Shown here piece by piece: positions 1-64,000 of a stretch of DNA of 64,000 bases. The position numbers and the translations under genes are program-made. This stretch comes from Phycisphaerae bacterium (GTDB lineage Bacteria; Planctomycetota; Phycisphaerae; Sedimentisphaerales; Anaerohalosphaeraceae), in contig JACZKQ010000045.1 of the NCBI GenBank assembly GCA_014859965.1, positions 1 through 64,000 of the forward strand. The letters run 5' to 3'. The notes beneath the pieces are model-generated. The model was not told the origin of the DNA. It did not search any database and was given only the letters and a program-made list of their open reading frames with translations. Position 1 is the stretch's first letter. Each line of letters opens with the position of its first letter.

Positions 1-1
1 G

Positions 2-1198
2 TATCAGTGGGACTTCGGGGACGGCGGGCAGGCGACGGGGGCGCAGTGTGAGTACGTTTTCGCGAAGGCGGGGATTTACAAGGTTGTGCTGACGGTCAAG
101 GCGGGGGCGTATTCGCACAGTTGTTGGGCGCTGGTGCGGGCGCATACGGCGGAGACGGTGGGCGTGCCGCAACTGCTGCTGGATACGGATGCGAAGAACG
201 AGCAGGACGACCAGCACTACATCGGGTACGCGCTGTTCAGCGAGTTGGATATCCTTGGGATCAACAGCACCCATCACGGCGGCGGACAGGAGCCGGTCAA
301 CTACGAGGAGATACTGCACGTGATGGAGCTGTCGCGCCAGAGCGGGCTGAGCGAGGATCGGATGCCGATGGTGTTTCGCGGGGCCAATGCCCGGATGGCC
401 GTTCCGGCCAGCGGGATGTGGTACGATACGGAGGCGATCGTGACGGAGGCCAGCGAAGCGATCCTGGCGGCGGCGCGCGGCGCCTCGCCTGAGAATCCGG
501 TGTGGATCGTGCCCGTGGGGCCGGGGACGAATCCCGCGGCGGCGATTCTGCAGGCGCGGCTGGAGGGATTCGAGTTGAAGGACCGGGTGCGGATCATGTG
601 GCTGGGCGGGTCGAACAACGAGATCGTCAACGAGTTCAACGGCAACAACGATCCGTGGTCGATCTACGTGGTATGTCAGGGCGGCCTGGAGACGTGGATC
701 ATGCCGGCGCCGGTGGGAGCGCGGGTGGCCATCAACAAGACAACAGAGGGGCACCTGTACCCGGACAATCCGTTGGGGGCCTATCTCAAGAGCATTATGC
801 CCGCGACCAACAAGGCGCTGTACGATGCGAGCTGCCTGTCGGCGATCATCAGCGACCGGTTGGGGCTCGGGTGGGTGAAGGAGGCCGAGCCGGTTGTGGT
901 TGCAGGCCCGCAGAACGGATATCGGTGGACGAAGACGGAGGGCCCTTCGGAGGTGCGTGTGATTCGGCAGATCGATCAGACGGCCATGAAGATGGACCTT
1001 TTCAATACACTGAGGGGGCAGCCGACCCGGCTGTTGGAAGTGACGGCGTGCTATCCGCCGCTGCCCGGCGACGTGAACGGGGACTGTATTGTGAATCTTC
1101 TGGATCTGGCGGAATTAGCGGGGCAATGGCTGAACTGTAATCTGGTTCCGCAGGAGGCGTGTATGTTGTTTTTATTGCCCCGTTTAACAATGCGATAG
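2..1198 (+). CDS. PKD + nucleoside-hydrolase-like surface protein, dockerin-like tail (5' partial)
   Basis: The reading frame is open from base 2, so the N-terminus lies outside the window. The first visible residues form the end of a PKD domain (WDFGDG followed by the Y-x-F-x-x-AG-x-Y-x-V strand). Next comes a domain starting DTDAKNEQDDQHYIGYAL, with the Asp-rich opening and overall pattern of inosine-uridine nucleoside hydrolase-like / cellulose-binding Sde182 (DUF1593) proteins. A dockerin-like module (GDVNGDCIVNLLDLAELAGQ) lies near the C-terminus. The tail after it continues for about 25 residues and is longer than in the LamG protein encoded from 2350, which ends soon after the related CNLVPQSAC. 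It is probably exported and cell-surface or extracellular. Substrate is unknown; nucleoside hydrolysis is inferred from fold resemblance only. Confidence 0.72.
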   Translation, partial: YQWDFGDGGQATGAQCEYVFAKAGIYKVVLTVKAGAYSHSCWALVRAHTAETVGVPQLLLDTDAKNEQDDQHYIGYALFSELDILGINSTHHGGGQEPVNYEEILHVMELSRQSGLSEDRMPMVFRGANARMAVPASGMWYDTEAIVTEASEAILAAARGASPENPVWIVPVGPGTNPAAAILQARLEGFELKDRVRIMWLGGSNNEIVNEFNGNNDPWSIYVVCQGGLETWIMPAPVGARVAINKTTEGHLYPDNPLGAYLKSIMPATNKALYDASCLSAIISDRLGLGWVKEAEPVVVAGPQNGYRWTKTEGPSEVRVIRQIDQTAMKMDLFNTLRGQPTRLLEVTACYPPLPGDVNGDCIVNLLDLAELAGQWLNCNLVPQEACMLFLLPRLTMR

Positions 1199-1217
1199 TT
1201 ATTACAGGGAGCGCGAT

Positions 1218-2105
1218 ATGGAATCGTCATGCCGTCAAGGTCGAAGGGATGCAGGCTTCACTCTAATCGAACTTCTGGTGGTTATCGCAATTATCGGCCT
1301 TCTGCTGGCGATCATCATTCCCGCATTGCAGGTGGCCAAGACTCAGGCGACGGCGATCGTCTGCATGGCCAACGTCAGGGGCTTGGGCGCTTCCTGGTAC
1401 CTGTACGCCGAAGATAACGACAATTACATCATGGACGGGGACACGGGCGACACGCTTTCCGGCTGGTCGACCTATAAAGGCGTGCAGGTCCACAACTTTG
1501 TGTCGCGGCCCCAGAACGCAGCCGGCGCCTACAGCAATGCGACCATCGAGGACAAAGTGCGCGGATTCGAAAAAGGCGCCGTATGGCCGTACGTGGAAAA
1601 CCCGGATGTCTACCACTGCCCCTCTGACCGGCGGTATCTCCGCCCTGCGCAGGGGGGCGGCGGCGGCATCGGAGGCTATCGCAGCTATTCACTCGGCGCC
1701 GTCCTGTCCTTGTGGGGCGGCGAGGGAAGCGGAGAAGCCGATTGCCAGATCAGAAGGCGGGACGAGGTCATCAGCCCGTCAGAAAAGTTCACCTGGCTCG
1801 AAGAGATGGACGGTTGGGGCTACAACAACAGGACCTGGAACATGGTGCTTACCCACAGGCGATGGACCGACCCATTTGCTATCTGGCATAATGGTCGAAG
1901 CACGTTCGCCTTTGCGGACGGACATGCCGAAAAGCACAAGTGGGTCGAACAACAAACGCTGGACATGGCCCAAGCCATGATAGACGGGGTATCCGATTCG
2001 GAGCAGGTCAAGTTTAAGGACGTCTTGCCGGGCCAGCCGCGAGACTACGACTGGGCCAAGAAGCACTATATTCCAGGGAGCACACCTGCGCATCTGCGAT
2101 GGTGA
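1218..2105 (+). CDS. Type II secretion/type IV-like prepilin with H-X9-DG-type C-terminus
   Basis: A 295-residue protein. Near the N-terminus it carries a prepilin cleavage/methylation motif (GFTLIELLVVIAIIGLLLAI, about residues 13-32): the Gly-Phe processing site, Glu at +5 and a hydrophobic helix. The rest is a globular pseudopilin domain. A segment HNGRSTFAFADGHAEKHKW resembles the H-X9-DG motif typical of the large planctomycete family of DUF1559-like prepilins. The start is supported by a purine-rich GGGAGCG just upstream. Such proteins are processed by a prepilin peptidase and sit in the cytoplasmic membrane or in a pseudopilus; planctomycetes carry many, and their individual roles are unknown. 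It follows the preceding surface-protein gene by 19 bases and may be co-transcribed. Confidence 0.88.
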   Translation: MESSCRQGRRDAGFTLIELLVVIAIIGLLLAIIIPALQVAKTQATAIVCMANVRGLGASWYLYAEDNDNYIMDGDTGDTLSGWSTYKGVQVHNFVSRPQNAAGAYSNATIEDKVRGFEKGAVWPYVENPDVYHCPSDRRYLRPAQGGGGGIGGYRSYSLGAVLSLWGGEGSGEADCQIRRRDEVISPSEKFTWLEEMDGWGYNNRTWNMVLTHRRWTDPFAIWHNGRSTFAFADGHAEKHKWVEQQTLDMAQAMIDGVSDSEQVKFKDVLPGQPRDYDWAKKHYIPGSTPAHLRW

Positions 2106-2349
2106 CCCCGCCCCGCCCTTACGGCACGTCGGCAATGAAAGACGCCAGCGGCGGTGCGGGTCGATTCTGGCAGATGGGAAAGGAGGTGAATGGAAGGCAG
2201 CATCTAGGTTTCGGGGGAGGCGGCGCGAGTATTGCCCGGCGGTAGGATAGCAGGCAAGTCTACCGGCCGGAATGGATGCGGCGTGGCAGCCCAAGTATTG
2301 GGAAAACGTAAAAACCATCGAAAGGTTAAAACAGGCAAGGAGAAAAGTC

Positions 2350-4959
2350 ATGGATTCCAAACGTGTTCTGTGGTTGGCGTGTTTTTGCATTTTTGCGGCT
2401 GGAATCGGCGGGGGTTTTGTTTCGGGGGCGACGCTGTTGTTGTACGATTTTCAGGACGGCAGCGGTACGACGGCGCTGGACCTGTCGGGCAATAACAATC
2501 ACGGCGTTCTGGCGGGCTTTGCCAATACGTCGGCGGGGGCGGGTTTATTCGGCACGAGCGAGGGCTGGGTGGCCGGCGGAGGCCTGAGTTTTCTGGCGGA
2601 TGCGGTTCGGAGCTATGTGTCAACGCCGCTTAGCCTCGGTGCGCTGACGGGGGATTTCACGGCGGAGTTTGTGGCAAGCTATACGGGGACCACTTCGTGG
2701 GCTCCGGTGTTCGGCTCGGATGTGTCTTCGTTCCAGGCGGCTCAGACGTTTTTCTTCGGGGTAAATTCCAATCAGACGAACGTCGAGGTGCGGGTGCAGA
2801 ATTCGGCGGGCGCGCTCGGGGTGCACCCGTGGAGTATACCTGACGCAACCAGCCATCATGTGGTAATGACGTACAGGAAGTCGGACAACCAGGTGCAGGT
2901 GTTCATTAACGGCGTTCTTGCGGCGACCGGCACGAGGGCGGCGACTATGAACACCGCCACGTCGAAGTTTCGGATCGGCAACACGGGGTGGGCGCCGGCC
3001 GAGCAGTGGGGCGGCGTGATTTACGGAGTGGCGATTTCAAACGAGCGGCTCGAACCCGGGGAGTTCGTTCTCAACTACAAGGCCCGGCAGCCGAACCCTG
3101 CCGATGGTGCAGGGCAGGTGGCGCCGGACAGCATTCTGAGCTGGCAACCGCCGAATACATTGCTGTTTCCAACCCCAACTTACAAGGTTTACATGGGGAC
3201 GACTCCGGCCGTGAGCCTTGCGGGGACAACAGATGAGGCAAGCTATAATCCGGGCGGCCTGGCCCGTGGGACGACTTATTACTGGCGCGTGGACGTCGAC
3301 GGAGGCGCGACAGGCGATTTGTGGACGTTTACCACGGAAGGGATTGCCACGCATCCGTCGCCCGGGCACGAGGATTGGGGGCAAAGTCCGCTGGTGACGC
3401 TGAAGTGGACTGGCGATGAGAGCATCGCTTCGTACGACGTCTGGATGAGCAGTGCGGGCGATCCGAATAGTGGGGGCTACGACCCGAACGCCGTGAGTTT
3501 TGTCGCGAACGTTACCGGGACGAGCTATACGCCCGCAGCAGCGCTGACGGATGGGGCCGCTTACAGTTGGCGGATAGTGACGCGGGACAGTGGAGGCTCC
3601 GTGATCGCGACGGGACCGGTTTGGCGGTTCGATGTCGGGCGGCTGGTTGCCCATTATGCCTTTGACGGGAATCTGTCCGATGCTTCGGGTGAAGGCAGGC
3701 ACGGCACGGCTCTAGGCGGTGTGTCGTTCGCACCGGGCCTGTCGGGTCAGGCGGCGGTGTTCAACGGATTGAATAACGGCGTGAGCATCGGCAACTGGAA
3801 CCCGGCGACGACGGGCAAACTGACGCTGTCGTGCCTTGCCAAGTGGAACGGCCTGAACGGCGGCTGGCAGGGTATCATCGGCAAGCGAGAGGCGTGGTCG
3901 GCGGCCGGCATGATGTTCCAGTGGCAGGCGCATAACACCAACGGCGCAGTTCGCTTCGCGACATTCAGCGACGGCGGCAATGCGGCGCCGATGCGGGCGC
4001 TGATACCCGGGCACTGGGAGCACCTGGCGGTGAGCTTCGACGGAACGCATGCGTGGGTGTACCTGGACGGCGAGTTGAAGGGCACGTATCCGTTCAGGTT
4101 CGATGGCGGCGCCGAGGCCGGCATGACGGTAGGAGCAACGTTTGCGGCGGCCGGCGCGGGTTCGGAGGTATTCAACGGACTCCTGGACGATGTGCGAATA
4201 TGGGACGGCATACGGCTGGACGAAGAAATCGAGACGCTTTACTGGGCGACACCGATCGCCAAGAGGCCGGACCCGGTGCACAGAGCGATTGACATGCCGC
4301 TGGACTGGGTGTTGAGCTGGACAACCGGCGGAGGGCCTGTTACGGGGCAGACGTTGTACCTGAATGACGATCCGAACATGGCAGGCGCGGTGCTTGAGAC
4401 GGTGAGCCTGGGCGCTTCGCAGACGAGTTATGCCCCGACGGCCGTGCTGAACCTCGCGCAGACGTACTACTGGCGCGTTGACACCGTAACGGCGACGGGT
4501 ACAATCGAAGGCAACGTGTGGAGCTTTACCACGGCGCCGCCGAGGCCGTACGATCCGATTCCGGCGGACGGCCAGACGGACCTTTTGCCGCACGAGGTTG
4601 TATTGAGCTGGCTGGCGGCCCCCGTCGGCGGTCCGTACACGCATACGGTGTACCTGAGCAAGAGCAACAGCAGCTTCAGCGATCCGGACGACAGGATGTT
4701 TGCGCTCGAGCCCGGAGCGACTTCACTGCAGCCGAGCGGGCTGAATTGGAGTTCGAGTTACTGGTGGCAGGTGAAGGGTGACGACGGGGCAAACCAGGTG
4801 GAGAGCGAGGTGTGGAGGTTTACCACGATTACACCACAATGCAATTCGCCGCTTTCGGCGGATGTGAACGGCGACTGCATGGTGGACCTTGCGGATCTGG
4901 CGGAGATTGCTGGCCAGTGGCTGCAGTGTAATCTGGTCCCGCAGTCGGCTTGTCCGTAA
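2350..4959 (+). CDS. Secreted two-LamG surface protein with dockerin-like tail
   Basis: An 869-residue protein starting at an ATG preceded by AAGGAG. It has a signal peptide (about residues 1-26), a LamG/concanavalin-like domain (about 27-225) and a fibronectin-III-like pair with repeated TYYWRVD strands. A second LamG domain follows (about 433-615, from LVAHYAFDGNLSD to LLDDVRIWDG), then two more YYWRV/SYWWQV modules. It ends in a dockerin-like module (ADVNGDCMVDLADLAEIAGQ). No catalytic residues are recognisable; the architecture suggests glycan binding or surface attachment. A 4988-5030 hairpin terminator follows the gene. The family is common in Phycisphaerae; the role is inferred. Confidence 0.83.
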   Translation: MDSKRVLWLACFCIFAAGIGGGFVSGATLLLYDFQDGSGTTALDLSGNNNHGVLAGFANTSAGAGLFGTSEGWVAGGGLSFLADAVRSYVSTPLSLGALTGDFTAEFVASYTGTTSWAPVFGSDVSSFQAAQTFFFGVNSNQTNVEVRVQNSAGALGVHPWSIPDATSHHVVMTYRKSDNQVQVFINGVLAATGTRAATMNTATSKFRIGNTGWAPAEQWGGVIYGVAISNERLEPGEFVLNYKARQPNPADGAGQVAPDSILSWQPPNTLLFPTPTYKVYMGTTPAVSLAGTTDEASYNPGGLARGTTYYWRVDVDGGATGDLWTFTTEGIATHPSPGHEDWGQSPLVTLKWTGDESIASYDVWMSSAGDPNSGGYDPNAVSFVANVTGTSYTPAAALTDGAAYSWRIVTRDSGGSVIATGPVWRFDVGRLVAHYAFDGNLSDASGEGRHGTALGGVSFAPGLSGQAAVFNGLNNGVSIGNWNPATTGKLTLSCLAKWNGLNGGWQGIIGKREAWSAAGMMFQWQAHNTNGAVRFATFSDGGNAAPMRALIPGHWEHLAVSFDGTHAWVYLDGELKGTYPFRFDGGAEAGMTVGATFAAAGAGSEVFNGLLDDVRIWDGIRLDEEIETLYWATPIAKRPDPVHRAIDMPLDWVLSWTTGGGPVTGQTLYLNDDPNMAGAVLETVSLGASQTSYAPTAVLNLAQTYYWRVDTVTATGTIEGNVWSFTTAPPRPYDPIPADGQTDLLPHEVVLSWLAAPVGGPYTHTVYLSKSNSSFSDPDDRMFALEPGATSLQPSGLNWSSSYWWQVKGDDGANQVESEVWRFTTITPQCNSPLSADVNGDCMVDLADLAEIAGQWLQCNLVPQSACP

Positions 4960-4987
4960 TAACGCCCGATTGTGGCAAAAAGCTTAC

Positions 4988-5030
4988 AGGCAGAGGGTTC
5001 GGCGAAACAGGCCGGGCCTTCTGCCTTTCT
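4988..5030 (+). terminator. Rho-independent-like terminator after LamG gene
   Basis: The stem AGGCAGAGG (4988-4996) pairs with CCTTCTGCCT (5017-5026) with one G-T pair, and is followed by a short T-rich stretch. It lies 29 bases past the stop of the LamG gene. Confidence 0.6.
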
Positions 5031-5775
5031 TAGCGGCGATGCGCCTTCCAGCCCGTGATCCGAGCGGTGCCGATTATACCAGGCGATGTAACAAACGATC
5101 CCTGTCACACCGAGGAGGGTGCGAAGCCTGGTTTATAGACGTCTTCAGAAAAGCACGAACAAATCCGAAATACAACACGCTTAGAGCCCTTATCTACTGG
5201 CAAATGGGTATCGATGCCTTCGACGGTTTTAACTGCCGGATCCGCTCGACCGACTCTGAGGCAGCGATATGGAAGTCTGAAATTGCAGAGCACAAGAGCT
5301 TCTGGTTGTCGGAGGTCAAGACTGCAGGCGGCACTAAGGTGACGGGTTCGGGAGGAGGTCTTTAGTGCCGGACTGACAAACCGGTTACGCGTACCGAAGT
5401 GAAATCGAAACCCTTTTAAATCACCCTGTATTACCACTCTTCAATCCTCACACGCTTTAGTGTAAAACAATGGCGAGCCGTCCTTCGGGACATTAAGGCT
5501 CGCCCGAGGATTTTTCGCACATGAAAGTGCTGCCCAGCCATCATGAAGCGAGACCTCCTACCGACGAGAATTATGGATTGGCCGAGTGCCAGCCGACGAT
5601 CGAAGTAGGGTGAATTCTTCCATATTGAAAATAATGCGTTACCGTCGAGAACTGTCAGAAGGCCCCGCAAGCTGCGCAATCCAAATAACACTGAAAGATC
5701 ATTGCCACGGCGGTGGGTTTTTGGCAGGGCATGGTATCATGGCCGCGAAAAACAGTCTTTTTGAAAGGATATGCT
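5031..5775. other. Non-coding stretch upstream of ubiquitin-like cassette
   Basis: About 745 bases with no convincing gene. It holds the hairpin at 5472-5515 and, on the minus strand near 5030-5108, a short translation (AWYNRHRSDHGLEGASP) faintly like the C-terminus of an integrase-core transposase. No transposase body, inverted repeats or target duplication was seen. The region may be the boundary of an acquired segment, but this is only an inference. Confidence 0.4.
5472..5515 (+). terminator. Strong hairpin with TTCG tetraloop and downstream T5
   Basis: GGCGAGCC (5472-5479) pairs with GGCTCGCC (5497-5504). The interior GTCC-TTCG-GGAC (5480-5491) forms a second stem closed by a classical UUCG-type tetraloop. 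TTTTT follows at 5511-5515. It could be a terminator for transcription entering from upstream, or part of a small structured RNA. No gene ends directly before it. Confidence 0.5.
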
Positions 5776-6819
5776 ATGACTTTGTTTCGGCCGTTGCGCA
5801 ATGAGCTTTACAAGTACCGGAAGAACAGAGGACGCTCCATCGATGGAATGATCCCCGGCACGGCAGGGCGGTTCAGGAAACTGACAACGCCATCCACCGA
5901 CGTGATATTAAGAGGTGCCGGCTATGATCATGACCTGTACATGGGGGATATGCCTCGCCAGTACCATCCGAATATCCATGCCCCGAACGTAGATTGGACC
6001 ACCTATGAGCAGGATCATCCTCATGATGTCTCACTCAGGCATACTCCCCAATCGGCTCATGGATTCGATCCTCCCTTTGGGCAACAGCCATTTGGTCTGA
6101 GCATGCCCTGTGATGAACTGGCCTTGAGCGAGCAGTGGCTCATGAACATGGGCGCCAGGCCAAGGCCGCAAGAAGGGCCTGTCCCCGGTTCGATGGAAGA
6201 GATTCGGCCGCTGCTTGATGGCGTCAGAATGACAATCCATGAGCAGGGAAGGCCTGAAACGCATACCATTCCCAGCTTGGAGGATGTGGCCGATGCATTG
6301 AATGTGTTGGAGAAAAGCCTCCCAGAGGACCATCCAGACATTATGCATCTGCGCCAGGCATTTCGGGTCATGGGCGGGCAATTGTCTGCACCTACAGAGG
6401 ATCTGCTGCCGCAGACTGCCTTACCTGCTGATCTGCCCGTATCCGGATTGCCTGAACAAACAGCCTTTTTCGAGGCGATGGAACTTGAAGTCACGCTACC
6501 GAATGCTGTGATGCCGCTCGATGATCTTGTGGACAGCTTGATGGCTGCCGAGCCCGGCCCAGCGCCGGCTCCTGTCGAAATGCCCATGCATGCGGCAGCG
6601 GAATATAGCGACATTGCTGCATATGATGGTACACTCGCTGCAGCAGAGATCGAACAAGCCATTGATCAGATGATGGCGGTGCCAAAGGAAGAGGAACTGT
6701 ACGATCCCTTGGCGGCAGGAGCGCAGCAATTCGAACAGGCCATGCAGTACATGGCCAATCCCTTTATGATGCCCGGTCAGATGGGGTTCACGGGACCGAT
6801 GCCCGGCCCAGGCTTCTGA
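5776..6819 (+). CDS. Unknown Pro/Met/Ala-rich protein, first gene of ubiquitin-like cassette
   Basis: A 347-residue protein not recognised from any family. The chosen ATG has GAAAGGA seven bases upstream; an in-frame upstream ATG at 5713 lacks a ribosome site. The N-terminus is basic (RNELYKYRKNRGRS). The middle is rich in Pro, His and Asp, with an acidic alpha-helical stretch around EDVADALNVLEKSLPEDHPD. The C-terminus is low-complexity and ends in Met-, Pro- and Gly-rich sequence (MMPGQMGFTGPMPGPGF). There is no signal peptide or membrane segment, so it is probably cytoplasmic. It is followed by a terminator and then the GHKL ATPase gene in the same direction. It could be a substrate or scaffold of the conjugation system, but nothing in the sequence proves this. 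Confidence 0.7.
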   Translation: MTLFRPLRNELYKYRKNRGRSIDGMIPGTAGRFRKLTTPSTDVILRGAGYDHDLYMGDMPRQYHPNIHAPNVDWTTYEQDHPHDVSLRHTPQSAHGFDPPFGQQPFGLSMPCDELALSEQWLMNMGARPRPQEGPVPGSMEEIRPLLDGVRMTIHEQGRPETHTIPSLEDVADALNVLEKSLPEDHPDIMHLRQAFRVMGGQLSAPTEDLLPQTALPADLPVSGLPEQTAFFEAMELEVTLPNAVMPLDDLVDSLMAAEPGPAPAPVEMPMHAAAEYSDIAAYDGTLAAAEIEQAIDQMMAVPKEEELYDPLAAGAQQFEQAMQYMANPFMMPGQMGFTGPMPGPGF

Positions 6820-6842
6820 ACCGGTTTATTATATTCGTTTGC

Positions 6843-6878
6843 GGGAGCCCTTTGGATTAGTCCAGCGGCTCCCTTTTT
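6843..6878 (+). terminator. Terminator between cassette genes 1 and 2
   Basis: GGGAGCC (6843-6849) pairs with GGCTCCC (6867-6873), and TTTTT follows at 6874-6878. It is a canonical intrinsic terminator lying 24 bases after the stop of the first cassette gene. Confidence 0.75.
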
Positions 6879-6889
6879 AATGCGCACTG

Positions 6890-6921
6890 GATGGCACGCT
6901 TCCGTTTTGGAGCGTGCCATC
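6890..6921. repeat. Perfect 11-bp inverted repeat upstream of GHKL ATPase (copy 1)
   Basis: The arms GATGGCACGCT (6890-6900) and AGCGTGCCATC (6911-6921) are perfectly complementary across a 10-base loop, and no T-tract follows. The right arm ends 11 bases before the GGAGGTGA ribosome site of the ATPase gene. The same arms recur at 8630-8661. It may be an operator or an mRNA stem-loop that sets processing or expression. Confidence 0.7.
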
Positions 6922-6944
6922 GCTCTTTGAATGGAGGTGAAATT

Positions 6945-8561
6945 ATGCAAGAAACAATCTGTGCAAGGGTCAACGCGAGGCTGTTGACCAAAGCCGACCG
7001 GCTCTTTACGGGGACGGTCGAGGGCAGGATCATCGAGATTCTGCAGAATGCAAGGCGTGCCGGCGGGACAACCGTCAAGATCACGAACCATAATGGTTTG
7101 GTGACGGTCCGGGACAACGGCTCCGGGATAGAGGATTTCCAAAAGCTTCTGGACCTGGGCGGAAGCGGCTGGGATGAGCAGCTTGAGAGGGGAGAAGACC
7201 CGGCCGGCGTAGGATTGTTCAGTCTGGCCCCGCGGGAGGTGACCATCGTATCAGGCCACCGACAGGCGGTCATTGACGCTGAGGGCTGGACGGGCAAACC
7301 CGTTGAAGTCACAGAGGCCGACAAGGCGGTCTCGGGCACTCTGTTGAGGTTCAAGGATGATAAGCCCTGGGACTTTGATACCGTGGAAAAGCATGCTGTA
7401 TTCTGCGGCATGACGGTCGTGGTGGATGGCAAACGCTGCCATGCCACACCGTTTTGCTCGGACGCAGCCGTGCACTACCAAACACCGGGCTGCAGGATCG
7501 AGATCACAAACGAGATCTCCAACTACCACCAGAAATGGCTGTTGACCTGGTACACGGGCAAGATCCTGGTGAACTTCCACGGCCAGGTGGTGCAACTGGA
7601 CTGCTGGCCGGCCAAGAACCGTAATCGCTTGGCGATCCTTGTGGACATCACACAGGACACGGCGATACGCCTGATGCTGCCGGCAAGGACTTGTCTGATA
7701 GAGAATGAGGCATATGAACAGCTCAAATCAGCGATAGAAAAGGAGTTCTACCGCTACTGGCAGAGGCAGAAGAGCCATTCGCTATACTACGATGAGTACC
7801 TTCGCGCCCGAGAGCTCGGTGTCGAACTACCGGAGGCGGAGCCGCAGTTCCAAGTGGGCCTGATCAGCGATGAATACGATCAGGCTGTCCAAATTACCAT
7901 GACCAGGGAGTTCAACGTGAGAGATGGCTATTTGTGCTTGGATGATGACGGAATCGACGAACACGCCGAAACCAACGCCCACCTGCTGGCAGCCACCGGC
8001 AAACTGAAAGACACGCCCTTTGTGCCTGTGACCATCCATTCCGGCTACATGGGTTACAGTTGGAGCAATCTGCCCAGGGTCACCAAAGTTGATGTGAGCC
8101 GGGGCAAAGAACTGCTCAGGCATTCGATCGGCTGCCACGATATCGCCTGTTTTGACGAACTGTCGATCCGAGTGGAGACGTCAGACGGAAAGAGCTTCGA
8201 AAGCGACGTCCCGATAGCGGTCGTCGATCAGCCGCCGGTCAGGGAAGGCTGCTGGCACACCGATCTGGTCTGCGTAACAACGGCTGCCAGAAATCATCTG
8301 GTAAATGACAACATCTGGTACCATATGGGCGGCTTCGACGGCGAAGGCGACAGCTATGACACTCAGTCGTGCCGCTTCGAGAAATTGCTGGATGAGTTCT
8401 GGAACGACCTCATTGGGCCATATGAGAGCCTGCGCCAGAAGCTGCTTGATGATATGGCTTGTCTCTTTGACGCGTGGCGAAAGGCTGTGCTCACAGAGGA
8501 TGGCCGGCTGGAGATCTATTTCAAGGATGGCAGCTGTCGAGAGGTGAGGCCTGGAGCTTAA
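6945..8561 (+). CDS. GHKL (Hsp90/histidine-kinase-fold) ATPase of ubiquitin-like cassette
   Basis: A 538-residue protein; the ATG follows an excellent GGAGGTGA site. The N-terminal domain has the Bergerat ATP-binding fold: N-box E31-x3-N35 (EILQNARRAG), G1 box D57NGSGI and G2 box GVGLFS from about residue 88. This is the arrangement of Hsp90, MutL, MORC and gyrase-B ATPases; the glutamate in the N-box is compatible with ATP hydrolysis. No phosphoacceptor His domain is seen, so it is not a standard sensor kinase. The remaining ~350 residues are not recognised. Hsp90-like ATPases often act as nucleotide-driven clamps. Here it may remodel or select targets for conjugation, which is inference from neighbourhood only. 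Confidence 0.82.
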   Translation: MQETICARVNARLLTKADRLFTGTVEGRIIEILQNARRAGGTTVKITNHNGLVTVRDNGSGIEDFQKLLDLGGSGWDEQLERGEDPAGVGLFSLAPREVTIVSGHRQAVIDAEGWTGKPVEVTEADKAVSGTLLRFKDDKPWDFDTVEKHAVFCGMTVVVDGKRCHATPFCSDAAVHYQTPGCRIEITNEISNYHQKWLLTWYTGKILVNFHGQVVQLDCWPAKNRNRLAILVDITQDTAIRLMLPARTCLIENEAYEQLKSAIEKEFYRYWQRQKSHSLYYDEYLRARELGVELPEAEPQFQVGLISDEYDQAVQITMTREFNVRDGYLCLDDDGIDEHAETNAHLLAATGKLKDTPFVPVTIHSGYMGYSWSNLPRVTKVDVSRGKELLRHSIGCHDIACFDELSIRVETSDGKSFESDVPIAVVDQPPVREGCWHTDLVCVTTAARNHLVNDNIWYHMGGFDGEGDSYDTQSCRFEKLLDEFWNDLIGPYESLRQKLLDDMACLFDAWRKAVLTEDGRLEIYFKDGSCREVRPGA

Positions 8562-8629
8562 GCACCTCTTATTCCATTCAATCCTTCTTTGCGAGAAGGT
8601 TTACTATAGACGTTTTGGCAGTTAGTTTA

Positions 8630-8661
8630 GATGGCACGCTTGCCATGTGGAGCGTGCCATC
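8630..8661. repeat. Perfect 11-bp inverted repeat upstream of DUF2958 gene (copy 2)
   Basis: The arms GATGGCACGCT (8630-8640) and AGCGTGCCATC (8651-8661) are identical to those at 6890-6921; the loop differs but also ends in TGG. It is followed by an AGAGGTGAAA ribosome site, as at the first copy. Confidence 0.7.
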
Positions 8662-8688
8662 GCTTCTTAAAGAAACAGAGGTGAAACT

Positions 8689-9591
8689 ATGGCTTGGAGA
8701 GTATCAGCGTATTTGGTGGAAGGCGAGCTGGACAACACCCGGCCCGGCAGGGTCACGGGCTGGATGCAGTTTGCCGGAATGAAGGAAAAGGTGACATTTG
8801 ATCTGGAAGGCAACTTCCACAGGGATATCCGTGGGGCGAAGATCCATTTACAGGGGGATGCCTTTGAAGGTGATATACCTGCAGACGCCGAGGCGTACAT
8901 GCAGGGGTTTTCCTCGCATCAGACCGGTAAAGCGGGAGATATCACGGCAGGAAGGGAACCAGTTGATTACGTTCCGTATCCCTATGTTGAGGTCTTTTCC
9001 GCCGAGAATGGCCGTGTCGTCATCGAGCTGGAGCCGGTGCAGGTGGAAGTGATCGGACAGCCGATCCCCGCTGAGGAATCGGACCCCATCAGCCGGAAAG
9101 AACAGCAGGAGAATATGGCCGAGTTTTTGTGCGGCATGGCGGATGCTATGGGAATCTCAGAAGGCCAGGCAGTATCGATTGGAGACACAGTGGCAGTGGA
9201 ACAGGCCAAGAAAGTCGTAGCCAATGACAGGATCCGGGGCATGAAGCTGCTTCCCAAGGAGATCCGTGAGCAACTGCCGGCACTGTATGCCCAGGACGGC
9301 AAGGGCGGCAAGGCCGTGGCGTATGTGAAGTTCTTCACGCCCTCAAGTTCATGGACCTGGTGGGTTACCGAGGGAAGCCCGATCATGGATGACGCCGGAC
9401 GCGAGGTGGACTTCCAGTTCTTCGGACTGGTGGAAGGACACTGTCGGGAGATGGGTTACTTCAACCTTTCGGAACTGGAATCGGTCAGAGGGCCTATGGG
9501 TCTTCCCATTGAGCGCGATCTGTATTGGCGGCCGAAGACGTTGGAGGAGATCGCGCCGGAGATGTTCTGCGAACAGCAGGGGGGTGACTGA
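8689..9591 (+). CDS. DUF2958 domain protein with extra N-terminal domain
   Basis: A 300-residue protein. The N-terminal ~125 residues form a domain I cannot name (MKEKVTFDLEGNFHRDIRGA, then a GFSSHQTGKAGDITAG segment). The C-terminal ~115 residues match the DUF2958 pattern: LLPKEIREQLPALYAQD, YVKFFTPSSSWTWWVTEGSP, FGLVEGHCREMGYFNLSELE and GLPIERDLYWRPKTL. DUF2958 proteins are known mainly from plasmids and integrative elements and have no established activity. No membrane segment is seen. It is preceded by the repeated stem-loop, and its stop lies two bases before the next ATG, which indicates translational linkage with that gene. Confidence 0.8.
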   Translation: MAWRVSAYLVEGELDNTRPGRVTGWMQFAGMKEKVTFDLEGNFHRDIRGAKIHLQGDAFEGDIPADAEAYMQGFSSHQTGKAGDITAGREPVDYVPYPYVEVFSAENGRVVIELEPVQVEVIGQPIPAEESDPISRKEQQENMAEFLCGMADAMGISEGQAVSIGDTVAVEQAKKVVANDRIRGMKLLPKEIREQLPALYAQDGKGGKAVAYVKFFTPSSSWTWWVTEGSPIMDDAGREVDFQFFGLVEGHCREMGYFNLSELESVRGPMGLPIERDLYWRPKTLEEIAPEMFCEQQGGD

Positions 9592-9593
9592 CC

Positions 9594-9827
9594 ATGAACA
9601 AGCACGATAAACCGTGTCTTGCGATTGGGCCCCCTCCCGAGGATCATAGTCAGCAGCCGTTGTTTCGCGTGGTCTATGTCATCGATGTCAACGCGGATAA
9701 CGTTCGCGGGGCCGCTGAAGACACGCACCGGATCATGACTGACCCGGAATCCCTGCCGCCTGTGCTGCAGGTCATCGATCACACAGGCACATGCACCACG
9801 ATTGATCTGTCTGAGCCTAAAGGGTAG
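9594..9827 (+). CDS. Small conserved-looking protein of cassette (77 aa)
   Basis: A 77-residue protein starting two bases after the DUF2958 stop; the GGGGGTGAC overlapping that stop is its ribosome site. The core (FRVVYVIDVNADNVRGAAEDTHRIMTDPESLPPVLQVID) predicts a beta-alpha-beta fold and has the look of a small accessory protein from mobile elements. No function is known to me. The tight spacing suggests it is co-translated with the DUF2958 protein. Confidence 0.65.
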   Translation: MNKHDKPCLAIGPPPEDHSQQPLFRVVYVIDVNADNVRGAAEDTHRIMTDPESLPPVLQVIDHTGTCTTIDLSEPKG

Positions 9828-9883
9828 CTGTCCGGTTCAGACCCCATACCTGATCATCACACCCCAAGCGAAAGGAACAGTTT

Positions 9884-9967
9884 ATGGAGAACCACACCAC
9901 CAGTGCGCGCAGTCCGCCAGAAAAGAGCGGGTCGCCAAACAAACATCAACACAAACCTATTTTATGA
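9884..9967 (+). CDS. Possible 27-residue micro-ORF before ubiquitin-like gene
   Basis: An ATG with an AAAGGA site eight bases upstream opens a 27-codon frame. It encodes a Ser-, Pro-, His- and Lys-rich peptide beginning MENHTTSARSPPEKSG. It ends 13 bases before the ATG of the ubiquitin-like gene. It may be a leader peptide that couples translation, or a small disordered partner. Coding is uncertain at this length. Confidence 0.35.
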   Translation: MENHTTSARSPPEKSGSPNKHQHKPIL

Positions 9968-9980
9968 AAGGAAGTGGATC

Positions 9981-10202
9981 ATGAGAGTACTGTTTATCAA
10001 CAACAATGGAGCAGGCTATGCAGATTACGTGGATGTTTCGCACGACATGACCGTTGAGTCCTTCTTCCAGGACAAGATGGCCGGCTGCAAGGAGAGCGAC
10101 TACCTCATCCGCGTCAACCGTCAGCCGGTCGCCAAGGACTATGTTTTGAAGGAGGGAGACCGCATCACGATTACCCCACTCAAGATCGAGGGCGCCGTGT
10201 AG
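9981..10202 (+). CDS. Ubiquitin-like (MoaD/ThiS-like beta-grasp) modifier protein
   Basis: A 73-residue protein starting at an ATG with GAAAGGAAG upstream. Its pattern is beta-grasp: an N-terminal strand (MRVLFINNNG), the helix DMTVESFFQDKM, a strand YLIRVNRQPV, the loop KDYVLKEGDRITITPLKI typical of MoaD/ThiS/Urm1 proteins ('L-x-x-G-D-x-I-x-x-x-P'), and a C-terminal tail EGAV. The usual di-glycine terminus is absent: one Gly is followed by Ala-Val. It sits just before the E2-like, JAMM and E1-like genes, so it is the likely protein modifier. A sulfur-carrier role is less likely because the cassette has an E2 and a deconjugating peptidase. Confidence 0.8.
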   Translation: MRVLFINNNGAGYADYVDVSHDMTVESFFQDKMAGCKESDYLIRVNRQPVAKDYVLKEGDRITITPLKIEGAV

Positions 10203-10230
10203 TCCTGCCATCAACAGAAAGTGTCAACCA

Positions 10231-10273
10231 GGGCATCTGCTTATCCCCGTGATAGGCAGGTGCCCACTTTTTT
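10231..10273 (+). terminator. Terminator/attenuator-like hairpin abutting E2-RING ribosome site
   Basis: GGGCATCTGC (10231-10240) pairs with GCAGGTGCCC (10256-10265), a 10-bp stem with one G-T pair, and T6 follows at 10268-10273. The T-tract ends directly at the GGAAAGGAG ribosome site of the next gene, so read-through control is plausible. Confidence 0.65.
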
Positions 10274-10290
10274 GGAAAGGAGCAAGGCCT

Positions 10291-11397
10291 ATGAATAACA
10301 AGGCATTTCATGTTGCCGTTGTGGTGCAGCAAAGCATCATCAAGATGCACGAGGCATGTCGCCTTGAACGGCTGAATCGGTATGGCCGGCTGGCGGAAGA
10401 TGTGGAGACGTTTGCCAATCTGATCTCACTCTGCCAGAAGGCCCTGCACAAGAAGTGGCATCTGGCAGCCGAGCGAATTCAGAGGCGCCTGACCAACTGT
10501 GTTTCAGACCTGTGGTATGCGTTGCAGAACTGCAAGCAGGTCTCGGTGGAACTGCCGCCTGTCCCCAGTCTGAGAACACTGATCGCCGAGCTGGAACAGT
10601 TGGACACCGAATTAGGGCCGTATGAATTCGATCGCGCCAATAAAAGGCTGTCCATCATAACCGAGGACATCGAACTTGAAGATGTTGTCCTCGGACCGTT
10701 TCGGATTGATTTGGACCTGCGCCAAATGGTCCACGGCAGCCATGATTCACCCTACGCCTGTGTTGCCACAGAGCCCAACCCCGCTTCGGGCAACATCAGC
10801 ACCACCCATCCCCATGTCAGTGATAACCGGCTATGCGAGGGCGACGGCAAGATCCCCATCCGAAAGGCCTTGGAGCAGGGCAGGATATGTGATTTCTTCC
10901 TGCTGGTTGCCAACACGCTCAATACCTACAACCCTGAAAGTGCCTACGTGCGGCTGGACGACTGGACGGGAGAGCAGTGCTATGACTGCGGCGACAGTAT
11001 TCACGGCGATAACGTCTATTATTGTCCCAACTGCGATTATGAATACTGCAGCTACTGTTCATCTTATTGCCGCAGCTGCGATGAAGCCTGCTGCCTGGGT
11101 TGCGGGGGTGAATGCCACGGCTGCGGGGAATTTGTGTGTCCGCGGTGCGTTGCCGCGTGTGTCGAATGCAAGAAGAAGTATTGTACTAACTGTCTGGAAG
11201 ACCAGATGTGTCCTGACTGCAGAGAAAGGAACCAAGAGAATGAAGACCAAACAGACGAAGACGGAAGTGAAGGAAACGAAGTTGAACAAGGTGCCGGATT
11301 CGCCGAGACGGTCCGGACGCCAGACGGAGTACTGTCTGCGCTTCAGCCCGATGGCTTGGGCGAAGCTCTTGTATTTCCGGGACAAGGGCCACAATGA
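10291..11397 (+). CDS. E2-like (UBC-fold) conjugating domain fused to RING/treble-clef-like zinc region
   Basis: A 368-residue protein; the ATG follows GGAAAGGAG. Residues ~1-110 are helical. Residues ~125-225 have the signature of an E2/UBC fold: the strand VVLGPFRIDLDL, the flap THPHVSDNRLCEGDG with H173-P-H175 and a candidate catalytic Cys182, then a helix and YNPESAYVRLDDW. Known bacterial E2 families carry the same 'HPH...C' arrangement. Residues 230-310 contain 21 cysteines in ten CxxC-type pairs, as expected for stacked RING/zinc-ribbon treble clefs. The C-terminal tail is acidic (residues ~312-335) and its coding sequence overlaps the next gene by 158 bases. It could act as a combined E2-E3. 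The fusion is read directly; the activity is inference. Confidence 0.85.
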   Translation: MNNKAFHVAVVVQQSIIKMHEACRLERLNRYGRLAEDVETFANLISLCQKALHKKWHLAAERIQRRLTNCVSDLWYALQNCKQVSVELPPVPSLRTLIAELEQLDTELGPYEFDRANKRLSIITEDIELEDVVLGPFRIDLDLRQMVHGSHDSPYACVATEPNPASGNISTTHPHVSDNRLCEGDGKIPIRKALEQGRICDFFLLVANTLNTYNPESAYVRLDDWTGEQCYDCGDSIHGDNVYYCPNCDYEYCSYCSSYCRSCDEACCLGCGGECHGCGEFVCPRCVAACVECKKKYCTNCLEDQMCPDCRERNQENEDQTDEDGSEGNEVEQGAGFAETVRTPDGVLSALQPDGLGEALVFPGQGPQ

Positions 11398-12016
11398 GGT
11401 AGGCGGCTTCGGGGTGAGTGATGCAGAAGACCTGTTGTATGTGCAGGATTTCGTGACGGTAAAGCAGGAGGTTACGGGCGTCAGTGTCAAATTCGATGAC
11501 CAGGCTGTGAGCGACTACATGGAGGACCAGGTCGATCGCGGGAGGAAACCGGAACAACTCATGCGCATCTGGTGCCATACGCATCCCGGATTTTCCCCGG
11601 AGCCCAGTTGGGTGGACGAGGAGACGTTCGGCAGAGTGTTTGGCAGTTGCCAGTGGGCCCTCATGTTCATCCTGAGCGCTGACGGCCAGACCTACGCGAG
11701 GCTTAGTTTCAATGTCGGCCCGCGGGGCTGCATCCTTATTCCTGTGCGAGTCGACTACAGCCGCGAGTTTGACGGCAGCGACTGGAAGGCCTGGGATGCG
11801 GAGTACGAGGCGAATGTCCGGCCGGCCGTACGCATGGAAAGACTGGCTATCCGTGAAGATGAGCATCCACAGAGGCGTTCAGAACACTTCGGATTGTCTT
11901 ATGACTTCCTGGATGAACTGGAGCAGATGGATGTCCAGGAGCGGCAGCTTGTGCTGGATGAACTGGCCGACCGTCAGGATCTGTGGGATGAGGAAAGTGA
12001 GGTCATGTTCATATGA
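11240..12016 (+). CDS. JAMM/MPN (JAB) metallopeptidase of ubiquitin-like system
   Basis: A 258-residue protein. The complete JAMM zinc-peptidase motif is present: Glu53 in NEVGGFG, then H113-T-H115-P with Ser123 and Asp126 (HTHPGFSPEPSWVDEE). Such enzymes (Rpn11, AMSH, CBASS Cap3) remove or process ubiquitin-like proteins. Here it may trim the Ala-Val tail of the modifier and/or deconjugate it. The chosen ATG has AAAGGA nine bases upstream but lies inside the E2-RING gene, giving a 158-base overlap in another frame. A later ATG (11350) would start just before the core domain and has a poorer site. The basic N-terminus (KTKQTKTEVKETK) may be disordered. The stop overlaps the E1 start by four bases (ATGA). 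Confidence 0.9.
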   Translation: MKTKQTKTEVKETKLNKVPDSPRRSGRQTEYCLRFSPMAWAKLLYFRDKGHNEVGGFGVSDAEDLLYVQDFVTVKQEVTGVSVKFDDQAVSDYMEDQVDRGRKPEQLMRIWCHTHPGFSPEPSWVDEETFGRVFGSCQWALMFILSADGQTYARLSFNVGPRGCILIPVRVDYSREFDGSDWKAWDAEYEANVRPAVRMERLAIREDEHPQRRSEHFGLSYDFLDELEQMDVQERQLVLDELADRQDLWDEESEVMFI

Positions 12017-12684
12017 ATACCGACCAACTCATCGAACGGTACAGCCGGCAGAAGGACATCGTTCCTATGGAACGGCTGCATGAATGCAGGGCCACGGTTA
12101 TTGGCGTTGGTGCAATCGGCCGTCAGGTGGCGCTGCAGTTGGCTGCCATTGGTATCCGATGGCTCCAACTCGTGGACTTTGATCTGGTCGAGGCGAGTAA
12201 CCTCGCAAGTCAGGGTTACTGGGAAGAGGACCTGAGCACGTCTAAGGTGCAGGCCACTTCCGACCTGTGCTACAAGATCAACGAGAGCATCGAAGTCGTT
12301 GAGGTTGAGGAGCGGTTCAATCGCCGGATGGAGATTGGAAACACGGTCTTTTGTTGTGTTGACAGCATTCAAGTACGGCAGTTGATCTGGTCAGTAGTCG
12401 GAGACAAGGTGCTGTTTTTCTGCGATGGAAGGATGGCGGCCGAGACCATGCGCATCCTGACTGCCTGTGACACGGCTTCACGGTACCACTATCCGAAGAC
12501 CTTGTTTGCTGCCGAGGAGGCCTTTGCCGGCACTTGTACGGCCAAGACTACGATCTACTGCGCCAACATGGCGGCCGCCCTGATGGTCGCACAGTTTGCC
12601 AAGTACCTGCGCCACTTGCCCGTGGACCCGGACGTCCAGTTCAACCTGCTGGCAATGGAATGTACTGTTGCCGAAGTCAAGTGA
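12013..12684 (+). CDS. ThiF/E1-like adenylating enzyme
   Basis: A 223-residue protein. The Rossmann nucleotide-binding motif G31-V-G-A-I-G36 is followed by VDFDLVEASNLASQGYWEED and STSK, matching the ThiF/MoeB/E1 'D-x-D-x-V-x-x-S-N-L-x-x-Q-x...D-x-x-x-x-K' signature. FCCVDSIQVR matches the conserved 'D-x-x-x-x-R' segment. Cys175 in the GTCTAKTTIYC loop is a candidate thioester cysteine; Cys183 is also close. The zinc-binding CxxC pairs of MoeB are not seen, and there is no rhodanese domain, so this resembles a minimal E1 (single adenylation domain). Its start overlaps the JAMM stop (ATGA), so the two are translationally coupled. It is predicted to adenylate the modifier and pass it to the E2-like Cys182. 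Confidence 0.88.
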   Translation: MNTDQLIERYSRQKDIVPMERLHECRATVIGVGAIGRQVALQLAAIGIRWLQLVDFDLVEASNLASQGYWEEDLSTSKVQATSDLCYKINESIEVVEVEERFNRRMEIGNTVFCCVDSIQVRQLIWSVVGDKVLFFCDGRMAAETMRILTACDTASRYHYPKTLFAAEEAFAGTCTAKTTIYCANMAAALMVAQFAKYLRHLPVDPDVQFNLLAMECTVAEVK

Positions 12685-12691
12685 ACAAACG

Positions 12692-12735
12692 AGCCCTGCG
12701 GTGTCTCAACACGGATGCCGCGGGGCTTCCTTCTG
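12692..12735 (+). terminator. Stem-loop between E1-like gene and last cassette gene
   Basis: AGCCCTGCGG (12692-12701) pairs with CCGCGGGGCT (12718-12727), a 10-bp stem with one G-T pair, followed by TCCTTCT. The ribosome site GAAAGG of the next gene begins at 12735. It is a weak terminator or attenuator-like element. Confidence 0.5.
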
Positions 12736-12747
12736 AAAGGATCAATC

Positions 12748-13362
12748 ATGTTGTACCTGAGACTCTTTCACGGCCGCAAAGACCCGGCCCAAGAGATGGA
12801 TGACTGGGGCGCCGATGGCCCGATCTTTGGGCCGTACAGATTCATCCACACCACATATGGCGCCCACGTGACCCTCGGATTAGACAACGGCGAGATGCAC
12901 GACCTGTACACGGTCGAGAGCATGATCTACTATGATGGGGTGTACTACGGCGACTGGAGTGTGTTCACGGAAGAGACCAGCCTCAAGGAGGCCGGCTTCT
13001 CAGCACAGCCCTATGACGGCCAGAAGGCAAAGTTGCCCGAAAAGGACGGTGTATCGACCGGCAAGAAGAACCCTCCGGTGAAGATCGTCGTCTATGTGAT
13101 GGGCGGTCTCTGCCAGGACGTAAAGACCAACCTGCCGGATGATTCTTGTGAGTATGCGATTGTTGACTATGACAACGAACCAGGCTTGCCCGACAATCAC
13201 GTCCCTTATGCAGCAGAAGACATGAAGACCCTGCCGTCGATACCTGTTCTACTGGAATTGGCCGACGCCGCAAAGAATGTTGTGAGGAACTGGGAGTCTG
13301 GCGATCTCGCTGGACCAGTACGTCGAATGGCTGAGATCCTTGACCGGATCGAACATGCGTGA
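12748..13362 (+). CDS. Unknown last gene of ubiquitin-like cassette
   Basis: A 204-residue protein; the ATG has GAAAGG seven bases upstream. The N-terminal ~75 residues (LYLRLFHGRKDPAQEMDDWG, then a YYDGVYYGDWSVF segment) look like a small conserved domain of accessory or mobile regions, but I know no function for it. The middle is Lys/Pro-rich and the C-terminus is helical (VLLELADAAKNVVRNWES). There is no signal peptide. A strong terminator at 13401-13427 ends the unit, so this is the last gene of the cassette. Confidence 0.7.
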   Translation: MLYLRLFHGRKDPAQEMDDWGADGPIFGPYRFIHTTYGAHVTLGLDNGEMHDLYTVESMIYYDGVYYGDWSVFTEETSLKEAGFSAQPYDGQKAKLPEKDGVSTGKKNPPVKIVVYVMGGLCQDVKTNLPDDSCEYAIVDYDNEPGLPDNHVPYAAEDMKTLPSIPVLLELADAAKNVVRNWESGDLAGPVRRMAEILDRIEHA

Positions 13363-13400
13363 CCATCACTCTCAATCGCATTTCTTGTCTCCTTTTGTTT

Positions 13401-13427
13401 CGCAGCCGTCTTTCTGGCTGCGATTTT
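13401..13427 (+). terminator. Terminator at end of ubiquitin-like cassette
   Basis: CGCAGCC (13401-13407) pairs with GGCTGCG (13416-13422), and ATTTT follows. It lies 38 bases past the last stop and separates the cassette from the convergent HEAT-repeat gene. Confidence 0.7.
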
Positions 13428-13512
13428 CACCCTCACTTAGCGATAGCTATGCAGTTTTGGGGCTGGGGCACCTTTGTTTTTGGGCTGAAAATGCGGGTTT
13501 TGTGCGCTGTTT

Positions 13513-14943
13513 TCAATGCACGTGCTGCTCGCTTTGCAGAATGCTTGTCTTGGTAGACTCTAAGTGATTATTCGTATTTTGCGATGGTAAAGGCACATCC
13601 AATAGCTTCTTAGCCCTGTCCTGGGTCACTTTGTTCCGGACAGTTTGAAGTACCTTCTGTGTCACCGCCCGCACCTGGCTTTGGCTGCCTTCACTGATGT
13701 TCTCTGCAATCAGCACGGCGGCGAGGCCCGCATCCTCCGCGATCTCCGTCTGGTCCAGGCCGGAGGCAACCAGCGTCAGCGATTCCAGCGTCGGGATCGT
13801 GCCCAGAACGCCCAGCACCAAAACCTTCTCTTCTTTGCGTGTGGCCAGCTTCATCGCTTCCCTCAAGTCGGCAAGATTTGCCGGGCGGTTCTTTCCCGGG
13901 CTGGCCAGGCGCACAATGCCGCGCAGGGCCAGGACGTGATTCCGCAGATTCTCAGTGTCTTGCGCCAGTGTCTTCAGATGAGGAATGGCGTTCGGATCAC
14001 GCCAGTCGGCGAGGACACGGACGGCCTCAGCGCGGACGCCCTGGTCATCGTCCTTCAAACGCGCGACAATCTGGTTCAGGGATTTCGGTCCACCGGTTAG
14101 AGGGAGGACACGCATCATGAGAATACGTGTTGCCGTATCGGCTCCGTCAAAACCAGCGATAACGGCATGCTCGCATTTGATGCGTTCTCGCCCACATATC
14201 GCCAGCAATGCCATTGCAGTGTGCCTGCGTTCCGATGCATCCTCTGCCGATTTGAGACGCTCCACAAGCATCTCCGCATGCTTTTCATCACCCATAACGC
14301 GAAGGGCGCTTAGGACTGCCAGCCTGACTGCCAGATCGGAATCGTCGGCGTTCTCAAGGATTACGGGCAGCGACTCCTTTACGTTGCGGTCAACGATCGC
14401 AGCAATCAGTTCGATTCGCGGTTTTGTGTCGGCATTTCTCAATGCCTCGGTCATGGCAACGTTCATTTCGTCACCGCGAAGGTGTCGTAGGCTGTATCTG
14501 GCGGCTTCCTTCTCGAGGTCCAACCCTGTTGCAGCCATTTTGGCCAGCAGAGGGATATCCGCGGAACTTGCGAGGCCGGAGATGGCACGTGCGGCCATGG
14601 CACGAATGGCTTCGGCCTCGCTGTTCAGCATTTCGAGAATTGCCGGCCTGGCGGCGGCATCGCCGCGTTCGCCCAGGGCATCTATTAGTTTGATCTGCAC
14701 GTCGGGCGCGAGGTCAGGCAGCAGTTCGACAAAACGCCGGGTCGCATCCTCTCCCGGCAACTCTTCACGGATCTGTTGGAGTGCCAAGGCGCGCATGTCG
14801 TTGTCCGAGCCGCTTATCAACTCGACAATCATATCGACGGCATCATCCTCCGCGGCACGCGCCTGGCCTGTCAGGGAAGAGGCAAGTCCGGCCAGACATA
14901 CAAGTGCTGCCAGACGGAAGGAGTTGGCATATCGGTAAATCAT
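13513..14943 (-). CDS. Exported HEAT-repeat protein (476 aa)
   Basis: A signal peptide (MIYRYANSFRLAALVCLAGL, then an AxA-type cleavage near QARA-AE) is followed by about ten HEAT-like helical repeats, with recurring patterns such as RALALQQIREELPGED, AIRAMAARAISGLASSADIP, LAVRLAVLSALRVMGDEKHA and GVRAEAVRVLADWRDPNAIP. HEAT repeats are protein-binding scaffolds, and no enzyme motif is seen. The gene is convergent with the ubiquitin-like cassette and follows another HEAT-repeat gene on the same strand. The pairing, with an oxidoreductase upstream, suggests a periplasmic adaptor unit of unknown purpose. Confidence 0.82.
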   Translation of the reverse strand: MIYRYANSFRLAALVCLAGLASSLTGQARAAEDDAVDMIVELISGSDNDMRALALQQIREELPGEDATRRFVELLPDLAPDVQIKLIDALGERGDAAARPAILEMLNSEAEAIRAMAARAISGLASSADIPLLAKMAATGLDLEKEAARYSLRHLRGDEMNVAMTEALRNADTKPRIELIAAIVDRNVKESLPVILENADDSDLAVRLAVLSALRVMGDEKHAEMLVERLKSAEDASERRHTAMALLAICGRERIKCEHAVIAGFDGADTATRILMMRVLPLTGGPKSLNQIVARLKDDDQGVRAEAVRVLADWRDPNAIPHLKTLAQDTENLRNHVLALRGIVRLASPGKNRPANLADLREAMKLATRKEEKVLVLGVLGTIPTLESLTLVASGLDQTEIAEDAGLAAVLIAENISEGSQSQVRAVTQKVLQTVRNKVTQDRAKKLLDVPLPSQNTNNHLESTKTSILQSEQHVH

Positions 14944-14975
14944 AACGTCTCTTCTGTGCCTTGGCGGAGGCCCAC

Positions 14976-14991
14976 CGTGCTTTGGAGCACG
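14976..14991. repeat. Short hairpin between the two HEAT-repeat genes
   Basis: CGTGCT (14976-14981) pairs with AGCACG (14986-14991) across a TTGG loop. No T-tract is seen on either side, so its role is unclear. Confidence 0.4.
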
Positions 14992-15062
14992 ACGGGCTCG
15001 ATCTCGCCATATATCTTACTCTTTATGACGTGTTTTACGTTGAAAGCCCTGCCCGGAAACAG

Positions 15063-15857
15063 TTACTTCTGCGCTGCGGCGGTCAGCATGCCTTTTGTGG
15101 CGGCCACCTTGACGTGCTTTGGCTGGTCATCGCCGGTGAACGCTTTGTACATGGCTACGGCCTCGGACTTCTTACCGTCTGCCAGCAGTTGATCGGCACA
15201 GATCAGGCAGGCGTCGGCCGCAGGGATTTTCATGCCGGCAGGCGTCTTCTTAGCGAACGCGCTGAGTTTGCCGGCGGCGGCCGGTGTGCCGATCAGGGCC
15301 AAGGCGTGGGCTGCGGCCCTGGCGACCTGGACATCGGAGTCGCCGAGTAGCTCAGCTATGGCCTCAATGCTCTTCGCGTCGCGACGCACGCCGAGCGAAC
15401 CGATGATGCCCGGCTTGAGCTTATTGCTGACCTTCGGCAGGGCATCCCGCAGTACGTTGGCGGCCTTCTCATCGGCAATGCGTTCCAGGGCGTAGCGTGC
15501 GATGTGGGAGGTCTCTTCGGCCGGCAGAAGCGCAGTCAGTGCCGCGACGGACCGGGCCGTGCCCACAACCCTCAGCTTGCGGCAGACATAGTCCTGTGCC
15601 GACCGTGAGAGGCCGCCGGCAAGTGCGTCCACCAGACCCTTTTCCAGCACCTGGCGTGCCGCGGCATCGCCGTGTGTGGCGATGATCGCCTGGTCGATAG
15701 GATTCAAGGCGTTGCGGTCTGAGTCCCAGTCATAGGTCTTTAGCATTGCCAATGCCTGGTCTGCTGCGGCGGCGTCCACTTCGGCAACGGCCTTGGCGGC
15801 AGTCATGGCAGCCGCGCCGGCCGCCAGTGTCGTTCTTGTGATCTCTTTACTTATCAT
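15063..15857 (-). CDS. HEAT-repeat protein (264 aa)
   Basis: The N-terminus (ITRTTLAAGAAAMTAAKAVAE) looks like a weak export or membrane segment. It is followed by four to five HEAT-like repeats (SVAALTALLPAEETSHIARY, SIEAIAELLGDSDVQVARAA and similar) and a C-terminal TPR-like piece (QLLADGKKSEAVAMYKAF). An AAGGA site precedes the ATG. It lies 32 bases from the oxidoreductase gene upstream and 119 bases before the second HEAT-repeat gene, all on the minus strand, so the three are probably one operon. No catalytic motif is present. Confidence 0.78.
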   Translation of the reverse strand: MISKEITRTTLAAGAAAMTAAKAVAEVDAAAADQALAMLKTYDWDSDRNALNPIDQAIIATHGDAAARQVLEKGLVDALAGGLSRSAQDYVCRKLRVVGTARSVAALTALLPAEETSHIARYALERIADEKAANVLRDALPKVSNKLKPGIIGSLGVRRDAKSIEAIAELLGDSDVQVARAAAHALALIGTPAAAGKLSAFAKKTPAGMKIPAADACLICADQLLADGKKSEAVAMYKAFTGDDQPKHVKVAATKGMLTAAAQK

Positions 15858-15889
15858 GATAAAGTATCCTTGCTGTTATTATCGCTTAC

Positions 15890-17134
15890 TTAAATCACCC
15901 AGGGCTCTCTTCTCGCAACGTCGACAAGGCGGTTGGCCTCGTCGTCGCCAACGAACTGCTGCCTGGCCGTGTCCCATTTCAGCGACCGTTCCAGTTCGTA
16001 CGCAATGAGGAACAAGTGGCACACCGTTGCGGTGTGGGCCGCATATTCGATATCGCGGAAGGGCCTCTTGCGTGTCTTGACACAATCGATAAAGTCACCG
16101 TAGATGCCGCCCGTTCCGGCGTAAGCGGGGACAGGCTTGGAGGGGCCTTTTTCATCGGTGCCTTCGACGTCCAGGTTGCCTCGGCCCGGGTAATTGTGGT
16201 GAAGGAGTTTGCCGTTGGGATAGCGGCAGGTCGCGAACTTCCTGCCGTTTTCGTTATGGAATATGACTTCCTCGGGCTCCAGTTCCCTGACATCAATGGC
16301 GAACGTCGCGCCGCCAAAATGATGGGCGCCCCAGTCGGTCATGCCGCCGCCCGAGTAATCCTTGAACGACCGCCAGCTTGTTCCATCGATGCTGTAACTG
16401 CCGCTGCACCGGTGGGGATGGTATGGCGCCCATGGGGCGGGACCAAGCCACATATCCCAGTCGAAGCCGGCGGGTACGGGCTCGCCTTTCTTGTTACAGT
16501 CCGTCGGCAGCGGACCCACGTTCACATTGATGGACTTGACGATGCCTTTGTCTCCGTTCCAGCAGGGATCGACGGACTTTCTGTAATCCTCGAGGACGCG
16601 CTGGCTGCCGCCGGATACGACCCGACCGTAGCGCCGGGCCGCCTCGATCATCAGCTTGCCTTCGCGGAGCGTCTTGGTCTCGGGCTTCTGGCAGTAGATG
16701 TCTTTTCCGTTGCGGCAGGCCTCGATCACGATGATCGCGTGCCAGTGATCCGGTGTTGCGCAATGCACAGCATCGATGTCCTCGCGAGCCATGATTTCTC
16801 GGAAGTCGTTGTACGCTTTGCAGTCCGTGCTGCCGTACTTCTGGTTCACGCGGTTCACTGAGCCGTCGCGAACGTCCTTCTTCACGTCACAGACGGCCAC
16901 GTACTGGACATCGCCCCGGCCGAGAAAGGCGCCCTGGTCGCCCCGGCCCATGTTACCGATGCCGATGCCGCCCATGACGATACGGTTACTTGGCGCGGTG
17001 CTGCCGTCTTGCCCCATCGCAGATGCCGGAATAAGGTACGGCAGCGCCGCCGCGCCTGCCGCTGTTTTCAGAAAAGTCCTTCGCCCCAGATGTTTTCCGG
17101 GGCCCCTTATCGCTTTGCTCTTCTGGTTCGCCAC
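15890..17134 (-). CDS. Tat-exported Gfo/Idh/MocA-family oxidoreductase
   Basis: A 414-residue protein. GTG at 17134 is chosen because AGGAAAGGA lies about six bases upstream; the longer TTG start would overlap that site. The N-terminus carries a twin-arginine signal (RRTFLKTAAGAAALP). A Rossmann motif (GGIGIGNMGRGDQ), the DIDAVHCATPDHWHA stretch and the YCQKPETKTL segment (usually EKP) define a Gfo/Idh/MocA fold. NAD(P) is bound and sugars or other polyols are the usual substrates. Exported members of this family are abundant in planctomycetes and many act on glycosides, but the substrate cannot be told. It is first in the minus-strand group with the two HEAT-repeat genes. Confidence 0.85.
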   Translation of the reverse strand: MANQKSKAIRGPGKHLGRRTFLKTAAGAAALPYLIPASAMGQDGSTAPSNRIVMGGIGIGNMGRGDQGAFLGRGDVQYVAVCDVKKDVRDGSVNRVNQKYGSTDCKAYNDFREIMAREDIDAVHCATPDHWHAIIVIEACRNGKDIYCQKPETKTLREGKLMIEAARRYGRVVSGGSQRVLEDYRKSVDPCWNGDKGIVKSINVNVGPLPTDCNKKGEPVPAGFDWDMWLGPAPWAPYHPHRCSGSYSIDGTSWRSFKDYSGGGMTDWGAHHFGGATFAIDVRELEPEEVIFHNENGRKFATCRYPNGKLLHHNYPGRGNLDVEGTDEKGPSKPVPAYAGTGGIYGDFIDCVKTRKRPFRDIEYAAHTATVCHLFLIAYELERSLKWDTARQQFVGDDEANRLVDVARREPWVI

Positions 17135-17159
17135 GTGTTGGTCCTTTCCTGAGTTCAAT

Positions 17160-17882
17160 GCGGATGATTGTGTTGAGCCATGTCTATTCTGAATCTCACT
17201 TGCTCAATCTGACATTTCAGTACGAGTTTAACCGACGTTGGCATTGGCATAGCCCAGCTTCATAAGATGCGTACATGCCTTGTAGCCTTTGCGCTGTTCC
17301 CGTGCCGTACAAATATTCACATAGCTGGCAAAAGCAGTTGAAAGACCTTTGCCAAGCCGTGGACTCATGATATCCTCTTGACGCCAAGGAGTCAAGGACG
17401 CTCCAGAGGATAGTCGTGCCTGTCAAGCGGCCGTCAGACTGCCTCAGAGTGTGTCCCGTGTAGAGGTATAATTGTTCCAGCAGGCCCCGGTGATCGTTAC
17501 AGAGCAGTGGATGGGAGACAAACGAAAATGAAACCAGTCGACCGCGCGGGCTGTAGACTGCCAGATATGAGGGCCTTTTCTGCAAGAATTCCTGTCTCCA
17601 TTTCGGCACCACAGGGACCAACTTTCCCTAAATCTGTCGGAGGGCGCCCCCTGTCTCTGTCCCAAGGGTGAGGATTCTCCGAGTTTTTGCGGCGTCCGCC
17701 GGATTCAATGAACAGGAAGGTCGTGCTAGGCACCCACATCTGCCGGAGCAGTTTGCTGTTGACGCAGGAGGACAGCGCGGCCATAGTGTGCAGGGATGGC
17801 ATTGAGTTTCGAGAGAGCTAAACAGCAATTTGATGGCGGTGGGAAGTTCCGTTCACCGCGGCCGCGGCCATGGAGTAGCGAT
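17160..17882. other. Intergenic stretch without gene
   Basis: About 720 bases between divergent genes. Short frames on both strands lack ribosome sites and recognisable domains. Promoters for both neighbours should lie here, but I see no convincing -35/-10 pair. Confidence 0.5.
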
Positions 17883-19472
17883 GTGGCTTTGAGCATTTTT
17901 AATGATGTGATCGGTCCCGTTATGCGGGGGCCGTCCAGTTCCCACTGCGCTGCCGCGCTGCGGATCGGCCGGCTGGCGCGCGACCTGATGGATCAGGACG
18001 TCGGCCGGGTGCTGGTGGAGTTTGATCGACAGGGGGCGCTTGCGACCACGCACGCAAGCCAAGGCTCGGACATGGGGCTGTTTGGTGGGCTGATGGGCTG
18101 GGAGGCTGTGGACGAGCGGCTGCCCGATGCTGTCCGGGCGATACATGATGCAGGCATCGACGTCCATGTCGAAATCGGCGACTTCGGTTTCGCACACCCC
18201 AACACCTACCGCCTGACGCTTGGCAACCGACAGGGGCAGCACACCTTGACGGCTCTTTCTACGGGTGGCGGCGGAATCGAGGTCATTGAGATCGACGGAT
18301 TCAGCGTGTCCCTAAAAGGGGACTACGCGGAGACGCTGATCTTTGTCGGCAGCCAGGGGCAGGCCGCTGCCGACCGACTACTTGGAATGGCCCAAACCGA
18401 CGAGAGTGTGGTGCATACGGCCGAGAATGGACAACTTGTCGAATACAAGGGTCAGGAGTTTGTGAGCGAGATGGTGCTGGCGGCAATCGAGCGAGAATGC
18501 GAGGTTCGCTGTGTAAGACGGCTGTCGCCGGTTGTCCCCATATTGTCGCGTGCGGGCCTGGAGGTTCCATTTGCCACATGCGAGGCGATGTTTCGGTACA
18601 AGGGACGGCGTGACGTACCCTTGTGGAAACTGGCGGTACTGTATGAATCGGCTCGCGGGGGCCTCACGGAGGCGGACGTACTGGCGCGGATGCGCACGAT
18701 CGTTGAAGTGTTGAGGACGTCGCTTGCACAGGGGCTGAAGGGAACGGACTATGAGGAGCGCATACTTGGCTTTCAGTGCGGCGGCTTTGCGGAACGTATG
18801 AAGGAAGGAAGCCTGCTCGATGCGGGCATGCTTAACCGGATCATCCTGTACGTTACCGCGTTGATGGAGGTCAAGAGCGCGATGGGCGTGATTGTGGCGG
18901 GGCCCACGGCGGGGGCATGTGCGGCGCTGCCGGGTGCGGTCTTGGGAGCGGCAGATGCACGGGAACTGTCCGACAATGATGTCGTTCGTGCGATGCTTGC
19001 GGGCGGCTTGATCGGGATCTTTATTGGAAGAGGCTCGACGTTTTCGGCGGAGGTGGCAGGCTGTCAGGCCGAATGCGGGGCCGCCTCGGCCATGGCTGCG
19101 GCGGCACTGGCAACGCTCGGCGGCGGCGGGGCGGAGCAGGCTGTAGCGGCGGCTTCGATGGCCCTGCAGAATTCGCTCGGGATGGTCTGTGACCCCGTGG
19201 CCGGTCGAGTGGAAGTTCCCTGTCTCGGGAAAAACGTGATGGCCGCCAGCAACGCCCTGGCCTGCGCCAACATGGCTCTGGCCGGCTATGATCCCGTCAT
19301 TCGGCTTGACGAAGTCATCGATGCGATGGACCGGGTGGGACGGAGCCTGCCGCGGGAGTTGCGCTGTACAGGCTTAGGGGGACTTTCCACGACTGAGACA
19401 TCCAGAGAGATCGAGGCGAGATTGGAGAAGAGAACGACAGGCCGAAACCTGAAGTTCAGGGAGAGTGTTTAG
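17883..19472 (+). CDS. sdaA: Iron-sulfur L-serine dehydratase, single-chain
   Basis: A 529-residue protein. GTG at 17883 is preferred: GGAG lies seven bases upstream and the family motif begins directly (ALSIFNDVIGPVMRGPSSSHC). The upstream ATG at 17796 adds 29 unrelated residues. The first half is the beta-type regulatory/ASB domain with an ACT-like region; the second half is the catalytic alpha domain. Cysteines in GCQAECG, VEVPCLGKN and NALACANMAL match the [4Fe-4S] ligand set of the family, and SSSH is the conserved serine-binding segment. It converts L-serine to pyruvate and ammonia in the cytoplasm. It is followed 19 bases later by an ornithine-cyclodeaminase-family gene, a probable two-gene unit. 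Confidence 0.92.
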   Translation: MALSIFNDVIGPVMRGPSSSHCAAALRIGRLARDLMDQDVGRVLVEFDRQGALATTHASQGSDMGLFGGLMGWEAVDERLPDAVRAIHDAGIDVHVEIGDFGFAHPNTYRLTLGNRQGQHTLTALSTGGGGIEVIEIDGFSVSLKGDYAETLIFVGSQGQAAADRLLGMAQTDESVVHTAENGQLVEYKGQEFVSEMVLAAIERECEVRCVRRLSPVVPILSRAGLEVPFATCEAMFRYKGRRDVPLWKLAVLYESARGGLTEADVLARMRTIVEVLRTSLAQGLKGTDYEERILGFQCGGFAERMKEGSLLDAGMLNRIILYVTALMEVKSAMGVIVAGPTAGACAALPGAVLGAADARELSDNDVVRAMLAGGLIGIFIGRGSTFSAEVAGCQAECGAASAMAAAALATLGGGGAEQAVAAASMALQNSLGMVCDPVAGRVEVPCLGKNVMAASNALACANMALAGYDPVIRLDEVIDAMDRVGRSLPRELRCTGLGGLSTTETSREIEARLEKRTTGRNLKFRESV

Positions 19473-19491
19473 GAAGCCAGGGAAACAGAGG

Positions 19492-20481
19492 ATGAGCAGA
19501 AAGATTCGGATACTTTCGGAGAAGGACATTCGTGAAGCGCTGCCGATGCGCGAGGCCGTCGCCGCGATGAAGGAGGCCTTTGCGGAATTGTCGGCAGGAC
19601 GCGTTACAATGCCCGTGCGGACGCACATTGACATCCCTGAGCACGCAGGCACGGCACTGTTTATGCCCTGCTTTGCGGAACGGTTCGGGCGGATTGGATT
19701 AAAGATCGTTAACCTCTTCGACAACAATGCTGTCAAGGGGGTGCCTCGCATTCAGGGGCTCGTATGCCTGTTTGATGGGCAGACGGGCAGCCCGATTGCG
19801 CTGCTCAACGGCACGTACCTTACGGCCCTGCGCACGGGGGCCGCTTCGGGAGCTGCGACGGATCTGCTGGCCCGCACCGACGCCGCCACCGTTGCCATCT
19901 TCGGCGCCGGCGTCCAGGGCCGGACGCAACTGGAAGGGGTCTGTGCCGTAAGGCCTGTTCAAAAGGCCCTGGTGTTCGACCCGGTTGCGAATGCTGCGGC
20001 CGCTTTTGCCGCCGAGATGAGCCGTGCCCTGTGCATTGAGGTCGCGGCCGTTACATCGCCGCGCGAAGCTGTGTTCAAGGCCGATGTTGTCTGTACCGCT
20101 ACAGTGTCTACAACGCCGGTTTTTGATGATGCACACCTTCGGGCCGGCACCCATATTAACGCCGTCGGTTCGTACAAACCGGATGTCCAGGAGATCCCGA
20201 CGGAAACGGTGCGGCGCGCCCATCTCATTGTCGATCATCGCACATCCGCATTGGGCGAGACAGGCGATCTCATCATCCCGTTGCGGCAAGGCTTGATAAA
20301 AGAGTCTGACATCTACGCAGAATTGGGCCAGATTGCCGCAGGCAAGTCGCCAGGCCGGGCATCGGAGAATGGCATTACGCTGTTCAAGTCGGTCGGCCTT
20401 GCGATTCAAGACCTGGCGGCGGCGGCCCGCGCCTTTGAAAACGCGGTCGAGAAACGGCTTGGACAACTCGTGGATTTGTGA
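19492..20481 (+). CDS. Ornithine cyclodeaminase / alanine dehydrogenase / mu-crystallin family
   Basis: A 329-residue protein; the ATG has ACAGAGG upstream. The conserved substrate segment (RIGLKIVNLF, with a Lys), the 'GTYLTALRTGAASGAATDLL' stretch and the dinucleotide-binding motif IFGAGVQGRTQ are typical of the OCD/mu-crystallin family. The DADVV-like segment here reads KADVVCTAT, and INAVGSYKPDVQEIP is characteristic. Members include ornithine cyclodeaminase, alanine dehydrogenase, and opine or ketimine reductases; the residues seen do not decide which. It is cytoplasmic and NAD(P)-dependent. Coupling to serine dehydratase suggests amino-acid/pyruvate interconversion, e.g. alanine oxidation or synthesis. 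Confidence 0.88.
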   Translation: MSRKIRILSEKDIREALPMREAVAAMKEAFAELSAGRVTMPVRTHIDIPEHAGTALFMPCFAERFGRIGLKIVNLFDNNAVKGVPRIQGLVCLFDGQTGSPIALLNGTYLTALRTGAASGAATDLLARTDAATVAIFGAGVQGRTQLEGVCAVRPVQKALVFDPVANAAAAFAAEMSRALCIEVAAVTSPREAVFKADVVCTATVSTTPVFDDAHLRAGTHINAVGSYKPDVQEIPTETVRRAHLIVDHRTSALGETGDLIIPLRQGLIKESDIYAELGQIAAGKSPGRASENGITLFKSVGLAIQDLAAAARAFENAVEKRLGQLVDL

Positions 20482-20524
20482 CAGTTCTATGTGGCGGCTC
20501 ATGTACAACAGAAACGGGCACCGA

Positions 20525-20542
20525 TATAGCCGAGCGGCTATA
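20525..20542 (+). repeat. Short perfect hairpin downstream of OCD gene
   Basis: TATAGCC (20525-20531) and GGCTATA (20536-20542) pair across a GAGC loop. There is no clear T-tract. Confidence 0.45.
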
Positions 20543-20651
20543 GCCAAGAAAGGAAAACTGCATTAGCAAGCGGTCCTGCGATTTGATAGAATGGTGGAGC
20601 CTCGATATGAAGGCGGCAAAAAAAACGTGATGTTCAGCGCGGAGGAATGAC

Positions 20652-21401
20652 ATGAGACAAGGTGAATTCAGTATACTCTGGTTTTTGCTGGCGGTCGCAG
20701 CAGTCTGTCCTGTCTTTGCGGCGGATAAGAAAAAGCCCGCCGCTCTCGACGAGGACCCCGCCCTTGTGGGCTGGTGGAAGTTCGAGGAAAAAACAGGTAC
20801 AACGGCGGCGGATTCATCTGCTGCCAAACACCATGGGACGCTTGCGGGACAAGTTACATTCGAGGTTGCATCGGTCGAAGGCAAGGTCGGCAATGGGCTA
20901 ATGCTTGCCGCGGACCAGTACGTCGAGATCAAGAATTATAAGGGCATAACGGGTACGAAGCCAAGATCCGTCGCCGCATGGTTCAAAACGACAAAGAGGC
21001 AGGGTGACATTGCTGTTTGGGGCGCACGGGACTCGGGCAAGCAGTTCCGCTTCGGGCACATTCGAGGACGTCTCGGAATGACACCTTTCGGTGGCTACTA
21101 TTACATGAAAGAGTACACCGACAATGGGAAGTGGCATCACATCGTGCTTGTAATAACGGAGTCGGAACTCCCAAATCTGCATGATAATGTCAGTATCTTC
21201 CTCGACGGCAAGATCGCTGAGGTGGACGACATAGGCCTGCTGGACCTGCTGCCGATAGAAACTGCCGAAGGCGCCGATGTGCGTCTTGGTTCGGGGTTTG
21301 AAGGAATTCTTGACGACGTTCGAATCTATAGTCGCTCCCTCACGCTCGATGAGGCCAAAACGATTTACGAGGGCAAGAGCAATAAACCCATTGAGAAGTA
21401 A
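20652..21401 (+). CDS. Secreted single-LamG protein
   Basis: A 249-residue protein; GGAGG lies six bases before the ATG. A signal peptide (about residues 1-23, ending VFA) is followed by one LamG/concanavalin-like jelly-roll (LVGWWKFEEKTGTTAADSSA, then FEGILDDVRIYSRSLTLDEA). It has no dockerin-like tail, unlike other LamG proteins here, and ends in a Lys-rich stretch. Glycan or surface binding is the usual role. A catalytic role is not indicated. Confidence 0.82.
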   Translation: MRQGEFSILWFLLAVAAVCPVFAADKKKPAALDEDPALVGWWKFEEKTGTTAADSSAAKHHGTLAGQVTFEVASVEGKVGNGLMLAADQYVEIKNYKGITGTKPRSVAAWFKTTKRQGDIAVWGARDSGKQFRFGHIRGRLGMTPFGGYYYMKEYTDNGKWHHIVLVITESELPNLHDNVSIFLDGKIAEVDDIGLLDLLPIETAEGADVRLGSGFEGILDDVRIYSRSLTLDEAKTIYEGKSNKPIEK

Positions 21402-21486
21402 ACGGCCTGCTTTCGATTATAAGGTGAACGATTTAGGAACCGGCAACGAAACAAGTCGCTCAGTTAAAGGTTAAAGGACATGTGAT

Positions 21487-22503
21487 ATGACCAATGACAG
21501 AATAACACGACGTGATTTCATACGGGATAGCGCGATGACGGTCGCCGGTATCGGCGCGGCTGTGACCGTCGGCGTCGGCGGTGTAGTTTGCGGGGCTGCG
21601 GCCGAGACCTTTGACACGTCCAGGATACTTAACTACAGCCAGAACATGGAATACCGCAGGCTGGGCAAGACGGGCCTGATGGTCTCAGCGGTCTGCCTCG
21701 GCGGTCACTCTCGCAGCAACCAGGAGGAGCGCAACGAGATTGTCAGCCGTGCTATCGACGCGGGAATCAACTACATTGACGCCTGCTGGGACAACGAGGT
21801 CAAGCGGGATGCCAAAGCTCTTCAGGGCCGGCGCGACAAGATGTATCTGGCGCTTTCGCACGGCGCCAAGGAGATGCGAAACGAGGACTTCCGCACCTCG
21901 GCGAAACTCCTGGCATCGCTGGATGAGCTGCTGCAGAGTTCGGGGCAGGAGTATACCGATCTTTGGCGGATCACATGTTACGAGCCCGGCGGCCGACATA
22001 CCTTCAACGCGGCATGTGAAATGGTCGATGCGCTCGAAAAAGCCAAGAAACAGGGCAAGGCCCGGTTCATCGGCTTCTCCACTCACGACCGTCGCTGGAT
22101 CAAATTCATGATTGAGTACTTCCCACAGGTCGACTGCGTGTGCTTCCCCTTTACGACGATGAGCCGGCGTGCCCAGACAGACAGCGTCTTTGACACCCTG
22201 AAGAAGTGCGATATCGGCGCATTTGGCATCAAGCCCTTTGCCGCGGGTTCGCTGTTCACAGAGGACAGAGAAGAAAACCTTAAAAGGGCCCGGCTGGCCC
22301 TGCGATACATCCTGGCCAGCAATACCGTCTTGCCGATCCCGGGTCTTAACAGTATTGAGGAGCTTGACAATGCCGTCAAAGCGGTCCAGGAGAGGCGGCA
22401 ATTCGACATCAAGGAGCAGGCTCAGATGGAGAACGCTTCGAAGCAAGCCTGGGCAAATCTGCCTCGGAATTACCAGTGGCTCAAAAACTGGCAATACGTG
22501 TAG
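21487..22503 (+). CDS. Tat-exported aldo/keto reductase-like protein with altered active site
   Basis: A 338-residue protein with a twin-arginine signal (ITRRDFIRDSAMTVAGIGAA). The aldo/keto reductase barrel is clear: MEYRRLGKTGLMVSAVCLGG, AIDAGINYIDACW, ALQGRRDKMYLALSHG, FIGFSTHD and the C-terminal VLPIPGLNSIEEL. The catalytic tetrad of active members is D-Y-K-H. Here the Asp is kept, but the Tyr position reads W/D-N, the Lys position falls in ALSHG and the His position in LWRITCYE. It may therefore bind cofactor or substrate without classical reduction, or use other residues. It lies between LamG and cytochrome genes. Confidence 0.83.
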   Translation: MTNDRITRRDFIRDSAMTVAGIGAAVTVGVGGVVCGAAAETFDTSRILNYSQNMEYRRLGKTGLMVSAVCLGGHSRSNQEERNEIVSRAIDAGINYIDACWDNEVKRDAKALQGRRDKMYLALSHGAKEMRNEDFRTSAKLLASLDELLQSSGQEYTDLWRITCYEPGGRHTFNAACEMVDALEKAKKQGKARFIGFSTHDRRWIKFMIEYFPQVDCVCFPFTTMSRRAQTDSVFDTLKKCDIGAFGIKPFAAGSLFTEDREENLKRARLALRYILASNTVLPIPGLNSIEELDNAVKAVQERRQFDIKEQAQMENASKQAWANLPRNYQWLKNWQYV

Positions 22504-22586
22504 GATCACAGGCCAAGGCGATTGAGCGACATGTACTTTTGCCGAAATCTGCTGCCGGATCAAAGCATCAAATGAAAGTCTGACAC

Positions 22587-23144
22587 ATGAGATACGTTTT
22601 TATCATGCTTATCATGGTTGCGTTAGCGGCCGGCGCCATCAATTGCCGCAGATCCAAGGAGGCAGATGGACACGAAAACGATGTCGAGTTGCTTAAGATT
22701 GTGCAGAACCCTCCCTTGGAGGAGCCGCTCCTGCTTGACGATGAACCGTTGCTGCTTGATGATGAGATGCTCTTGCTGGACGAAGGGTCCGCCGATGGGG
22801 ATTTCTTCCGTGAGAATACCCGCTGCTATGTCTGTCATGTCAACTACCAACAGGAGGCCATCGCCGCCGAGCATGCCAGAGTCGGCATCGGCTGCAAGGA
22901 TTGCCATGGCGTCAGCGATGAACACATCGCCGATGAATCGTGGGCATCGGGAGGTTCCGGCACTGCCCCGGATCGAATATTTCCTCTGGAAACAATCAAC
23001 CCTTTCTGTATGACTTGTCATACTAAGGACAAGATCGCTGTACCTCAGCATGCGCCTGTCTTCGCCAAAGGCGAAGATCGAAAGGTCTGCACGGATTGTC
23101 ATGGCAAACACCGTCTGCACACTCGAAGATGTACGTGGAAGTAG
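22587..23144 (+). CDS. Small exported four-heme c-type cytochrome
   Basis: A 185-residue protein. The N-terminal hydrophobic segment (MRYVFIMLIMVALAAGAINC) is a signal peptide, possibly of lipoprotein type, although the residues before Cys are not a standard lipobox. Four CxxCH heme sites are present: CYVCH, CKDCH, CMTCH and CTDCH. Between the leader and the first heme lies an acidic repeat of three LLLDDE-like units. The protein ends abruptly after the last heme. It is likely a periplasmic electron carrier similar in size to small NapB/NrfH- or tetraheme-like cytochromes; no reductase partner is in the window. Confidence 0.8.
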   Translation: MRYVFIMLIMVALAAGAINCRRSKEADGHENDVELLKIVQNPPLEEPLLLDDEPLLLDDEMLLLDEGSADGDFFRENTRCYVCHVNYQQEAIAAEHARVGIGCKDCHGVSDEHIADESWASGGSGTAPDRIFPLETINPFCMTCHTKDKIAVPQHAPVFAKGEDRKVCTDCHGKHRLHTRRCTWK

Positions 23145-23237
23145 GATTCATCTGCCATGCGAGAGGCGCATCGTCGTTGAACTGTCGCTAATGGCAGATC
23201 AGGATTTAAGGAAGAACAATTGCTTGGAGGTCACCTT

Positions 23238-24881
23238 ATGTTGAAGCGAAGCTTTCTTGTATTGCTTAATTGCTGCCTGACATTCGTGTTCGTCTTGTCC
23301 TTGACGCCCGCAATCGGCGGCTCTGGTCAGATTGAGCAAGGAGAGATGGCCGGATACCTGCTCGTTCCTAACGAGAGAGTCGAAGAGATGTACGACGCCG
23401 GTTTCTCCATGTATGTAGCGGCGTGGCCTCTGTTGGAGACGTATCCGGGTAATCGCTTTCAGACGGGTCTGTTCGGCACCTGGATGTTTGCTCAGCACCA
23501 GAGTCCTCCGCCCGGCAAACTGTACTCCGATATCGAGGGCGGTCTTGGCTGGTGGCGCGACACGCGCTTTGCCACGGAAACCCCGAAGTTCATTATGGGC
23601 GGGGTGGCTCTGAACTTCATTGAATGGGCCAATGGACCGGGGGCCGGCAAAGGACGGGACTGGGATAATCCACGGGGAAAGTATGGTGTGGCACAACTCA
23701 GCCCGTGGGTTCTGTGGCCTCCCGATGGCCTGAATCTAAAACAGGGCACCTGTGGTGAATTGTTCGGCTATGGGTACCTGCCGCTTCCCTTGACCGAGGC
23801 CAAATCCACTACGGCTGGCAAGAACGTCCCCACCGGAAACAACTGCTGGACCTTATTTCTGAACACGGGCAACTTCAAAGGCCCGGTTGCCTTTTTTACG
23901 CCTTATTTCTGGTCCCGCGCAACTGTGGACGACCCTGATCTAGCGGGCCTGTTTCTGGATGCGCGTCCGTCACAGCCCAACAGGGCCTTGCAGATGGAAA
24001 CGCAGTATGTCCCCAGCGTGCAGGCCGTTGACACCAAGGGAGACACCTACGCCCGAGTCGCTCCCACCTCCTTCCCTCGGGGACCGCAAGGCGATTCGGT
24101 GGTCGTGCACCGTGTAACCTCCTACGATAAGAAGGCCCTCTGGGATGCAGTCAAAGCCTGGTTTGAAGGCGGCCCGCCGGCCAACGGGGCTGTGGACGCA
24201 CAGGGAGCCGTTGTACACAACTTCCCCGGCCGGGGCGGAGCTACGTGGAGAATTTATACGCCCGCGGTTCCTCGCGAGGAAAGGGTGCCTCTGGCCTGGA
24301 GTTCTTTTGCCACTCCCATGGCGCCGGATCCAAGCACCTTTGGGTACCGGTGGGACGACCAGTTGGTCAGAAAAAAGGATGGTCCGGACGGTCCGCTGGT
24401 TACTCTGCCCGAATATTATCGTCTCGACACGAGCGGCAAAAAACCCCAGTGGGTTGCGGTCTCGCCCGATGATGTTCCGGCCGAAACCGGACTGGCCGAC
24501 GTTGGTTTCACTCGTCCCAGACGCAGCCCCTCCGAGCCCTACATCACCCCGGACGATCCGGAGAGTTGTTGGAAGACGCCTGGCCCTGTTGCAGGACCCT
24601 TTCAGGCGCATCCGGGAGACGGCACCGTGGTGACATACTACTGGTATCGATTTGCCGATCAGCCTGCTTTGCTCAACGCTGATTTAACGGATGAAGAACG
24701 AGAAAAGCTGCAAGCGCGGGTGGAGAAACTCCACCGAAATTGGAAGAAGGACCGCGACTATTTGGCGCCGCCCGCGATTGGAGAACTGGCGGATATTGAT
24801 CCCGCCTTGATCGTAGAGCCACCGCAAGGTCTGGAGGCAGGCTATGTGCCTATTGCCACACGACAAGCAGCGGAAGAATAG
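23238..24881 (+). CDS. Unknown secreted protein, family with a paralogue at 49247-50905
   Basis: A 547-residue protein; the ATG has GGAGGT nine bases upstream. A signal peptide is seen (MLKRSFLVLLNCCLTFVFVL...). I do not recognise the family, but it is clearly shared with the protein encoded from 49247. Both carry GF-MYVAAWPL / GFYAAVWPL, EGGLGWW / EGGLGYW with FRYGPPKF-like, a CWTLFLNTGNFKGPVAFFTP segment, LDARP, SWYRFADQP-like and the C-terminal EKLHRNWKKDRDYLAPP...GLEAGYVPI-TRQ. The Trp- and aromatic-rich character suggests a carbohydrate-related beta-structure, but no catalytic pair can be named. It lies between the cytochrome and isomerase genes. Confidence 0.8.
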   Translation: MLKRSFLVLLNCCLTFVFVLSLTPAIGGSGQIEQGEMAGYLLVPNERVEEMYDAGFSMYVAAWPLLETYPGNRFQTGLFGTWMFAQHQSPPPGKLYSDIEGGLGWWRDTRFATETPKFIMGGVALNFIEWANGPGAGKGRDWDNPRGKYGVAQLSPWVLWPPDGLNLKQGTCGELFGYGYLPLPLTEAKSTTAGKNVPTGNNCWTLFLNTGNFKGPVAFFTPYFWSRATVDDPDLAGLFLDARPSQPNRALQMETQYVPSVQAVDTKGDTYARVAPTSFPRGPQGDSVVVHRVTSYDKKALWDAVKAWFEGGPPANGAVDAQGAVVHNFPGRGGATWRIYTPAVPREERVPLAWSSFATPMAPDPSTFGYRWDDQLVRKKDGPDGPLVTLPEYYRLDTSGKKPQWVAVSPDDVPAETGLADVGFTRPRRSPSEPYITPDDPESCWKTPGPVAGPFQAHPGDGTVVTYYWYRFADQPALLNADLTDEEREKLQARVEKLHRNWKKDRDYLAPPAIGELADIDPALIVEPPQGLEAGYVPIATRQAAEE

Positions 24882-25086
24882 GTCAGGAGTTCATCCGCTT
24901 TGTCCGCGTTCATGCTCAACGTGAGCGATGGTGAACTGCGAGGAGCGTTAGCGATTGATGATTGGTGTTATGCAGAGGTGATAGATTATAGTCGCTGTTC
25001 GGGCTTGGCAGTATGCCCGTGAGATTCGCATAACATCAACAACGCAGGTTTAGGCGTAATGGTTTTGGAATTGAGGAGCCAGGTAT

Positions 25087-26025
25087 ATGAAACGTGCGCA
25101 ATTGATAGATCGGCGTTCTCTGCTATGCAAAGCGGCTGGCGCAGTAGGCGTTGGCATTCTGCCGGTTGGTGTGGGTGCCGCGGGAGGACCTGTGGCCGTC
25201 AAGGGACGTATCAGGCAGTCCATTGCCTACTGGGCCTTCAATGTTGCAGGCGACAAGTGGAATTTGGCGCAGACCTGTCAGATTGCCAGGCAACTGGGCT
25301 GCAGGAGTGTGGAGCTGGTGAAGGGCAAAGAGCATGAGATCGTACGGGAGCACGGCCTGACGTGTGCCTTGTCCCAGATTGACCTGGATCCGGACCCTCC
25401 TTTTGTTCGAGGCTGGAATCACCCTGAACACTGGCCCAGACTCATCAGGGTGACGAAGCAGGCCGTCGATGAGGCCGCTCACTACGGATCGCCCAACGTC
25501 ATCTGTTTCACCGGCTATCGCGCGAAAGACCCAGGCAATCCCACGAGTGTGGAGTGGTCCGCTGAGGAGGGCGCAGATAACTGTGTGGCGGGTTTCAAAC
25601 AGGTGGCTGGGTATGCAGAGAAGAAGCATGTGAATCTCTGTCTGGAGATACTGAACACGCGCGACAATACGCACCCGATGAAGGGGCATCCCGGCTATCA
25701 GGGTGACAACACGGATTACTGTATTAATATCGTCAAGCGGGTTGAATCTCCTTGCATGAAGCTCCTGTTTGATGTTTATCACGTGCAGATTATGGATGGC
25801 GATATTATCCGCAGGATCCACGAACACAAGGACTACATTGGTCATATCCACGTCGCGGGCTGCCCCGGCCGCGGCGAACTGGATGACCGGCAGGAGATTA
25901 ACTTCAAGCCGATTATGGAGGCCTTGGTTAACGTTGGTTATCAGGGCTATGTTGGCCATGAATACATCCCGACGCGCGAACCTTTGCAGGGCTTGATCGA
26001 GGCAGTCTCTTTGTGCGATGTGTAG
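25087..26025 (+). CDS. Tat-exported xylose-isomerase-like TIM barrel (sugar isomerase/epimerase family)
   Basis: A 312-residue protein with a twin-arginine-type leader (IDRRSLLCKAAGAVGVGIL). It has the hydroxypyruvate isomerase-like / AP-endonuclease-2 TIM-barrel pattern: QSIAYWAFN, a Glu in CLEILNTRD, LLFDVYHVQIMDG with metal-binding Asp and His, IGHIHVAGCPGRGELD and YVGHEYIPTREP. These supply the usual Glu, Asp, His and Glu metal ligands. It likely isomerises or epimerises a sugar or hydroxypyruvate; many exported planctomycete copies exist. Upstream GAGGAGCC supports the ATG. Confidence 0.85.
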   Translation: MKRAQLIDRRSLLCKAAGAVGVGILPVGVGAAGGPVAVKGRIRQSIAYWAFNVAGDKWNLAQTCQIARQLGCRSVELVKGKEHEIVREHGLTCALSQIDLDPDPPFVRGWNHPEHWPRLIRVTKQAVDEAAHYGSPNVICFTGYRAKDPGNPTSVEWSAEEGADNCVAGFKQVAGYAEKKHVNLCLEILNTRDNTHPMKGHPGYQGDNTDYCINIVKRVESPCMKLLFDVYHVQIMDGDIIRRIHEHKDYIGHIHVAGCPGRGELDDRQEINFKPIMEALVNVGYQGYVGHEYIPTREPLQGLIEAVSLCDV

Positions 26026-26426
26026 CCGCAGCAGGCGTCAAGGAGCCGCCAGATTGCCTCGGCACGGCTGAGTTGGGGGCAACCTGAAACGGGCAATGAG
26101 CGGGCGGCTGTTTATACTGGCCGGCTAAGTGCTGCAATAGTGAGCGTGCACGCACTCCGCTCGTTAAACTTCCGGTGGAAGAAAGGCTAAATGAAGAGAA
26201 AGACCGTGGCTGGTCGGCCCAGGTCGGGCGTATGCTGCGGGGAGAGATCGCACAGACAGCAAGTCTGTCGGTACGTGCAGCGCCATAGTCCTGCGGCCCG
26301 AGGCGGAGACTGGCAAGCCGGCCGTCTTTGTCCGGGCTGGCGGCAGGCGCCAGACGCCGACTTGAGATGCAAGATGCCACTCTGCGGTCTGGCGGTCTTA
26401 TCGTCGCTTGACGCATACATCGTATT
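26026..26426. other. Intergenic stretch between convergent genes
   Basis: About 400 bases between the isomerase and mannosidase genes. Short frames look like chance, and no strong hairpin with a T-tract was found. Confidence 0.4.
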
Positions 26427-28937
26427 CTACTTGACAGAGTGAGGATTCCTGACTGGCTCCTCCATGAGGTTGACTTCACGCATATGTCCGGCTTTCGGGT
26501 GAATGCGCACAGTCTTGATTTCGAAGCCCTCAAGACGGATTCGCAGGCGCTTTCCGAGCGCCGGCAAGCTCAGGGTGGTTGTGCGGGTCCGGCCGGTCGG
26601 CTCAAAGAGTCTTACGATCACGTCGCGGCCGTCGGCGGATCTCTTGACGGCGGTTATCTGCACTACGTCGTCGCTCAGTGTACACAGTGCGTGCGGCTTG
26701 CTGCCGGTTCCAGGCGGGTAAAAGGACAGAGCAAACGGCTTTTCGTTTCGGGCGAGGGCCTCGCGGTCCACGTGCTTCTGCCGCTCTGAGGATCTGCCGC
26801 CGTTGAGCCAGAACCGAAAGACGCGTTCTCCCTGGTCGATGCGCGGCGTGTAGCGGTCCTGTGCCATGATAATTCGTTTGTTGAACGGATGGCAGGAGTA
26901 GGCGGGGGACCGCAGGAGGGTCAGCCTGAGTTGACGGTCGCAGAAGTCGAAGCCGTACGTGCCGTCGTTGGCGCATGTGAGCATCGTTTGGGCCTGGGGA
27001 TCGATGACGCCGACCCATTTCTGGGCGACCGCCTCGGTGCCGTCTGCGGGCAGGGGGGCGACGCCATGGGCGACCTGGCCCACGCAGTCGTGCCGTCTGC
27101 CCCTGATGGGCAGGGCCAGTTTGAGCATGCGGTCTTTTTCGTTCCAGTGAACGCGGGTTTCAATCTCGATCTCCGTGCCGGCCTTGGGCAGTTTGTAGCG
27201 CTGGCAGATGAAGGAGTCGCCATAAACAAGCACCGCTTCGACGACGCTGCGAACGTCGCCGTCTTCGACGACGCGTACGGAGTCGAGGGCGCCCTGAGGG
27301 ATGCCGCTGAAGCGTGTTCCGGCGCGGGGGCTCATTAGTTCGAATCGCCCGGCGACGTTACGGCGGCTGTTGCTGAGCATGCCCCAGGGATCGCTGTCGT
27401 CTTCGATCACCAGCGGCAGGAATGCGTTCTTTGCAAGCAGGTCCATGCCGCGGACGCGGTAGCGATCGATCAGGCCGGTTTGCGTATTGATTACGACTTC
27501 AAGGTCTTCGGTCTTGAAGCGGATGCGGTCTTTTGCAGGCTTGAGTCGCGGCGCGGGCTTTTCGGGCAAAGGCTCGGTTGTGCAGTCAAAACGGTTCATG
27601 CCCGGCGCCAGCCGGGCGGCGAAGACGACGCGCTTGCGCCAATCGATGGGCAGGTTGCTGAGTTCCTGCTCGACCTGACAGGGCAACTCGGTTCGTCTGC
27701 TGCGGACGCGGACGGCCGTGTAGTCTTCCAGACCCCCGAAATCGGGCAGGTTGAACTCGCATTCGACAAGTTGGCGAACGGTGTACGGATGCGGGTTGTA
27801 GACCATGACGGGAATCGCGCCTGCTTTTGCATTGGGCTGGCCGCTGCTGAGCGCGAAGAAAGCCCTGGCCTTGATGCGCGAGAGGATTTCCAGTCCATGG
27901 TCGAGCATACGCAGCGAAGCCTCCTCCACGGGCTGAATGGAGGACCCGGGCAGAATGTCGTGGAACTCACCGACCATCAGGTCCTCCAAGGCCTGGTTCA
28001 GTTCCGTCTCGGGATATTGCATGAGGCCTTGGACCCAGCCGGCGGTGCACATTTTTTCGGCAGCGTAGAGTTCGTTTTCCAGCTCGCGGTGTTTTTGTTT
28101 GATGCGAATCTGGGATGTATAACAACCGATGGCCCAGGGGTTGAGGTCTTTCTCGTGCCGTGGCAGGCGGTCGCGATCGCGGGCGAGTTCCGTGAAGAAC
28201 CGCTGCGGCGTGGAATGGACGATGTTATGGTAATTATTACCCCGGATAAGAGCATTAAGGTCGGCCAGATCCTTTCGTGACGGCCCGCCGCCGTGATTGC
28301 CGACGCCCCACAGGATCAGGCAATGTTCCTTATCGGCGAAGTCGACGAGCCACTGTTCGACTTTTTGCCTGGCCTTGCCCAGGTTGGAGTTGTACCAGCC
28401 GCTGAAACGCGTCGCCAGCACCTCGGAGCCGTCGAAGCCTACCCATACGAATTCGTCGGCGGGCAGGGGGCAGTCGTTCTGGTCGGGGCGGCCGAAAAGA
28501 TACGAATCATAGCCGCTTTTGGCGAGGATCTGCACGAGGCCGCGGGTGTGGCCGAAGGGATCGAAGTTGATCGCGGTAGTCACGCGGACGCCGAAATGTT
28601 CCTGAAAATAGCGCCGGCCGAGAAGGATCTGTCGCACGAACGATTCGCCGCTTGGCATGTTGCAGTCCGGCTGAAGGTACCAGCCGCCCATGATGTTCCA
28701 TTTGCCCGCCTTGACGAGCTTCTTGATTCGCTCGAACAGCGCGGGTTCGTATTCCTGCACCCATTTGTAGAGCGTGACTTCATTGTGGTTGAATATAAAG
28801 GTGTCGTCGTTCTCGGCCAGTTCTGCGGCGGTGCGAAAGGTTGAAATCGCCTCAGCGGCCCCTTCCTGCCATTCCCACAGCCAGACAGGGTCGAGATGGG
28901 CATTGCACAACAGATGTATCGTCTTTTTTCCCGGCAT
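26427..28937 (-). CDS. GH38 alpha-mannosidase
   Basis: An 836-residue protein. ATG at 28937 is preferred because GAGGTG lies about eight bases upstream; an ATG 15 bases earlier is possible. It has the GH38 signature near the N-terminus: H14-L-D16 in NAHLDPVWLW (zinc ligands), NFDPFGH (nucleophile Asp region) and NHGGGPSRKD. The rest forms the three-helix bundle and beta-sandwich domains of GH38. No signal peptide is seen, so it should act in the cytoplasm on imported mannosides. Its start lies 18 bases past the symporter stop, giving one unit with the symporter and the upstream GntR-LacI regulator. Confidence 0.9.
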   Translation of the reverse strand: MPGKKTIHLLCNAHLDPVWLWEWQEGAAEAISTFRTAAELAENDDTFIFNHNEVTLYKWVQEYEPALFERIKKLVKAGKWNIMGGWYLQPDCNMPSGESFVRQILLGRRYFQEHFGVRVTTAINFDPFGHTRGLVQILAKSGYDSYLFGRPDQNDCPLPADEFVWVGFDGSEVLATRFSGWYNSNLGKARQKVEQWLVDFADKEHCLILWGVGNHGGGPSRKDLADLNALIRGNNYHNIVHSTPQRFFTELARDRDRLPRHEKDLNPWAIGCYTSQIRIKQKHRELENELYAAEKMCTAGWVQGLMQYPETELNQALEDLMVGEFHDILPGSSIQPVEEASLRMLDHGLEILSRIKARAFFALSSGQPNAKAGAIPVMVYNPHPYTVRQLVECEFNLPDFGGLEDYTAVRVRSRRTELPCQVEQELSNLPIDWRKRVVFAARLAPGMNRFDCTTEPLPEKPAPRLKPAKDRIRFKTEDLEVVINTQTGLIDRYRVRGMDLLAKNAFLPLVIEDDSDPWGMLSNSRRNVAGRFELMSPRAGTRFSGIPQGALDSVRVVEDGDVRSVVEAVLVYGDSFICQRYKLPKAGTEIEIETRVHWNEKDRMLKLALPIRGRRHDCVGQVAHGVAPLPADGTEAVAQKWVGVIDPQAQTMLTCANDGTYGFDFCDRQLRLTLLRSPAYSCHPFNKRIIMAQDRYTPRIDQGERVFRFWLNGGRSSERQKHVDREALARNEKPFALSFYPPGTGSKPHALCTLSDDVVQITAVKRSADGRDVIVRLFEPTGRTRTTTLSLPALGKRLRIRLEGFEIKTVRIHPKAGHMREVNLMEEPVRNPHSVK

Positions 28938-28955
28938 TGAAATGCACCTCATGGT

Positions 28956-30944
28956 TTAAGCGCGCTGGCGGATTTGTTGCTGTGCGATGTCTGCGGCAAC
29001 GGAGGGTTCGCTCTGAGGCCCCAGCCAGACCAGGTAGAGTCCCGCCAGACAAAACACGAAGATCGCCAGGGTGATTCCGAACGCCCTGTACGATTGAACA
29101 ATCAATTGCATGGGCAGCATGAACAAGGTGATCTGCCAGCCCAGGGCAAACGGTACGGCCAGGAGGTCGCGGCGATGCTCCTGCTCCATTGCGGTGCGAA
29201 GGTCGTGCGGCAGGTTCTTCTTGAGCGGCCTCCACAGGCCGAAAGGCCGGGTTTGTATGTAGAACCTTTGGAGTACCTCCGGTGACGTCGGGGGAGTAAG
29301 AAACGTTCCCACGATTGAGGCCAGCAGGCCGATGGCCAGCATGATCCCAAACTGCTGCAGTTCACCGAGGTCGGGAAACGCGATTCGCTGGACGACCGCC
29401 CCAATGAGCCCTACAGTCATGCCGAAGGCGAAACCCCCGCCGTTAAAACGCCACCAGTATAGGCGCAGGAACAGGGGTACGAGCATGCCGCCGCCCAGTC
29501 CCATGATGATCCAGCCCCAGATATCGTTGATGTTGCGGGCCTTGTAGCCCATGATGAAGCCCAGGGCCACGACGGCCGCGCAAAAGCCCCAACTTGCATA
29601 AATCAATTCCCGGTTGGAGGCCTTCGGGCGCAGGTAGCGCTGGTACAGGTCACGCGTGAAGAAACCCGCCGTCTTATTCACCGTCGAGTCAAACGTGGAC
29701 ATGGACGCGGCGATCAAGGCCACTAAGAGCATGCCGCGGAGGCCCATGGGAACGCGGTGCAGGATGACGGCAGGCAGAATGCGCTCGGGGTTCACCGTGC
29801 CGTGGAAGCCTACAAGATGAAGTTTCGTCTGCCACTCGGGACCGAACAGTTCGCGCAGGCCGTCGACGAGGGTGGGGGCGTACTGCTGCGGTTGGTTCAT
29901 GACGCTTGCCAGGACATCGGCCCAGCGGGCCTGGTCCGTGACGGCGGTGTGCTGTTTGATCAGGTCGGTGGCCTGGGCCAGCATGCCCCGGTCCGGGAAC
30001 CACTGATGTACCATGAAGATGCCCAACACGGCAAATCCCATCATCATCGGCCAGCGAAACATCATGAGCCAGGTCCATAGGAATGTCAGACGCCCGCAGT
30101 CGCGGTCGCTTTTGGCGCCGAAGTACTTGGGGTCGTCGCCCTGGGCCATTCCGTAGAAGACGTTGCGCAGGAGGTACATGAAGGCCATCAGCGACAGAAA
30201 GCTGTAGCCTTCATAGCCTTTCGGCATGGATGTCTTCCATGGCGGTGCCGACTCCATCCAGCGGCTCTGCCCAGTTACCGTTGCCGCGAGGTCGGCCATG
30301 TCGCCATGGGCGGCGACGGCGGTCATCGCAATGACCGAGATCGACACCACGGCAATGAGAATGATCAGCGACTGGAACATGTCGGTGAAAACGACGCCGT
30401 AGAAGCCGCTGACCATCGTGTAAACGGTGGCGACACCGATCATGACCAGGGAGCATTGCAGCGGCGTCCATGGCAGGAACATGGAAAGGAACAGACCCAC
30501 ACCCTTGACGAGGTAGGCAAGCATGCCCACGGTGAAGATCACTTCGGCAACGGCCCGCATGATGCGGGCGAAGTGGGCGCCGAAGCCGTTGCCGAATCGA
30601 AACTCCATCCATTCGGCCCCGGTGATGCAGCCGGATCTGCGATGCCACTTGCCGGACCAAAGCATATAGATCGCCAAAACCAGCACGACGCCGCCGCGAA
30701 ACTCTACGAACAGACCTCGCGGCCCAAGCATGAACAAGAATGATACAATGATCATTGTACCTGTGATGTCCAGGAACGACGCCATCCCCGAAACGCCGAG
30801 CGCCCACCAAGGCAGCCGTCGGCCGCCGAGGAAGTAATCCTCCAGACTAGCGGAGGCCTTGCGCTTCAAGTATAGGCCCAAGCCCACCAGAATACAGAAG
30901 TACACGCCGATGACAGTGTAGTCGACATGGTTGAGATTCTGCAT
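28956..30944 (-). CDS. Sodium:solute symporter (SSS family)
   Basis: A 662-residue integral membrane protein. The chosen ATG (MQNLNHVDYTVIGVY) has GGAGG six bases upstream; a longer frame back to 31112 lacks one. About 13 transmembrane helices are visible. LKRKASASLEDYFLGGRRLPWWALG is the standard SSS opening, with the sodium-binding helices following. The C-terminus has an extra loop-and-helix region (QTRPFGLWRPLKKN...). It imports a sugar or similar solute with sodium. Operon placement before the GH38 alpha-mannosidase suggests mannosides or oligomannose fragments as cargo. Confidence 0.9.
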   Translation of the reverse strand: MQNLNHVDYTVIGVYFCILVGLGLYLKRKASASLEDYFLGGRRLPWWALGVSGMASFLDITGTMIIVSFLFMLGPRGLFVEFRGGVVLVLAIYMLWSGKWHRRSGCITGAEWMEFRFGNGFGAHFARIMRAVAEVIFTVGMLAYLVKGVGLFLSMFLPWTPLQCSLVMIGVATVYTMVSGFYGVVFTDMFQSLIILIAVVSISVIAMTAVAAHGDMADLAATVTGQSRWMESAPPWKTSMPKGYEGYSFLSLMAFMYLLRNVFYGMAQGDDPKYFGAKSDRDCGRLTFLWTWLMMFRWPMMMGFAVLGIFMVHQWFPDRGMLAQATDLIKQHTAVTDQARWADVLASVMNQPQQYAPTLVDGLRELFGPEWQTKLHLVGFHGTVNPERILPAVILHRVPMGLRGMLLVALIAASMSTFDSTVNKTAGFFTRDLYQRYLRPKASNRELIYASWGFCAAVVALGFIMGYKARNINDIWGWIIMGLGGGMLVPLFLRLYWWRFNGGGFAFGMTVGLIGAVVQRIAFPDLGELQQFGIMLAIGLLASIVGTFLTPPTSPEVLQRFYIQTRPFGLWRPLKKNLPHDLRTAMEQEHRRDLLAVPFALGWQITLFMLPMQLIVQSYRAFGITLAIFVFCLAGLYLVWLGPQSEPSVAADIAQQQIRQRA

Positions 30945-31236
30945 AGCAGCCTCCGGTTCGAAGGGTTGCCGTTTCACCGCTCCACGCGGCGAAAATGCGT
31001 CGTTGAGCGCCAGATAGTAACCGCAAACGCCTGCCGATGCCACGAACTTTTTCCATAGGCAAGTGTGCGCACAAAAAAAGGGACACGGGCATTTCTCGCA
31101 ATCGAACGCCATGTACCATCACATTTGGACCAACCGTGCCAGCGGCCTGCTTCACAATCCGCTTCGCATTTATTCGGATCCCTTTACGCCGGCACGCACA
31201 AATGCTCAAACACGAACGCCCCCGTTCCTCGGTGCT

Positions 31237-32394
31237 TCAGGAACCGCAGGACTTACGAATGATCAGTTGGGTGGCCACCATGACGTCGCGTGCCGGGGAG
31301 TCCGGCTTTTCGATTCGATCCTTGAGCGTCCTTACGGCCTCGTAGGCGAGCGCCTGTACATTCTGCCGGATTGTCGTCAAAGGAACCGGCAGAAATTCAT
31401 CTACAGGTGAATCGTCAAATCCTACTATTTTGACGTCATGCGGAATGGAAATGCCGATCGTAGCAAGATACTGTATCAGTCGGATTGCCGTCATATCATT
31501 AGCGCAGACAATTGCTTCGACCTGTCTGCTCCTGATTCGCTCAACAACCGGATCGAGTTCAGTCCTGTTGTCGTTCACATCAAGATTCGTGAATTTTGCC
31601 GGGTCGACCTTTACAACCCGGGATGCGTCACATGCCGCTCCGGCTGCTCTCAAGGCCCTCCAGAAACCTTCAATGCGGCCCGTGACCGAAGTTATACCCG
31701 TTACACTCGTTAAGAAATCGATTCGTCTGCATCCCAGCCGGAGCAGGTGTCTTGTGAGTATGTACGAAGCGTATTCGTTATCGATAGCAACCACATCGTA
31801 CTTGCTGCGACGGGACCATTCATAGATGTCTCTGTCAAGCAGGACGACCCCTACGCCCGCCCGCTCGAAAGACTCCGCAATCTCTTGATTGGACTTCATA
31901 TCACTGGCCGGATCTTCAATGGGCATGAAGAATACGCCGGCCACCTGAAGCTCGATCAATTGCCTGCATATTGTCATCGCACGTTCTGCGGTGTCGCCAC
32001 TGTCCTCACGAGGAGACTCATTCAGCAATAGCGTATATCCGCTCCTGCTGGATATTCTTGACAATGCAGGCACCATTGCGCCAAAGATAGAAGTCTTTGA
32101 ATCGAGGGAATCCTGCCCCTGCCAGGGTATGAGTATCCCGAATGTCTTGGTACGTGAGTGTGTTGCTTTGTGGACGAATGTGCCGGATCCCTGGCGTCGA
32201 ACAAGCATACCATGCTGCTCCAGATCTCTCATTGCGCGGCCTACAGTCGGGCGGGAGGCGTTGAATTCTGCAGCAATTTCCTTTTCGGTGGGGATTTTTT
32301 CCCCGGGCAGGTATTTGCCCTCCATAATTGCGCTGCAGATGTAATCGTAGATTTCCTGGTGCTTTATCTTAATACTTTTGGCTTTCTGCGGCAA
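31237..32394 (-). CDS. GntR-type DNA-binding / LacI-type sensor hybrid regulator (AraR-like)
   Basis: A 385-residue protein. The N-terminal ~75 residues form a GntR winged helix (YDYICSAIMEGKYLPGEKIP, then SRPTVGRAMRDLEQHGML and GSGTFV). Residues ~85 onward form the periplasmic-binding-protein-like sensor of LacI/AraR (FGILIPWQG..., VDEFLPVPLTTIRQN). The long frame begins at TTG 32448, but this overlaps the -10 element of the promoter at 32448-32476, so a start downstream is required. TTG at 32394 (LPQKAKSIKIKHQEIYDYI) fits. It probably senses a sugar and controls the symporter-mannosidase genes on the same strand. Confidence 0.88.
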   Translation of the reverse strand: MPQKAKSIKIKHQEIYDYICSAIMEGKYLPGEKIPTEKEIAAEFNASRPTVGRAMRDLEQHGMLVRRQGSGTFVHKATHSRTKTFGILIPWQGQDSLDSKTSIFGAMVPALSRISSRSGYTLLLNESPREDSGDTAERAMTICRQLIELQVAGVFFMPIEDPASDMKSNQEIAESFERAGVGVVLLDRDIYEWSRRSKYDVVAIDNEYASYILTRHLLRLGCRRIDFLTSVTGITSVTGRIEGFWRALRAAGAACDASRVVKVDPAKFTNLDVNDNRTELDPVVERIRSRQVEAIVCANDMTAIRLIQYLATIGISIPHDVKIVGFDDSPVDEFLPVPLTTIRQNVQALAYEAVRTLKDRIEKPDSPARDVMVATQLIIRKSCGS

Positions 32395-32447
32395 GGTGGA
32401 ATCCCGAATACTGAAAAAACGAATCTTTTGACCACTATCTACTATCA

Positions 32448-32476
32448 AATATACTGCATTTTTATCTTTATGTCAA
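32448..32476 (-). promoter_or_regulatory. Sigma-70-type promoter for GntR-LacI regulator
   Basis: On the minus strand the -35 is TTGACA (complement of 32471-32476) and the -10 is TATATT (complement of 32448-32453), separated by 17 bases. Transcription would start near 32440, inside the long frame, which argues for the TTG start at 32394. Confidence 0.75.
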
Positions 32477-32796
32477 GATATGCGTTGATGTTCATGAATC
32501 ATTTCTTTACAAATAATCAGACTGTATAAACGAAGATGAGCATCCGAGGCGGGCATTCCGAATTCAACGGATCTCCAGAAGGACTTTTCCTGTCACGAGG
32601 TTTGTGATGGCGCACCCCGCTTTGCCTAACTTGCAGGGGCTGATCCACTTTACCCGAGTTGTCGCTCAGCATTATTTGTTATCTTTGCGGCCAGTATTGC
32701 CAGCGTGAAGAGGTCTTGAGCGACTGCAGTAAGCTGTCATTCATTATATGTATTTACATTTCCAAAGCTTTGCCTGTAAAAGTCTGCGTCATAGGC

Positions 32797-32826
32797 TTGA
32801 CAAAGACTTGCCGTCGATGATACAAT
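32797..32826 (+). promoter_or_regulatory. Sigma-70-type promoter for surface-protein cluster
   Basis: TTGACA (32797-32802), 18 bases, then TACAAT (32821-32826). It lies about 225 bases upstream of the first surface-protein start at 33052, leaving a long leader. Confidence 0.65.
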
Positions 32827-33051
32827 CCCGTCAGTTGGTATGGTAAGTACTTGTGTTCTCTCGATGCCCGCTCTTTGGCAAAAGAGGGGCATCGGATGAG
32901 GAGATCCTATTCCATGGTAACCGAAGGTGCAGCGACGAGCAAGAATGGGATCAACAAGGGAAGACAAGACATAAGCAGGCTCATTTGTGGAGCGCGAGTA
33001 CAGATATGGATTAAAGTAGGCGAATATCGCATTTCTTTGAAAGGAAGGACG

Positions 33052-34584
33052 ATGAGGAAGAAGAGTATATTGTTCATGGCGGCCGTTTTGTTGACGGCGG
33101 GTGTGGCAGGCGCCAATACGGTGTGGAACCCTGCGGCGAATCCAGATCCTAACACGATTGTCAATGGAGCAGCCAATTGGAATGATGCGGCCAACTGGTC
33201 CAATGCAATCCCGGGTCTGGATCCCCTGGACCCAAAGGCCGTGTTCAATGTTAAGGACGCTCCGGAGTGTCAGGTGACTGATGCCCAGATCTTTGGAACC
33301 CTTGTCATGGGCGACGGTGGATCGGCAGATCCACACAACAATGTGCTCCGTATTATGGACGGCGGCTCTCTTACGATGGGCTCCACAAGCTCTTGGACGG
33401 GCTTGGGGTATAACCGCGATGGAGGCGTCTTGATTGTCGAAGAAGGTGGCTTGTTTGACACGAAATCCCATCTATGGTTTGGCGTGCAGGCGGGAGGCGT
33501 TGGAAGACTTGTTATCAATGGCGGAACAGTCCTCGTTGCAGACGCGATTGACCTGGGTCGCAACGCCGACGCTCGGGGCTTCGTAACTATCAATTCCGGT
33601 ATTCTGCAGGCACGCTACTTACCGGATGCCACCGACAGTGTGGGATCTCTTTGGAATATTAAGTTCGGTACGCTCGCGTTTACAAATAATTACCTTGCCC
33701 GACCTAGCAACCTTTGGTCGCGTATAGATGCGGGGACCATCGTTGCTTTTGGCGGTAAAGGCACACTGAATGTTGAAAGAACCGGTGGTTTGACACTTGT
33801 GACCGCAATCAGCCCGATGAACCCTTCTCCCGCATACGAAGCAACGATTCCGGACGGTAATGTGGAATTGAGCTGGACAAACATGGCGCCGGCAACTGAA
33901 GGTGATCCGGTCTTTGTCGATGTGTGGTTTGGGACCGATCCTGAATCGCTTACGCTGGTACCCGGTCTGGACGGTGTGCCAAACGCCACCTCGGTTGTTG
34001 TCGATGCTCCTGTTATAGGTTCACCTCCTACGACATACTACTGGAAAGTTAATTCGTACATCTACGGCGAAGGCATGATTGGCGACGCCAACATGGTCGG
34101 TGGCGACCTCTTCAAGTTTGAGGTGACAAACGATTTAGCTCCCACTGTGCAAATCGATACCCCGGACACAGTGACATGGGCGCATGAACCAGTTCAGCTT
34201 AATGCGACGATTTTCGACAGCGGCGACTCGCCGGTGCACATCGAATGGACGTCCAATGACGCGAGCACCGTGTTTATGGATCCTGCCACAGGGCTGGAAG
34301 ATGCGACCGTTGAAAACCCGATCGTGGTGGTGGGCAATGCGGCAGGCAACGTTACGTTGACTGCAACCGTATGGGATGAATTCAATCCCGAGAAAAATTC
34401 AGCTATTATGTTGTTGGGTGTGTACGCCAATGCCTGCCAGGCAACCCGTGTCGGTGCGGGAATGGCCGCTCAATATCCAATGGATATCAACGGCGATTGC
34501 ACTGTGGGTATCGAAGACCTTGCAGCAATCGTGAACAACTGGATGACAAATTATGCACTGGAAGAAGCCATTGTTATCCCATAA
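33052..34584 (+). CDS. Secreted beta-repeat surface protein with dockerin-like tail (copy 1)
   Basis: A 510-residue protein; the ATG follows AAGGAAGGA. Signal peptide about 1-23. The N-terminal module (residues ~24-250) opens NTVWNPAAN and is rich in GDGG, DGGSL and VEEGGLF beta-strand repeats, as in right-handed beta-helix or autotransporter-associated repeats. It is followed by an Fn3/Ig-like region (TYYWKVNSYIYGEG), another Ig-like domain and a dockerin-like module (MDINGDCTVGIEDLAAIV). It has no enzyme motifs. It is the first of four genes sharing the N-terminal module; the fourth copy is fused to a hydrolase. Confidence 0.8.
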   Translation: MRKKSILFMAAVLLTAGVAGANTVWNPAANPDPNTIVNGAANWNDAANWSNAIPGLDPLDPKAVFNVKDAPECQVTDAQIFGTLVMGDGGSADPHNNVLRIMDGGSLTMGSTSSWTGLGYNRDGGVLIVEEGGLFDTKSHLWFGVQAGGVGRLVINGGTVLVADAIDLGRNADARGFVTINSGILQARYLPDATDSVGSLWNIKFGTLAFTNNYLARPSNLWSRIDAGTIVAFGGKGTLNVERTGGLTLVTAISPMNPSPAYEATIPDGNVELSWTNMAPATEGDPVFVDVWFGTDPESLTLVPGLDGVPNATSVVVDAPVIGSPPTTYYWKVNSYIYGEGMIGDANMVGGDLFKFEVTNDLAPTVQIDTPDTVTWAHEPVQLNATIFDSGDSPVHIEWTSNDASTVFMDPATGLEDATVENPIVVVGNAAGNVTLTATVWDEFNPEKNSAIMLLGVYANACQATRVGAGMAAQYPMDINGDCTVGIEDLAAIVNNWMTNYALEEAIVIP

Positions 34585-34642
34585 ATCAGTATCAACGAAC
34601 TATGCACAGAACACAATTTGGTTCTTTCGCGGAGGCTCAAAA

Positions 34643-36199
34643 ATGAGAAATAGAATGCAAAAGATGATTGTTCCGTTGTTGGTAATAGCCACCATGGGAG
34701 CGGCGGTCCATGCCGGTTTCTGGAATGCCCCGATCGGTGACCCGAACAACTACTGGGATGAAGCGGGAAAATGGGACCCCGTTGGCGTTCCCGATACTGG
34801 GACCAAAGTTCAATTCTCTAGAGAAACAGCAGAATGCATCATAAACTCCGCTGCGGTCAGCGGCCAATTAGTTGTTGGAGACGGCGGTACGGTTGGATGG
34901 GTGCACAGGTTAACGATAGCAGATGGCGGGTCGCTTGTTTGCGGCGGTACAGCGTGGGCGGCGAGCGGTTACGACAGATCATCCATTGTAACCGTTGAAC
35001 AAGGCGGCTCTCTTCGATCCGTGATGCGTTTCGGGGTCGGGTTGGTCGCCGGCCCCCCGGATGCCCCTCAGATTTCTTACCTGAATATCGAAGGCGGCGA
35101 CATGGTAGTTCACGGAAACCTTCAGATCGGCACTGTCGGCAATGGCACGACTACGTCGAATCACACCGGAATTGTAAACGTTAAAAGCGGAACGTTGCAT
35201 GTAACGGGCAATCTTGAGTTCAGGAATCCAAGTGTCAGCTTCATTGACATTGCTTACGGAACCCTGACGGTGAACGGCAACGTAACCGCACTCGTGGCTG
35301 ACCTGGCCGACAATGTCCCTGCAAACATAAGCGGCTTTGGCGGCAAAGGAACGGTGCAATCCGTCTACGCCAACGGCGTCACTACCATTACGGCGTCACA
35401 TCCGATGGACCCGTGGCCGGTATGGCCCAGAGACAAAACGCTTCACGACGGCGACATCCAATTGGAATGGACGAATTTGGATCCCAACGTTCCCGGCAAT
35501 TCGGTCTGGGTGGATGTATGGTTTGGGACCGATCCGAATAAACTGGACTCGGCAAATTATTGGAAGGTCATCAGTGCCCCTGTTGCAGGCGAGAATACCA
35601 CTGCCGTGACGGTTTCTGCTCCGGTGACAGGAACAGTGCCGACAACGTATTATTGGCAGGTGGATTCATACATCTACGGCAATCCGACCGAGGGGGTAAT
35701 AGAAGGCGATGTGTGGTCTTTTAAGGTGTCGGACGATACGCCGCCCACTAACGTCAGCGCTGGCGCGAATATGATCACATGGATTGGCAAGCACGTTGAT
35801 TTAACTGGGACTTATGATGACGATGGGAAGTCGCCTGTGAAGGAGACCTGGAGGTCGAGTAATCCTGGTGTTGTATTCAGTCCAAGTGACGACGGCGGTG
35901 TGACAGCCAACTCGAGAGTTGCAACGGCAACCATAAATACTGCCGGACCGGTGACATTGGTATTTGAAGCTGACGATCAGTTGAACGACCCTATTGCCGA
36001 CGACATGACGGTGACCGTTTATGAAAACGCCTGTGAGGCGGCCCGGGTCGGCGACAATCGTGCAGGTGATTATCCCGGCGATATTACAGGTCCGGACGGC
36101 GTGCCGGACTGTCTGATCAATCTCCAGGACTTTGCGGCACTTGCCATGGAATGGCTGAGTGATTATACGTTGCCGGGGCCCGTGTCGATGCAGCCTTAG
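34643..36199 (+). CDS. Secreted beta-repeat surface protein with dockerin-like tail (copy 2)
   Basis: A 518-residue paralogue of the preceding protein; the ATG follows GGAGG. Signal peptide ends near VHA. The module opens WNAPIGDPNNYWDEAGKWDP and has repeats such as VVGDGG, IADGGSLVCGG and VEQGGSLRSV. A TYYWQVDSYIYGNPTEG segment and a second Ig-like domain follow. The tail keeps a variant dockerin-like module (GDITGPDGVPDCLINLQDFA), in which the Asp-rich loop is expanded. A weak hairpin (36223-36241) follows the gene. Confidence 0.8.
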   Translation: MRNRMQKMIVPLLVIATMGAAVHAGFWNAPIGDPNNYWDEAGKWDPVGVPDTGTKVQFSRETAECIINSAAVSGQLVVGDGGTVGWVHRLTIADGGSLVCGGTAWAASGYDRSSIVTVEQGGSLRSVMRFGVGLVAGPPDAPQISYLNIEGGDMVVHGNLQIGTVGNGTTTSNHTGIVNVKSGTLHVTGNLEFRNPSVSFIDIAYGTLTVNGNVTALVADLADNVPANISGFGGKGTVQSVYANGVTTITASHPMDPWPVWPRDKTLHDGDIQLEWTNLDPNVPGNSVWVDVWFGTDPNKLDSANYWKVISAPVAGENTTAVTVSAPVTGTVPTTYYWQVDSYIYGNPTEGVIEGDVWSFKVSDDTPPTNVSAGANMITWIGKHVDLTGTYDDDGKSPVKETWRSSNPGVVFSPSDDGGVTANSRVATATINTAGPVTLVFEADDQLNDPIADDMTVTVYENACEAARVGDNRAGDYPGDITGPDGVPDCLINLQDFAALAMEWLSDYTLPGPVSMQP

Positions 36200-36222
36200 A
36201 AAACAATCTTTGACGTGATCGA

Positions 36223-36241
36223 GTGCCCGAGCAGCCCGGGC
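36223..36241 (+). terminator. Weak hairpin after copy 2 surface-protein gene
   Basis: TGCCCG pairs with CGGGCA across a seven-base loop, with TTT following. The stem is short, so termination strength is doubtful. Confidence 0.35.
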
Positions 36242-36344
36242 ATTTGATACGCTATTCAAGTTAGGGAGGATTCAGGTGAAAAGGATTTTTGTGAAAACTA
36301 ACGTAACAGTGATTTCTTAATGTTTCTTTTGTGAGGATGGTGTG

Positions 36345-37154
36345 ATGAAGAAAGTAACTGTTGTATGTGCAGCAGCCATCTTGGTGATGGCAAGTGTTAG
36401 TGGCGCCGCGATACGTTATAAGCAGAGTGGTCCCTGGCAGGATATCTCAGTCGACGACGGTATCGGAGGTACGACCAGCGGCTGGCAAGGTGGTGCTGTG
36501 CCCGGCGAAGGCGTTGATGCCCGAATAAACTGGGGTAACAATACAGTGACTCTGGACTACGAGGCTCCGACGGTCGGCAACCTGAAGATTGGTGTGGACG
36601 AGGGCGGTCATCTGGTGATCAATGAGGGTGGAATCATGTCATCTTCCGGCTGGTCGGGTATTGGGGTCACCGGCGCCATAAGCGCTTCCATGATCGTGAA
36701 CAGTGGCGGAACGGCGAACATTGGTGGTCACCTGTGGATGGGCGCCGGTGGTGTCGGCAACTTCGGTCTACTGGAGATCAACGACGGCGGCGTGGTCAAT
36801 GTCGGTCAGAATATCGGCCTTGGCACGATCAACGCCAACAGCCCATCAGGCGGTACTGCCACGATCAACGTCAATGACGGCGGCCTTTTGAATCTGCACC
36901 ATTGGAGCGACACTCTCTCGATTCAGGATGGTTCGGTTCTTAACATCTTCGGAAGCGGTATCGTTACCGTCGGCGGCAACCGAGTGACTGCTGCATACGG
37001 TTATGCCGATATCGGAAAAATCACCGGCAATGGCGGTTCAGGTATTATGGCGACCTTCGATCCCGATCTGAATTTGACGACTATTGTAGTGCCCGAGCCC
37101 GCCACAATGCTTCTGCTCGGTCTGGGCGGATTGCTTATCAGAAGACGCCGCTGA
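36345..37154 (+). CDS. PEP-CTERM beta-repeat surface protein (copy 3)
   Basis: A 269-residue protein; the ATG directly follows a GTG and has GAGG about eight bases upstream. Signal peptide ends near SGA. The body is a short beta-repeat module (VDEGGHLVINEGGIMSSSG, VNSGGTANIGGHLWMGAGG, INDGGVVNVGQN). The C-terminus is a canonical PEP-CTERM sorting signal: VPEPATMLLLGLGGLLIRRR, i.e. PEP motif, membrane helix and Arg cluster. PEP-CTERM proteins are processed by exosortase for export to an outer surface or matrix. It is the only PEP-CTERM protein in the window, and no exosortase was seen. It follows two dockerin-tailed paralogues, so the sorting tail was swapped. Confidence 0.88.
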   Translation: MKKVTVVCAAAILVMASVSGAAIRYKQSGPWQDISVDDGIGGTTSGWQGGAVPGEGVDARINWGNNTVTLDYEAPTVGNLKIGVDEGGHLVINEGGIMSSSGWSGIGVTGAISASMIVNSGGTANIGGHLWMGAGGVGNFGLLEINDGGVVNVGQNIGLGTINANSPSGGTATINVNDGGLLNLHHWSDTLSIQDGSVLNIFGSGIVTVGGNRVTAAYGYADIGKITGNGGSGIMATFDPDLNLTTIVVPEPATMLLLGLGGLLIRRRR

Positions 37155-37195
37155 TTTATTCTGAGTGTATATTAGCTCAATGTTGAATTAGAAAA

Positions 37196-37233
37196 GGCTC
37201 GGCTCTTCTGTGGGCCGGGCCTGTATCTTGTTT
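37196..37233 (+). terminator. Terminator after PEP-CTERM gene
   Basis: GGCTCGGC (37196-37203) pairs with GCCGGGCC (37214-37221) with one G-T pair, followed by a T-rich stretch TGTATCTTGTTT. Confidence 0.55.
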
Positions 37234-37314
37234 GCAGCCAGCGCTCTCGTCTGTGTCTGGCGCGGCTCTCTTCAGTTGTGAGTGGAAATACCAGAGGTTC
37301 CATTGAGGTTCCAA

Positions 37315-39465
37315 ATGCAGAAAGCGATGGTGTGTGTATGTGTCTTGTTGCTGGCAGACGCAGTAAGTGCAGCTACTGTGTGGGACCCTGCGGCAAATGG
37401 AATCTATCCACCAGCTATCGGCGATTGGGGCGTTGCGGCAAACTGGACCAACGGACTTCCCTCGGCTGTGGCCGACGGGAAAGCCCAGTTCAACAGAAGC
37501 GGAGCCGCAGAGTGCGTCGTGAGCAATGCACAAAACTGCACTCTGTTCGTCCAAGGCGACAATGGCCCGGGCGGTATTGTTCGCATCATTGCCGGCGGAA
37601 GCATTACAACTGGCTCTAACTGGTCGGCGGTTGGATACAACAATACCGCACATATGATCGTTGAGGCGGGGGGCAGTGTTACGTGCGGTCAGCACTTCTG
37701 GGTAGGCAATATTGCCCCTTCGGTGGGTACTCTGGATGTCAATGGCGGATATGTCAGGGTCTCGGAAATGTTCGGGATCGGCTGGCAAAGCGGCAGGGGG
37801 ACCGTGAATGTCCATGCAGGGCATCTGGATCTGCACACTGTTCACGCAACGGATTCGATTAAGGAAGGCTCGGTACTTAACATTGCAGAAGGTATCGTCA
37901 CCATTGACGGGAACCATGCGTCGAAGATAGAAGCTTATATTGCCGCCGGAAGAATAATGGGTTATGGCGGAAAGGCTACGGTACATTGCGACTACGATGT
38001 GACTAACAGCGGCAAGACGACTGTCCGAGCAAAGCCTCCGGAGTTTGGGACGGGTGATATTGACGGTGACGGTGATGTTGACAGTGCCGACCTTGTTTTG
38101 TTCGCAGCGCAGTGGCTCGATGAGGGAGAGGAACTGCAAGCAGACTTGACAAGAGACGAGAAGGTAGACATGAGGGATTACTCGGCGCTTGCAGCGAACT
38201 GGAAAACCTCGGACAAGCCTTATTATGCGACGCTGCACGGCATGATTATGTGCGGTTACCAGGGATGGTTCAACGCGCCCGGCGATGGCGCGAATCGAGG
38301 ATGGGTCCATTGGGGCAGTAGCGGGAGATTCGAGCCCGGTTACTGCACGGTTGACTGGTGGCCTGATATGAGCGAACACGATGCGGATGAGAAGTTCCCC
38401 ACGGGTTTCAGCCATGCCGACGGCAGCACAGCCTATGTCTTCAGTTCTTATAACAGGAAAACCGTGCTGAGGCACTTTTCCTGGATGGCCCAATACGGTA
38501 TCGATGGTGTTTTTCTCCAGAGGTTTGTGTCAGAGACCACGCCTGGATCGTCTGCCAGAAACCATAGAGACCATGTCATGTTAAATTGCCGCGAGGGCGC
38601 CAACCTGCACAAGCGTGCATGGGCGATGATGTATGACCTCAGCAGCAACTTAACAGGCCCTCAATTGAAACAGAGGGTTATAGACGATTGGAAGCACCTG
38701 GTTGATACATACCAGATCACCCAGGATCCTGCAGACAAAGCATATCTGCATCATAAGGGCAAACCCATTGTTGCCCTCTGGGGGCTGGGCTTTGGGCGTG
38801 CATATGAAGGAGAGGACACTTACGATGTTGTGAACTTTCTGAAGAACGACCCTGTTTATGGCGGCTGTACGGTTATGATAGGTGTGCAGAATTCCTGGCG
38901 AACGAACCCGGAGTACTGGTTTCAGAAGACAGTGGATAGTGCTGATGTTATCAGCCCCTGGGCGGTTGGACGATACGGCAGCAAAAACACAAGTGAGCTG
39001 GACAACTTTACAACCAAATACACGACCACCGATCAGGCATGGTGTAATGATCCCGCCAACAATAAAGACTACCTTCCGGTTGTTTTTCCGGGCTTCAGTT
39101 GGCAGAACCTGCAGCAGAACGACAAGTTCGACCAAATCCCAAGGCGGGGAGGCGCTTTCCTGTGGAGACAAGTCTACAAGGCCATTCACGATGCGGGAGC
39201 TACGATGATCTACCAGGCTATGTTTGACGAGGTCGACGAAGGGACCGCGATTTTCAAATGCACGAATAACCCTCCAATTGCGGATTCGACAACCGGGCCG
39301 TCAACGCCGTTCCTTCCGACCGGCAACATGGATTACCCGCCTTATGATATTAGCGATGCGCAATTGCCGAGCGATCATTACCTGTGGCTGGTGGGCCAGG
39401 CCACACGTATGCTTCGTGGAGAAATCGAGCGGACGGCAAATATGCCGGTTCGCGAAGACCGTTAA
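37315..39465 (+). CDS. GH71/99-like glycoside hydrolase with beta-repeat and dockerin-like modules
   Basis: A 716-residue protein; the ATG has GAGG about seven bases upstream. Signal peptide ends near VSA. Residues ~20-240 are the fourth copy of the beta-repeat module (ATVWDPAANGIYPP, GDNGPGG, AGGSITTGS). A full two-unit dockerin-like pair follows (GDIDGDGDVDSADLVLFAA, then ADLTRDEKVDMRDYSALAAN). The C-terminal ~400 residues begin IMCGYQGWFNAPGDGANRGW and continue with WWPDMSEHDADE and GIDGVFLQRF. This is the pattern of GH71/GH99-like hydrolases, whose GH99 members include endo-alpha-mannosidases/mannanases. It probably attacks a mannan-type glycan outside the cell; catalytic residues were not pinned down. 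Confidence 0.78.
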   Translation: MQKAMVCVCVLLLADAVSAATVWDPAANGIYPPAIGDWGVAANWTNGLPSAVADGKAQFNRSGAAECVVSNAQNCTLFVQGDNGPGGIVRIIAGGSITTGSNWSAVGYNNTAHMIVEAGGSVTCGQHFWVGNIAPSVGTLDVNGGYVRVSEMFGIGWQSGRGTVNVHAGHLDLHTVHATDSIKEGSVLNIAEGIVTIDGNHASKIEAYIAAGRIMGYGGKATVHCDYDVTNSGKTTVRAKPPEFGTGDIDGDGDVDSADLVLFAAQWLDEGEELQADLTRDEKVDMRDYSALAANWKTSDKPYYATLHGMIMCGYQGWFNAPGDGANRGWVHWGSSGRFEPGYCTVDWWPDMSEHDADEKFPTGFSHADGSTAYVFSSYNRKTVLRHFSWMAQYGIDGVFLQRFVSETTPGSSARNHRDHVMLNCREGANLHKRAWAMMYDLSSNLTGPQLKQRVIDDWKHLVDTYQITQDPADKAYLHHKGKPIVALWGLGFGRAYEGEDTYDVVNFLKNDPVYGGCTVMIGVQNSWRTNPEYWFQKTVDSADVISPWAVGRYGSKNTSELDNFTTKYTTTDQAWCNDPANNKDYLPVVFPGFSWQNLQQNDKFDQIPRRGGAFLWRQVYKAIHDAGATMIYQAMFDEVDEGTAIFKCTNNPPIADSTTGPSTPFLPTGNMDYPPYDISDAQLPSDHYLWLVGQATRMLRGEIERTANMPVREDR

Positions 39466-39491
39466 TATTCAAGTCTTGAAGGATGCACAAT

Positions 39492-41105
39492 ATGAAACAG
39501 ACAAGGCGGACATTTCTCCAGATGGCCAGCCTGGGTGTCGGCAGCATAATGACGTCCGGTTCTTCGGCATGGGCTCAGGTGAAATCAGGAAGGCCGAACC
39601 TTTTATTCATCATGACGGATCAGCAGCGCTGGGATGCGCTGAGCATGGCCGGCAACACTGTCCTGAAAACCCCCAACCTCGACCGGTTGGCGAGACAAGG
39701 CGCTTATTTCAAGAATGCATATACGCCTTGTGCAGTCTGCGCTCCCGCACGATCATCCATCCTGACAGGTCATACGGTGGAACATACCGGCATGAAAACC
39801 AACGAACGGGCTTACCACTATCAGGAAGCGGGATTGATGGTCATGCCGACGTTCGATGAGATACTGGCTGGGAACGGTTATCATTGCGAATACTACGGCA
39901 AATGGCACAGTCAGACTTCGCATACGGACATTTATGAGAACCCTGCAAAAGCCGCAATGAACGGCAGATCGATATTCGATCACGGCGGCCAGAAATTCAT
40001 GCACCTTGATCATCTGGACGCGCATGTTCCACGCCGAAAACCCGGGCAGGGTGAACTGATCGACAATATGTCCGAAAGACCCTACAGAACGAATCCGATG
40101 GACAGGTTTCATGGAGCCAGCTACGACGAGTTGAAGACGGCCAAGGCTAAAGTTCTTCAATGCGATCAGCATGGTGAGTTGTTGATGCCCGGGCAGCATA
40201 CCTTGACGGCGTTTCAGGCAAGGCAGACCATCGAAGCGATCGAACGATTAAAGGACAAGCCGTTCAGCATCACCTGTTCATTCCATTTTCCGCACGCTCC
40301 AATGCTTCCGACCAAACCCTATTACAACATGTACCCGACGAAGGACATGACGCCTCCGGTAAGTATCGATGATGACATGTCGAACAGTCCCTATGCGGGA
40401 GCTAACGGAAGAAAGCATCTGCCGGAATACAGGGACAAGGAAAAGATCAAGTATATGATCTCTGAGTATTACGGCCTTGTAAAGGAGATCGATGACTGGG
40501 TGGGCGAGATATTGAAGACGCTGGACAAACATGGGTTAAATGATAACACTCTGGTTATCTTCACAAGCGATCATGGCGAAATGCTGGGAGCTCACGGTAT
40601 GCGCGAAAAGAATGTGTTCTACGAAGAGTCGGCACATATCCCGCTGATCATACGGTTTCCTCGTGAGATCAAGAGCAATATCACGGTAAAAGGATGTGTT
40701 TCGCTGATCGATTTATTTGCGACGATCCTGGATTACCTGCAAATCGAAGAACACAAGTCGGACGGTAACTGTCTTCGGGGGCTGATTGAAGGGACAGATA
40801 CGGAGCACGGCAAATATGTGGTCACGGAGTGGGATTATCGTGGCGACGTCGAATCCAACTACATGATTGTCAAAGATGGGTGGAAGCTGATAATCCCATA
40901 TTCGACGAGTTCCAAAGTCATCAACGCGATGTACGATCTCAATACCGACCGCTGCGAAATGAACAACCTCGTGGGTAAGAACCCGGACAGACATCGTCAT
41001 GTCGAGAAAGCCGAAGAACTGCGGGCATGCCTTCTGCAGTGGTTAAAGAAGAATCGCTCCAGGCATTACGAAGGAGTCAGAGACAGGACAATAGTAAGCC
41101 GGTGA
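39492..41105 (+). CDS. Tat-exported sulfatase (formylglycine type)
   Basis: A 537-residue protein with a twin-arginine leader (TRRTFLQMASLGVGSI). The N-terminal metal/substrate motif LLFIMTDQQRWDAL is followed by the sulfatase signature: Cys83-A-P-A-R in AVCAPARSSILTGHT, the site of formylglycine formation, and YYGKWH further on. GKW and FTSDHGEMLGAHG are typical. It removes sulfate from a sulfated glycan or steroid. No formylglycine-generating enzyme was seen nearby, so maturation must rely on an enzyme elsewhere. It lies 26 bases after the GH71/99-like gene, indicating one unit acting on a sulfated mannan-like glycan. Confidence 0.92.
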   Translation: MKQTRRTFLQMASLGVGSIMTSGSSAWAQVKSGRPNLLFIMTDQQRWDALSMAGNTVLKTPNLDRLARQGAYFKNAYTPCAVCAPARSSILTGHTVEHTGMKTNERAYHYQEAGLMVMPTFDEILAGNGYHCEYYGKWHSQTSHTDIYENPAKAAMNGRSIFDHGGQKFMHLDHLDAHVPRRKPGQGELIDNMSERPYRTNPMDRFHGASYDELKTAKAKVLQCDQHGELLMPGQHTLTAFQARQTIEAIERLKDKPFSITCSFHFPHAPMLPTKPYYNMYPTKDMTPPVSIDDDMSNSPYAGANGRKHLPEYRDKEKIKYMISEYYGLVKEIDDWVGEILKTLDKHGLNDNTLVIFTSDHGEMLGAHGMREKNVFYEESAHIPLIIRFPREIKSNITVKGCVSLIDLFATILDYLQIEEHKSDGNCLRGLIEGTDTEHGKYVVTEWDYRGDVESNYMIVKDGWKLIIPYSTSSKVINAMYDLNTDRCEMNNLVGKNPDRHRHVEKAEELRACLLQWLKKNRSRHYEGVRDRTIVSR

Positions 41106-41125
41106 TGGTAAATGCAGCAGGCCTC

Positions 41126-44100
41126 TTATGTTCCGGGCGTGGGGGGACCAGCTTGCCAGTTTGCTATATCGTTTCCATACTCGGTGGCGACAATGCGGTG
41201 CAAAGCGCTGCCGTTGCCGTCGGCGGCCGGCGGCCACGGGTCGGACTCGTCACCGTCTGGATGCGAGCCGTCACTGTAGACCACCCGGTCCACGCGGATG
41301 TAGCGCCGTGTGCCTAAGGCGTCGACATCGCCGGGCTTGGCAAGCTGTATCTGCTCGCCGCCGTTGTTGAGGGAGCCCGAACTCCATACGAGGATTTGTG
41401 TTGCGGCGGCCGGCGTGAATGCTGTCGAAAAGGCCGCCAGGTCCTTGACCAGGAGCAACCGCTCGCCGGCAGCTAATGTCACGGGCGTCGTCGGGAAGGT
41501 GAACGTAAAGCCGCCGCCATCTTGGAAGATCCACGGCACGCCGGTCCCATCGTCGTACAATGTTACGTCGCCGTCGGTGATGTTGAGCATCTCCACGTAC
41601 TCGGCGTCGGCATTGCCCGAAGGATTGTACATGATTTCACTGATCACCACCGGCCCGATCTTCGGATACGCGTTGGCGTAACCCGGCGTCTTGTCGCTCA
41701 TTGCGATGAAATTGTACGTCCCGGTGCTTTTCCGGTAACGTCCGAATGAAATGTCCGTCTCCGATGCGTTGAAATCCTCCTGCACCGTGTAGCCGGTCAT
41801 GACGCCATTTAGGCCGCTGGTCAGGTAAACCGTCTCACCATTCTCGCTGAGGCCAAAGGGCGTGTGGCACCCCGGATCGGCGGCATTGTTAAAATGCTGG
41901 TCCTCGTAGAACACTACGTAACCCTTCTCCGGAATTGAGACGCCCGCAGCGATCTCGTATTTCATGGGGTCCGTGTCATTGTCTGACAGAAACCAGCCGC
42001 CGATGTTGATCGGGGCGCCCGTCGTATTGTGCAGCTCGATCCAGTCGGGTGCGGCAGCGTGAGAATGGGCCAGGACCTCGTTTATCACGATGCTGCCCGG
42101 CGCCGGCAACACGCCGGTGTCGTCGTATCCCGGCGAGCCGCCCGCCGCAGCGCTCGGCCGCCAGCCGTCCTTCTCGCCCCACGTGCTCACCGGCGCAGCG
42201 GCGTCGCGGATCGTCAGCGAAAATCCATGCCCGTCGGTGATGTCATACCAGCCGTCCTTGAATGCAAAGTCATGGATTGTCATGCCGACCGCGTCGACCA
42301 GCGTAATCCGCTCGCCGGAGTTGTCAAGAGCGCCGGCGTACGTTCCTGTGATCAGCGACGCCGGGACGTCGGGATAGCGAACCCTGAAGGCGTCCTCATT
42401 CCGCACTGCGACGGCATAACGCCCCGCGCCGATCGTGTAATCGCCGAAAGTAAACTCTACACCGTTGGTGAAACTGACGAGGTTGAGATGGATATCGTCC
42501 GTGCCAATGTTCTTGAACTCGATAAACTCAAAATCCGTATCTACGAGATTCGCATTGCCCGTCATGTCTTTTTCGGCTTGTGTCGGATTCGCCGGATGGT
42601 ACATAATCTCGGTAATTCGCAGATTCTCGAGCACAGGGTCAACGGCGTAAAACTCTCTGTTCTGAGCACTCCACTCTCCATTGTAGTTAATGCGAGCCCT
42701 CAGCCAGGCATTCTGGTTCAAGACGATCTGTGACGATTCGACCGGCCGGGCCTCAGGATTTATCGAGCCGCCCTCTAAACGTGGGTCTTCGCCGTTCAAG
42801 GTATAATAAACAGTTCCTGCGGCCCCTGAGGGCTTCATGATGGACACGGCGCTGCCCTTGGCGATATGACCGCCTGCAGGAGTTATGATCGGAGGCTTTT
42901 TGGCAAAACGGTTGCCAATCTCCCCATCGAGCCAGTCCAGGCGAGTGGTGATCCAGTTCTTAAAAAGGACAATTTCACCGGCATAGGTTCCCCCGCTCCC
43001 AGGAAAACCATATTTATCAATCGATCTTCCCATTGCCTCGGTGATTAGCGCGAAGGTCTCATCGATATAGGCCATTGTCAGAGTGGTGTTTAGGACCTTT
43101 CTGCGGTGTTCAAACCAGCGGTCGGCAAGCCTCATTGAGTATTCGGGATCTTGCTGTAATCGCTCGTGCCATTTGCCAAAAATCGCGCCATTTGTTTTCC
43201 ACACATCGTATGGGCTGGCCGAACCGGCGTTATTGTGGAACCCGCGATCAAAATCCCATGGCGGACCGGAACAGACTTTTCCATTGCGATCCTTATACGC
43301 GAAGTAACTGCCCCAGAACGCGTCCGAATCGGCACAGGTCTGTTCGACAATAAAGTGATCGATCCAGGATATCACGTCGATGTAATCAGTGTACTCAGGG
43401 CCGGGACCTGGATAATAGCTGCTGGATGTGTTTTGCCACAGCACCGCATGCAGCTCGTTAATATAGTCCGTGATCCACTCGATCTGCGGGCCGGTGACTT
43501 TTAGAGGACCCGGTTCGGTTAGAATTGGTTTTCCATTACCTGTAGTTTGTATCCCATAGGGTGCTGTTTCCAAAAAGTCTGTAAGAAGCGTATCGCCGTC
43601 ATTCAGTTTATCACACTTGATAATATACCCACCGGAGACCTTGGGTTCCAGATTGTGCGAGGTATCGAGGCGTGCTATGTCCACTCGGGTTTTACTGCGT
43701 TTGATCTTTTCACGAAGAACAAAGATACCTTTATAATCGTCTGTAGAGATCGCCCCACCGCCCTCATTTAAATACACCTCAACATATCGCTGACGAGGTG
43801 CGTAATGGCCCATGTCCCTGAACCACTTGAAGGCAATCTCGCACTTAAGCAATGTGTAGTCGAGTTTTTCACCGGTAATGACCCAGTCCGATTCCGCTGG
43901 CATACCCAGGAGGAAAACGTCTTTACCTTGGCCGTACTCATCCTGGACCTCAAAAGCGAAATGACGTTTTGTGCCATAGGTGCTCTCGCCCCGATAGCGA
44001 ATCTGTGCTATTCCCTCGAAGTGTTCAGGGCCGGTAAGATGGGCTCTGCCTGTTGTGTCATCGGTGTCAATAATTACCGCTCGACAGGGAGTCCATGGCT

Positions 44101-45862
44101 TATTAATCTTATCTTGTGGTACCGTCACTCCCAGCGTATCGATGACAACGATCGGCAGGTTCGAATTAAAGGACGACACCGCCGGATCGATGAAGAGATA
44201 CGTCTCGATTCTGGCATCCGACGGCTGGAGGCCCGGTTTAAAAGCCCTGGCAATTAGTGTTGTCAAACCGTCAATGTGAATCGGGACTGTATATACCTGG
44301 CCGTTGACCGGGCTGGGCACGGTTCCATCGGTCGTATAGCAGATAAAGGCGCTGTGGGTCCCGCAACTCATGGTCAGGTCAAAGCCACTTACATAACAGC
44401 CGCCTTTTATGTTTACGTCGGGTTTTTCAACAAATCCGTCAAATGAACTCCTGTTGGCTGCCCCGGGAGTCGGTTGTGAGAAATGTCGCTGCTCGTCATA
44501 GTAAGAGCCATAAGAAATATCATTCTGCTGCGGAGGGTAACCATACTTACCGCCGCCCAGCTCGAAATGATTGTATTCGTGAATGGGTGTGTGGCCATCG
44601 TCGTCAATCAGCCCGAGGTATTCACCGTTTTTGGACAACTGAAAGTTCGTATGCAAATATCCCGCGGAATCAATATACGGGTAATTGCCGGGGTTCTCGG
44701 CTTCCGTCTTGCCCGACGCAAAGACGACCAAATAGTCTCCCGGCTGCAATACCAGTTGTTCCGTCCCGGTGGGGAACCGCCACTTGGTCGCCCGGCTGTA
44801 ATCGTCGGTCAGATACCAGCCGCCGATATCGATCACCTCTTGGGAATTGTTGTACAGTTCAATCCAGTCGGATGCCTCGCCGTTGCCGTCGAGAATATCG
44901 CGCGGGCCCAGCGGCGATTTCGACTCGTTATCGGCCAGAAACTCATTGATCAAAACCTGCGGTCTGTGGTCCGCCCAGTTTTGTGATAACCTGGCCAAAT
45001 CTCTTAAATTCACGGTGCCATCTGTGTTGAAATCGGGACAGGCGTAGTCTGTGGTGCCGGTTGTCGCCAGCGTCCATATCTCTTTGTCCGTCAGAATGCG
45101 ACCGTAGATTCTGGCATCGTCAATCAATCCGTCGAAGTACTTGCCGGTAAGGTGCTGGCTGATGGCCACACCGAGCTTGACAGTAGCGGTTCCCTGGCTA
45201 TTTATCGATTGCGGAATAAAATGCCCGATTGTCTCGATGCGTCCGTCCACATAAAAGATAATCCGGTCTGTTGTGGAACCGTCCGATGTTACGGCGACAT
45301 GATGCCAAAGATCATCTGCTAAATATGTCGTCCCTGCGACATACCCCTGGCCCACATCGACCCGAAGCACACCGATCTCGTCCAGCCACATTATCCACGC
45401 GCACCCCGCGACCGACTGATCGCCCCATGTCATGATCTCACCGGGAGCGTGGCCTGTCCTGATCCATGCCGAACACGTCCGCGGGTTGGATCCGGTGATA
45501 CCCCGATAGCCTTGCGTCACCCATACATAATCATTGACGCCGTCGAATTGCAGCGCGCCGCCGAGCACCCCTCCGCTCGGATTCCATTTCGCCCCTGCAA
45601 GCATGCCGCTGTAACCTGAACCTGACGAATCCGCCGCTACTGAGCCGCCGCTCTCGTCCAGCTTCCAATGCGCCGCAAGGCCAACCTCCCCCTCACAGGC
45701 CCACCCCAACCACTGCGACGCAGCCAGTACCAGGTCCTCCATACCTACTCGACAGTCGCCGCTAAGGTCACCCACAATAAAGCAACCCTGTGCAGAGCCG
45801 GAAAAAAGCAGCACAAAACAAAACAGGGTTATCGGCAAGGTCGCTGGTGTGGATTTCACCAT
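41126..45862 (-). CDS. Giant secreted mosaic: dockerin-like, LamG, LTD and CotH-kinase domains
   Basis: A 1578-residue protein with a signal peptide (about 1-25) and GGAGA before the ATG. Order: dockerin-like half (GDLSGDCRVGMEDLVLAASQ, ~30-52), LamG (~58-265), second dockerin-like half (DFNTDGTVNLRDLARLSQNW) and an LTD/intermediate-filament-tail domain (VLINEFLADNES...). Then come a chitobiase-C-like strand (ICYTTDGTVPSP) and a CotH spore-coat-kinase-like domain (GEKLDYTLLKCEIAFKWFRD, YKGIFVLREKIKRSKTRVDI, GPPWDFDRGF). A second chitobiase-like domain and three further LTD domains follow. CotH proteins can phosphorylate surface proteins. Divergent with the gene at 46441. No homologue of matching length is known to me. 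Confidence 0.85.
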   Translation of the reverse strand: MVKSTPATLPITLFCFVLLFSGSAQGCFIVGDLSGDCRVGMEDLVLAASQWLGWACEGEVGLAAHWKLDESGGSVAADSSGSGYSGMLAGAKWNPSGGVLGGALQFDGVNDYVWVTQGYRGITGSNPRTCSAWIRTGHAPGEIMTWGDQSVAGCAWIMWLDEIGVLRVDVGQGYVAGTTYLADDLWHHVAVTSDGSTTDRIIFYVDGRIETIGHFIPQSINSQGTATVKLGVAISQHLTGKYFDGLIDDARIYGRILTDKEIWTLATTGTTDYACPDFNTDGTVNLRDLARLSQNWADHRPQVLINEFLADNESKSPLGPRDILDGNGEASDWIELYNNSQEVIDIGGWYLTDDYSRATKWRFPTGTEQLVLQPGDYLVVFASGKTEAENPGNYPYIDSAGYLHTNFQLSKNGEYLGLIDDDGHTPIHEYNHFELGGGKYGYPPQQNDISYGSYYDEQRHFSQPTPGAANRSSFDGFVEKPDVNIKGGCYVSGFDLTMSCGTHSAFICYTTDGTVPSPVNGQVYTVPIHIDGLTTLIARAFKPGLQPSDARIETYLFIDPAVSSFNSNLPIVVIDTLGVTVPQDKINKPWTPCRAVIIDTDDTTGRAHLTGPEHFEGIAQIRYRGESTYGTKRHFAFEVQDEYGQGKDVFLLGMPAESDWVITGEKLDYTLLKCEIAFKWFRDMGHYAPRQRYVEVYLNEGGGAISTDDYKGIFVLREKIKRSKTRVDIARLDTSHNLEPKVSGGYIIKCDKLNDGDTLLTDFLETAPYGIQTTGNGKPILTEPGPLKVTGPQIEWITDYINELHAVLWQNTSSSYYPGPGPEYTDYIDVISWIDHFIVEQTCADSDAFWGSYFAYKDRNGKVCSGPPWDFDRGFHNNAGSASPYDVWKTNGAIFGKWHERLQQDPEYSMRLADRWFEHRRKVLNTTLTMAYIDETFALITEAMGRSIDKYGFPGSGGTYAGEIVLFKNWITTRLDWLDGEIGNRFAKKPPIITPAGGHIAKGSAVSIMKPSGAAGTVYYTLNGEDPRLEGGSINPEARPVESSQIVLNQNAWLRARINYNGEWSAQNREFYAVDPVLENLRITEIMYHPANPTQAEKDMTGNANLVDTDFEFIEFKNIGTDDIHLNLVSFTNGVEFTFGDYTIGAGRYAVAVRNEDAFRVRYPDVPASLITGTYAGALDNSGERITLVDAVGMTIHDFAFKDGWYDITDGHGFSLTIRDAAAPVSTWGEKDGWRPSAAAGGSPGYDDTGVLPAPGSIVINEVLAHSHAAAPDWIELHNTTGAPINIGGWFLSDNDTDPMKYEIAAGVSIPEKGYVVFYEDQHFNNAADPGCHTPFGLSENGETVYLTSGLNGVMTGYTVQEDFNASETDISFGRYRKSTGTYNFIAMSDKTPGYANAYPKIGPVVISEIMYNPSGNADAEYVEMLNITDGDVTLYDDGTGVPWIFQDGGGFTFTFPTTPVTLAAGERLLLVKDLAAFSTAFTPAAATQILVWSSGSLNNGGEQIQLAKPGDVDALGTRRYIRVDRVVYSDGSHPDGDESDPWPPAADGNGSALHRIVATEYGNDIANWQAGPPTPGT

Positions 45863-46440
45863 CTAAATCTCCATATGTAGCTCATCATGCAGTCTCCTCG
45901 CGGGTTTCAGGATCAGTGGCCTGTACGTGCTTACGTGCCAATCATCGTGAGCTGCAATGCGCCACGTGATGCGCTGGTCCGTATGCTTGGAGAGCATATA
46001 GTCAATAATACCAGAAACGGGCCTTAATTTCAAGACGGTCGGTAAGCAAAATGGCCAATTTGCCCGTGTTTAGCGACAGTGGGACTGCGCACTGTCAAGG
46101 CCCCCTCCCTTGCTACACGTTTACTCCTCCAGTATACCACATTTCCCCAGTCTACGACGAGTCCCCTTAGCGAAACTTTGGCGAGCAGCGAGACGATGGG
46201 CTGGTCCTGCTCGGGGATCGCCTGGGGCAAATTCCAAGATAAACCTGAGCACATCTGACAATCCTGTTGAACCCCGTTATTTGAAGAACTGTTATGCTCC
46301 TCCTGCCATTACCAAAATGCCTGCAACGGAAAACGATCTCTAAATTCGATGCCGATGGACGAAAGGCACTGATAGTTGTACAATAGGGGTAAATGAGACG
46401 TTATGTCATAGTTCTACGCCACTCTCAAAGGAACATGCTG
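45863..46440. other. Divergent intergenic region
   Basis: About 580 bases between the mosaic protein and the esterase-galactosidase gene. It must hold both promoters. A TACAAT occurs near 46379 but no convincing -35 lies at the right distance. No gene was seen. Confidence 0.4.
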
Positions 46441-49203
46441 ATGAATATGGTTAGGGAGATTCTGACGGTCCTTGTCCTGTGCGCGGGCGCCTGCATTGGC
46501 TCTGTTAACACGCTGGAAGCGGCCGGCGACGAGCCGGTGAAGGTTTTTATCCTGGCGGGACAGTCCAATATGGAAGGTCATGGCCAGATTCGCAGCCTCG
46601 ATCATCTCGGCCACGATCCGAAGTACGGACATTTGCTCAATCTCTTGAAGAATGAAGACGGCTCCTGGGCGGTCCGCAACGATGTGACTATTTCATACAA
46701 AGCCGAGCACAGAAGGGAGCAGAAAGGGCCGTTGACCGTCGGTTGGGGGGCTTCGGACAATGAGATCGGCCCGGAGCTGATGTTCGGCACGATCGTGGGC
46801 CAGCGCTACGAAGGGCACGTTCTGCTGATCAAGACGGCCTGGGGCGGCAAGGATGCGTTCTGCGACTTTCGATCGCCGAGCGCAGGCCAGCCAACCGGAG
46901 ATGAGGCGGCTCTTCTGGATAAGGAGCGGTCGGAAGGAAGAAATCGCCAGGTCGGCGCTTACTACCACAAGATGATTTCGGAAATTAAAGAGTGCCTGGC
47001 CAACATCCGGGACGTTGTGCCCGGCTACCATGGCCAAGGTTATGAGATCGTCGGGATGGCCTGGTTCCAAGGGTGGAACGATTTTTGCCAGTGGCCTGCC
47101 CGTGTTGAAGGGCGGCAGGTCGGCCTCGGCATCGTCGAGGCGTATCCGCGCAACCTGGCGAACATGATTCGCGACGTGCGCAAGGACCTCGGCGTGCCTG
47201 ACTTGCCGGTTGCAGTCGGCGAGATGGGGGTCGGCGGTCATGAGATGACCAGAAGAGCCGATGATCCCAGGGACCGCGAGGCGGCGGCTATGGTGGCGTT
47301 CCGCAACGCGCAGAAGGCGGTGGCGGGTGATCCGTCGCTCAAGAACGTCACATTCGTGTCGACACTTGACTTCTGGGACACACGTTTGGAAGAACTGCGT
47401 GTCAAGGCCGAAGAATACGATCGCGTCAAGAAGCAGCAGGGGGTTCAGAATACGCCCGACAACGTGCTGCCAACCAAAGAATTGAGCGATGAGTATCGGC
47501 GTTTGGGCGGCCATTGGTATTGTCACTACAACGGTTCTGCCGCTAATTACTGCTTGATCGGCTACGCTCTGGCGAAAGCCATGGAGACCGATGTGAGCCT
47601 GGCTCCGACACCACCGATGGGATGGAATAGCTGGAATGCGTTTGAAAAGGAAATTGATGAGGAGAAGATCAAAGCGATTGCCGACGCGATGGTAACCTCC
47701 GGTATGCGCGACGCGGGCTACACTTATTTGGTTATTGATGACGCATGGATGGCGAAGGACAGGGACAAGGACGGCCGCCTTGTCGCGGACCCCGTGAAGT
47801 TCCCAAGCGGCATGAAGGCAATCGGTGAATACATCCACAGCAAAGGACTGAAGTTCGGCCTGTACGAGGATCGCGGGAAATTGACCTGCCAGCAGTTGCC
47901 GGGCAGTTTAGGCTATGAGCAGATCGACATGGAGACGTTCGCCGAATGGGGCGTGGATTACATCAAGATGGATAGCTGCTTTGCCGAGAGCAACGGGAGA
48001 ATGAGTTCGGAGGACTATGCTCTGTATCGCAGGTGCATTGAGGCGACAGGGCGTCCAATCGTGTTGAGCATCTCGGATTTCGGGAATGCCGCGTGGGCGT
48101 GGGGCGGGATGGAGTATGCCCAGTTGTGGCGGACTTCGAACGACATTTATCCCTGGATGGATTCGGTCTACGCCTGTGCGGAAACATCCGCCGGCGACCA
48201 AGCCATTCATCCGGCGTTCAACGGCCTTTGGCAGTTTGCCGGTCCCGGCCACTGGAACGACCCCGACATGTTGCAGGTAGGAAACCTCAAACATATAGAC
48301 GCCGACCGGCGGGAGATTGCCGACCGGGCGCATTTCAGCCTGTGGTGTATTCTTGCGGCGCCGCTGATGGCGGGCAATGACCTTCGCACGATGAGTGAGC
48401 AGACGCGGAAGGTGTTGACGGCGCCCGAGCTAATCGCTGTGAACCAGGATCCGCGCGGGGTACAGGGATACAGGATCTTCAACGAGGAAGGCCGAGAGGT
48501 TTACAACAAGCCGCTGGCCGACGGAACAACCGCCGTCCTGCTTCTGAACAAGAAACGTGATAAGGCGGATATTACCGTCCGCTGGGACCAGATCGGCCTG
48601 TCAGGCAGTCAGCCGGTACGCGACCTCTGGACCCGCAAGGACCTCGGAGAATTTACGGAGGGCTTCACGGCCCGCGGCCTCGGCCAGCATGAGCACAGGA
48701 TGATCAAGGTGGGTCGCCCAGGGCCGCCCCTGCCGGGGCCCGCGCCCATGCCGCTGGAGAAATACACGGTGACCCGTCGTGGGGAAACCTGTCTGAGTGA
48801 TCTGTACTATATCTGGAAGAGGGGCAACACGCCCACCTACGACACCGCCTTTGGCGGAGGGCCGATTACGATCGCTGGCGAGATGTTCAAGAGAGGTTTT
48901 GGTTGCAAAGGCAAGAGCGCTTTCATGTTCATGGTCGATGGCCGTGCCGACCGGTTCCGTGCGATTTTGGCCCTGGACCCCTCCTCTGAAGCAGGCGCCA
49001 CGGGTCGCTTCCGCGTGTACAACGAGGACTTTTTTGCCAATAAGGTCCTGTGGGACAGCCGTGACATGACCAAAGACACACCGGCCAAGGCTCTTGACGT
49101 CGAACTGACCGGCGTGCAGTGCCTGATGCTTGTCTTCGACGGCCAGAACGCTCTTGGCAATTGGGCAGACGCACGTGTGGTGAACGAAAGCGAGGGTGAC
49201 TAA
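46441..49203 (+). CDS. SGNH/sialate-esterase-like domain fused to GH27 alpha-galactosidase-like domain
   Basis: A 920-residue protein; ATG at 46441 has AAAGGA nine bases upstream. Signal peptide about 1-30. Residues ~33-380 are an SGNH-type carbohydrate esterase domain (KVFILAGQSNMEGHG, catalytic Ser42; GGKDAFCDF; later H-containing GGHWYCHYN). Residues ~390-770 are a GH27-type barrel: PPMGWNSWNAFEKEID, LVIDDAWM, the nucleophile Asp511 in DYIKMDSC and the acid/base Asp568 in RTSNDI. The C-terminal ~150 residues resemble an NPCBM-like carbohydrate-binding domain. It probably removes acetyl groups and then alpha-galactose (or a related sugar) from a decorated glycan. Confidence 0.88.
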   Translation: MNMVREILTVLVLCAGACIGSVNTLEAAGDEPVKVFILAGQSNMEGHGQIRSLDHLGHDPKYGHLLNLLKNEDGSWAVRNDVTISYKAEHRREQKGPLTVGWGASDNEIGPELMFGTIVGQRYEGHVLLIKTAWGGKDAFCDFRSPSAGQPTGDEAALLDKERSEGRNRQVGAYYHKMISEIKECLANIRDVVPGYHGQGYEIVGMAWFQGWNDFCQWPARVEGRQVGLGIVEAYPRNLANMIRDVRKDLGVPDLPVAVGEMGVGGHEMTRRADDPRDREAAAMVAFRNAQKAVAGDPSLKNVTFVSTLDFWDTRLEELRVKAEEYDRVKKQQGVQNTPDNVLPTKELSDEYRRLGGHWYCHYNGSAANYCLIGYALAKAMETDVSLAPTPPMGWNSWNAFEKEIDEEKIKAIADAMVTSGMRDAGYTYLVIDDAWMAKDRDKDGRLVADPVKFPSGMKAIGEYIHSKGLKFGLYEDRGKLTCQQLPGSLGYEQIDMETFAEWGVDYIKMDSCFAESNGRMSSEDYALYRRCIEATGRPIVLSISDFGNAAWAWGGMEYAQLWRTSNDIYPWMDSVYACAETSAGDQAIHPAFNGLWQFAGPGHWNDPDMLQVGNLKHIDADRREIADRAHFSLWCILAAPLMAGNDLRTMSEQTRKVLTAPELIAVNQDPRGVQGYRIFNEEGREVYNKPLADGTTAVLLLNKKRDKADITVRWDQIGLSGSQPVRDLWTRKDLGEFTEGFTARGLGQHEHRMIKVGRPGPPLPGPAPMPLEKYTVTRRGETCLSDLYYIWKRGNTPTYDTAFGGGPITIAGEMFKRGFGCKGKSAFMFMVDGRADRFRAILALDPSSEAGATGRFRVYNEDFFANKVLWDSRDMTKDTPAKALDVELTGVQCLMLVFDGQNALGNWADARVVNESEGD

Positions 49204-49246
49204 CTACGGATTTACACTTCGGCATGCTTATAAGAAGGAGAGTATT

Positions 49247-50905
49247 GTGAAGAAGAGTGTATCGTTAGCAGTGATGACCCTCGTCACACTGTCCTGGACG
49301 TGCAAGGGCCAGGAGAAGGCAATTGGCCAGGAGATGGAACCCGGTATCGTTGTCTTGCGTTCCGGGGGTCTGCACGGATACATCAGTTACAGCGCATCCC
49401 GCCCGCCCGCCGAAGCTCAATACAATATGGGGATGGGCTTCTATGCAGCGGTGTGGCCCCTGATCGACAGGCCGCTGGCAAACTTCCAGATCGGCCTGCC
49501 CAGCGCGTGGATCACACCGGACAACTCCGACAACAAGGATAAGCCCTTGGCCCCGGTCGGCACACTCGCCCGGGACAATTGGCCGGAGCGCGGGCCCACC
49601 TGGGACAGCGTGTTCCAGACTGTCGAGGGGGGGCTGGGCTACTGGGCGGGTAATCGGTTTCGCTATGGGCCGCCGAAGTTTAGTATGAACGCCACGCCGC
49701 AATGCTACGACTACGAGGTCGGATCGCCAGGGTGGTCGTTCTTCTACAGCAGCACGGCGCTGCCGGATGATCGGCTGGGTATCGCGCAGCTCAGCAACCG
49801 CCTGCTGATTCCGCCGGACGCCTTGCCGTTCGAGGGCAATCCTAATGGCGCCTTCATGGGCTACACGTACATGGCGCTGCCGTTTACTGAGCCCACCACC
49901 GGCGACCCGCCGACCGGAGATCAGGCCTGGACGTGTTTCATCAGCACCGCCAATTTCAAAGGCCCGATCGCTTATTACATTCCTGAGACGTGGAGCAAGA
50001 TCGGCAAGCTGTTCAACTACCCGTTTGTTTACGGGCGCGGGCTGGATGCCCGGCCGGGCAAGATGGGCGGCGGCGCCATGGAGATCAATACGGTGCCTCG
50101 GTTCGACGGCGTCGATGCACAGGGCGTCGTATACTCGAAAATTCCGAGGCTGCAGTTCCCGGTTAATGAGCAGGGACAGTCCCTGCTCGTTCAGGATGTA
50201 ATCTACTACTCCAAAGCGGCTCTGTACGATGCCTTCAAGGCCTGGCGTGATGGAGGTCCGGCGTGCTCTGGACGATTTGCCGAGGAGGGTTCCTGGAAGG
50301 CTACGCTGACAACGCGTACGCCGCGGTTCGATCAGAATCACCAGTCCATAGCCGACGTCGACAAAGTCCTCGACACGAAAGTATTTGGTCCTTATGTTTG
50401 GGGACTGCAGTGGAACAATGGTATGGCCTGGAAAATGGGCAATTTCCCTCAGTACTTCAAGGCTGTAGGCGATAAGCGCGTGGCTGTACCGGCTTCGGAG
50501 GTGCCGTCTGAGACGGGGCTTCTGGATAAGGAGTTCAAATTGGCCGATCGTGGTCAGTCCTACACGTCGCCCAGCAGCGGCGCCTGGACCAATCCGGGAC
50601 CGGCGAAGGGCCCCATTACGGTGATTCTGGGCGACGGATCTCTGGTGACCTACTCCTGGTATCGCTTTGTGGATCAGCCATCATTTCAGCAATACAACTG
50701 GAGCGAAGAGAAGAAGGCAAAACTGCAGGCCTTCGTCGAAAAAATTCATGCCAATTGGGCGGTTGACCGCGACTACATGTCTCCGCCAAGCCGTGGGACG
50801 CTCGTCAAGCTCGACCCGAACTTGCTGGTGGCGCCGCCGAAAGGCCTGGAAGTCGGCTATGTGCCGATTGTAACACGGCAGGAAGACGCCGGCGGCAAAT
50901 CGTAA
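49247..50905 (+). CDS. Unknown secreted protein, paralogue of 23238-24881
   Basis: A 552-residue protein. GTG at 49247 is chosen because AAGGAG lies seven bases upstream. A signal peptide with a possible lipobox-like Cys (TLSWTCKGQ) is present. It is colinear with the 547-residue protein at 23238: GFYAAVWPLIDRP, EGGLGYWAGNRFRYGPPKF, ISTANFKGPIAYYIPETWS, GLDARPG, SWYRFVDQPSF, and the tail VEKIHANWAVDRDYMSPP...LEVGYVPIVTRQE. Conserved aromatics and a Lys/Asp-rich end are shared, but function is unknown. It lies between two SGNH-esterase genes, suggesting a role in glycan processing. Confidence 0.82.
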   Translation: MKKSVSLAVMTLVTLSWTCKGQEKAIGQEMEPGIVVLRSGGLHGYISYSASRPPAEAQYNMGMGFYAAVWPLIDRPLANFQIGLPSAWITPDNSDNKDKPLAPVGTLARDNWPERGPTWDSVFQTVEGGLGYWAGNRFRYGPPKFSMNATPQCYDYEVGSPGWSFFYSSTALPDDRLGIAQLSNRLLIPPDALPFEGNPNGAFMGYTYMALPFTEPTTGDPPTGDQAWTCFISTANFKGPIAYYIPETWSKIGKLFNYPFVYGRGLDARPGKMGGGAMEINTVPRFDGVDAQGVVYSKIPRLQFPVNEQGQSLLVQDVIYYSKAALYDAFKAWRDGGPACSGRFAEEGSWKATLTTRTPRFDQNHQSIADVDKVLDTKVFGPYVWGLQWNNGMAWKMGNFPQYFKAVGDKRVAVPASEVPSETGLLDKEFKLADRGQSYTSPSSGAWTNPGPAKGPITVILGDGSLVTYSWYRFVDQPSFQQYNWSEEKKAKLQAFVEKIHANWAVDRDYMSPPSRGTLVKLDPNLLVAPPKGLEVGYVPIVTRQEDAGGKS

Positions 50906-50943
50906 AGGTATTAAGCTATAAATCGCGAATCAAGGAGCTCATT

Positions 50944-52053
50944 ATGAACAGCCTGCGAAATACAAATTGCTTTTTTTTTACTGCCCTGCTGGTTTCGGTC
51001 TTCACACTGTCGGCCTTTGCTGCGGATGCGCCCGGGCCGTCGCCCGATCCCGACGGTAAACTTGCCGACATGAGCAAGCCCGTTCAGGTGTATATCCTTA
51101 TGGGACAGTCCAACATGCTGGGTGCGGGCAAGGTTGCCGGAGACAATGAAGGGACGCTGGAGTATGCGGTGAAGACCAAGAAGAAATATTCCTACCTGGT
51201 CGATGACTTGGGCGACTGGACCGTTCGCAACGACGTCCGCAATGGGCGCGTCATGGGCAGCGGCACGGGCGCCATGAAGCTGTTTAACAACGAGTGGATG
51301 ACCATCAAGGGCGGCAAGATCGGGCCGGAAATCGGCATTGGACATTACTTGGGCAACGCCATCGATGCGCCCGTACTCATCCTGAAAAGCTGCATTGGCA
51401 ATCGCAGCCTCGGATGGGACCTGCTGCCGCCGGGAAGCGAGCGCTACGAGGTCGAAGAGATAGACAAAAAAACTGGAGAAACGAAGACGTTCGTCTACGC
51501 CGGGTACAAGGATTCGCCGGACAAATGGAAAAAAGGCACGGAGCCCGAGCCGATCGGATGGTATGCCGGCATGCAGTACGACGGCGATGTTGCCAACGCC
51601 AAGAAGGTGCTGGCTGAGCTGGACACGTATTACCCCGGAGCGAAGCAGTACGAGATCGCGGGCTTCTTCTGGTGGCAGGGCGATAAGGATCGCTACAACG
51701 CCGCACATGCCGAGCGGTACGAACAGAATCTCGTGCACTTGATCAAGACGCTGCGTAAGGACTTCAATGCGCCCAACGCGAAATTCGTTTGTGCGACTCT
51801 CGGTCAGACGGCCAAAGGCGCCGAAGGCACGGAAGGGCAAATCCTTGAAGCGCAACTGGCGGTAGATGGCAAGAGCGGCAAGTATCCCGATTTCAAGCGC
51901 AACGTCGCGACCGTTTACAGCAGGCCCCTCTGTCACGGAGGCGCCTCCAACAGCCACTATAACGGCAACGCCGAGACCTACATGGACATCGGTGAGGCAA
52001 TGGGGCGGGCCATGGTTAATCTAATTGAAACAGGCAACAGTCTATCCAGATGA
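50944..52053 (+). CDS. Secreted SGNH/sialate O-acetylesterase-like protein
   Basis: A 369-residue protein with a signal peptide ending near FAA. The SGNH catalytic block VQVYILMGQSNMLGAG gives Ser56; KIGPEIGIGHYLGN is block-II-like, and GGASNSHYNGNAETY near the C-terminus provides the His region. It is related to the N-terminal domain of the protein at 46441, which has the same VRNDV and GPE features. It is predicted to de-acetylate sugars. It lies 38 bases downstream of the unknown paralogue, so the three genes 46441-52053 look like one transcription unit. Confidence 0.85.
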   Translation: MNSLRNTNCFFFTALLVSVFTLSAFAADAPGPSPDPDGKLADMSKPVQVYILMGQSNMLGAGKVAGDNEGTLEYAVKTKKKYSYLVDDLGDWTVRNDVRNGRVMGSGTGAMKLFNNEWMTIKGGKIGPEIGIGHYLGNAIDAPVLILKSCIGNRSLGWDLLPPGSERYEVEEIDKKTGETKTFVYAGYKDSPDKWKKGTEPEPIGWYAGMQYDGDVANAKKVLAELDTYYPGAKQYEIAGFFWWQGDKDRYNAAHAERYEQNLVHLIKTLRKDFNAPNAKFVCATLGQTAKGAEGTEGQILEAQLAVDGKSGKYPDFKRNVATVYSRPLCHGGASNSHYNGNAETYMDIGEAMGRAMVNLIETGNSLSR

Positions 52054-52928
52054 ATTGATCGGATCAATGTGAGGTTGCGGAGCAATCCACTACCACCCGT
52101 CAGTTGGGTGAGCAGAGTCCGAGAGAATACAATCTTTTTGAGCGAAGAGGCTTGCCGCAAAATATTTGTGAGCCGTTTTCGGATTCAATCTGGGGCCCTT
52201 GAGGCAACCCGAGATTGCGCCTGCGCAGAGGCGCTTGCCATGCCAAAATCCGGTCTGATCTGTTCCTAATTGAGGCATTCCGTTAGTTTGTAAGTGTCTG
52301 TTTTTTTGGTTGGTTGGGCGAAAAAAAAGATATTACCCGCCAAATTGGTTCGGCAGGGGGCCGCAGGCGCTGTGGGGAGGGAAATCCTCTGGAATTGACC
52401 CCAGGAAAAGATAGGCGAATCCCACTCGATCCTGTAGGAATAAATTGTGGCCAAAAGAACTGGAGAAAAGAAAAGATTCACCGATGACCAGTATACCGCA
52501 ACGTCAGTTTTTTCATGGGAAGAAATCGAGAATCTCCGCGACCTTGAAAGATAGTCGCTTTTGTGGAAACATCTGCCGGATGAACCGCTGATGGCGGCGC
52601 AACAGCCGTTGACAGAGCCGCTTTGCGCCCGACGAAGTCGGTTCGGCTTCTGTAAGGCCATCCAACCAGCGAAAGCATTCGATTCGCCTACCGTGCCCGG
52701 AAAAGAAGACGCGGGAACCGCTAAACGCGACACCACTTCACGAATATACTTGCCACAAACGGAATGTCTCCAGCACAAAGTTTTTTTGAAGAAATTGACA
52801 GTCTCATGTGATTCTGGTAAAATGATAAATCTAGGATGGAGAAATGTATGCTTTCTTGTCGTGTAAACGCGAAATGTCAGCTCTTACCAGTCATGGGGGT
52901 CATTCCACTCTTGCGGAGGAAGCGAATC
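52054..52928. other. Intergenic region with promoter and doubtful micro-ORF
   Basis: About 870 bases without a convincing large gene. A GTG-started 35-codon frame (52447-52554, beginning VAKRTGEKKRFTDDQYTATS) has an AGGA upstream and an amphipathic, protein-like composition, but is too short to call. The promoter at 52795-52823 serves the next gene. Confidence 0.4.
52795..52823 (+). promoter_or_regulatory. Sigma-70-type promoter for 52929 gene
   Basis: TTGACA (52795-52800), 17 bases, TAAAAT (52818-52823). It is near-consensus and about 105 bases from the ATG at 52929. Confidence 0.75.
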
Positions 52929-53801
52929 ATGTCAAGTAATCTCAAAAACGTGGTGATTGTATCAATCATTTTAGTCATGCCTGCGATCGTCCTGGCTGCC
53001 GGCAAACAGACTGTCTGGGTTGTGGAGGATTTTGAATCGTACCAATCCACAACGGACATGTTAGCCACTGGCCTGGACACCGGAGGCCCCTGGTGGAATG
53101 CTTACTCCTTGACACAGGTTCTCCCCGGCGGCAGCGGGGATCCCACTCCGCCTTTTCCAACCACTATGACGCTTGGACTTGGCGAGCCCAATGGTTTCAC
53201 TTCTGAAGGAGAAACACTGGCAGACCCCAACAGTCCCAAGAGCATGATCATCCATTACGAGATCCCGAACGAGAGCCGCAGTGCAGACTTCTTGATCCTG
53301 GCTCACAACCTCGGCCTGCCCTTCAATGTCGTCCAAACCCCGATTGGTAACCTGGCGATCGTAGACCTCACGCAGTTCGACAAGGCGCAGTTCAAGATCA
53401 AAAAGTTCTCCGGAAATCAGTCCCACCCGAACTCCGCTTTTACCATGGCCTTCGTCGCCCCTGATACGACAACCATCGGGTATTACAGAGCACGGCGAAC
53501 GCAGCTGCCCTCCGGCATCATGGCAGCCTCTCAGGACGTCTGGGAAATACTGGAGTTCGATCTGTCCGCCGAACTGTTGGGCCGAGAGGATTCTGCCAGC
53601 ATAAAAGATGTCGGCGTCGATGTCGTAGCCGTTGTATTTGGCATCGAAGACGAGCCCTCGTCCAGTGTCACTTTTGCCGTCGACGACATTGCCTTATATA
53701 CCGAATCAGAGTGCCCGCGATATCTTCCCGCCGACCTCAACGGAGATTGTATTGTCAGCCTCGCCGACCTCGCCGTAATAGCGGGCCAGTGGCTCCAATA
53801 G
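52929..53801 (+). CDS. Secreted protein with dockerin-like tail (290 aa)
   Basis: The ATG has GGAGGAAGCG upstream; a longer frame from 52836 lacks a site. Signal peptide ends near VLA. The body (VWVVEDFESYQSTTDML...) has a beta-sandwich, carbohydrate-binding-like opening with the 'V-x-D-F-E-S-Y' pattern common in planctomycete exported proteins, and ends with VDDIALYTE. The C-terminus is a dockerin-like module (ADLNGDCIVSLADLAVIAGQ, then WLQ). No catalytic motif is seen. It is probably a surface glycan-binding or structural protein. Confidence 0.78.
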   Translation: MSSNLKNVVIVSIILVMPAIVLAAGKQTVWVVEDFESYQSTTDMLATGLDTGGPWWNAYSLTQVLPGGSGDPTPPFPTTMTLGLGEPNGFTSEGETLADPNSPKSMIIHYEIPNESRSADFLILAHNLGLPFNVVQTPIGNLAIVDLTQFDKAQFKIKKFSGNQSHPNSAFTMAFVAPDTTTIGYYRARRTQLPSGIMAASQDVWEILEFDLSAELLGREDSASIKDVGVDVVAVVFGIEDEPSSSVTFAVDDIALYTESECPRYLPADLNGDCIVSLADLAVIAGQWLQ

Positions 53802-53917
53802 ACACATTTCACGTTTGATGTATAATGATGGATCATTGACTGCCGGTCAAGCCCCCGATGGAGGTTGGCACCGGGGGATGTTTGAAAAATGTTTCTTTCA
53901 GAAAGGAGCGGGTAGTT

Positions 53918-54478
53918 GTGAACAGGTTGAATCTTGGCATTGGAAGAGTACTTTTGGCTTTGTGCACTGTTTCATTGCTCGGCGGCCCGGCGATAGGCCA
54001 GTCGGAGTTGGAGCGCATAGTGGATGAAGGGCAGATGAGCTGGCTGGTCGGTCGGTGGACTGCCGCGACCGACGAGGGCCAGACCATTGAGCTTGCTTAC
54101 CGATGGCAACTCGACAAGAATATGATTTCGGTCTACTTCAAGATGGGCGGTTATGCCTACCAGGGCATGATCTTCTGCGTACCCGGCCAGGAGAAAGTCA
54201 TCGAGGTTGGAGTTGACAACAAGGGTAGTACAGTCAACTGCGAATGGGATGTGACCTGGGACGGAGCGGTCTCAAAACGCGAAGTCTCACAAGGCAATGG
54301 CCAGAAAGAGAGCATGGCCATGGCAACTTCGAAGATCGACAAAGACACTATGAAGGTGAGGCTCTATGCGATGGAATATGGCAACCTTGCAGGTGACCCC
54401 TGGGCAGCACTCCAGTTCAAGCGCCAGCCCGTGCAGCGTTCAGGTGGCAGGCAAAGTACGGGGACCGACGAGAAATAG
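53918..54478 (+). CDS. Unknown exported protein (DUF1579-like beta-barrel?)
   Basis: A 186-residue protein; GTG at 53918 has AAAGGAG upstream. Signal peptide (LGIGRVLLALCTVSLLGGPA). The mature part (SWLVGRWTAATDEGQTIELAYRWQ...) has the 'W-L-V-G-x-W' start and alternating beta-strand pattern of lipocalin-like DUF1579-type domains, though the match is loose. It ends in a basic, low-complexity tail. Role unknown. It follows the preceding gene by 116 bases. Confidence 0.6.
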   Translation: MNRLNLGIGRVLLALCTVSLLGGPAIGQSELERIVDEGQMSWLVGRWTAATDEGQTIELAYRWQLDKNMISVYFKMGGYAYQGMIFCVPGQEKVIEVGVDNKGSTVNCEWDVTWDGAVSKREVSQGNGQKESMAMATSKIDKDTMKVRLYAMEYGNLAGDPWAALQFKRQPVQRSGGRQSTGTDEK

Positions 54479-54630
54479 CAGACAAACATGAAAGTGCGGT
54501 AGTACCCTGGATTGTCAGGAATGCCCGTTCCAGGTCTGTCGGTCAGGCACAAACACATTCTTGTCACTGCCGCGCAACGGCGAGTTACAGCGCGTCGTTT
54601 ACGACAACAGGACTGAGCTTGTGTATTCCT

Positions 54631-54841
54631 ATGATGCCGGGTGCTGAGCGGATCGCCACCAGTATCGCCGATACGAATATTGATGGCGACGTGAACCTTG
54701 CGGACTTTGTAGCAATAGCATCAGGATGGATGGCAGCCAATTGTGACGTCTCGAACTGGTATAGCGGAGCGTGATCAAAATGGTTCTGTGAGTATTGACG
54801 ATCTTTTGCTCTTGGCCGACCAATGGCCGAATGGATTCTGA
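54631..54841 (+). pseudogene. Frameshifted remnant of a dockerin-like C-terminus
   Basis: One frame from 54631 reads SIADTNIDGDVNLADFVAIA, then GWMAANCDVSNWYSGA and a stop. The adjacent frame continues directly as RDQNGSVSIDDLLLLADQWP and stops at 54841. Together they form the two halves of a dockerin-like module, broken by a one-base shift near 54770. It has no ribosome site or signal peptide. The 5' sequence from about 54500 has short open stretches but no recognisable domain. It is likely the decayed end of a surface-protein gene. Confidence 0.55.
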
Positions 54842-55301
54842 TGTGAAGATCGTTGTGTTTGACCTGTGGGAAGTCTTCTGTGGATTGGCTCGCTCGTATT
54901 TTGTTCTGGCGTGTGACGGTTTGTACTGGTCACAAGAGGTACATCAGGCCAGATCGTGGTGTCTCCATTTTGTCTCCACTGCTCGTTATTTGGCGGCTAA
55001 GAGTCCGAGATGATGCGCGAAATAGACCCCCTGCAAATGAATATGTGTGCAAAATCGGATTCAATGTCCGGCTTCCACGTCGCACGAGCTTGCAAGGATG
55101 CGCAATGATTCGATGCCCACGGTATGGAACTGTTGTACCAGGGGCGCATATTGGCGGCGGCTGTGGCCGATGACGTTGCATTTACGATGTCCGGAAGCAC
55201 CCATCGCCGTTGGTATCGGCATTGCTCAGCAGCGCGACGTTTTCGCCAGGCGGCTACTCCACCCTTTTGAAAACAGTGGCTCTGGACTTCTCAACAGGTC
55301 C
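54842..55301. other. Stretch without recognised gene
   Basis: About 460 bases after the dockerin remnant with only short frames and no domain signature. It may be further decay of the same gene. Confidence 0.35.
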
Positions 55302-57869
55302 TCAATCAGGATCTGCATGACCCTGTGAAGGACCGAAACTCCAGTCTTCAGCCAATTTGGCGAAGTCCTTGAAGTTTACGATGTGATGATCGTCGATCAC
55401 GATGTCGGCCGAGAGATCCGGGCCAGTCTGCAGCCATTGGGAGGCCAGGGTCATGAGGTCATCGAAGTCCACATCGAGATCTTTGTCGAAATCGCCAGGG
55501 GCTATGTGCATGCTTGCAATCGTGACGACAGATCTGGGGGGGATGTTTATCGTGTCGTCGGATTTTAGCAGAGCGTACGCGGTCAGGTTTTCGGACGCCG
55601 ATGTGACGTAGGGCACGACATAGTTGACGGGCTTATTCAGGGGCAGACTGCGATAGTCGAAACGCACGGGTTTATTCTGTGCGGATCTGTTGACCAAGAC
55701 TGTGACGATCACGACGTTGGAGTCATTGCAGTAGCTCGACAGCATCAGGCTTTCGAGGGTGTCGGCGGGCAGGGCGTTGTCGGATCGGGCGGCACCGATT
55801 TGCTTCATGCCCGGCCTGATGAATCGGGCGTAGTTGCCGACGGCCCAGAGCATTTTGGAGTCGCAGTAGTCGCCGTCGGTGTCGCTCTTGTCGACATAGA
55901 CGAGGCCGTCCTTGTAGTTGTACGGTGAGACCCCGAGCCACCATTGCCACGATACAGCCTCGGCGATCGTCATGTCGCAGTGGATGGTGCGGGCGATGTA
56001 CAGAGCGGGATCGATGCCGAAGTCCCGATTGGGTCCGTAATCGCCAAGAATACAATACTCGGTCTGTTCATAATCCAGGCCGTAGTTGTCGAGCGCATTT
56101 CTAAGCAGTTGCCTCATGGTGATCAGGCCGTAGCTGGTCGTGTCCGTCCAGTAGCTGTGGGAACTGATGGCGGCCGGAAGTCTGTCGCCGATGTAATTGC
56201 CGGAGGCGTTGTCGAAGAACTCGTAGATATGGTTTGCCCGGAAGCCACCGCGCGAGTAGAGGTAGTCGATCTGCCCGGAATCACACACATCGATCTGCGT
56301 GTGCAGGGCGCGGGACTGCAGCTCGGGGTAGAGCACCTTGACAAATGCAGCCATTTCGGTGTTGCTGTACCTGCAGCCTTCCTGGCCGGCGTGTCCGGGT
56401 TTGGCGGGGTCTTCGTTCCAGTCCCATTCGGGTTCGTTGAAGGGAGATATCGATGCGAACTCGACGCCTTCGAAATCGGCGTAGAACGCAATGACGTCGG
56501 CGAGATAGGCGGCAAATGCGTCACGTTTGCCCGGGTCGAGGTTCGTATCTCCGACGTCGGGATCACAGAACGCGTATCCGTTCCTGGTCATCGTAATCGG
56601 CGGACTGTTGCAAAAGGCCTTGAAGTATTCCACTCCGCGCGCCTTTGCCATTTGAATGAAGGCCCGTTGTCCGGGACAGCGCGTCCAGTCGTAGGCGGTC
56701 AGTGAGGTGTCGTAGTAGAAATCGGCCCGCCGCCAAGGGTCGCTGACGTTGCTTTGCCGGGCGCTTCCGGCGCCGATGTTGGTTCGCCAGATCGAGAGTC
56801 CTGCGCCAATGGGATTATCGTCACCGTCGAGGCCGGTTTCGAAGAGAAGATCGGCGATTTTGTTGCGTTTGGCGCTCGGCCAGAGGCCGACGTACTGGGC
56901 CGACCAGCAATCGGATGCGCCAAAGCCCCTGATTGTCTGCTTCTGATCGCTTACGTCGATGGTGACTGTAAGCTGAGCGGCGTTCGTTGTCGCCAGATTG
57001 CCGCCGGCGCCCGGTCGAATCGGCGGATAGTCATAAGTCCGCGCAACCGGGACAGCGGAGGCGATTGCGGAGAAGCCGGTTTCATTATGGTTGGGGGACG
57101 TATCCTGCGCTTTGACCCGGAAGGCGTACACTTGGCCTTCGCGAAGCTCGTAACACGTATAGGTTGGCGAGGTCTGCCATGTACTGCTTGCCTCGGGATG
57201 GGTCGTACACTCAAAAAGGTACTCCACCTCGCTGAGGTCGTCGTCGGCGGTTGTGGCGGTCATCGTTATCGACAGTGCATTGGCGGCCCGGGGCGGTGTC
57301 CGCCAGGTCATCGGATTCGGCGTGGGAGGCGTCGTGTCGTTTGGTGCGACGGTTTCTTCCGTAATGGATACATTGGTTACGGCCAGGTTGTTCCACCAGC
57401 CCGGATCGATGGTCATTCCCAGTTTGTGGCCGATGAGGTAGTCCCTGGCCGTTCCCTCCGTAGAGAAGGAAACCGAGTAATCCGTGTACGAAGAGGTCGA
57501 CACCGACGGGGGCGTGTACCTTACGATTTGCGAACCGTTTGTCACATTGTAGAAATGGAACGGCACGGTATGACCATTGTCGTAACTGATCATTCTCACC
57601 GTCATGGTGTAGATCGAGTTGTCCTTGATGATAACTCCGGTCGACCTCCATATAATCGTGTACCCTGCATTGTCCCACCAACTGCACATTTGGACATGGT
57701 CGCCGAGGACGCGTATGCCGCCGGTGTAGGGTCCGGGCTCGTTGGAGGCATTGGAGGCCTCGTTCCAGTTAAGGGTCGACATGTCGTCGTTGAAGACGAC
57801 GGCGGCGGGCGCCGTTTGTGGTACGGCCAATACCATTAGAGCGATAAGAACTACCTTCGCCATTTTCAT
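55302..57869 (-). CDS. GH30-family glycoside hydrolase with dockerin-like tail
   Basis: An 855-residue protein; the ATG has AAAGGAGG about eight bases upstream. Signal peptide (MKMAKVVLIALMVLAVPQTA, AxA site). An N-terminal carbohydrate-binding-like beta-sandwich (~25-175) is followed by an Fn3-like region (~180-275). The catalytic barrel begins IRGFGASDCWSAQYVG. Acid/base Glu479 lies in SPFNEPEWDW and candidate nucleophile Glu604 in EQTEYC. A beta-sandwich follows, and the C-terminus carries two dockerin-like units (GDFDKDLDVDFDDLMTLASQ, then DDHHIVNFKDFAKLAEDWS). GH30 members cut beta-1,6-galactan, xylan or glucan; substrate is undecided. Confidence 0.88.
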   Translation of the reverse strand: MKMAKVVLIALMVLAVPQTAPAAVVFNDDMSTLNWNEASNASNEPGPYTGGIRVLGDHVQMCSWWDNAGYTIIWRSTGVIIKDNSIYTMTVRMISYDNGHTVPFHFYNVTNGSQIVRYTPPSVSTSSYTDYSVSFSTEGTARDYLIGHKLGMTIDPGWWNNLAVTNVSITEETVAPNDTTPPTPNPMTWRTPPRAANALSITMTATTADDDLSEVEYLFECTTHPEASSTWQTSPTYTCYELREGQVYAFRVKAQDTSPNHNETGFSAIASAVPVARTYDYPPIRPGAGGNLATTNAAQLTVTIDVSDQKQTIRGFGASDCWSAQYVGLWPSAKRNKIADLLFETGLDGDDNPIGAGLSIWRTNIGAGSARQSNVSDPWRRADFYYDTSLTAYDWTRCPGQRAFIQMAKARGVEYFKAFCNSPPITMTRNGYAFCDPDVGDTNLDPGKRDAFAAYLADVIAFYADFEGVEFASISPFNEPEWDWNEDPAKPGHAGQEGCRYSNTEMAAFVKVLYPELQSRALHTQIDVCDSGQIDYLYSRGGFRANHIYEFFDNASGNYIGDRLPAAISSHSYWTDTTSYGLITMRQLLRNALDNYGLDYEQTEYCILGDYGPNRDFGIDPALYIARTIHCDMTIAEAVSWQWWLGVSPYNYKDGLVYVDKSDTDGDYCDSKMLWAVGNYARFIRPGMKQIGAARSDNALPADTLESLMLSSYCNDSNVVIVTVLVNRSAQNKPVRFDYRSLPLNKPVNYVVPYVTSASENLTAYALLKSDDTINIPPRSVVTIASMHIAPGDFDKDLDVDFDDLMTLASQWLQTGPDLSADIVIDDHHIVNFKDFAKLAEDWSFGPSQGHADPD

Positions 57870-57917
57870 GTATACGTCCTCCTTTCTGCTGTGCGCTGGG
57901 CCGGCAACCTCATACAA

Positions 57918-58251
57918 GGCTGAGACGCAACGAATTCTGCAAATAGCGTGAAAAAAGGGGGCAGCCGGTATATGCCATATAACGTCATATCCGGCGATCC
58001 GTCACGCAACAGCATCAATGATATCGAGATCCGGCCGCGATTGCAATGTTTCCGGTCAGCAAAATGGCCAATAAGCTCAAGACCCCAAAACACGCCAGTT
58101 CGCCGAAAATATGTCATTCCGCAGCTTTTTGACACATCTCGGGCTGTTCCTGGTGGACGGCGGCCAAAAATTTTAAAAAAAAGCCGGCCGCTCTTATGTA
58201 AAAACCGGACTATTTCCGTCATACTATCAGATGAACGAGGTGCGGTGGCCT
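57918..58251. other. Divergent intergenic region
   Basis: About 330 bases between the GH30 gene and the first sigma-factor gene. An A/T-rich stretch (58166-58180) may carry promoter function, but no clear -35/-10 pair was identified. No gene was seen. Confidence 0.4.
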
Positions 58252-58803
58252 ATGCTGGAAGACAGGAAGATCTTTAAGAGGCTCAAGAAAGGCGACAGGG
58301 ACGCACTCTGTATTGTGTACGAAAAGTACAGGGACAGTCTGCGAACCATCGCCGGGTCCATGCTGCATGACACGGGCGGGGCCGAAGATGTTCTGCATGA
58401 TGTGTTCGTGGCATTTGCTCAAAAGGCGCGGCAGTTAAAAATCAAAGGCAGTTTGCGAAGCTATTTGGCAACATGTGTCGCCAACAGGGTCCGCGATGAG
58501 TATCGCCGTAAACAAGCCCGTACCGTTCAACTGGATCATGTCGAACCTGTGTCCTCAGTTTCAGACGGTCCCGACAATCGGATCATGGCTGATGAAGGAA
58601 CACAGGCACTGGTGCGGGCGCTGGCATCCATTCCATTTGAACAACGTGAGGTCGTATTGCTGCATCTCAAAGGCGCCTTGACATTCAGGGAAATCGCTCG
58701 AATCCAGAAGACGACCACAAGTACAACTCACGGCAGATATCGATACGGGCTGCAAAAACTTCGTACATTGCTCGATGGGGAGTTCACTCATGAATCCCGT
58801 TAG
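58252..58803 (+). CDS. ECF-type sigma-70 factor
   Basis: A 183-residue protein. ATG at 58252 has GAGGTG ten bases upstream; an upstream ATG (58231) lacks a site. Region 2 is visible in RLKKGDRDALCIVYEKYRDS, AEDVLHDVFVAFAQKARQLK and SLRSYLATCVANRVRDEYRR. Region 4 follows (ALASIPFEQREVVLLHLKGA, LTFREIARIQKTTTSTTHGR). It lacks sigma regions 1 and 3. Its stop overlaps the start of the next gene by 14 bases, so sigma and membrane protein are translationally coupled, the usual layout of ECF/anti-sigma pairs. Confidence 0.88.
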   Translation: MLEDRKIFKRLKKGDRDALCIVYEKYRDSLRTIAGSMLHDTGGAEDVLHDVFVAFAQKARQLKIKGSLRSYLATCVANRVRDEYRRKQARTVQLDHVEPVSSVSDGPDNRIMADEGTQALVRALASIPFEQREVVLLHLKGALTFREIARIQKTTTSTTHGRYRYGLQKLRTLLDGEFTHESR

Positions 58804-61078
58804 AAGAATAGAGCATCATATCAGAGTGTCCGCATTACCAGGGACTCGCCAAGCGGATGAGCGCATCCTGAACGCTGCTCTGAGCGCTTTTGAGCAGGCA
58901 GGGTCCGAGCAGGGGGCACAGGTCACTTCACGCGTTCGCAACCAGTTGACCAAGGCGATCGCTGCGGTGATTGTAATTGGAGTACTGATTCCCTTTGTCT
59001 ATGGCGCGTCCAAAATCATCAGGGTGTTAGTGGTTAAACCGGCGGGCCAATCGGCTGCAAGCGTCGATTTCAGGTTGGACAAGGACCTGTTTGCAGACCT
59101 CAGAATCGGGAACGAGGAAATGCCGGAAACTGTACGCATGACCTCGGTCCGGTTCTTTGTGGAAGACGGACAGTTGCGAGGGACCTTGCGGTCCGACGTT
59201 TGTTCTTGGCCCAAGCTGAAGTGGCGCACGCGTATCGTCCTGCTGGACCAGACGGGCAGGCGTCTGGCGTCGACGGAGCATGTGGCCGCAAACGGCGGGG
59301 TCAAGTACCAGGGCCGGCCCACATCGTTTCGACACTGTATACATGTTGCTCTCGGGCCCTGGAACGGCGAGGTGCAGGAGCGGGCCCAAAGCGTTTTGAT
59401 CGAATGCGAGCAGGTGTCCGAGAAGACGCAAGTTACGCCCAACTCCTGGCTCCAAAGCGACGTCCTGCCGGTCCTGCATGGTCGCGTGACGCGTCCGGAC
59501 GGCCGCCCGATTGCAAATGCAGAGGTTCAAATACGTGAAGTGCCAAAGGAAGGGCAAAGATCGCTTGACGCGAAGGATGCATACACGGATAGCCGGGGGT
59601 ACTACTGCTTTGACGCCATCCGCTGGCCGTATACCGTCGGAGCCCTCGTACATGACGCCAATGCATCCGGTGATGGATATCGGTATGAATACGTCAAAAT
59701 CAAGAGAACTCTCCATGGGACCAACGAGGTCAACCTTGTGTTCAAGGAGCCGCCGGCGGGTACGGCTGGTATAAAAGGGCAAATGCGTGCACATGACGGC
59801 ACGGCAGTCAAGGAATTCAGCGTGCGTGTCTCCAGCCTCGACAACGAACAGGGCGATTCAAAGGAGTGCTCGCATGCCTTCGGGTTTGTAGAGTATCTCT
59901 CGCATCCCGAGGGCAGATTTGAAATGTCTGGGCTGCCTGCGGGCAAATACCGCGTCGCTCTGATGCCGACTAAATGGCAGGGAACACATCGATATGATGA
60001 TTTCTCCAACCATCGGGAATGTAACTGCGAGCTGACCGAGGGCAAGACAACGGACATCACTAACGCCATAGAGCCAAAAACGGCATGGTACGGGCGCGTG
60101 CAATTCGACGACGGAACGCCGGCCGTCCTGTCGGGCATGACGACGGAGATCCTTCAGTGGTGGCGCGGATTCGAAGGGGGAGAGCCCATTGCAAAGGTGG
60201 ATGACAAAGGGTACTTCATGCTCCCCTTGTCGGATGACGCCGTCGAGCCTTTCAAGTCGGAAGAAACCTGGCTCACGATCAACATCACGCAATCACCGCA
60301 TGTCTTCCCGAAGCTCCAGAAGCAGAAGTTCCCCTTCACGCTCATGTCCGTGGACAGGGAGAACGCACAGGCTCTGAAGATCAGCCGGCCGGTCTTCTAT
60401 TACGGCCGCATTCTCTACGAAAACGGCAGGCCCGCCGTGCCGACTGCGATGCCCTGGAGGGGCGCCAGGGTCTACATCCTGTTGCGCTGCACGCCCGCCA
60501 CCTGGAACAGCGGGGGGATAGCGGAAAGCCTTGGCGGCCTTGACGATCAGGGGTATTTCTCGATCGTCCTCACGAACGAGCAGCTCGGGAAGATCCAAGC
60601 GGGTGAGTATTCCCTCGAGATCATGTTCCCGTCCTACGAAGAAGACCGCACCAGCGGACCGGTAGGCAAGTTTCCTGTGGAGTCACTGGCCAGAGACCGC
60701 GATTCCCTCACCGCATACACGCTGCCCCGTAAAGAACTCGTCGGCAAATACGAAGACCGGGCACAATCGCTGGATTCATACTATATGCTGGAAATCCTGC
60801 GTTCACTCCTGCAGCAATGGCAGGCAGAGCACAAAGGCGAGCTTCCCGAGCGCCTGGCCGCATTGAGTGCGCGTGCCGACGCTGAGGCGTTTGCCCGTAT
60901 TGCGGAAAACATCCAGTATCAGCCGGCCGAACCACTCGACCACAAAGGTGAACCATACGTCGTCGCCTATGACCGAAACTTGCTCGAAAAGATCAAGGGC
61001 ACGCATGCACTGTTTTCTGACGGCAGAATCGAGTTTTTACCTGAAAGAAGACTTGGAGCCATGGACACGAGCAAGTGA
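58790..61078 (+). CDS. Membrane-anchored protein paired with ECF sigma, carboxypeptidase-regulatory-like domains
   Basis: A 762-residue protein; the ATG has GGGGAG eight bases upstream and overlaps the sigma stop by 14 bases. The N-terminal ~50 residues are cytoplasmic and helical. One membrane segment lies at ~53-75 (AIAAVIVIGVLIPFVYGASK). The large outer part has carboxypeptidase-regulatory/transthyretin-like repeats (LHGRVTRPDGRPIANAEVQI, GIKGQMRAHDGTAVKEFSVR, YGRILYENGRPAVPTAMP) and ends in a prepilin-like H-X9-DG-type stretch (THALFSDGRIEFLPERR). The position suggests an anti-sigma or sensor role, but no classical zinc anti-sigma motif is seen. Confidence 0.75.
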   Translation: MNPVRRIEHHIRVSALPGTRQADERILNAALSAFEQAGSEQGAQVTSRVRNQLTKAIAAVIVIGVLIPFVYGASKIIRVLVVKPAGQSAASVDFRLDKDLFADLRIGNEEMPETVRMTSVRFFVEDGQLRGTLRSDVCSWPKLKWRTRIVLLDQTGRRLASTEHVAANGGVKYQGRPTSFRHCIHVALGPWNGEVQERAQSVLIECEQVSEKTQVTPNSWLQSDVLPVLHGRVTRPDGRPIANAEVQIREVPKEGQRSLDAKDAYTDSRGYYCFDAIRWPYTVGALVHDANASGDGYRYEYVKIKRTLHGTNEVNLVFKEPPAGTAGIKGQMRAHDGTAVKEFSVRVSSLDNEQGDSKECSHAFGFVEYLSHPEGRFEMSGLPAGKYRVALMPTKWQGTHRYDDFSNHRECNCELTEGKTTDITNAIEPKTAWYGRVQFDDGTPAVLSGMTTEILQWWRGFEGGEPIAKVDDKGYFMLPLSDDAVEPFKSEETWLTINITQSPHVFPKLQKQKFPFTLMSVDRENAQALKISRPVFYYGRILYENGRPAVPTAMPWRGARVYILLRCTPATWNSGGIAESLGGLDDQGYFSIVLTNEQLGKIQAGEYSLEIMFPSYEEDRTSGPVGKFPVESLARDRDSLTAYTLPRKELVGKYEDRAQSLDSYYMLEILRSLLQQWQAEHKGELPERLAALSARADAEAFARIAENIQYQPAEPLDHKGEPYVVAYDRNLLEKIKGTHALFSDGRIEFLPERRLGAMDTSK

Positions 61079-61295
61079 TCCGACAGTGGAATACCCGTGC
61101 AGGTCAAGAAGGGGCAGAAAGAATACCACGTCCGGGCCCAACTCCCGAAGCGGCCGCAACTCGGGCAATGGCGTCCTGTGGCGTCGCCAATGTGCTTAGG
61201 TTCAAGGGATCACCTTTTTTTTGTCACCGATCGTGTCGTGCGTTTTCTATACTACTGAGGTTATACTGTCTAACCATGGAAAGGCAGGAACGGAA

Positions 61296-64000
61296 ATGAG
61301 TGCGGCGACGCGTGAGGTAAAGCTGCTCATGAGGTGTTTGCAGGGGGATACGGAGGCCTATGCGCCCATTGTTTCGCGATACCAGGACTTGGTCTGCGGG
61401 ATTATTTTCAGTGCTACAGCCAATGTTGAGGTAAGTGAGGAGCTTGCGCATCAAACGTTTGTGAACGCATGGAAAAATCTGTCGCAGCTCAACGACCTGA
61501 GGCGGTTTCGGCCATGGCTTTGCGTGATTGCCCGCAATAACGTTCGTAACTTCTTACGAAAGAAGCGCAGGGATGTTATCTCCCAGGCCGAGCCGATGGA
61601 GAACCTGAACGGCCTGCCAAGCGTCGAGGTCGGGCCGCTTGATTCGGCGATCAGAAGAGAGCGCGAAGCACTCGTATGTGATGCGATCCGCCATTTCCCA
61701 AAACGTTATCGGGAGGCAATGGTGCTGTTCTATCGACAGAACCAGTCTGTCAAGGCGGTCGCCGAGTCGCTGGACCTTACGGAAAATGCGGTCAAGCAGC
61801 GGTTGCTGCGCGGACGGAACATGATCAAGAAGGAGCTTGAGGATCTGGTGGAGCAGACGCTTTCGTCCACAGGGCCCAAGAAGGCGTTTACGACGGCGGT
61901 GATAGCGTCGGTGGCGGGGCTTGCGGTAGAGGGTGCTACGGCTATTGTCGGCGGTGCGGCTGCAGGTGGCGGAAGTACGGCGGCGGGTCTGATGAGTGGC
62001 CTGGCGGTCAAGATTACAGCCGCAGTGCTTGCAGTAGCACTTGGGGCGGGGGCCTTTGCCGCGTACAGGCTGTTCCGCAAGGGAGTGGATCGGCAGAAGG
62101 AGGTGGCGTCTTACCAGCAGCCGGTGGCCCCAGAGGAAGGGGATATTGTGGAGGAAGCCTTTTCTGAGGTGGTCGCAGGGGACAGGCAGACTTTGAGGAC
62201 TCAAGTAATAAGCCCTGCTGCCGAACGGCAAATGCCTTTGGAGCCGACGCAAGCTGTCGATTCAGATGCGGCGTCTGCATCGGCAAACGCTACAGCGGGT
62301 GTCTCAGCACGCCCTGAGGAGGTACTTGTTCAAGCCCCGAAAACGAAGCCGATGCTGAGCGGGATAATCACGGATGCTCAGTCAGGCGAGCCGGTTACGG
62401 ATGCGATGGTAAGACTCAGGGCATCGATAGTTGTTAGCTCAATGACAGATGCGAATGGCTATTATCATTTTGATGAGGTCGACGTGGAGGGGCAATGTCG
62501 AATGTGGGTCTTCTCCAAAGCATATGTTGGCATTTACGATGAACAGGAACCTCTCCAGGTGACCTTCAAAAAGGACGAGCCGACAGTCCGAGACCTAGTT
62601 CTGGAGCGTGCCTGCATGGTGGATGTCTTTACTCTCGATGAGATGGGGGCACCTGTAAGCAGGGCGACTGTGTATGCGACCACGCTGGCAGATACTATAC
62701 ACCGCAGACAGATTGAAGACGGGCCGTCCAGGAGTACGGATCCAAACGGCTATGTGCTGGTGGGCGGGTTCAGGCCTTCGGAGACACCGTACTTGATCAC
62801 CGTCACAAAGCCTGGCTACGCCCCCGCGAAGCTGATCTTTACGTTGACCGATCCTGAGGTGGTTGAGTACGGTGAAGTCGTACTGCAAAAGGGTATCGAA
62901 GTTTCAGGACATGCCCGCTACGCCGACGGCCTACCCGCGGTAGGGGCAAAGATATCTGCGCGACCGAAATGGTGGCCCCAGCAGTACTGGATGCCAATTT
63001 ATGCGGTCGAGCCAAACGGTTTCTTTACATTACAGAATGTGGCTCCTGGCGACTACACCATCTTTGCGCATCTGACGGATCAGAGCGGAGGGGGAGCCAC
63101 CTCATTCGGCCTAATGGAATCTACGCTTCCGCCGGCGGATGGCGGATTGTTGTACGTGGAAATTCCACGGAAGTCCCCGCAGTCGCTGGCGTCGATCAGT
63201 GGGACGGTTTTATATGCGGAAGGCAGGAGACCGGATCGCCTCTGCATCAGTGCGCTTTCGCCGATGGGGACCAGTAAAAATACTGAAATTCGTGACAATT
63301 TGGAAAGGTTTAACATCGGCTCACTGGAGCCAGGCAACTACCGCCTGCATTTCAGTGGACCCAATCTCGAAGAGAAGATCATCGAAAATGTGCCCGCGCC
63401 CACGGAGGGGCTGATAGTAGAACTTGCTTACGTTGAGCGGCCGCAGCTTAGAGGAAAAGTCACTGACGGCCGCACCGGGGACGTTATTGCGAAATACAAG
63501 GTGCGAGTGGGAAAAATTCGGACGCTAAGTGGCCTTAACTACGCTCCCAATGATTACTGGTATGAGATCGATGATGAAGACGGGAAGTTCAGCGTGGAAT
63601 CAGTCGGGCCAGGTATCTACCAGGTCCAGGTGGCGGCCCCAGGGTATGCCTGGGCTTGGAGCAACGAGATCAATACCGACACAAACGGCGAGGTGAAGGT
63701 ACTGCTGTGGCCGGGGGGAAGTATTTCGGGCCGGGTCGTAAATGAAGATGGCGAACCTGTCTCCGGTGCAAAGGTCATTCCTTTGTCGAAGGCATGTGGG
63801 AACATGGTGGGCACAAACGATCGCTTCGTTTCCGATAGAGGGGCGGTGGAGTCCTATGAGGGCAAATTCACGTTAGCCCACTTGGCGGCAGGAACAGAGA
63901 TGTTGAAGATAGTACACCCAGACTATCTGTTTAGAATCCTGCCCGGCATCAAAGTTGTCGAAGGGCAAAACACAGAAATAAAGGTGGTACTGGGCAAGGG
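61296..64000 (+). CDS. ECF sigma factor fused to membrane segment and carboxypeptidase-regulatory-like repeats (3' partial)
   Basis: The frame from ATG 61296 (AGGAA six bases upstream) stays open to the window end, at least 901 codons. Residues 1-185 are a sigma-70-like protein: REVKLLMRCLQGDTEAYAPI, ELAHQTFVNAWKNLSQL, RFRPWLCVIARNNVRNFLRK and a region-4 helix-turn-helix (KAVAESLDLTENAVKQRLLR). A hydrophobic Ala/Gly-rich segment (~200-255) includes a probable membrane helix (VKITAAVLAVALGAGAFAAY). The outer part has repeated carboxypeptidase-regulatory-like domains (LSGIITDAQSGEPVTDAMVR, SGRVVNEDGEPVSGAKVIP). A sigma tethered to the membrane would need proteolytic release or act differently. 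Fused ECF proteins are known in Planctomycetes. Confidence 0.85.
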   Translation, partial: MSAATREVKLLMRCLQGDTEAYAPIVSRYQDLVCGIIFSATANVEVSEELAHQTFVNAWKNLSQLNDLRRFRPWLCVIARNNVRNFLRKKRRDVISQAEPMENLNGLPSVEVGPLDSAIRREREALVCDAIRHFPKRYREAMVLFYRQNQSVKAVAESLDLTENAVKQRLLRGRNMIKKELEDLVEQTLSSTGPKKAFTTAVIASVAGLAVEGATAIVGGAAAGGGSTAAGLMSGLAVKITAAVLAVALGAGAFAAYRLFRKGVDRQKEVASYQQPVAPEEGDIVEEAFSEVVAGDRQTLRTQVISPAAERQMPLEPTQAVDSDAASASANATAGVSARPEEVLVQAPKTKPMLSGIITDAQSGEPVTDAMVRLRASIVVSSMTDANGYYHFDEVDVEGQCRMWVFSKAYVGIYDEQEPLQVTFKKDEPTVRDLVLERACMVDVFTLDEMGAPVSRATVYATTLADTIHRRQIEDGPSRSTDPNGYVLVGGFRPSETPYLITVTKPGYAPAKLIFTLTDPEVVEYGEVVLQKGIEVSGHARYADGLPAVGAKISARPKWWPQQYWMPIYAVEPNGFFTLQNVAPGDYTIFAHLTDQSGGGATSFGLMESTLPPADGGLLYVEIPRKSPQSLASISGTVLYAEGRRPDRLCISALSPMGTSKNTEIRDNLERFNIGSLEPGNYRLHFSGPNLEEKIIENVPAPTEGLIVELAYVERPQLRGKVTDGRTGDVIAKYKVRVGKIRTLSGLNYAPNDYWYEIDDEDGKFSVESVGPGIYQVQVAAPGYAWAWSNEINTDTNGEVKVLLWPGGSISGRVVNEDGEPVSGAKVIPLSKACGNMVGTNDRFVSDRGAVESYEGKFTLAHLAAGTEMLKIVHPDYLFRILPGIKVVEGQNTEIKVVLGK

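Follow-up and report, generated by a model that had tools for sequence, protein, structure and literature searches.

A candidate ubiquitin-like tagging cassette with an E2-like/Cys-rich fusion protein, carried by mobile elements and phages of Planctomycetota

The stretch analyzed here (the window) comprises 64,000 nt of DNA from a Phycisphaerae bacterium. Its open reading frames at 9981–12684 on the + strand form a core of four genes, in the order Ubl, E2-like/Cys-rich fusion, JAMM peptidase and ThiF-type E1. These lie within a longer run, 5776–13362, whose reading frames were all found as listed in the initial annotation, as were two tight junctions: the ATGA shared by the JAMM and E1 genes (12013–12016), and the two bases that separate the end of the DUF2958 gene (9591) from the start of the 77-aa ORF (9594). 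Corrections were needed for the start of the GHKL gene (ATG 6945), the limits of Ubl, and the starts of the JAMM gene and of the 215-aa protein, the last of which probably begins at 12748, giving 204 aa, as judged by homology. The features are as follows.

6890..6921, + strand: inverted repeat GATGGCACGCT-N10-AGCGTGCCATC, upstream of the GHKL gene (sequence pattern)
6945..8561, + strand: GHKL-fold ATPase, 538 aa, associated, not obligate (sub-threshold HATPase_c_3 match, 6.6e-4; N-box and G motifs recognized by eye)
8630..8661, + strand: second copy of the inverted repeat GATGGCACGCT-N10-AGCGTGCCATC, upstream of the DUF2958 gene (sequence pattern)
8689..9591, + strand: 300-aa protein with C-terminal DUF2958, associated, not obligate (PF11171, 1.2e-12)
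9594..9827, + strand: 77-aa protein, conserved with DUF2958 in clade-A loci (13 non-redundant loci)
9981..10202, + strand: Ubl, a ThiS-like beta-grasp modifier of 73 aa (family alignment and Pfam ThiS)
10291..11397, + strand: E2-like protein, 368 aa, with an N-terminal helical region, a UBC domain and a C-terminal Cys-rich domain (profile, structure model)
10549..10974, + strand: UBC (E2) domain (86-row alignment, domain model, PDB fold search)
10978..11220, + strand: Cys-rich region whose ten CxxC knuckles would make about five Zn sites (invariant or nearly invariant Cys columns in the alignment)
11240..12016, + strand: JAMM peptidase, with Glu53, HTH at 113–115, Ser123 and Asp126 (alignment, profile)
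12013..12684, + strand: E1/ThiF-type adenylating enzyme, 223 aa, single domain (Pfam ThiF, profile, invariant columns)
12748..13362, + strand: protein downstream of E1, about 204 aa (relatives; open frame from 12715, 215 aa)

A search with the Ubl profile retrieved 132 loci of this family from GTDB genomes, nearly all in Planctomycetota. Wherever all four core genes are present (76 non-redundant loci), they are colinear on one strand in the order Ubl-E2-JAMM-E1, 76/76, a conservation far above chance. The JAMM gene starts at ATG 11240 and overlaps the E2-like gene, which ends at 11397, by 158 nt. Past its own stop, the E2 frame seems conserved in relatives only through the JAMM gene, which occupies that stretch in a different frame. 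Single-protein pattern scans with the E2-like protein gave no match in the genome and viral collections, and no homologue of this protein was seen among PLSDB plasmids or INPHARED phages. PADLOC and NCBIfam models returned no system name for the cassette, and an Rfam search of 4900–14000 gave no match.

The beta-grasp modifier, the E2-like domain, the complete JAMM zinc motif and the ThiF/E1-like enzyme named in the initial annotation all held up, the E2 call on the strength of a structure model. For Ubl, Pfam ThiS was matched by 15/16 family members (best 8.7e-7), while a Pfam search of the cassette proteins gave no match to Prok-Ub. The protein ends in ...TPLKIEG-A-V, with Gly71 encoded at 10191–10193; Ala and a short variable tail come after it. 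In a census of 96 Ubls, this Gly was invariant (96/96), Ala came next in 89/96, and 0–51 variable residues followed. An invariant Gly with a variable extension fits maturation by the JAMM peptidase. That enzyme carries the signature EXnH[ST]HX7SX2D (here EXnHTHX7SX2D), which a strict pattern recovers in 74/80 homologues, and its profile matches Rpn11 at 3e-3. E1 matches Pfam ThiF at 8.1e-22, and its profile matches PaaA, ThiF, MoeB, UBA enzymes and BubCD. Its invariant columns include GxGxxG, an Asp, a Lys and Cys175 (12535–12537), the last a candidate acceptor Cys.

The E2-like protein has no significant match to a Pfam family. Sequence profiles of the UBC (E2) superfamily did not match its UBC domain, nor did Pfam Prok-E2. 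In a fold search with the whole protein, long helices dominated the result (E2 at rank 8, E 0.39), so we modelled the UBC domain alone. The domain model (pLDDT 90.2, pTM 0.86) gave ubiquitin E2s as all 50 of its best fold matches in the PDB, with Ubc13 on top (E 5.7e-3, prob 0.99, TM about 0.5). The E-value and TM are modest, and the match is consistent with an E2 fold; the possibility that the region is not a UBC fold, raised in the initial annotation as a refutation, does not hold in the model. An HPHx6C motif (HPH at 10807–10815) is found in 88/88 homologues tested, and H-P-H and C are invariant in the 86-row alignment; Cys182 (10834–10836) is the presumed catalytic residue. The Cys-rich region that follows is not a canonical RING: it has ten CxxC and no His, lacks the C3HC4 or C4HC3 cross-brace of RING finger E3s, and finds no Pfam RING match. 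Its matches to RING, B-box, FYVE and PHD are weak and mixed, and no known E3 profile fits. It may be an E3-like part.

In the E1 tree the family falls into two clades, which differ in their partner genes (support 100/100). In the window's clade (A), the cassette sits behind a GHKL-DUF2958 backbone; in the sister clade, a Cdc48-like AAA module takes its place (37 loci versus 28, with no overlap), and this module is found also without the cassette. One clade-A row, L119, is labelled type B in the tree; the label rests on an AAA match of 28% identity, and L119 is probably no real exception to the split.

Both GHKL and DUF2958 had been counted as parts of the system. They are indeed recurrent neighbours, GHKL adjoining the cassette in clade-A loci and the DUF2958 protein occurring in 26 non-redundant cassette loci, but they are not obligate, as they also lie on cassette-free stretches (L158, L160, L162, L168, L171 and L173). 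A literature search found no text joining DUF2958 to ubiquitin-like systems. Relatives of the 204/215-aa protein occur in seven non-redundant clade-A loci and in cassette-free L158. The first gene of the run (5776–6819) is a real ORF, yet its link to the cassette is one of position alone: searches of about 100 related loci and of 38 further genomes from the family found no relative of its product. The pattern GATGGCACGCT-N10-AGCGTGCCATC occurs at just two places in the 5.28-Mb genome. By a motif-free search, inverted repeats precede 8/19 DUF2958 genes versus 0.3 expected. A covariation count on these repeats was discarded, the sequences having been preselected for being inverted repeats and two of the rows having had their ends padded.

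Cassette copies elsewhere are flanked by integrases, large serine recombinases, and HerA/TraG-like and Orc/Cdc6-like ATPases, and one genome has six copies. The viral contigs that hold L044, L045 and L047 also encode terminases, and the L044 cassette adjoins a phage polymerase and exonuclease. Recombinases, together with terminases on three viral contigs, indicate carriage by mobile elements and phages. In the window, GC is lower at 5–14 kb (52–57%) than in the flanks (mostly 58–64%). A census of the flanks with defence models gave scattered single matches, which we did not use as evidence for defence.

How does the cassette compare with known systems? Bil genes run A-B-C-D, that is, Ubl-E2-JAMM-E1, and the window's cassette shares both this order (as do all 76 complete loci) and the use of four separate proteins. 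The proteins themselves differ. BilA has two Ub-like domains, whereas Ubl is a single 73-aa domain. BilD combines inactive and active adenylation domains with a Cys domain, whereas the E1 here has 223 aa and one ThiF domain, scoring only 19.8 bits over about 100 residues against PADLOC BilD. In the window, the E2 is extended by a helical region at its N terminus and by a Cys-rich tail. BilB carries a CEHH motif (C, +6 E, +8 H, +13 H; PMC11354881); here HPHx6C is followed by E-G-D-G-K-I-P-I-R after Cys182, with I at +6, I at +8 and E at +13. We therefore rejected Bil membership on BilA domains, BilB CEHH and BilD architecture, gene order alone agreeing.

Planctomycete Ub-like operons were reported by Burroughs, Iyer and Aravind in 2011; we compared them through a citing paper (PMC4197634). 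As described there, E1-E2-RING-Ub-JAMM operons of the planctomycete/Caldiarchaeum type likewise hold a complete Ub-like kit with a Zn-binding candidate E3 in Planctomycetes; the RING of the Caldiarchaeum operon is encoded on its own, as a small protein, whereas the Cys-rich region here is fused to E2. The initial view that the combination could not be named stands for the exact combination, but not for such operons in general, and we take the cassette for a probable separate variant of the ubiquitin-like systems of bacteria, whose outline is already known. PRTRC elements (row 6d of Iyer 2006, PMC1779556) also bring Ub-like, JAB, E1-like and E2-like genes together on mobile elements. Membership was rejected: E1 reached 17.4 bits where the PRTRC_ThiF cut-off is 144.75, no other PRTRC model matched, and no PRTRC partner was identified among recurrent neighbours. 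In the FtsH-ternary MoxR-vWA conflict systems (PMC7159879), JAB, E1, E2, Ubl and RING-type genes of planctomycetes are linked to AAA/vWA NTPase modules, and the GHKL-DUF2958 elements are similar in that their cargo is the Ubl cassette in some cases and AAA_5 and CobT/vWA genes in others. Those systems carry Ubl as a fusion with E2 and EAD1, together with a caspase-like effector (PMC7159879); here Ubl is separate, and no effector was identified with the cassette. The E1 adenylation domain matches BubCD (PDB 9ea4, 9ea5) at 2.1e-10, but there is no E1-E2 or BubCD-like fusion and no CD-NTase, and type II CBASS (Cap2/Cap3) was rejected on the lack of a CD-NTase and of a fused E1-E2 Cap2 in the run. 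A housekeeping thiamine/molybdopterin pair, which the initial annotation had set as a refutation for the ThiF and MoaD-like genes, does not hold either: the run has no gene of these pathways, and the genome's ThiS-ThiF pairs lie on other contigs (C138 and C90).

We consider it probable that the cassette is a self-contained, reversible Ubl tagging module, carried as mobile and phage cargo of Planctomycetota, with a likely role in conflict and a Bil-like logic. Several features were counted against tagging: the single Gly, rather than GG, in the terminal region of Ubl; the His that replaces the Asn of the classical E2 HPN; Thr or Ser in place of the NxxRQ Arg in E1; and the lack of a Cys domain or UFD in that enzyme. 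One could instead picture a sulfur carrier, in which the ThiS-like protein is trimmed by JAMM, adenylated by E1 and delivers sulfur, with the E2-like protein handling sulfur or binding. JAMM trimming of sulfur carriers is known (CysO-Mec, QbsE), and a ThiS-like Ubl and short MoeB/ThiF-like E1 would suit this role. Yet each locus encodes a UBC-fold protein that keeps an invariant Cys, the neighbours include no recurrent gene for a sulfurtransferase, a desulfurase or biosynthesis, the cassette travels with mobile elements and phages, and ThiS-ThiF pairs exist elsewhere in the genome; we regard this reading as quite improbable. Still further from likely is that the window's cassette is a decaying leftover without function. 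A remnant gene lies upstream at 5115–5365, and no recombinase was found nearby, nor any homologue, within the 64 kb, of the recombinases at other copies. But all core ORFs are intact and every invariant residue is kept.

Carriage by phages is as compatible with host takeover as with defence, and the strongest competitor, though we judge it the weaker reading by some way, is offence or counter-defence, in which the tagging of host or rival proteins serves the element and not the protection of the host. It is favoured by contigs that hold a complete cassette along with terminase, phage DNA polymerase and exonuclease (L044, L047), by several copies per genome and by recombinase neighbours; that copies are mostly chromosomal, and that phages and ICEs carry ordinary defence systems too, argues against. 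It is unlikely, in our estimate, that the cassette and the GHKL, DUF2958, 77-aa and 215-aa proteins make up a single obligate machine, for example a chaperone acting on tagged proteins. The GHKL-DUF2958-p77-Ubl order does recur in clade A, and GHKL and DUF2958 are preceded by common inverted repeats unique in the genome. Against this, GHKL and DUF2958 occur cassette-free, twice with AAA_5 and CobT/vWA genes after GHKL (L158 and L162), and the AAA module that replaces them in the sister clade is itself found without the cassette.

For the tagging module that we favor, we infer the following course from the motifs. The JAMM peptidase would trim the short variable tail of Ubl, exposing the invariant Gly (...K-I/V-E/D-G). 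E1, which is MoeB/ThiF-like and probably homodimeric, would adenylate Ubl and receive it on Cys175, from which it would be handed on to E2 Cys182. Fused to the E2 domain, the Cys-rich region would serve as a built-in E3-like part that positions substrates, and JAMM could also remove the tag. The most likely role would be the tagging of proteins in conflicts among the mobile element, its host and rival phages. A broader picture, which we hold to be rather unlikely, is that of a mobile, phylum-wide pathway with fused E2 and E3, whose tagged substrates would go to a clade-exchanged ATPase (Cdc48-like AAA or GHKL) and which phages would use, an independent bacterial counterpart of ubiquitin-Cdc48.

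Should the proposed chemistry hold, the four genes would make up a minimal ubiquitin-like system, with an E2 outside Pfam families and a built-in Zn module, and more than 100 loci in one phylum, plus phages, would carry such a system. It would offer a compact model for the joining of E2 and E3 functions and for the exchange of tagging modules between mobile elements with different ATPases, and would bear on whether phages themselves deploy ubiquitin-like tagging.

The run that the initial annotation had described consists of nine forward ORFs in line at window positions 5776–13362, on contig C111 of a 5.28-Mb assembly.

Features of the run (window coordinates)
5776–6819, +, 347-aa orphan protein, first ORF of the run
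6890–6921, inverted repeat before the GHKL gene
6945–8561, +, GHKL ATPase, upstream of the core
8630–8661, inverted repeat before the DUF2958 gene
8689–9591, +, DUF2958 protein, upstream of the core
9594–9827, +, 77-aa protein, upstream of the core
9981–10202, +, Ubl, core gene
10291–11397, +, E2-like protein, core gene
11240–12016, +, JAMM, core gene, its start overlapping the E2-like end
12013–12684, +, E1, core gene
12748–13362, +, protein of about 204 aa, downstream of the core

The E2-like and JAMM genes share 158 nt, and JAMM and E1 overlap by ATGA, as first noted. Relatives of the 347-aa protein are absent from all cassette loci and from 38 other genomes of the family.

For the window proteins alone, Pfam returned ThiF (8e-22), DUF2958 (1e-12), weak HATPase and Prok-JAB matches, and no match for the E2-like protein. 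Core assignments became stronger because relatives were added: ThiS was matched by 15 of 16 Ubls (best 8.7e-7), the JAMM profile retrieved Rpn11, and the E1 profile retrieved PaaA, ThiF, MoeB, UBA enzymes and BubCD. EXnHTHX7SX2D is kept in JAMM. These data bear out the proposed beta-grasp modifier, JAMM peptidase with complete zinc motif and ThiF/E1-like enzyme. The E2-like domain was the doubtful part of the core before modelling. An HHpred or structure prediction lacking a UBC fold had been named as what would refute it, and a domain model built from an 86-row alignment (pLDDT 90, pTM 0.86) supports the assignment: all of its best 50 PDB fold matches were ubiquitin E2s (Ubc13, Rad6, UBE2W and others), with no other fold among them. 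The best E-value was modest (5.7e-3; probability 0.99, TM about 0.5). HPHx6C is present in 88/88 homologues.

The enzymes nonetheless depart from textbook forms. The E2-like protein has HPH where classical E2s have HPN. Its tail carries ten CxxC knuckles and no His and is therefore not a canonical RING, contrary to the E2-RING first suggested. In the aligned E1 family, Thr or Ser replaces the Arg of the classical NxxRQ, and the Cys domain and UFD of textbook E1s are missing; Cys175 is invariant. Near its C-terminus the Ubl keeps a single invariant Gly; the next residue is Ala in 89 of 96 sequences, and 0–51 variable residues come after it. This pattern fits JAMM cutting at the Gly, without being proof of it.

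A search of GTDB genomes with a Ubl profile located 132 loci, of which 80 were kept; almost all belong to Planctomycetota, as do the named relatives, and six copies occur in a single genome. Two loci come from MAGs assigned to Actinomycetes (L057) and SAR324 (L078); their cassettes resemble planctomycete ones, and these assignments are probably binning errors. The core is colinear in 76/76 loci holding all four genes. Both copies of one genome have a gene between Ubl and E2 (L040, 5693–6394; L041, 3035–3736) resembling, by eye, an N6 DNA methyltransferase. At L036 (8057–9166), an in-frame TGA within the Cys-rich region of the E2-like frame reflects either a pseudogene or a sequencing error.

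Two partner sets accompany the core. Among non-redundant loci, 28 have GHKL and/or DUF2958 and 37 have a Cdc48/VCP-related AAA ATPase (1e-36) and/or its conserved uncharacterised companion, often with a DUF1257-like gene; there is no overlap. One or other set is present in 48 of 56 loci with at least 4.8 kb upstream. The E1 tree splits into two matching clades (support 100/100); the window falls within the GHKL/DUF2958 clade and adjoins locus L049. Neither module is bound to the cassette. GHKL and DUF2958, initially listed together with the cassette, do recur, singly or together, in those 28 loci but also occur without it. At two such loci (L158, 7313–15882; L162, 1919–8952), AAA_5 and CobT/vWA genes follow DUF2958 and GHKL; in L158, a relative of the window's downstream protein (215 aa as the full open frame, about 204 aa as listed above) lies downstream of these. 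Eleven fetched loci (L208–L218) have the AAA module (DUF1257-AAA-C3-C11-C6) without the cassette, in several followed, by eye, by sliding-clamp-like and Cas4/RecB-type nuclease-like genes; these look like an exchangeable cargo slot. Since both modules occur without the cassette, we read the whole as a mobile element with a cargo slot taken by alternative modules.

In the window, GHKL and DUF2958 are each preceded by the same 11-bp inverted repeat (GATGGCACGCT/AGCGTGCCATC, loop 10), a pattern confined to these two sites genome-wide. In a motif-free search for any inverted repeat, 8/19 DUF2958 genes (0.3 expected) and 7/28 GHKL genes (0.5 expected) were preceded by one. Many share a GGCAC/GTGCC core, including at loci lacking the cassette. 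None was found before the window's core genes. RNA hairpins and operator sites are both possible interpretations of the repeats; their position before both genes suggests co-regulation of GHKL and DUF2958 as backbone genes.

Cassette copies are flanked by large serine recombinases, tyrosine integrases, and HerA/TraG-like and Orc/Cdc6-like ATPases. Three of four Ubl-bearing IMG/VR contigs (those of L044, L045 and L047) encode a terminase, and all three carry complete Ubl-E2-JAMM-E1 cassettes.

Coordinates of two viral cassettes
8998–11802, L044, IMGVR_UViG_3300033141_003139
9001–13584, L047, IMGVR_UViG_3300017987_000001

Phage DNA polymerase and exonuclease genes adjoin the L044 cassette. That of L047 is highly divergent (27–41% identity), with the terminase 3.5 kb away. 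The window's cassette region has lower GC than its surroundings. The window yielded no homologue of the other copies' recombinases; its cassette may therefore be what remains of an element that has settled. Positions 5115–5365 hold what is left of the C-terminus (65% identity) of a 387-aa protein that looks, by eye, like a secreted glycosidase; L049, whose cassette is the closest relative of the window's, has an intact copy downstream of E1.

Gene set and order are those of Bil, whereas motif and domain make-up differ and rule out membership; PRTRC and CBASS were also ruled out. A thiamine or molybdopterin pathway, the alternative raised at the outset for the ThiF and MoaD-like genes, is excluded because ThiS-ThiF pairs lie elsewhere in the genome. 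Related ubiquitin operons in Planctomycetes are credited to Burroughs 2011 in a 2014 review (PMC4197634), and planctomycete MoxR-vWA conflict systems have been linked to Ubl conjugation (PMC7159879). Relative to the 2011 operons as the citing review presents them, four features are defensibly new: an E2 family with a Cys-rich tail fused to it, partner modules that differ by clade, the arrangement as a cargo slot, and the copies carried by phages. The anatomy supports a candidate tagging module working like Bil, which may serve in defence, as a weapon of the element or in the element's own housekeeping.
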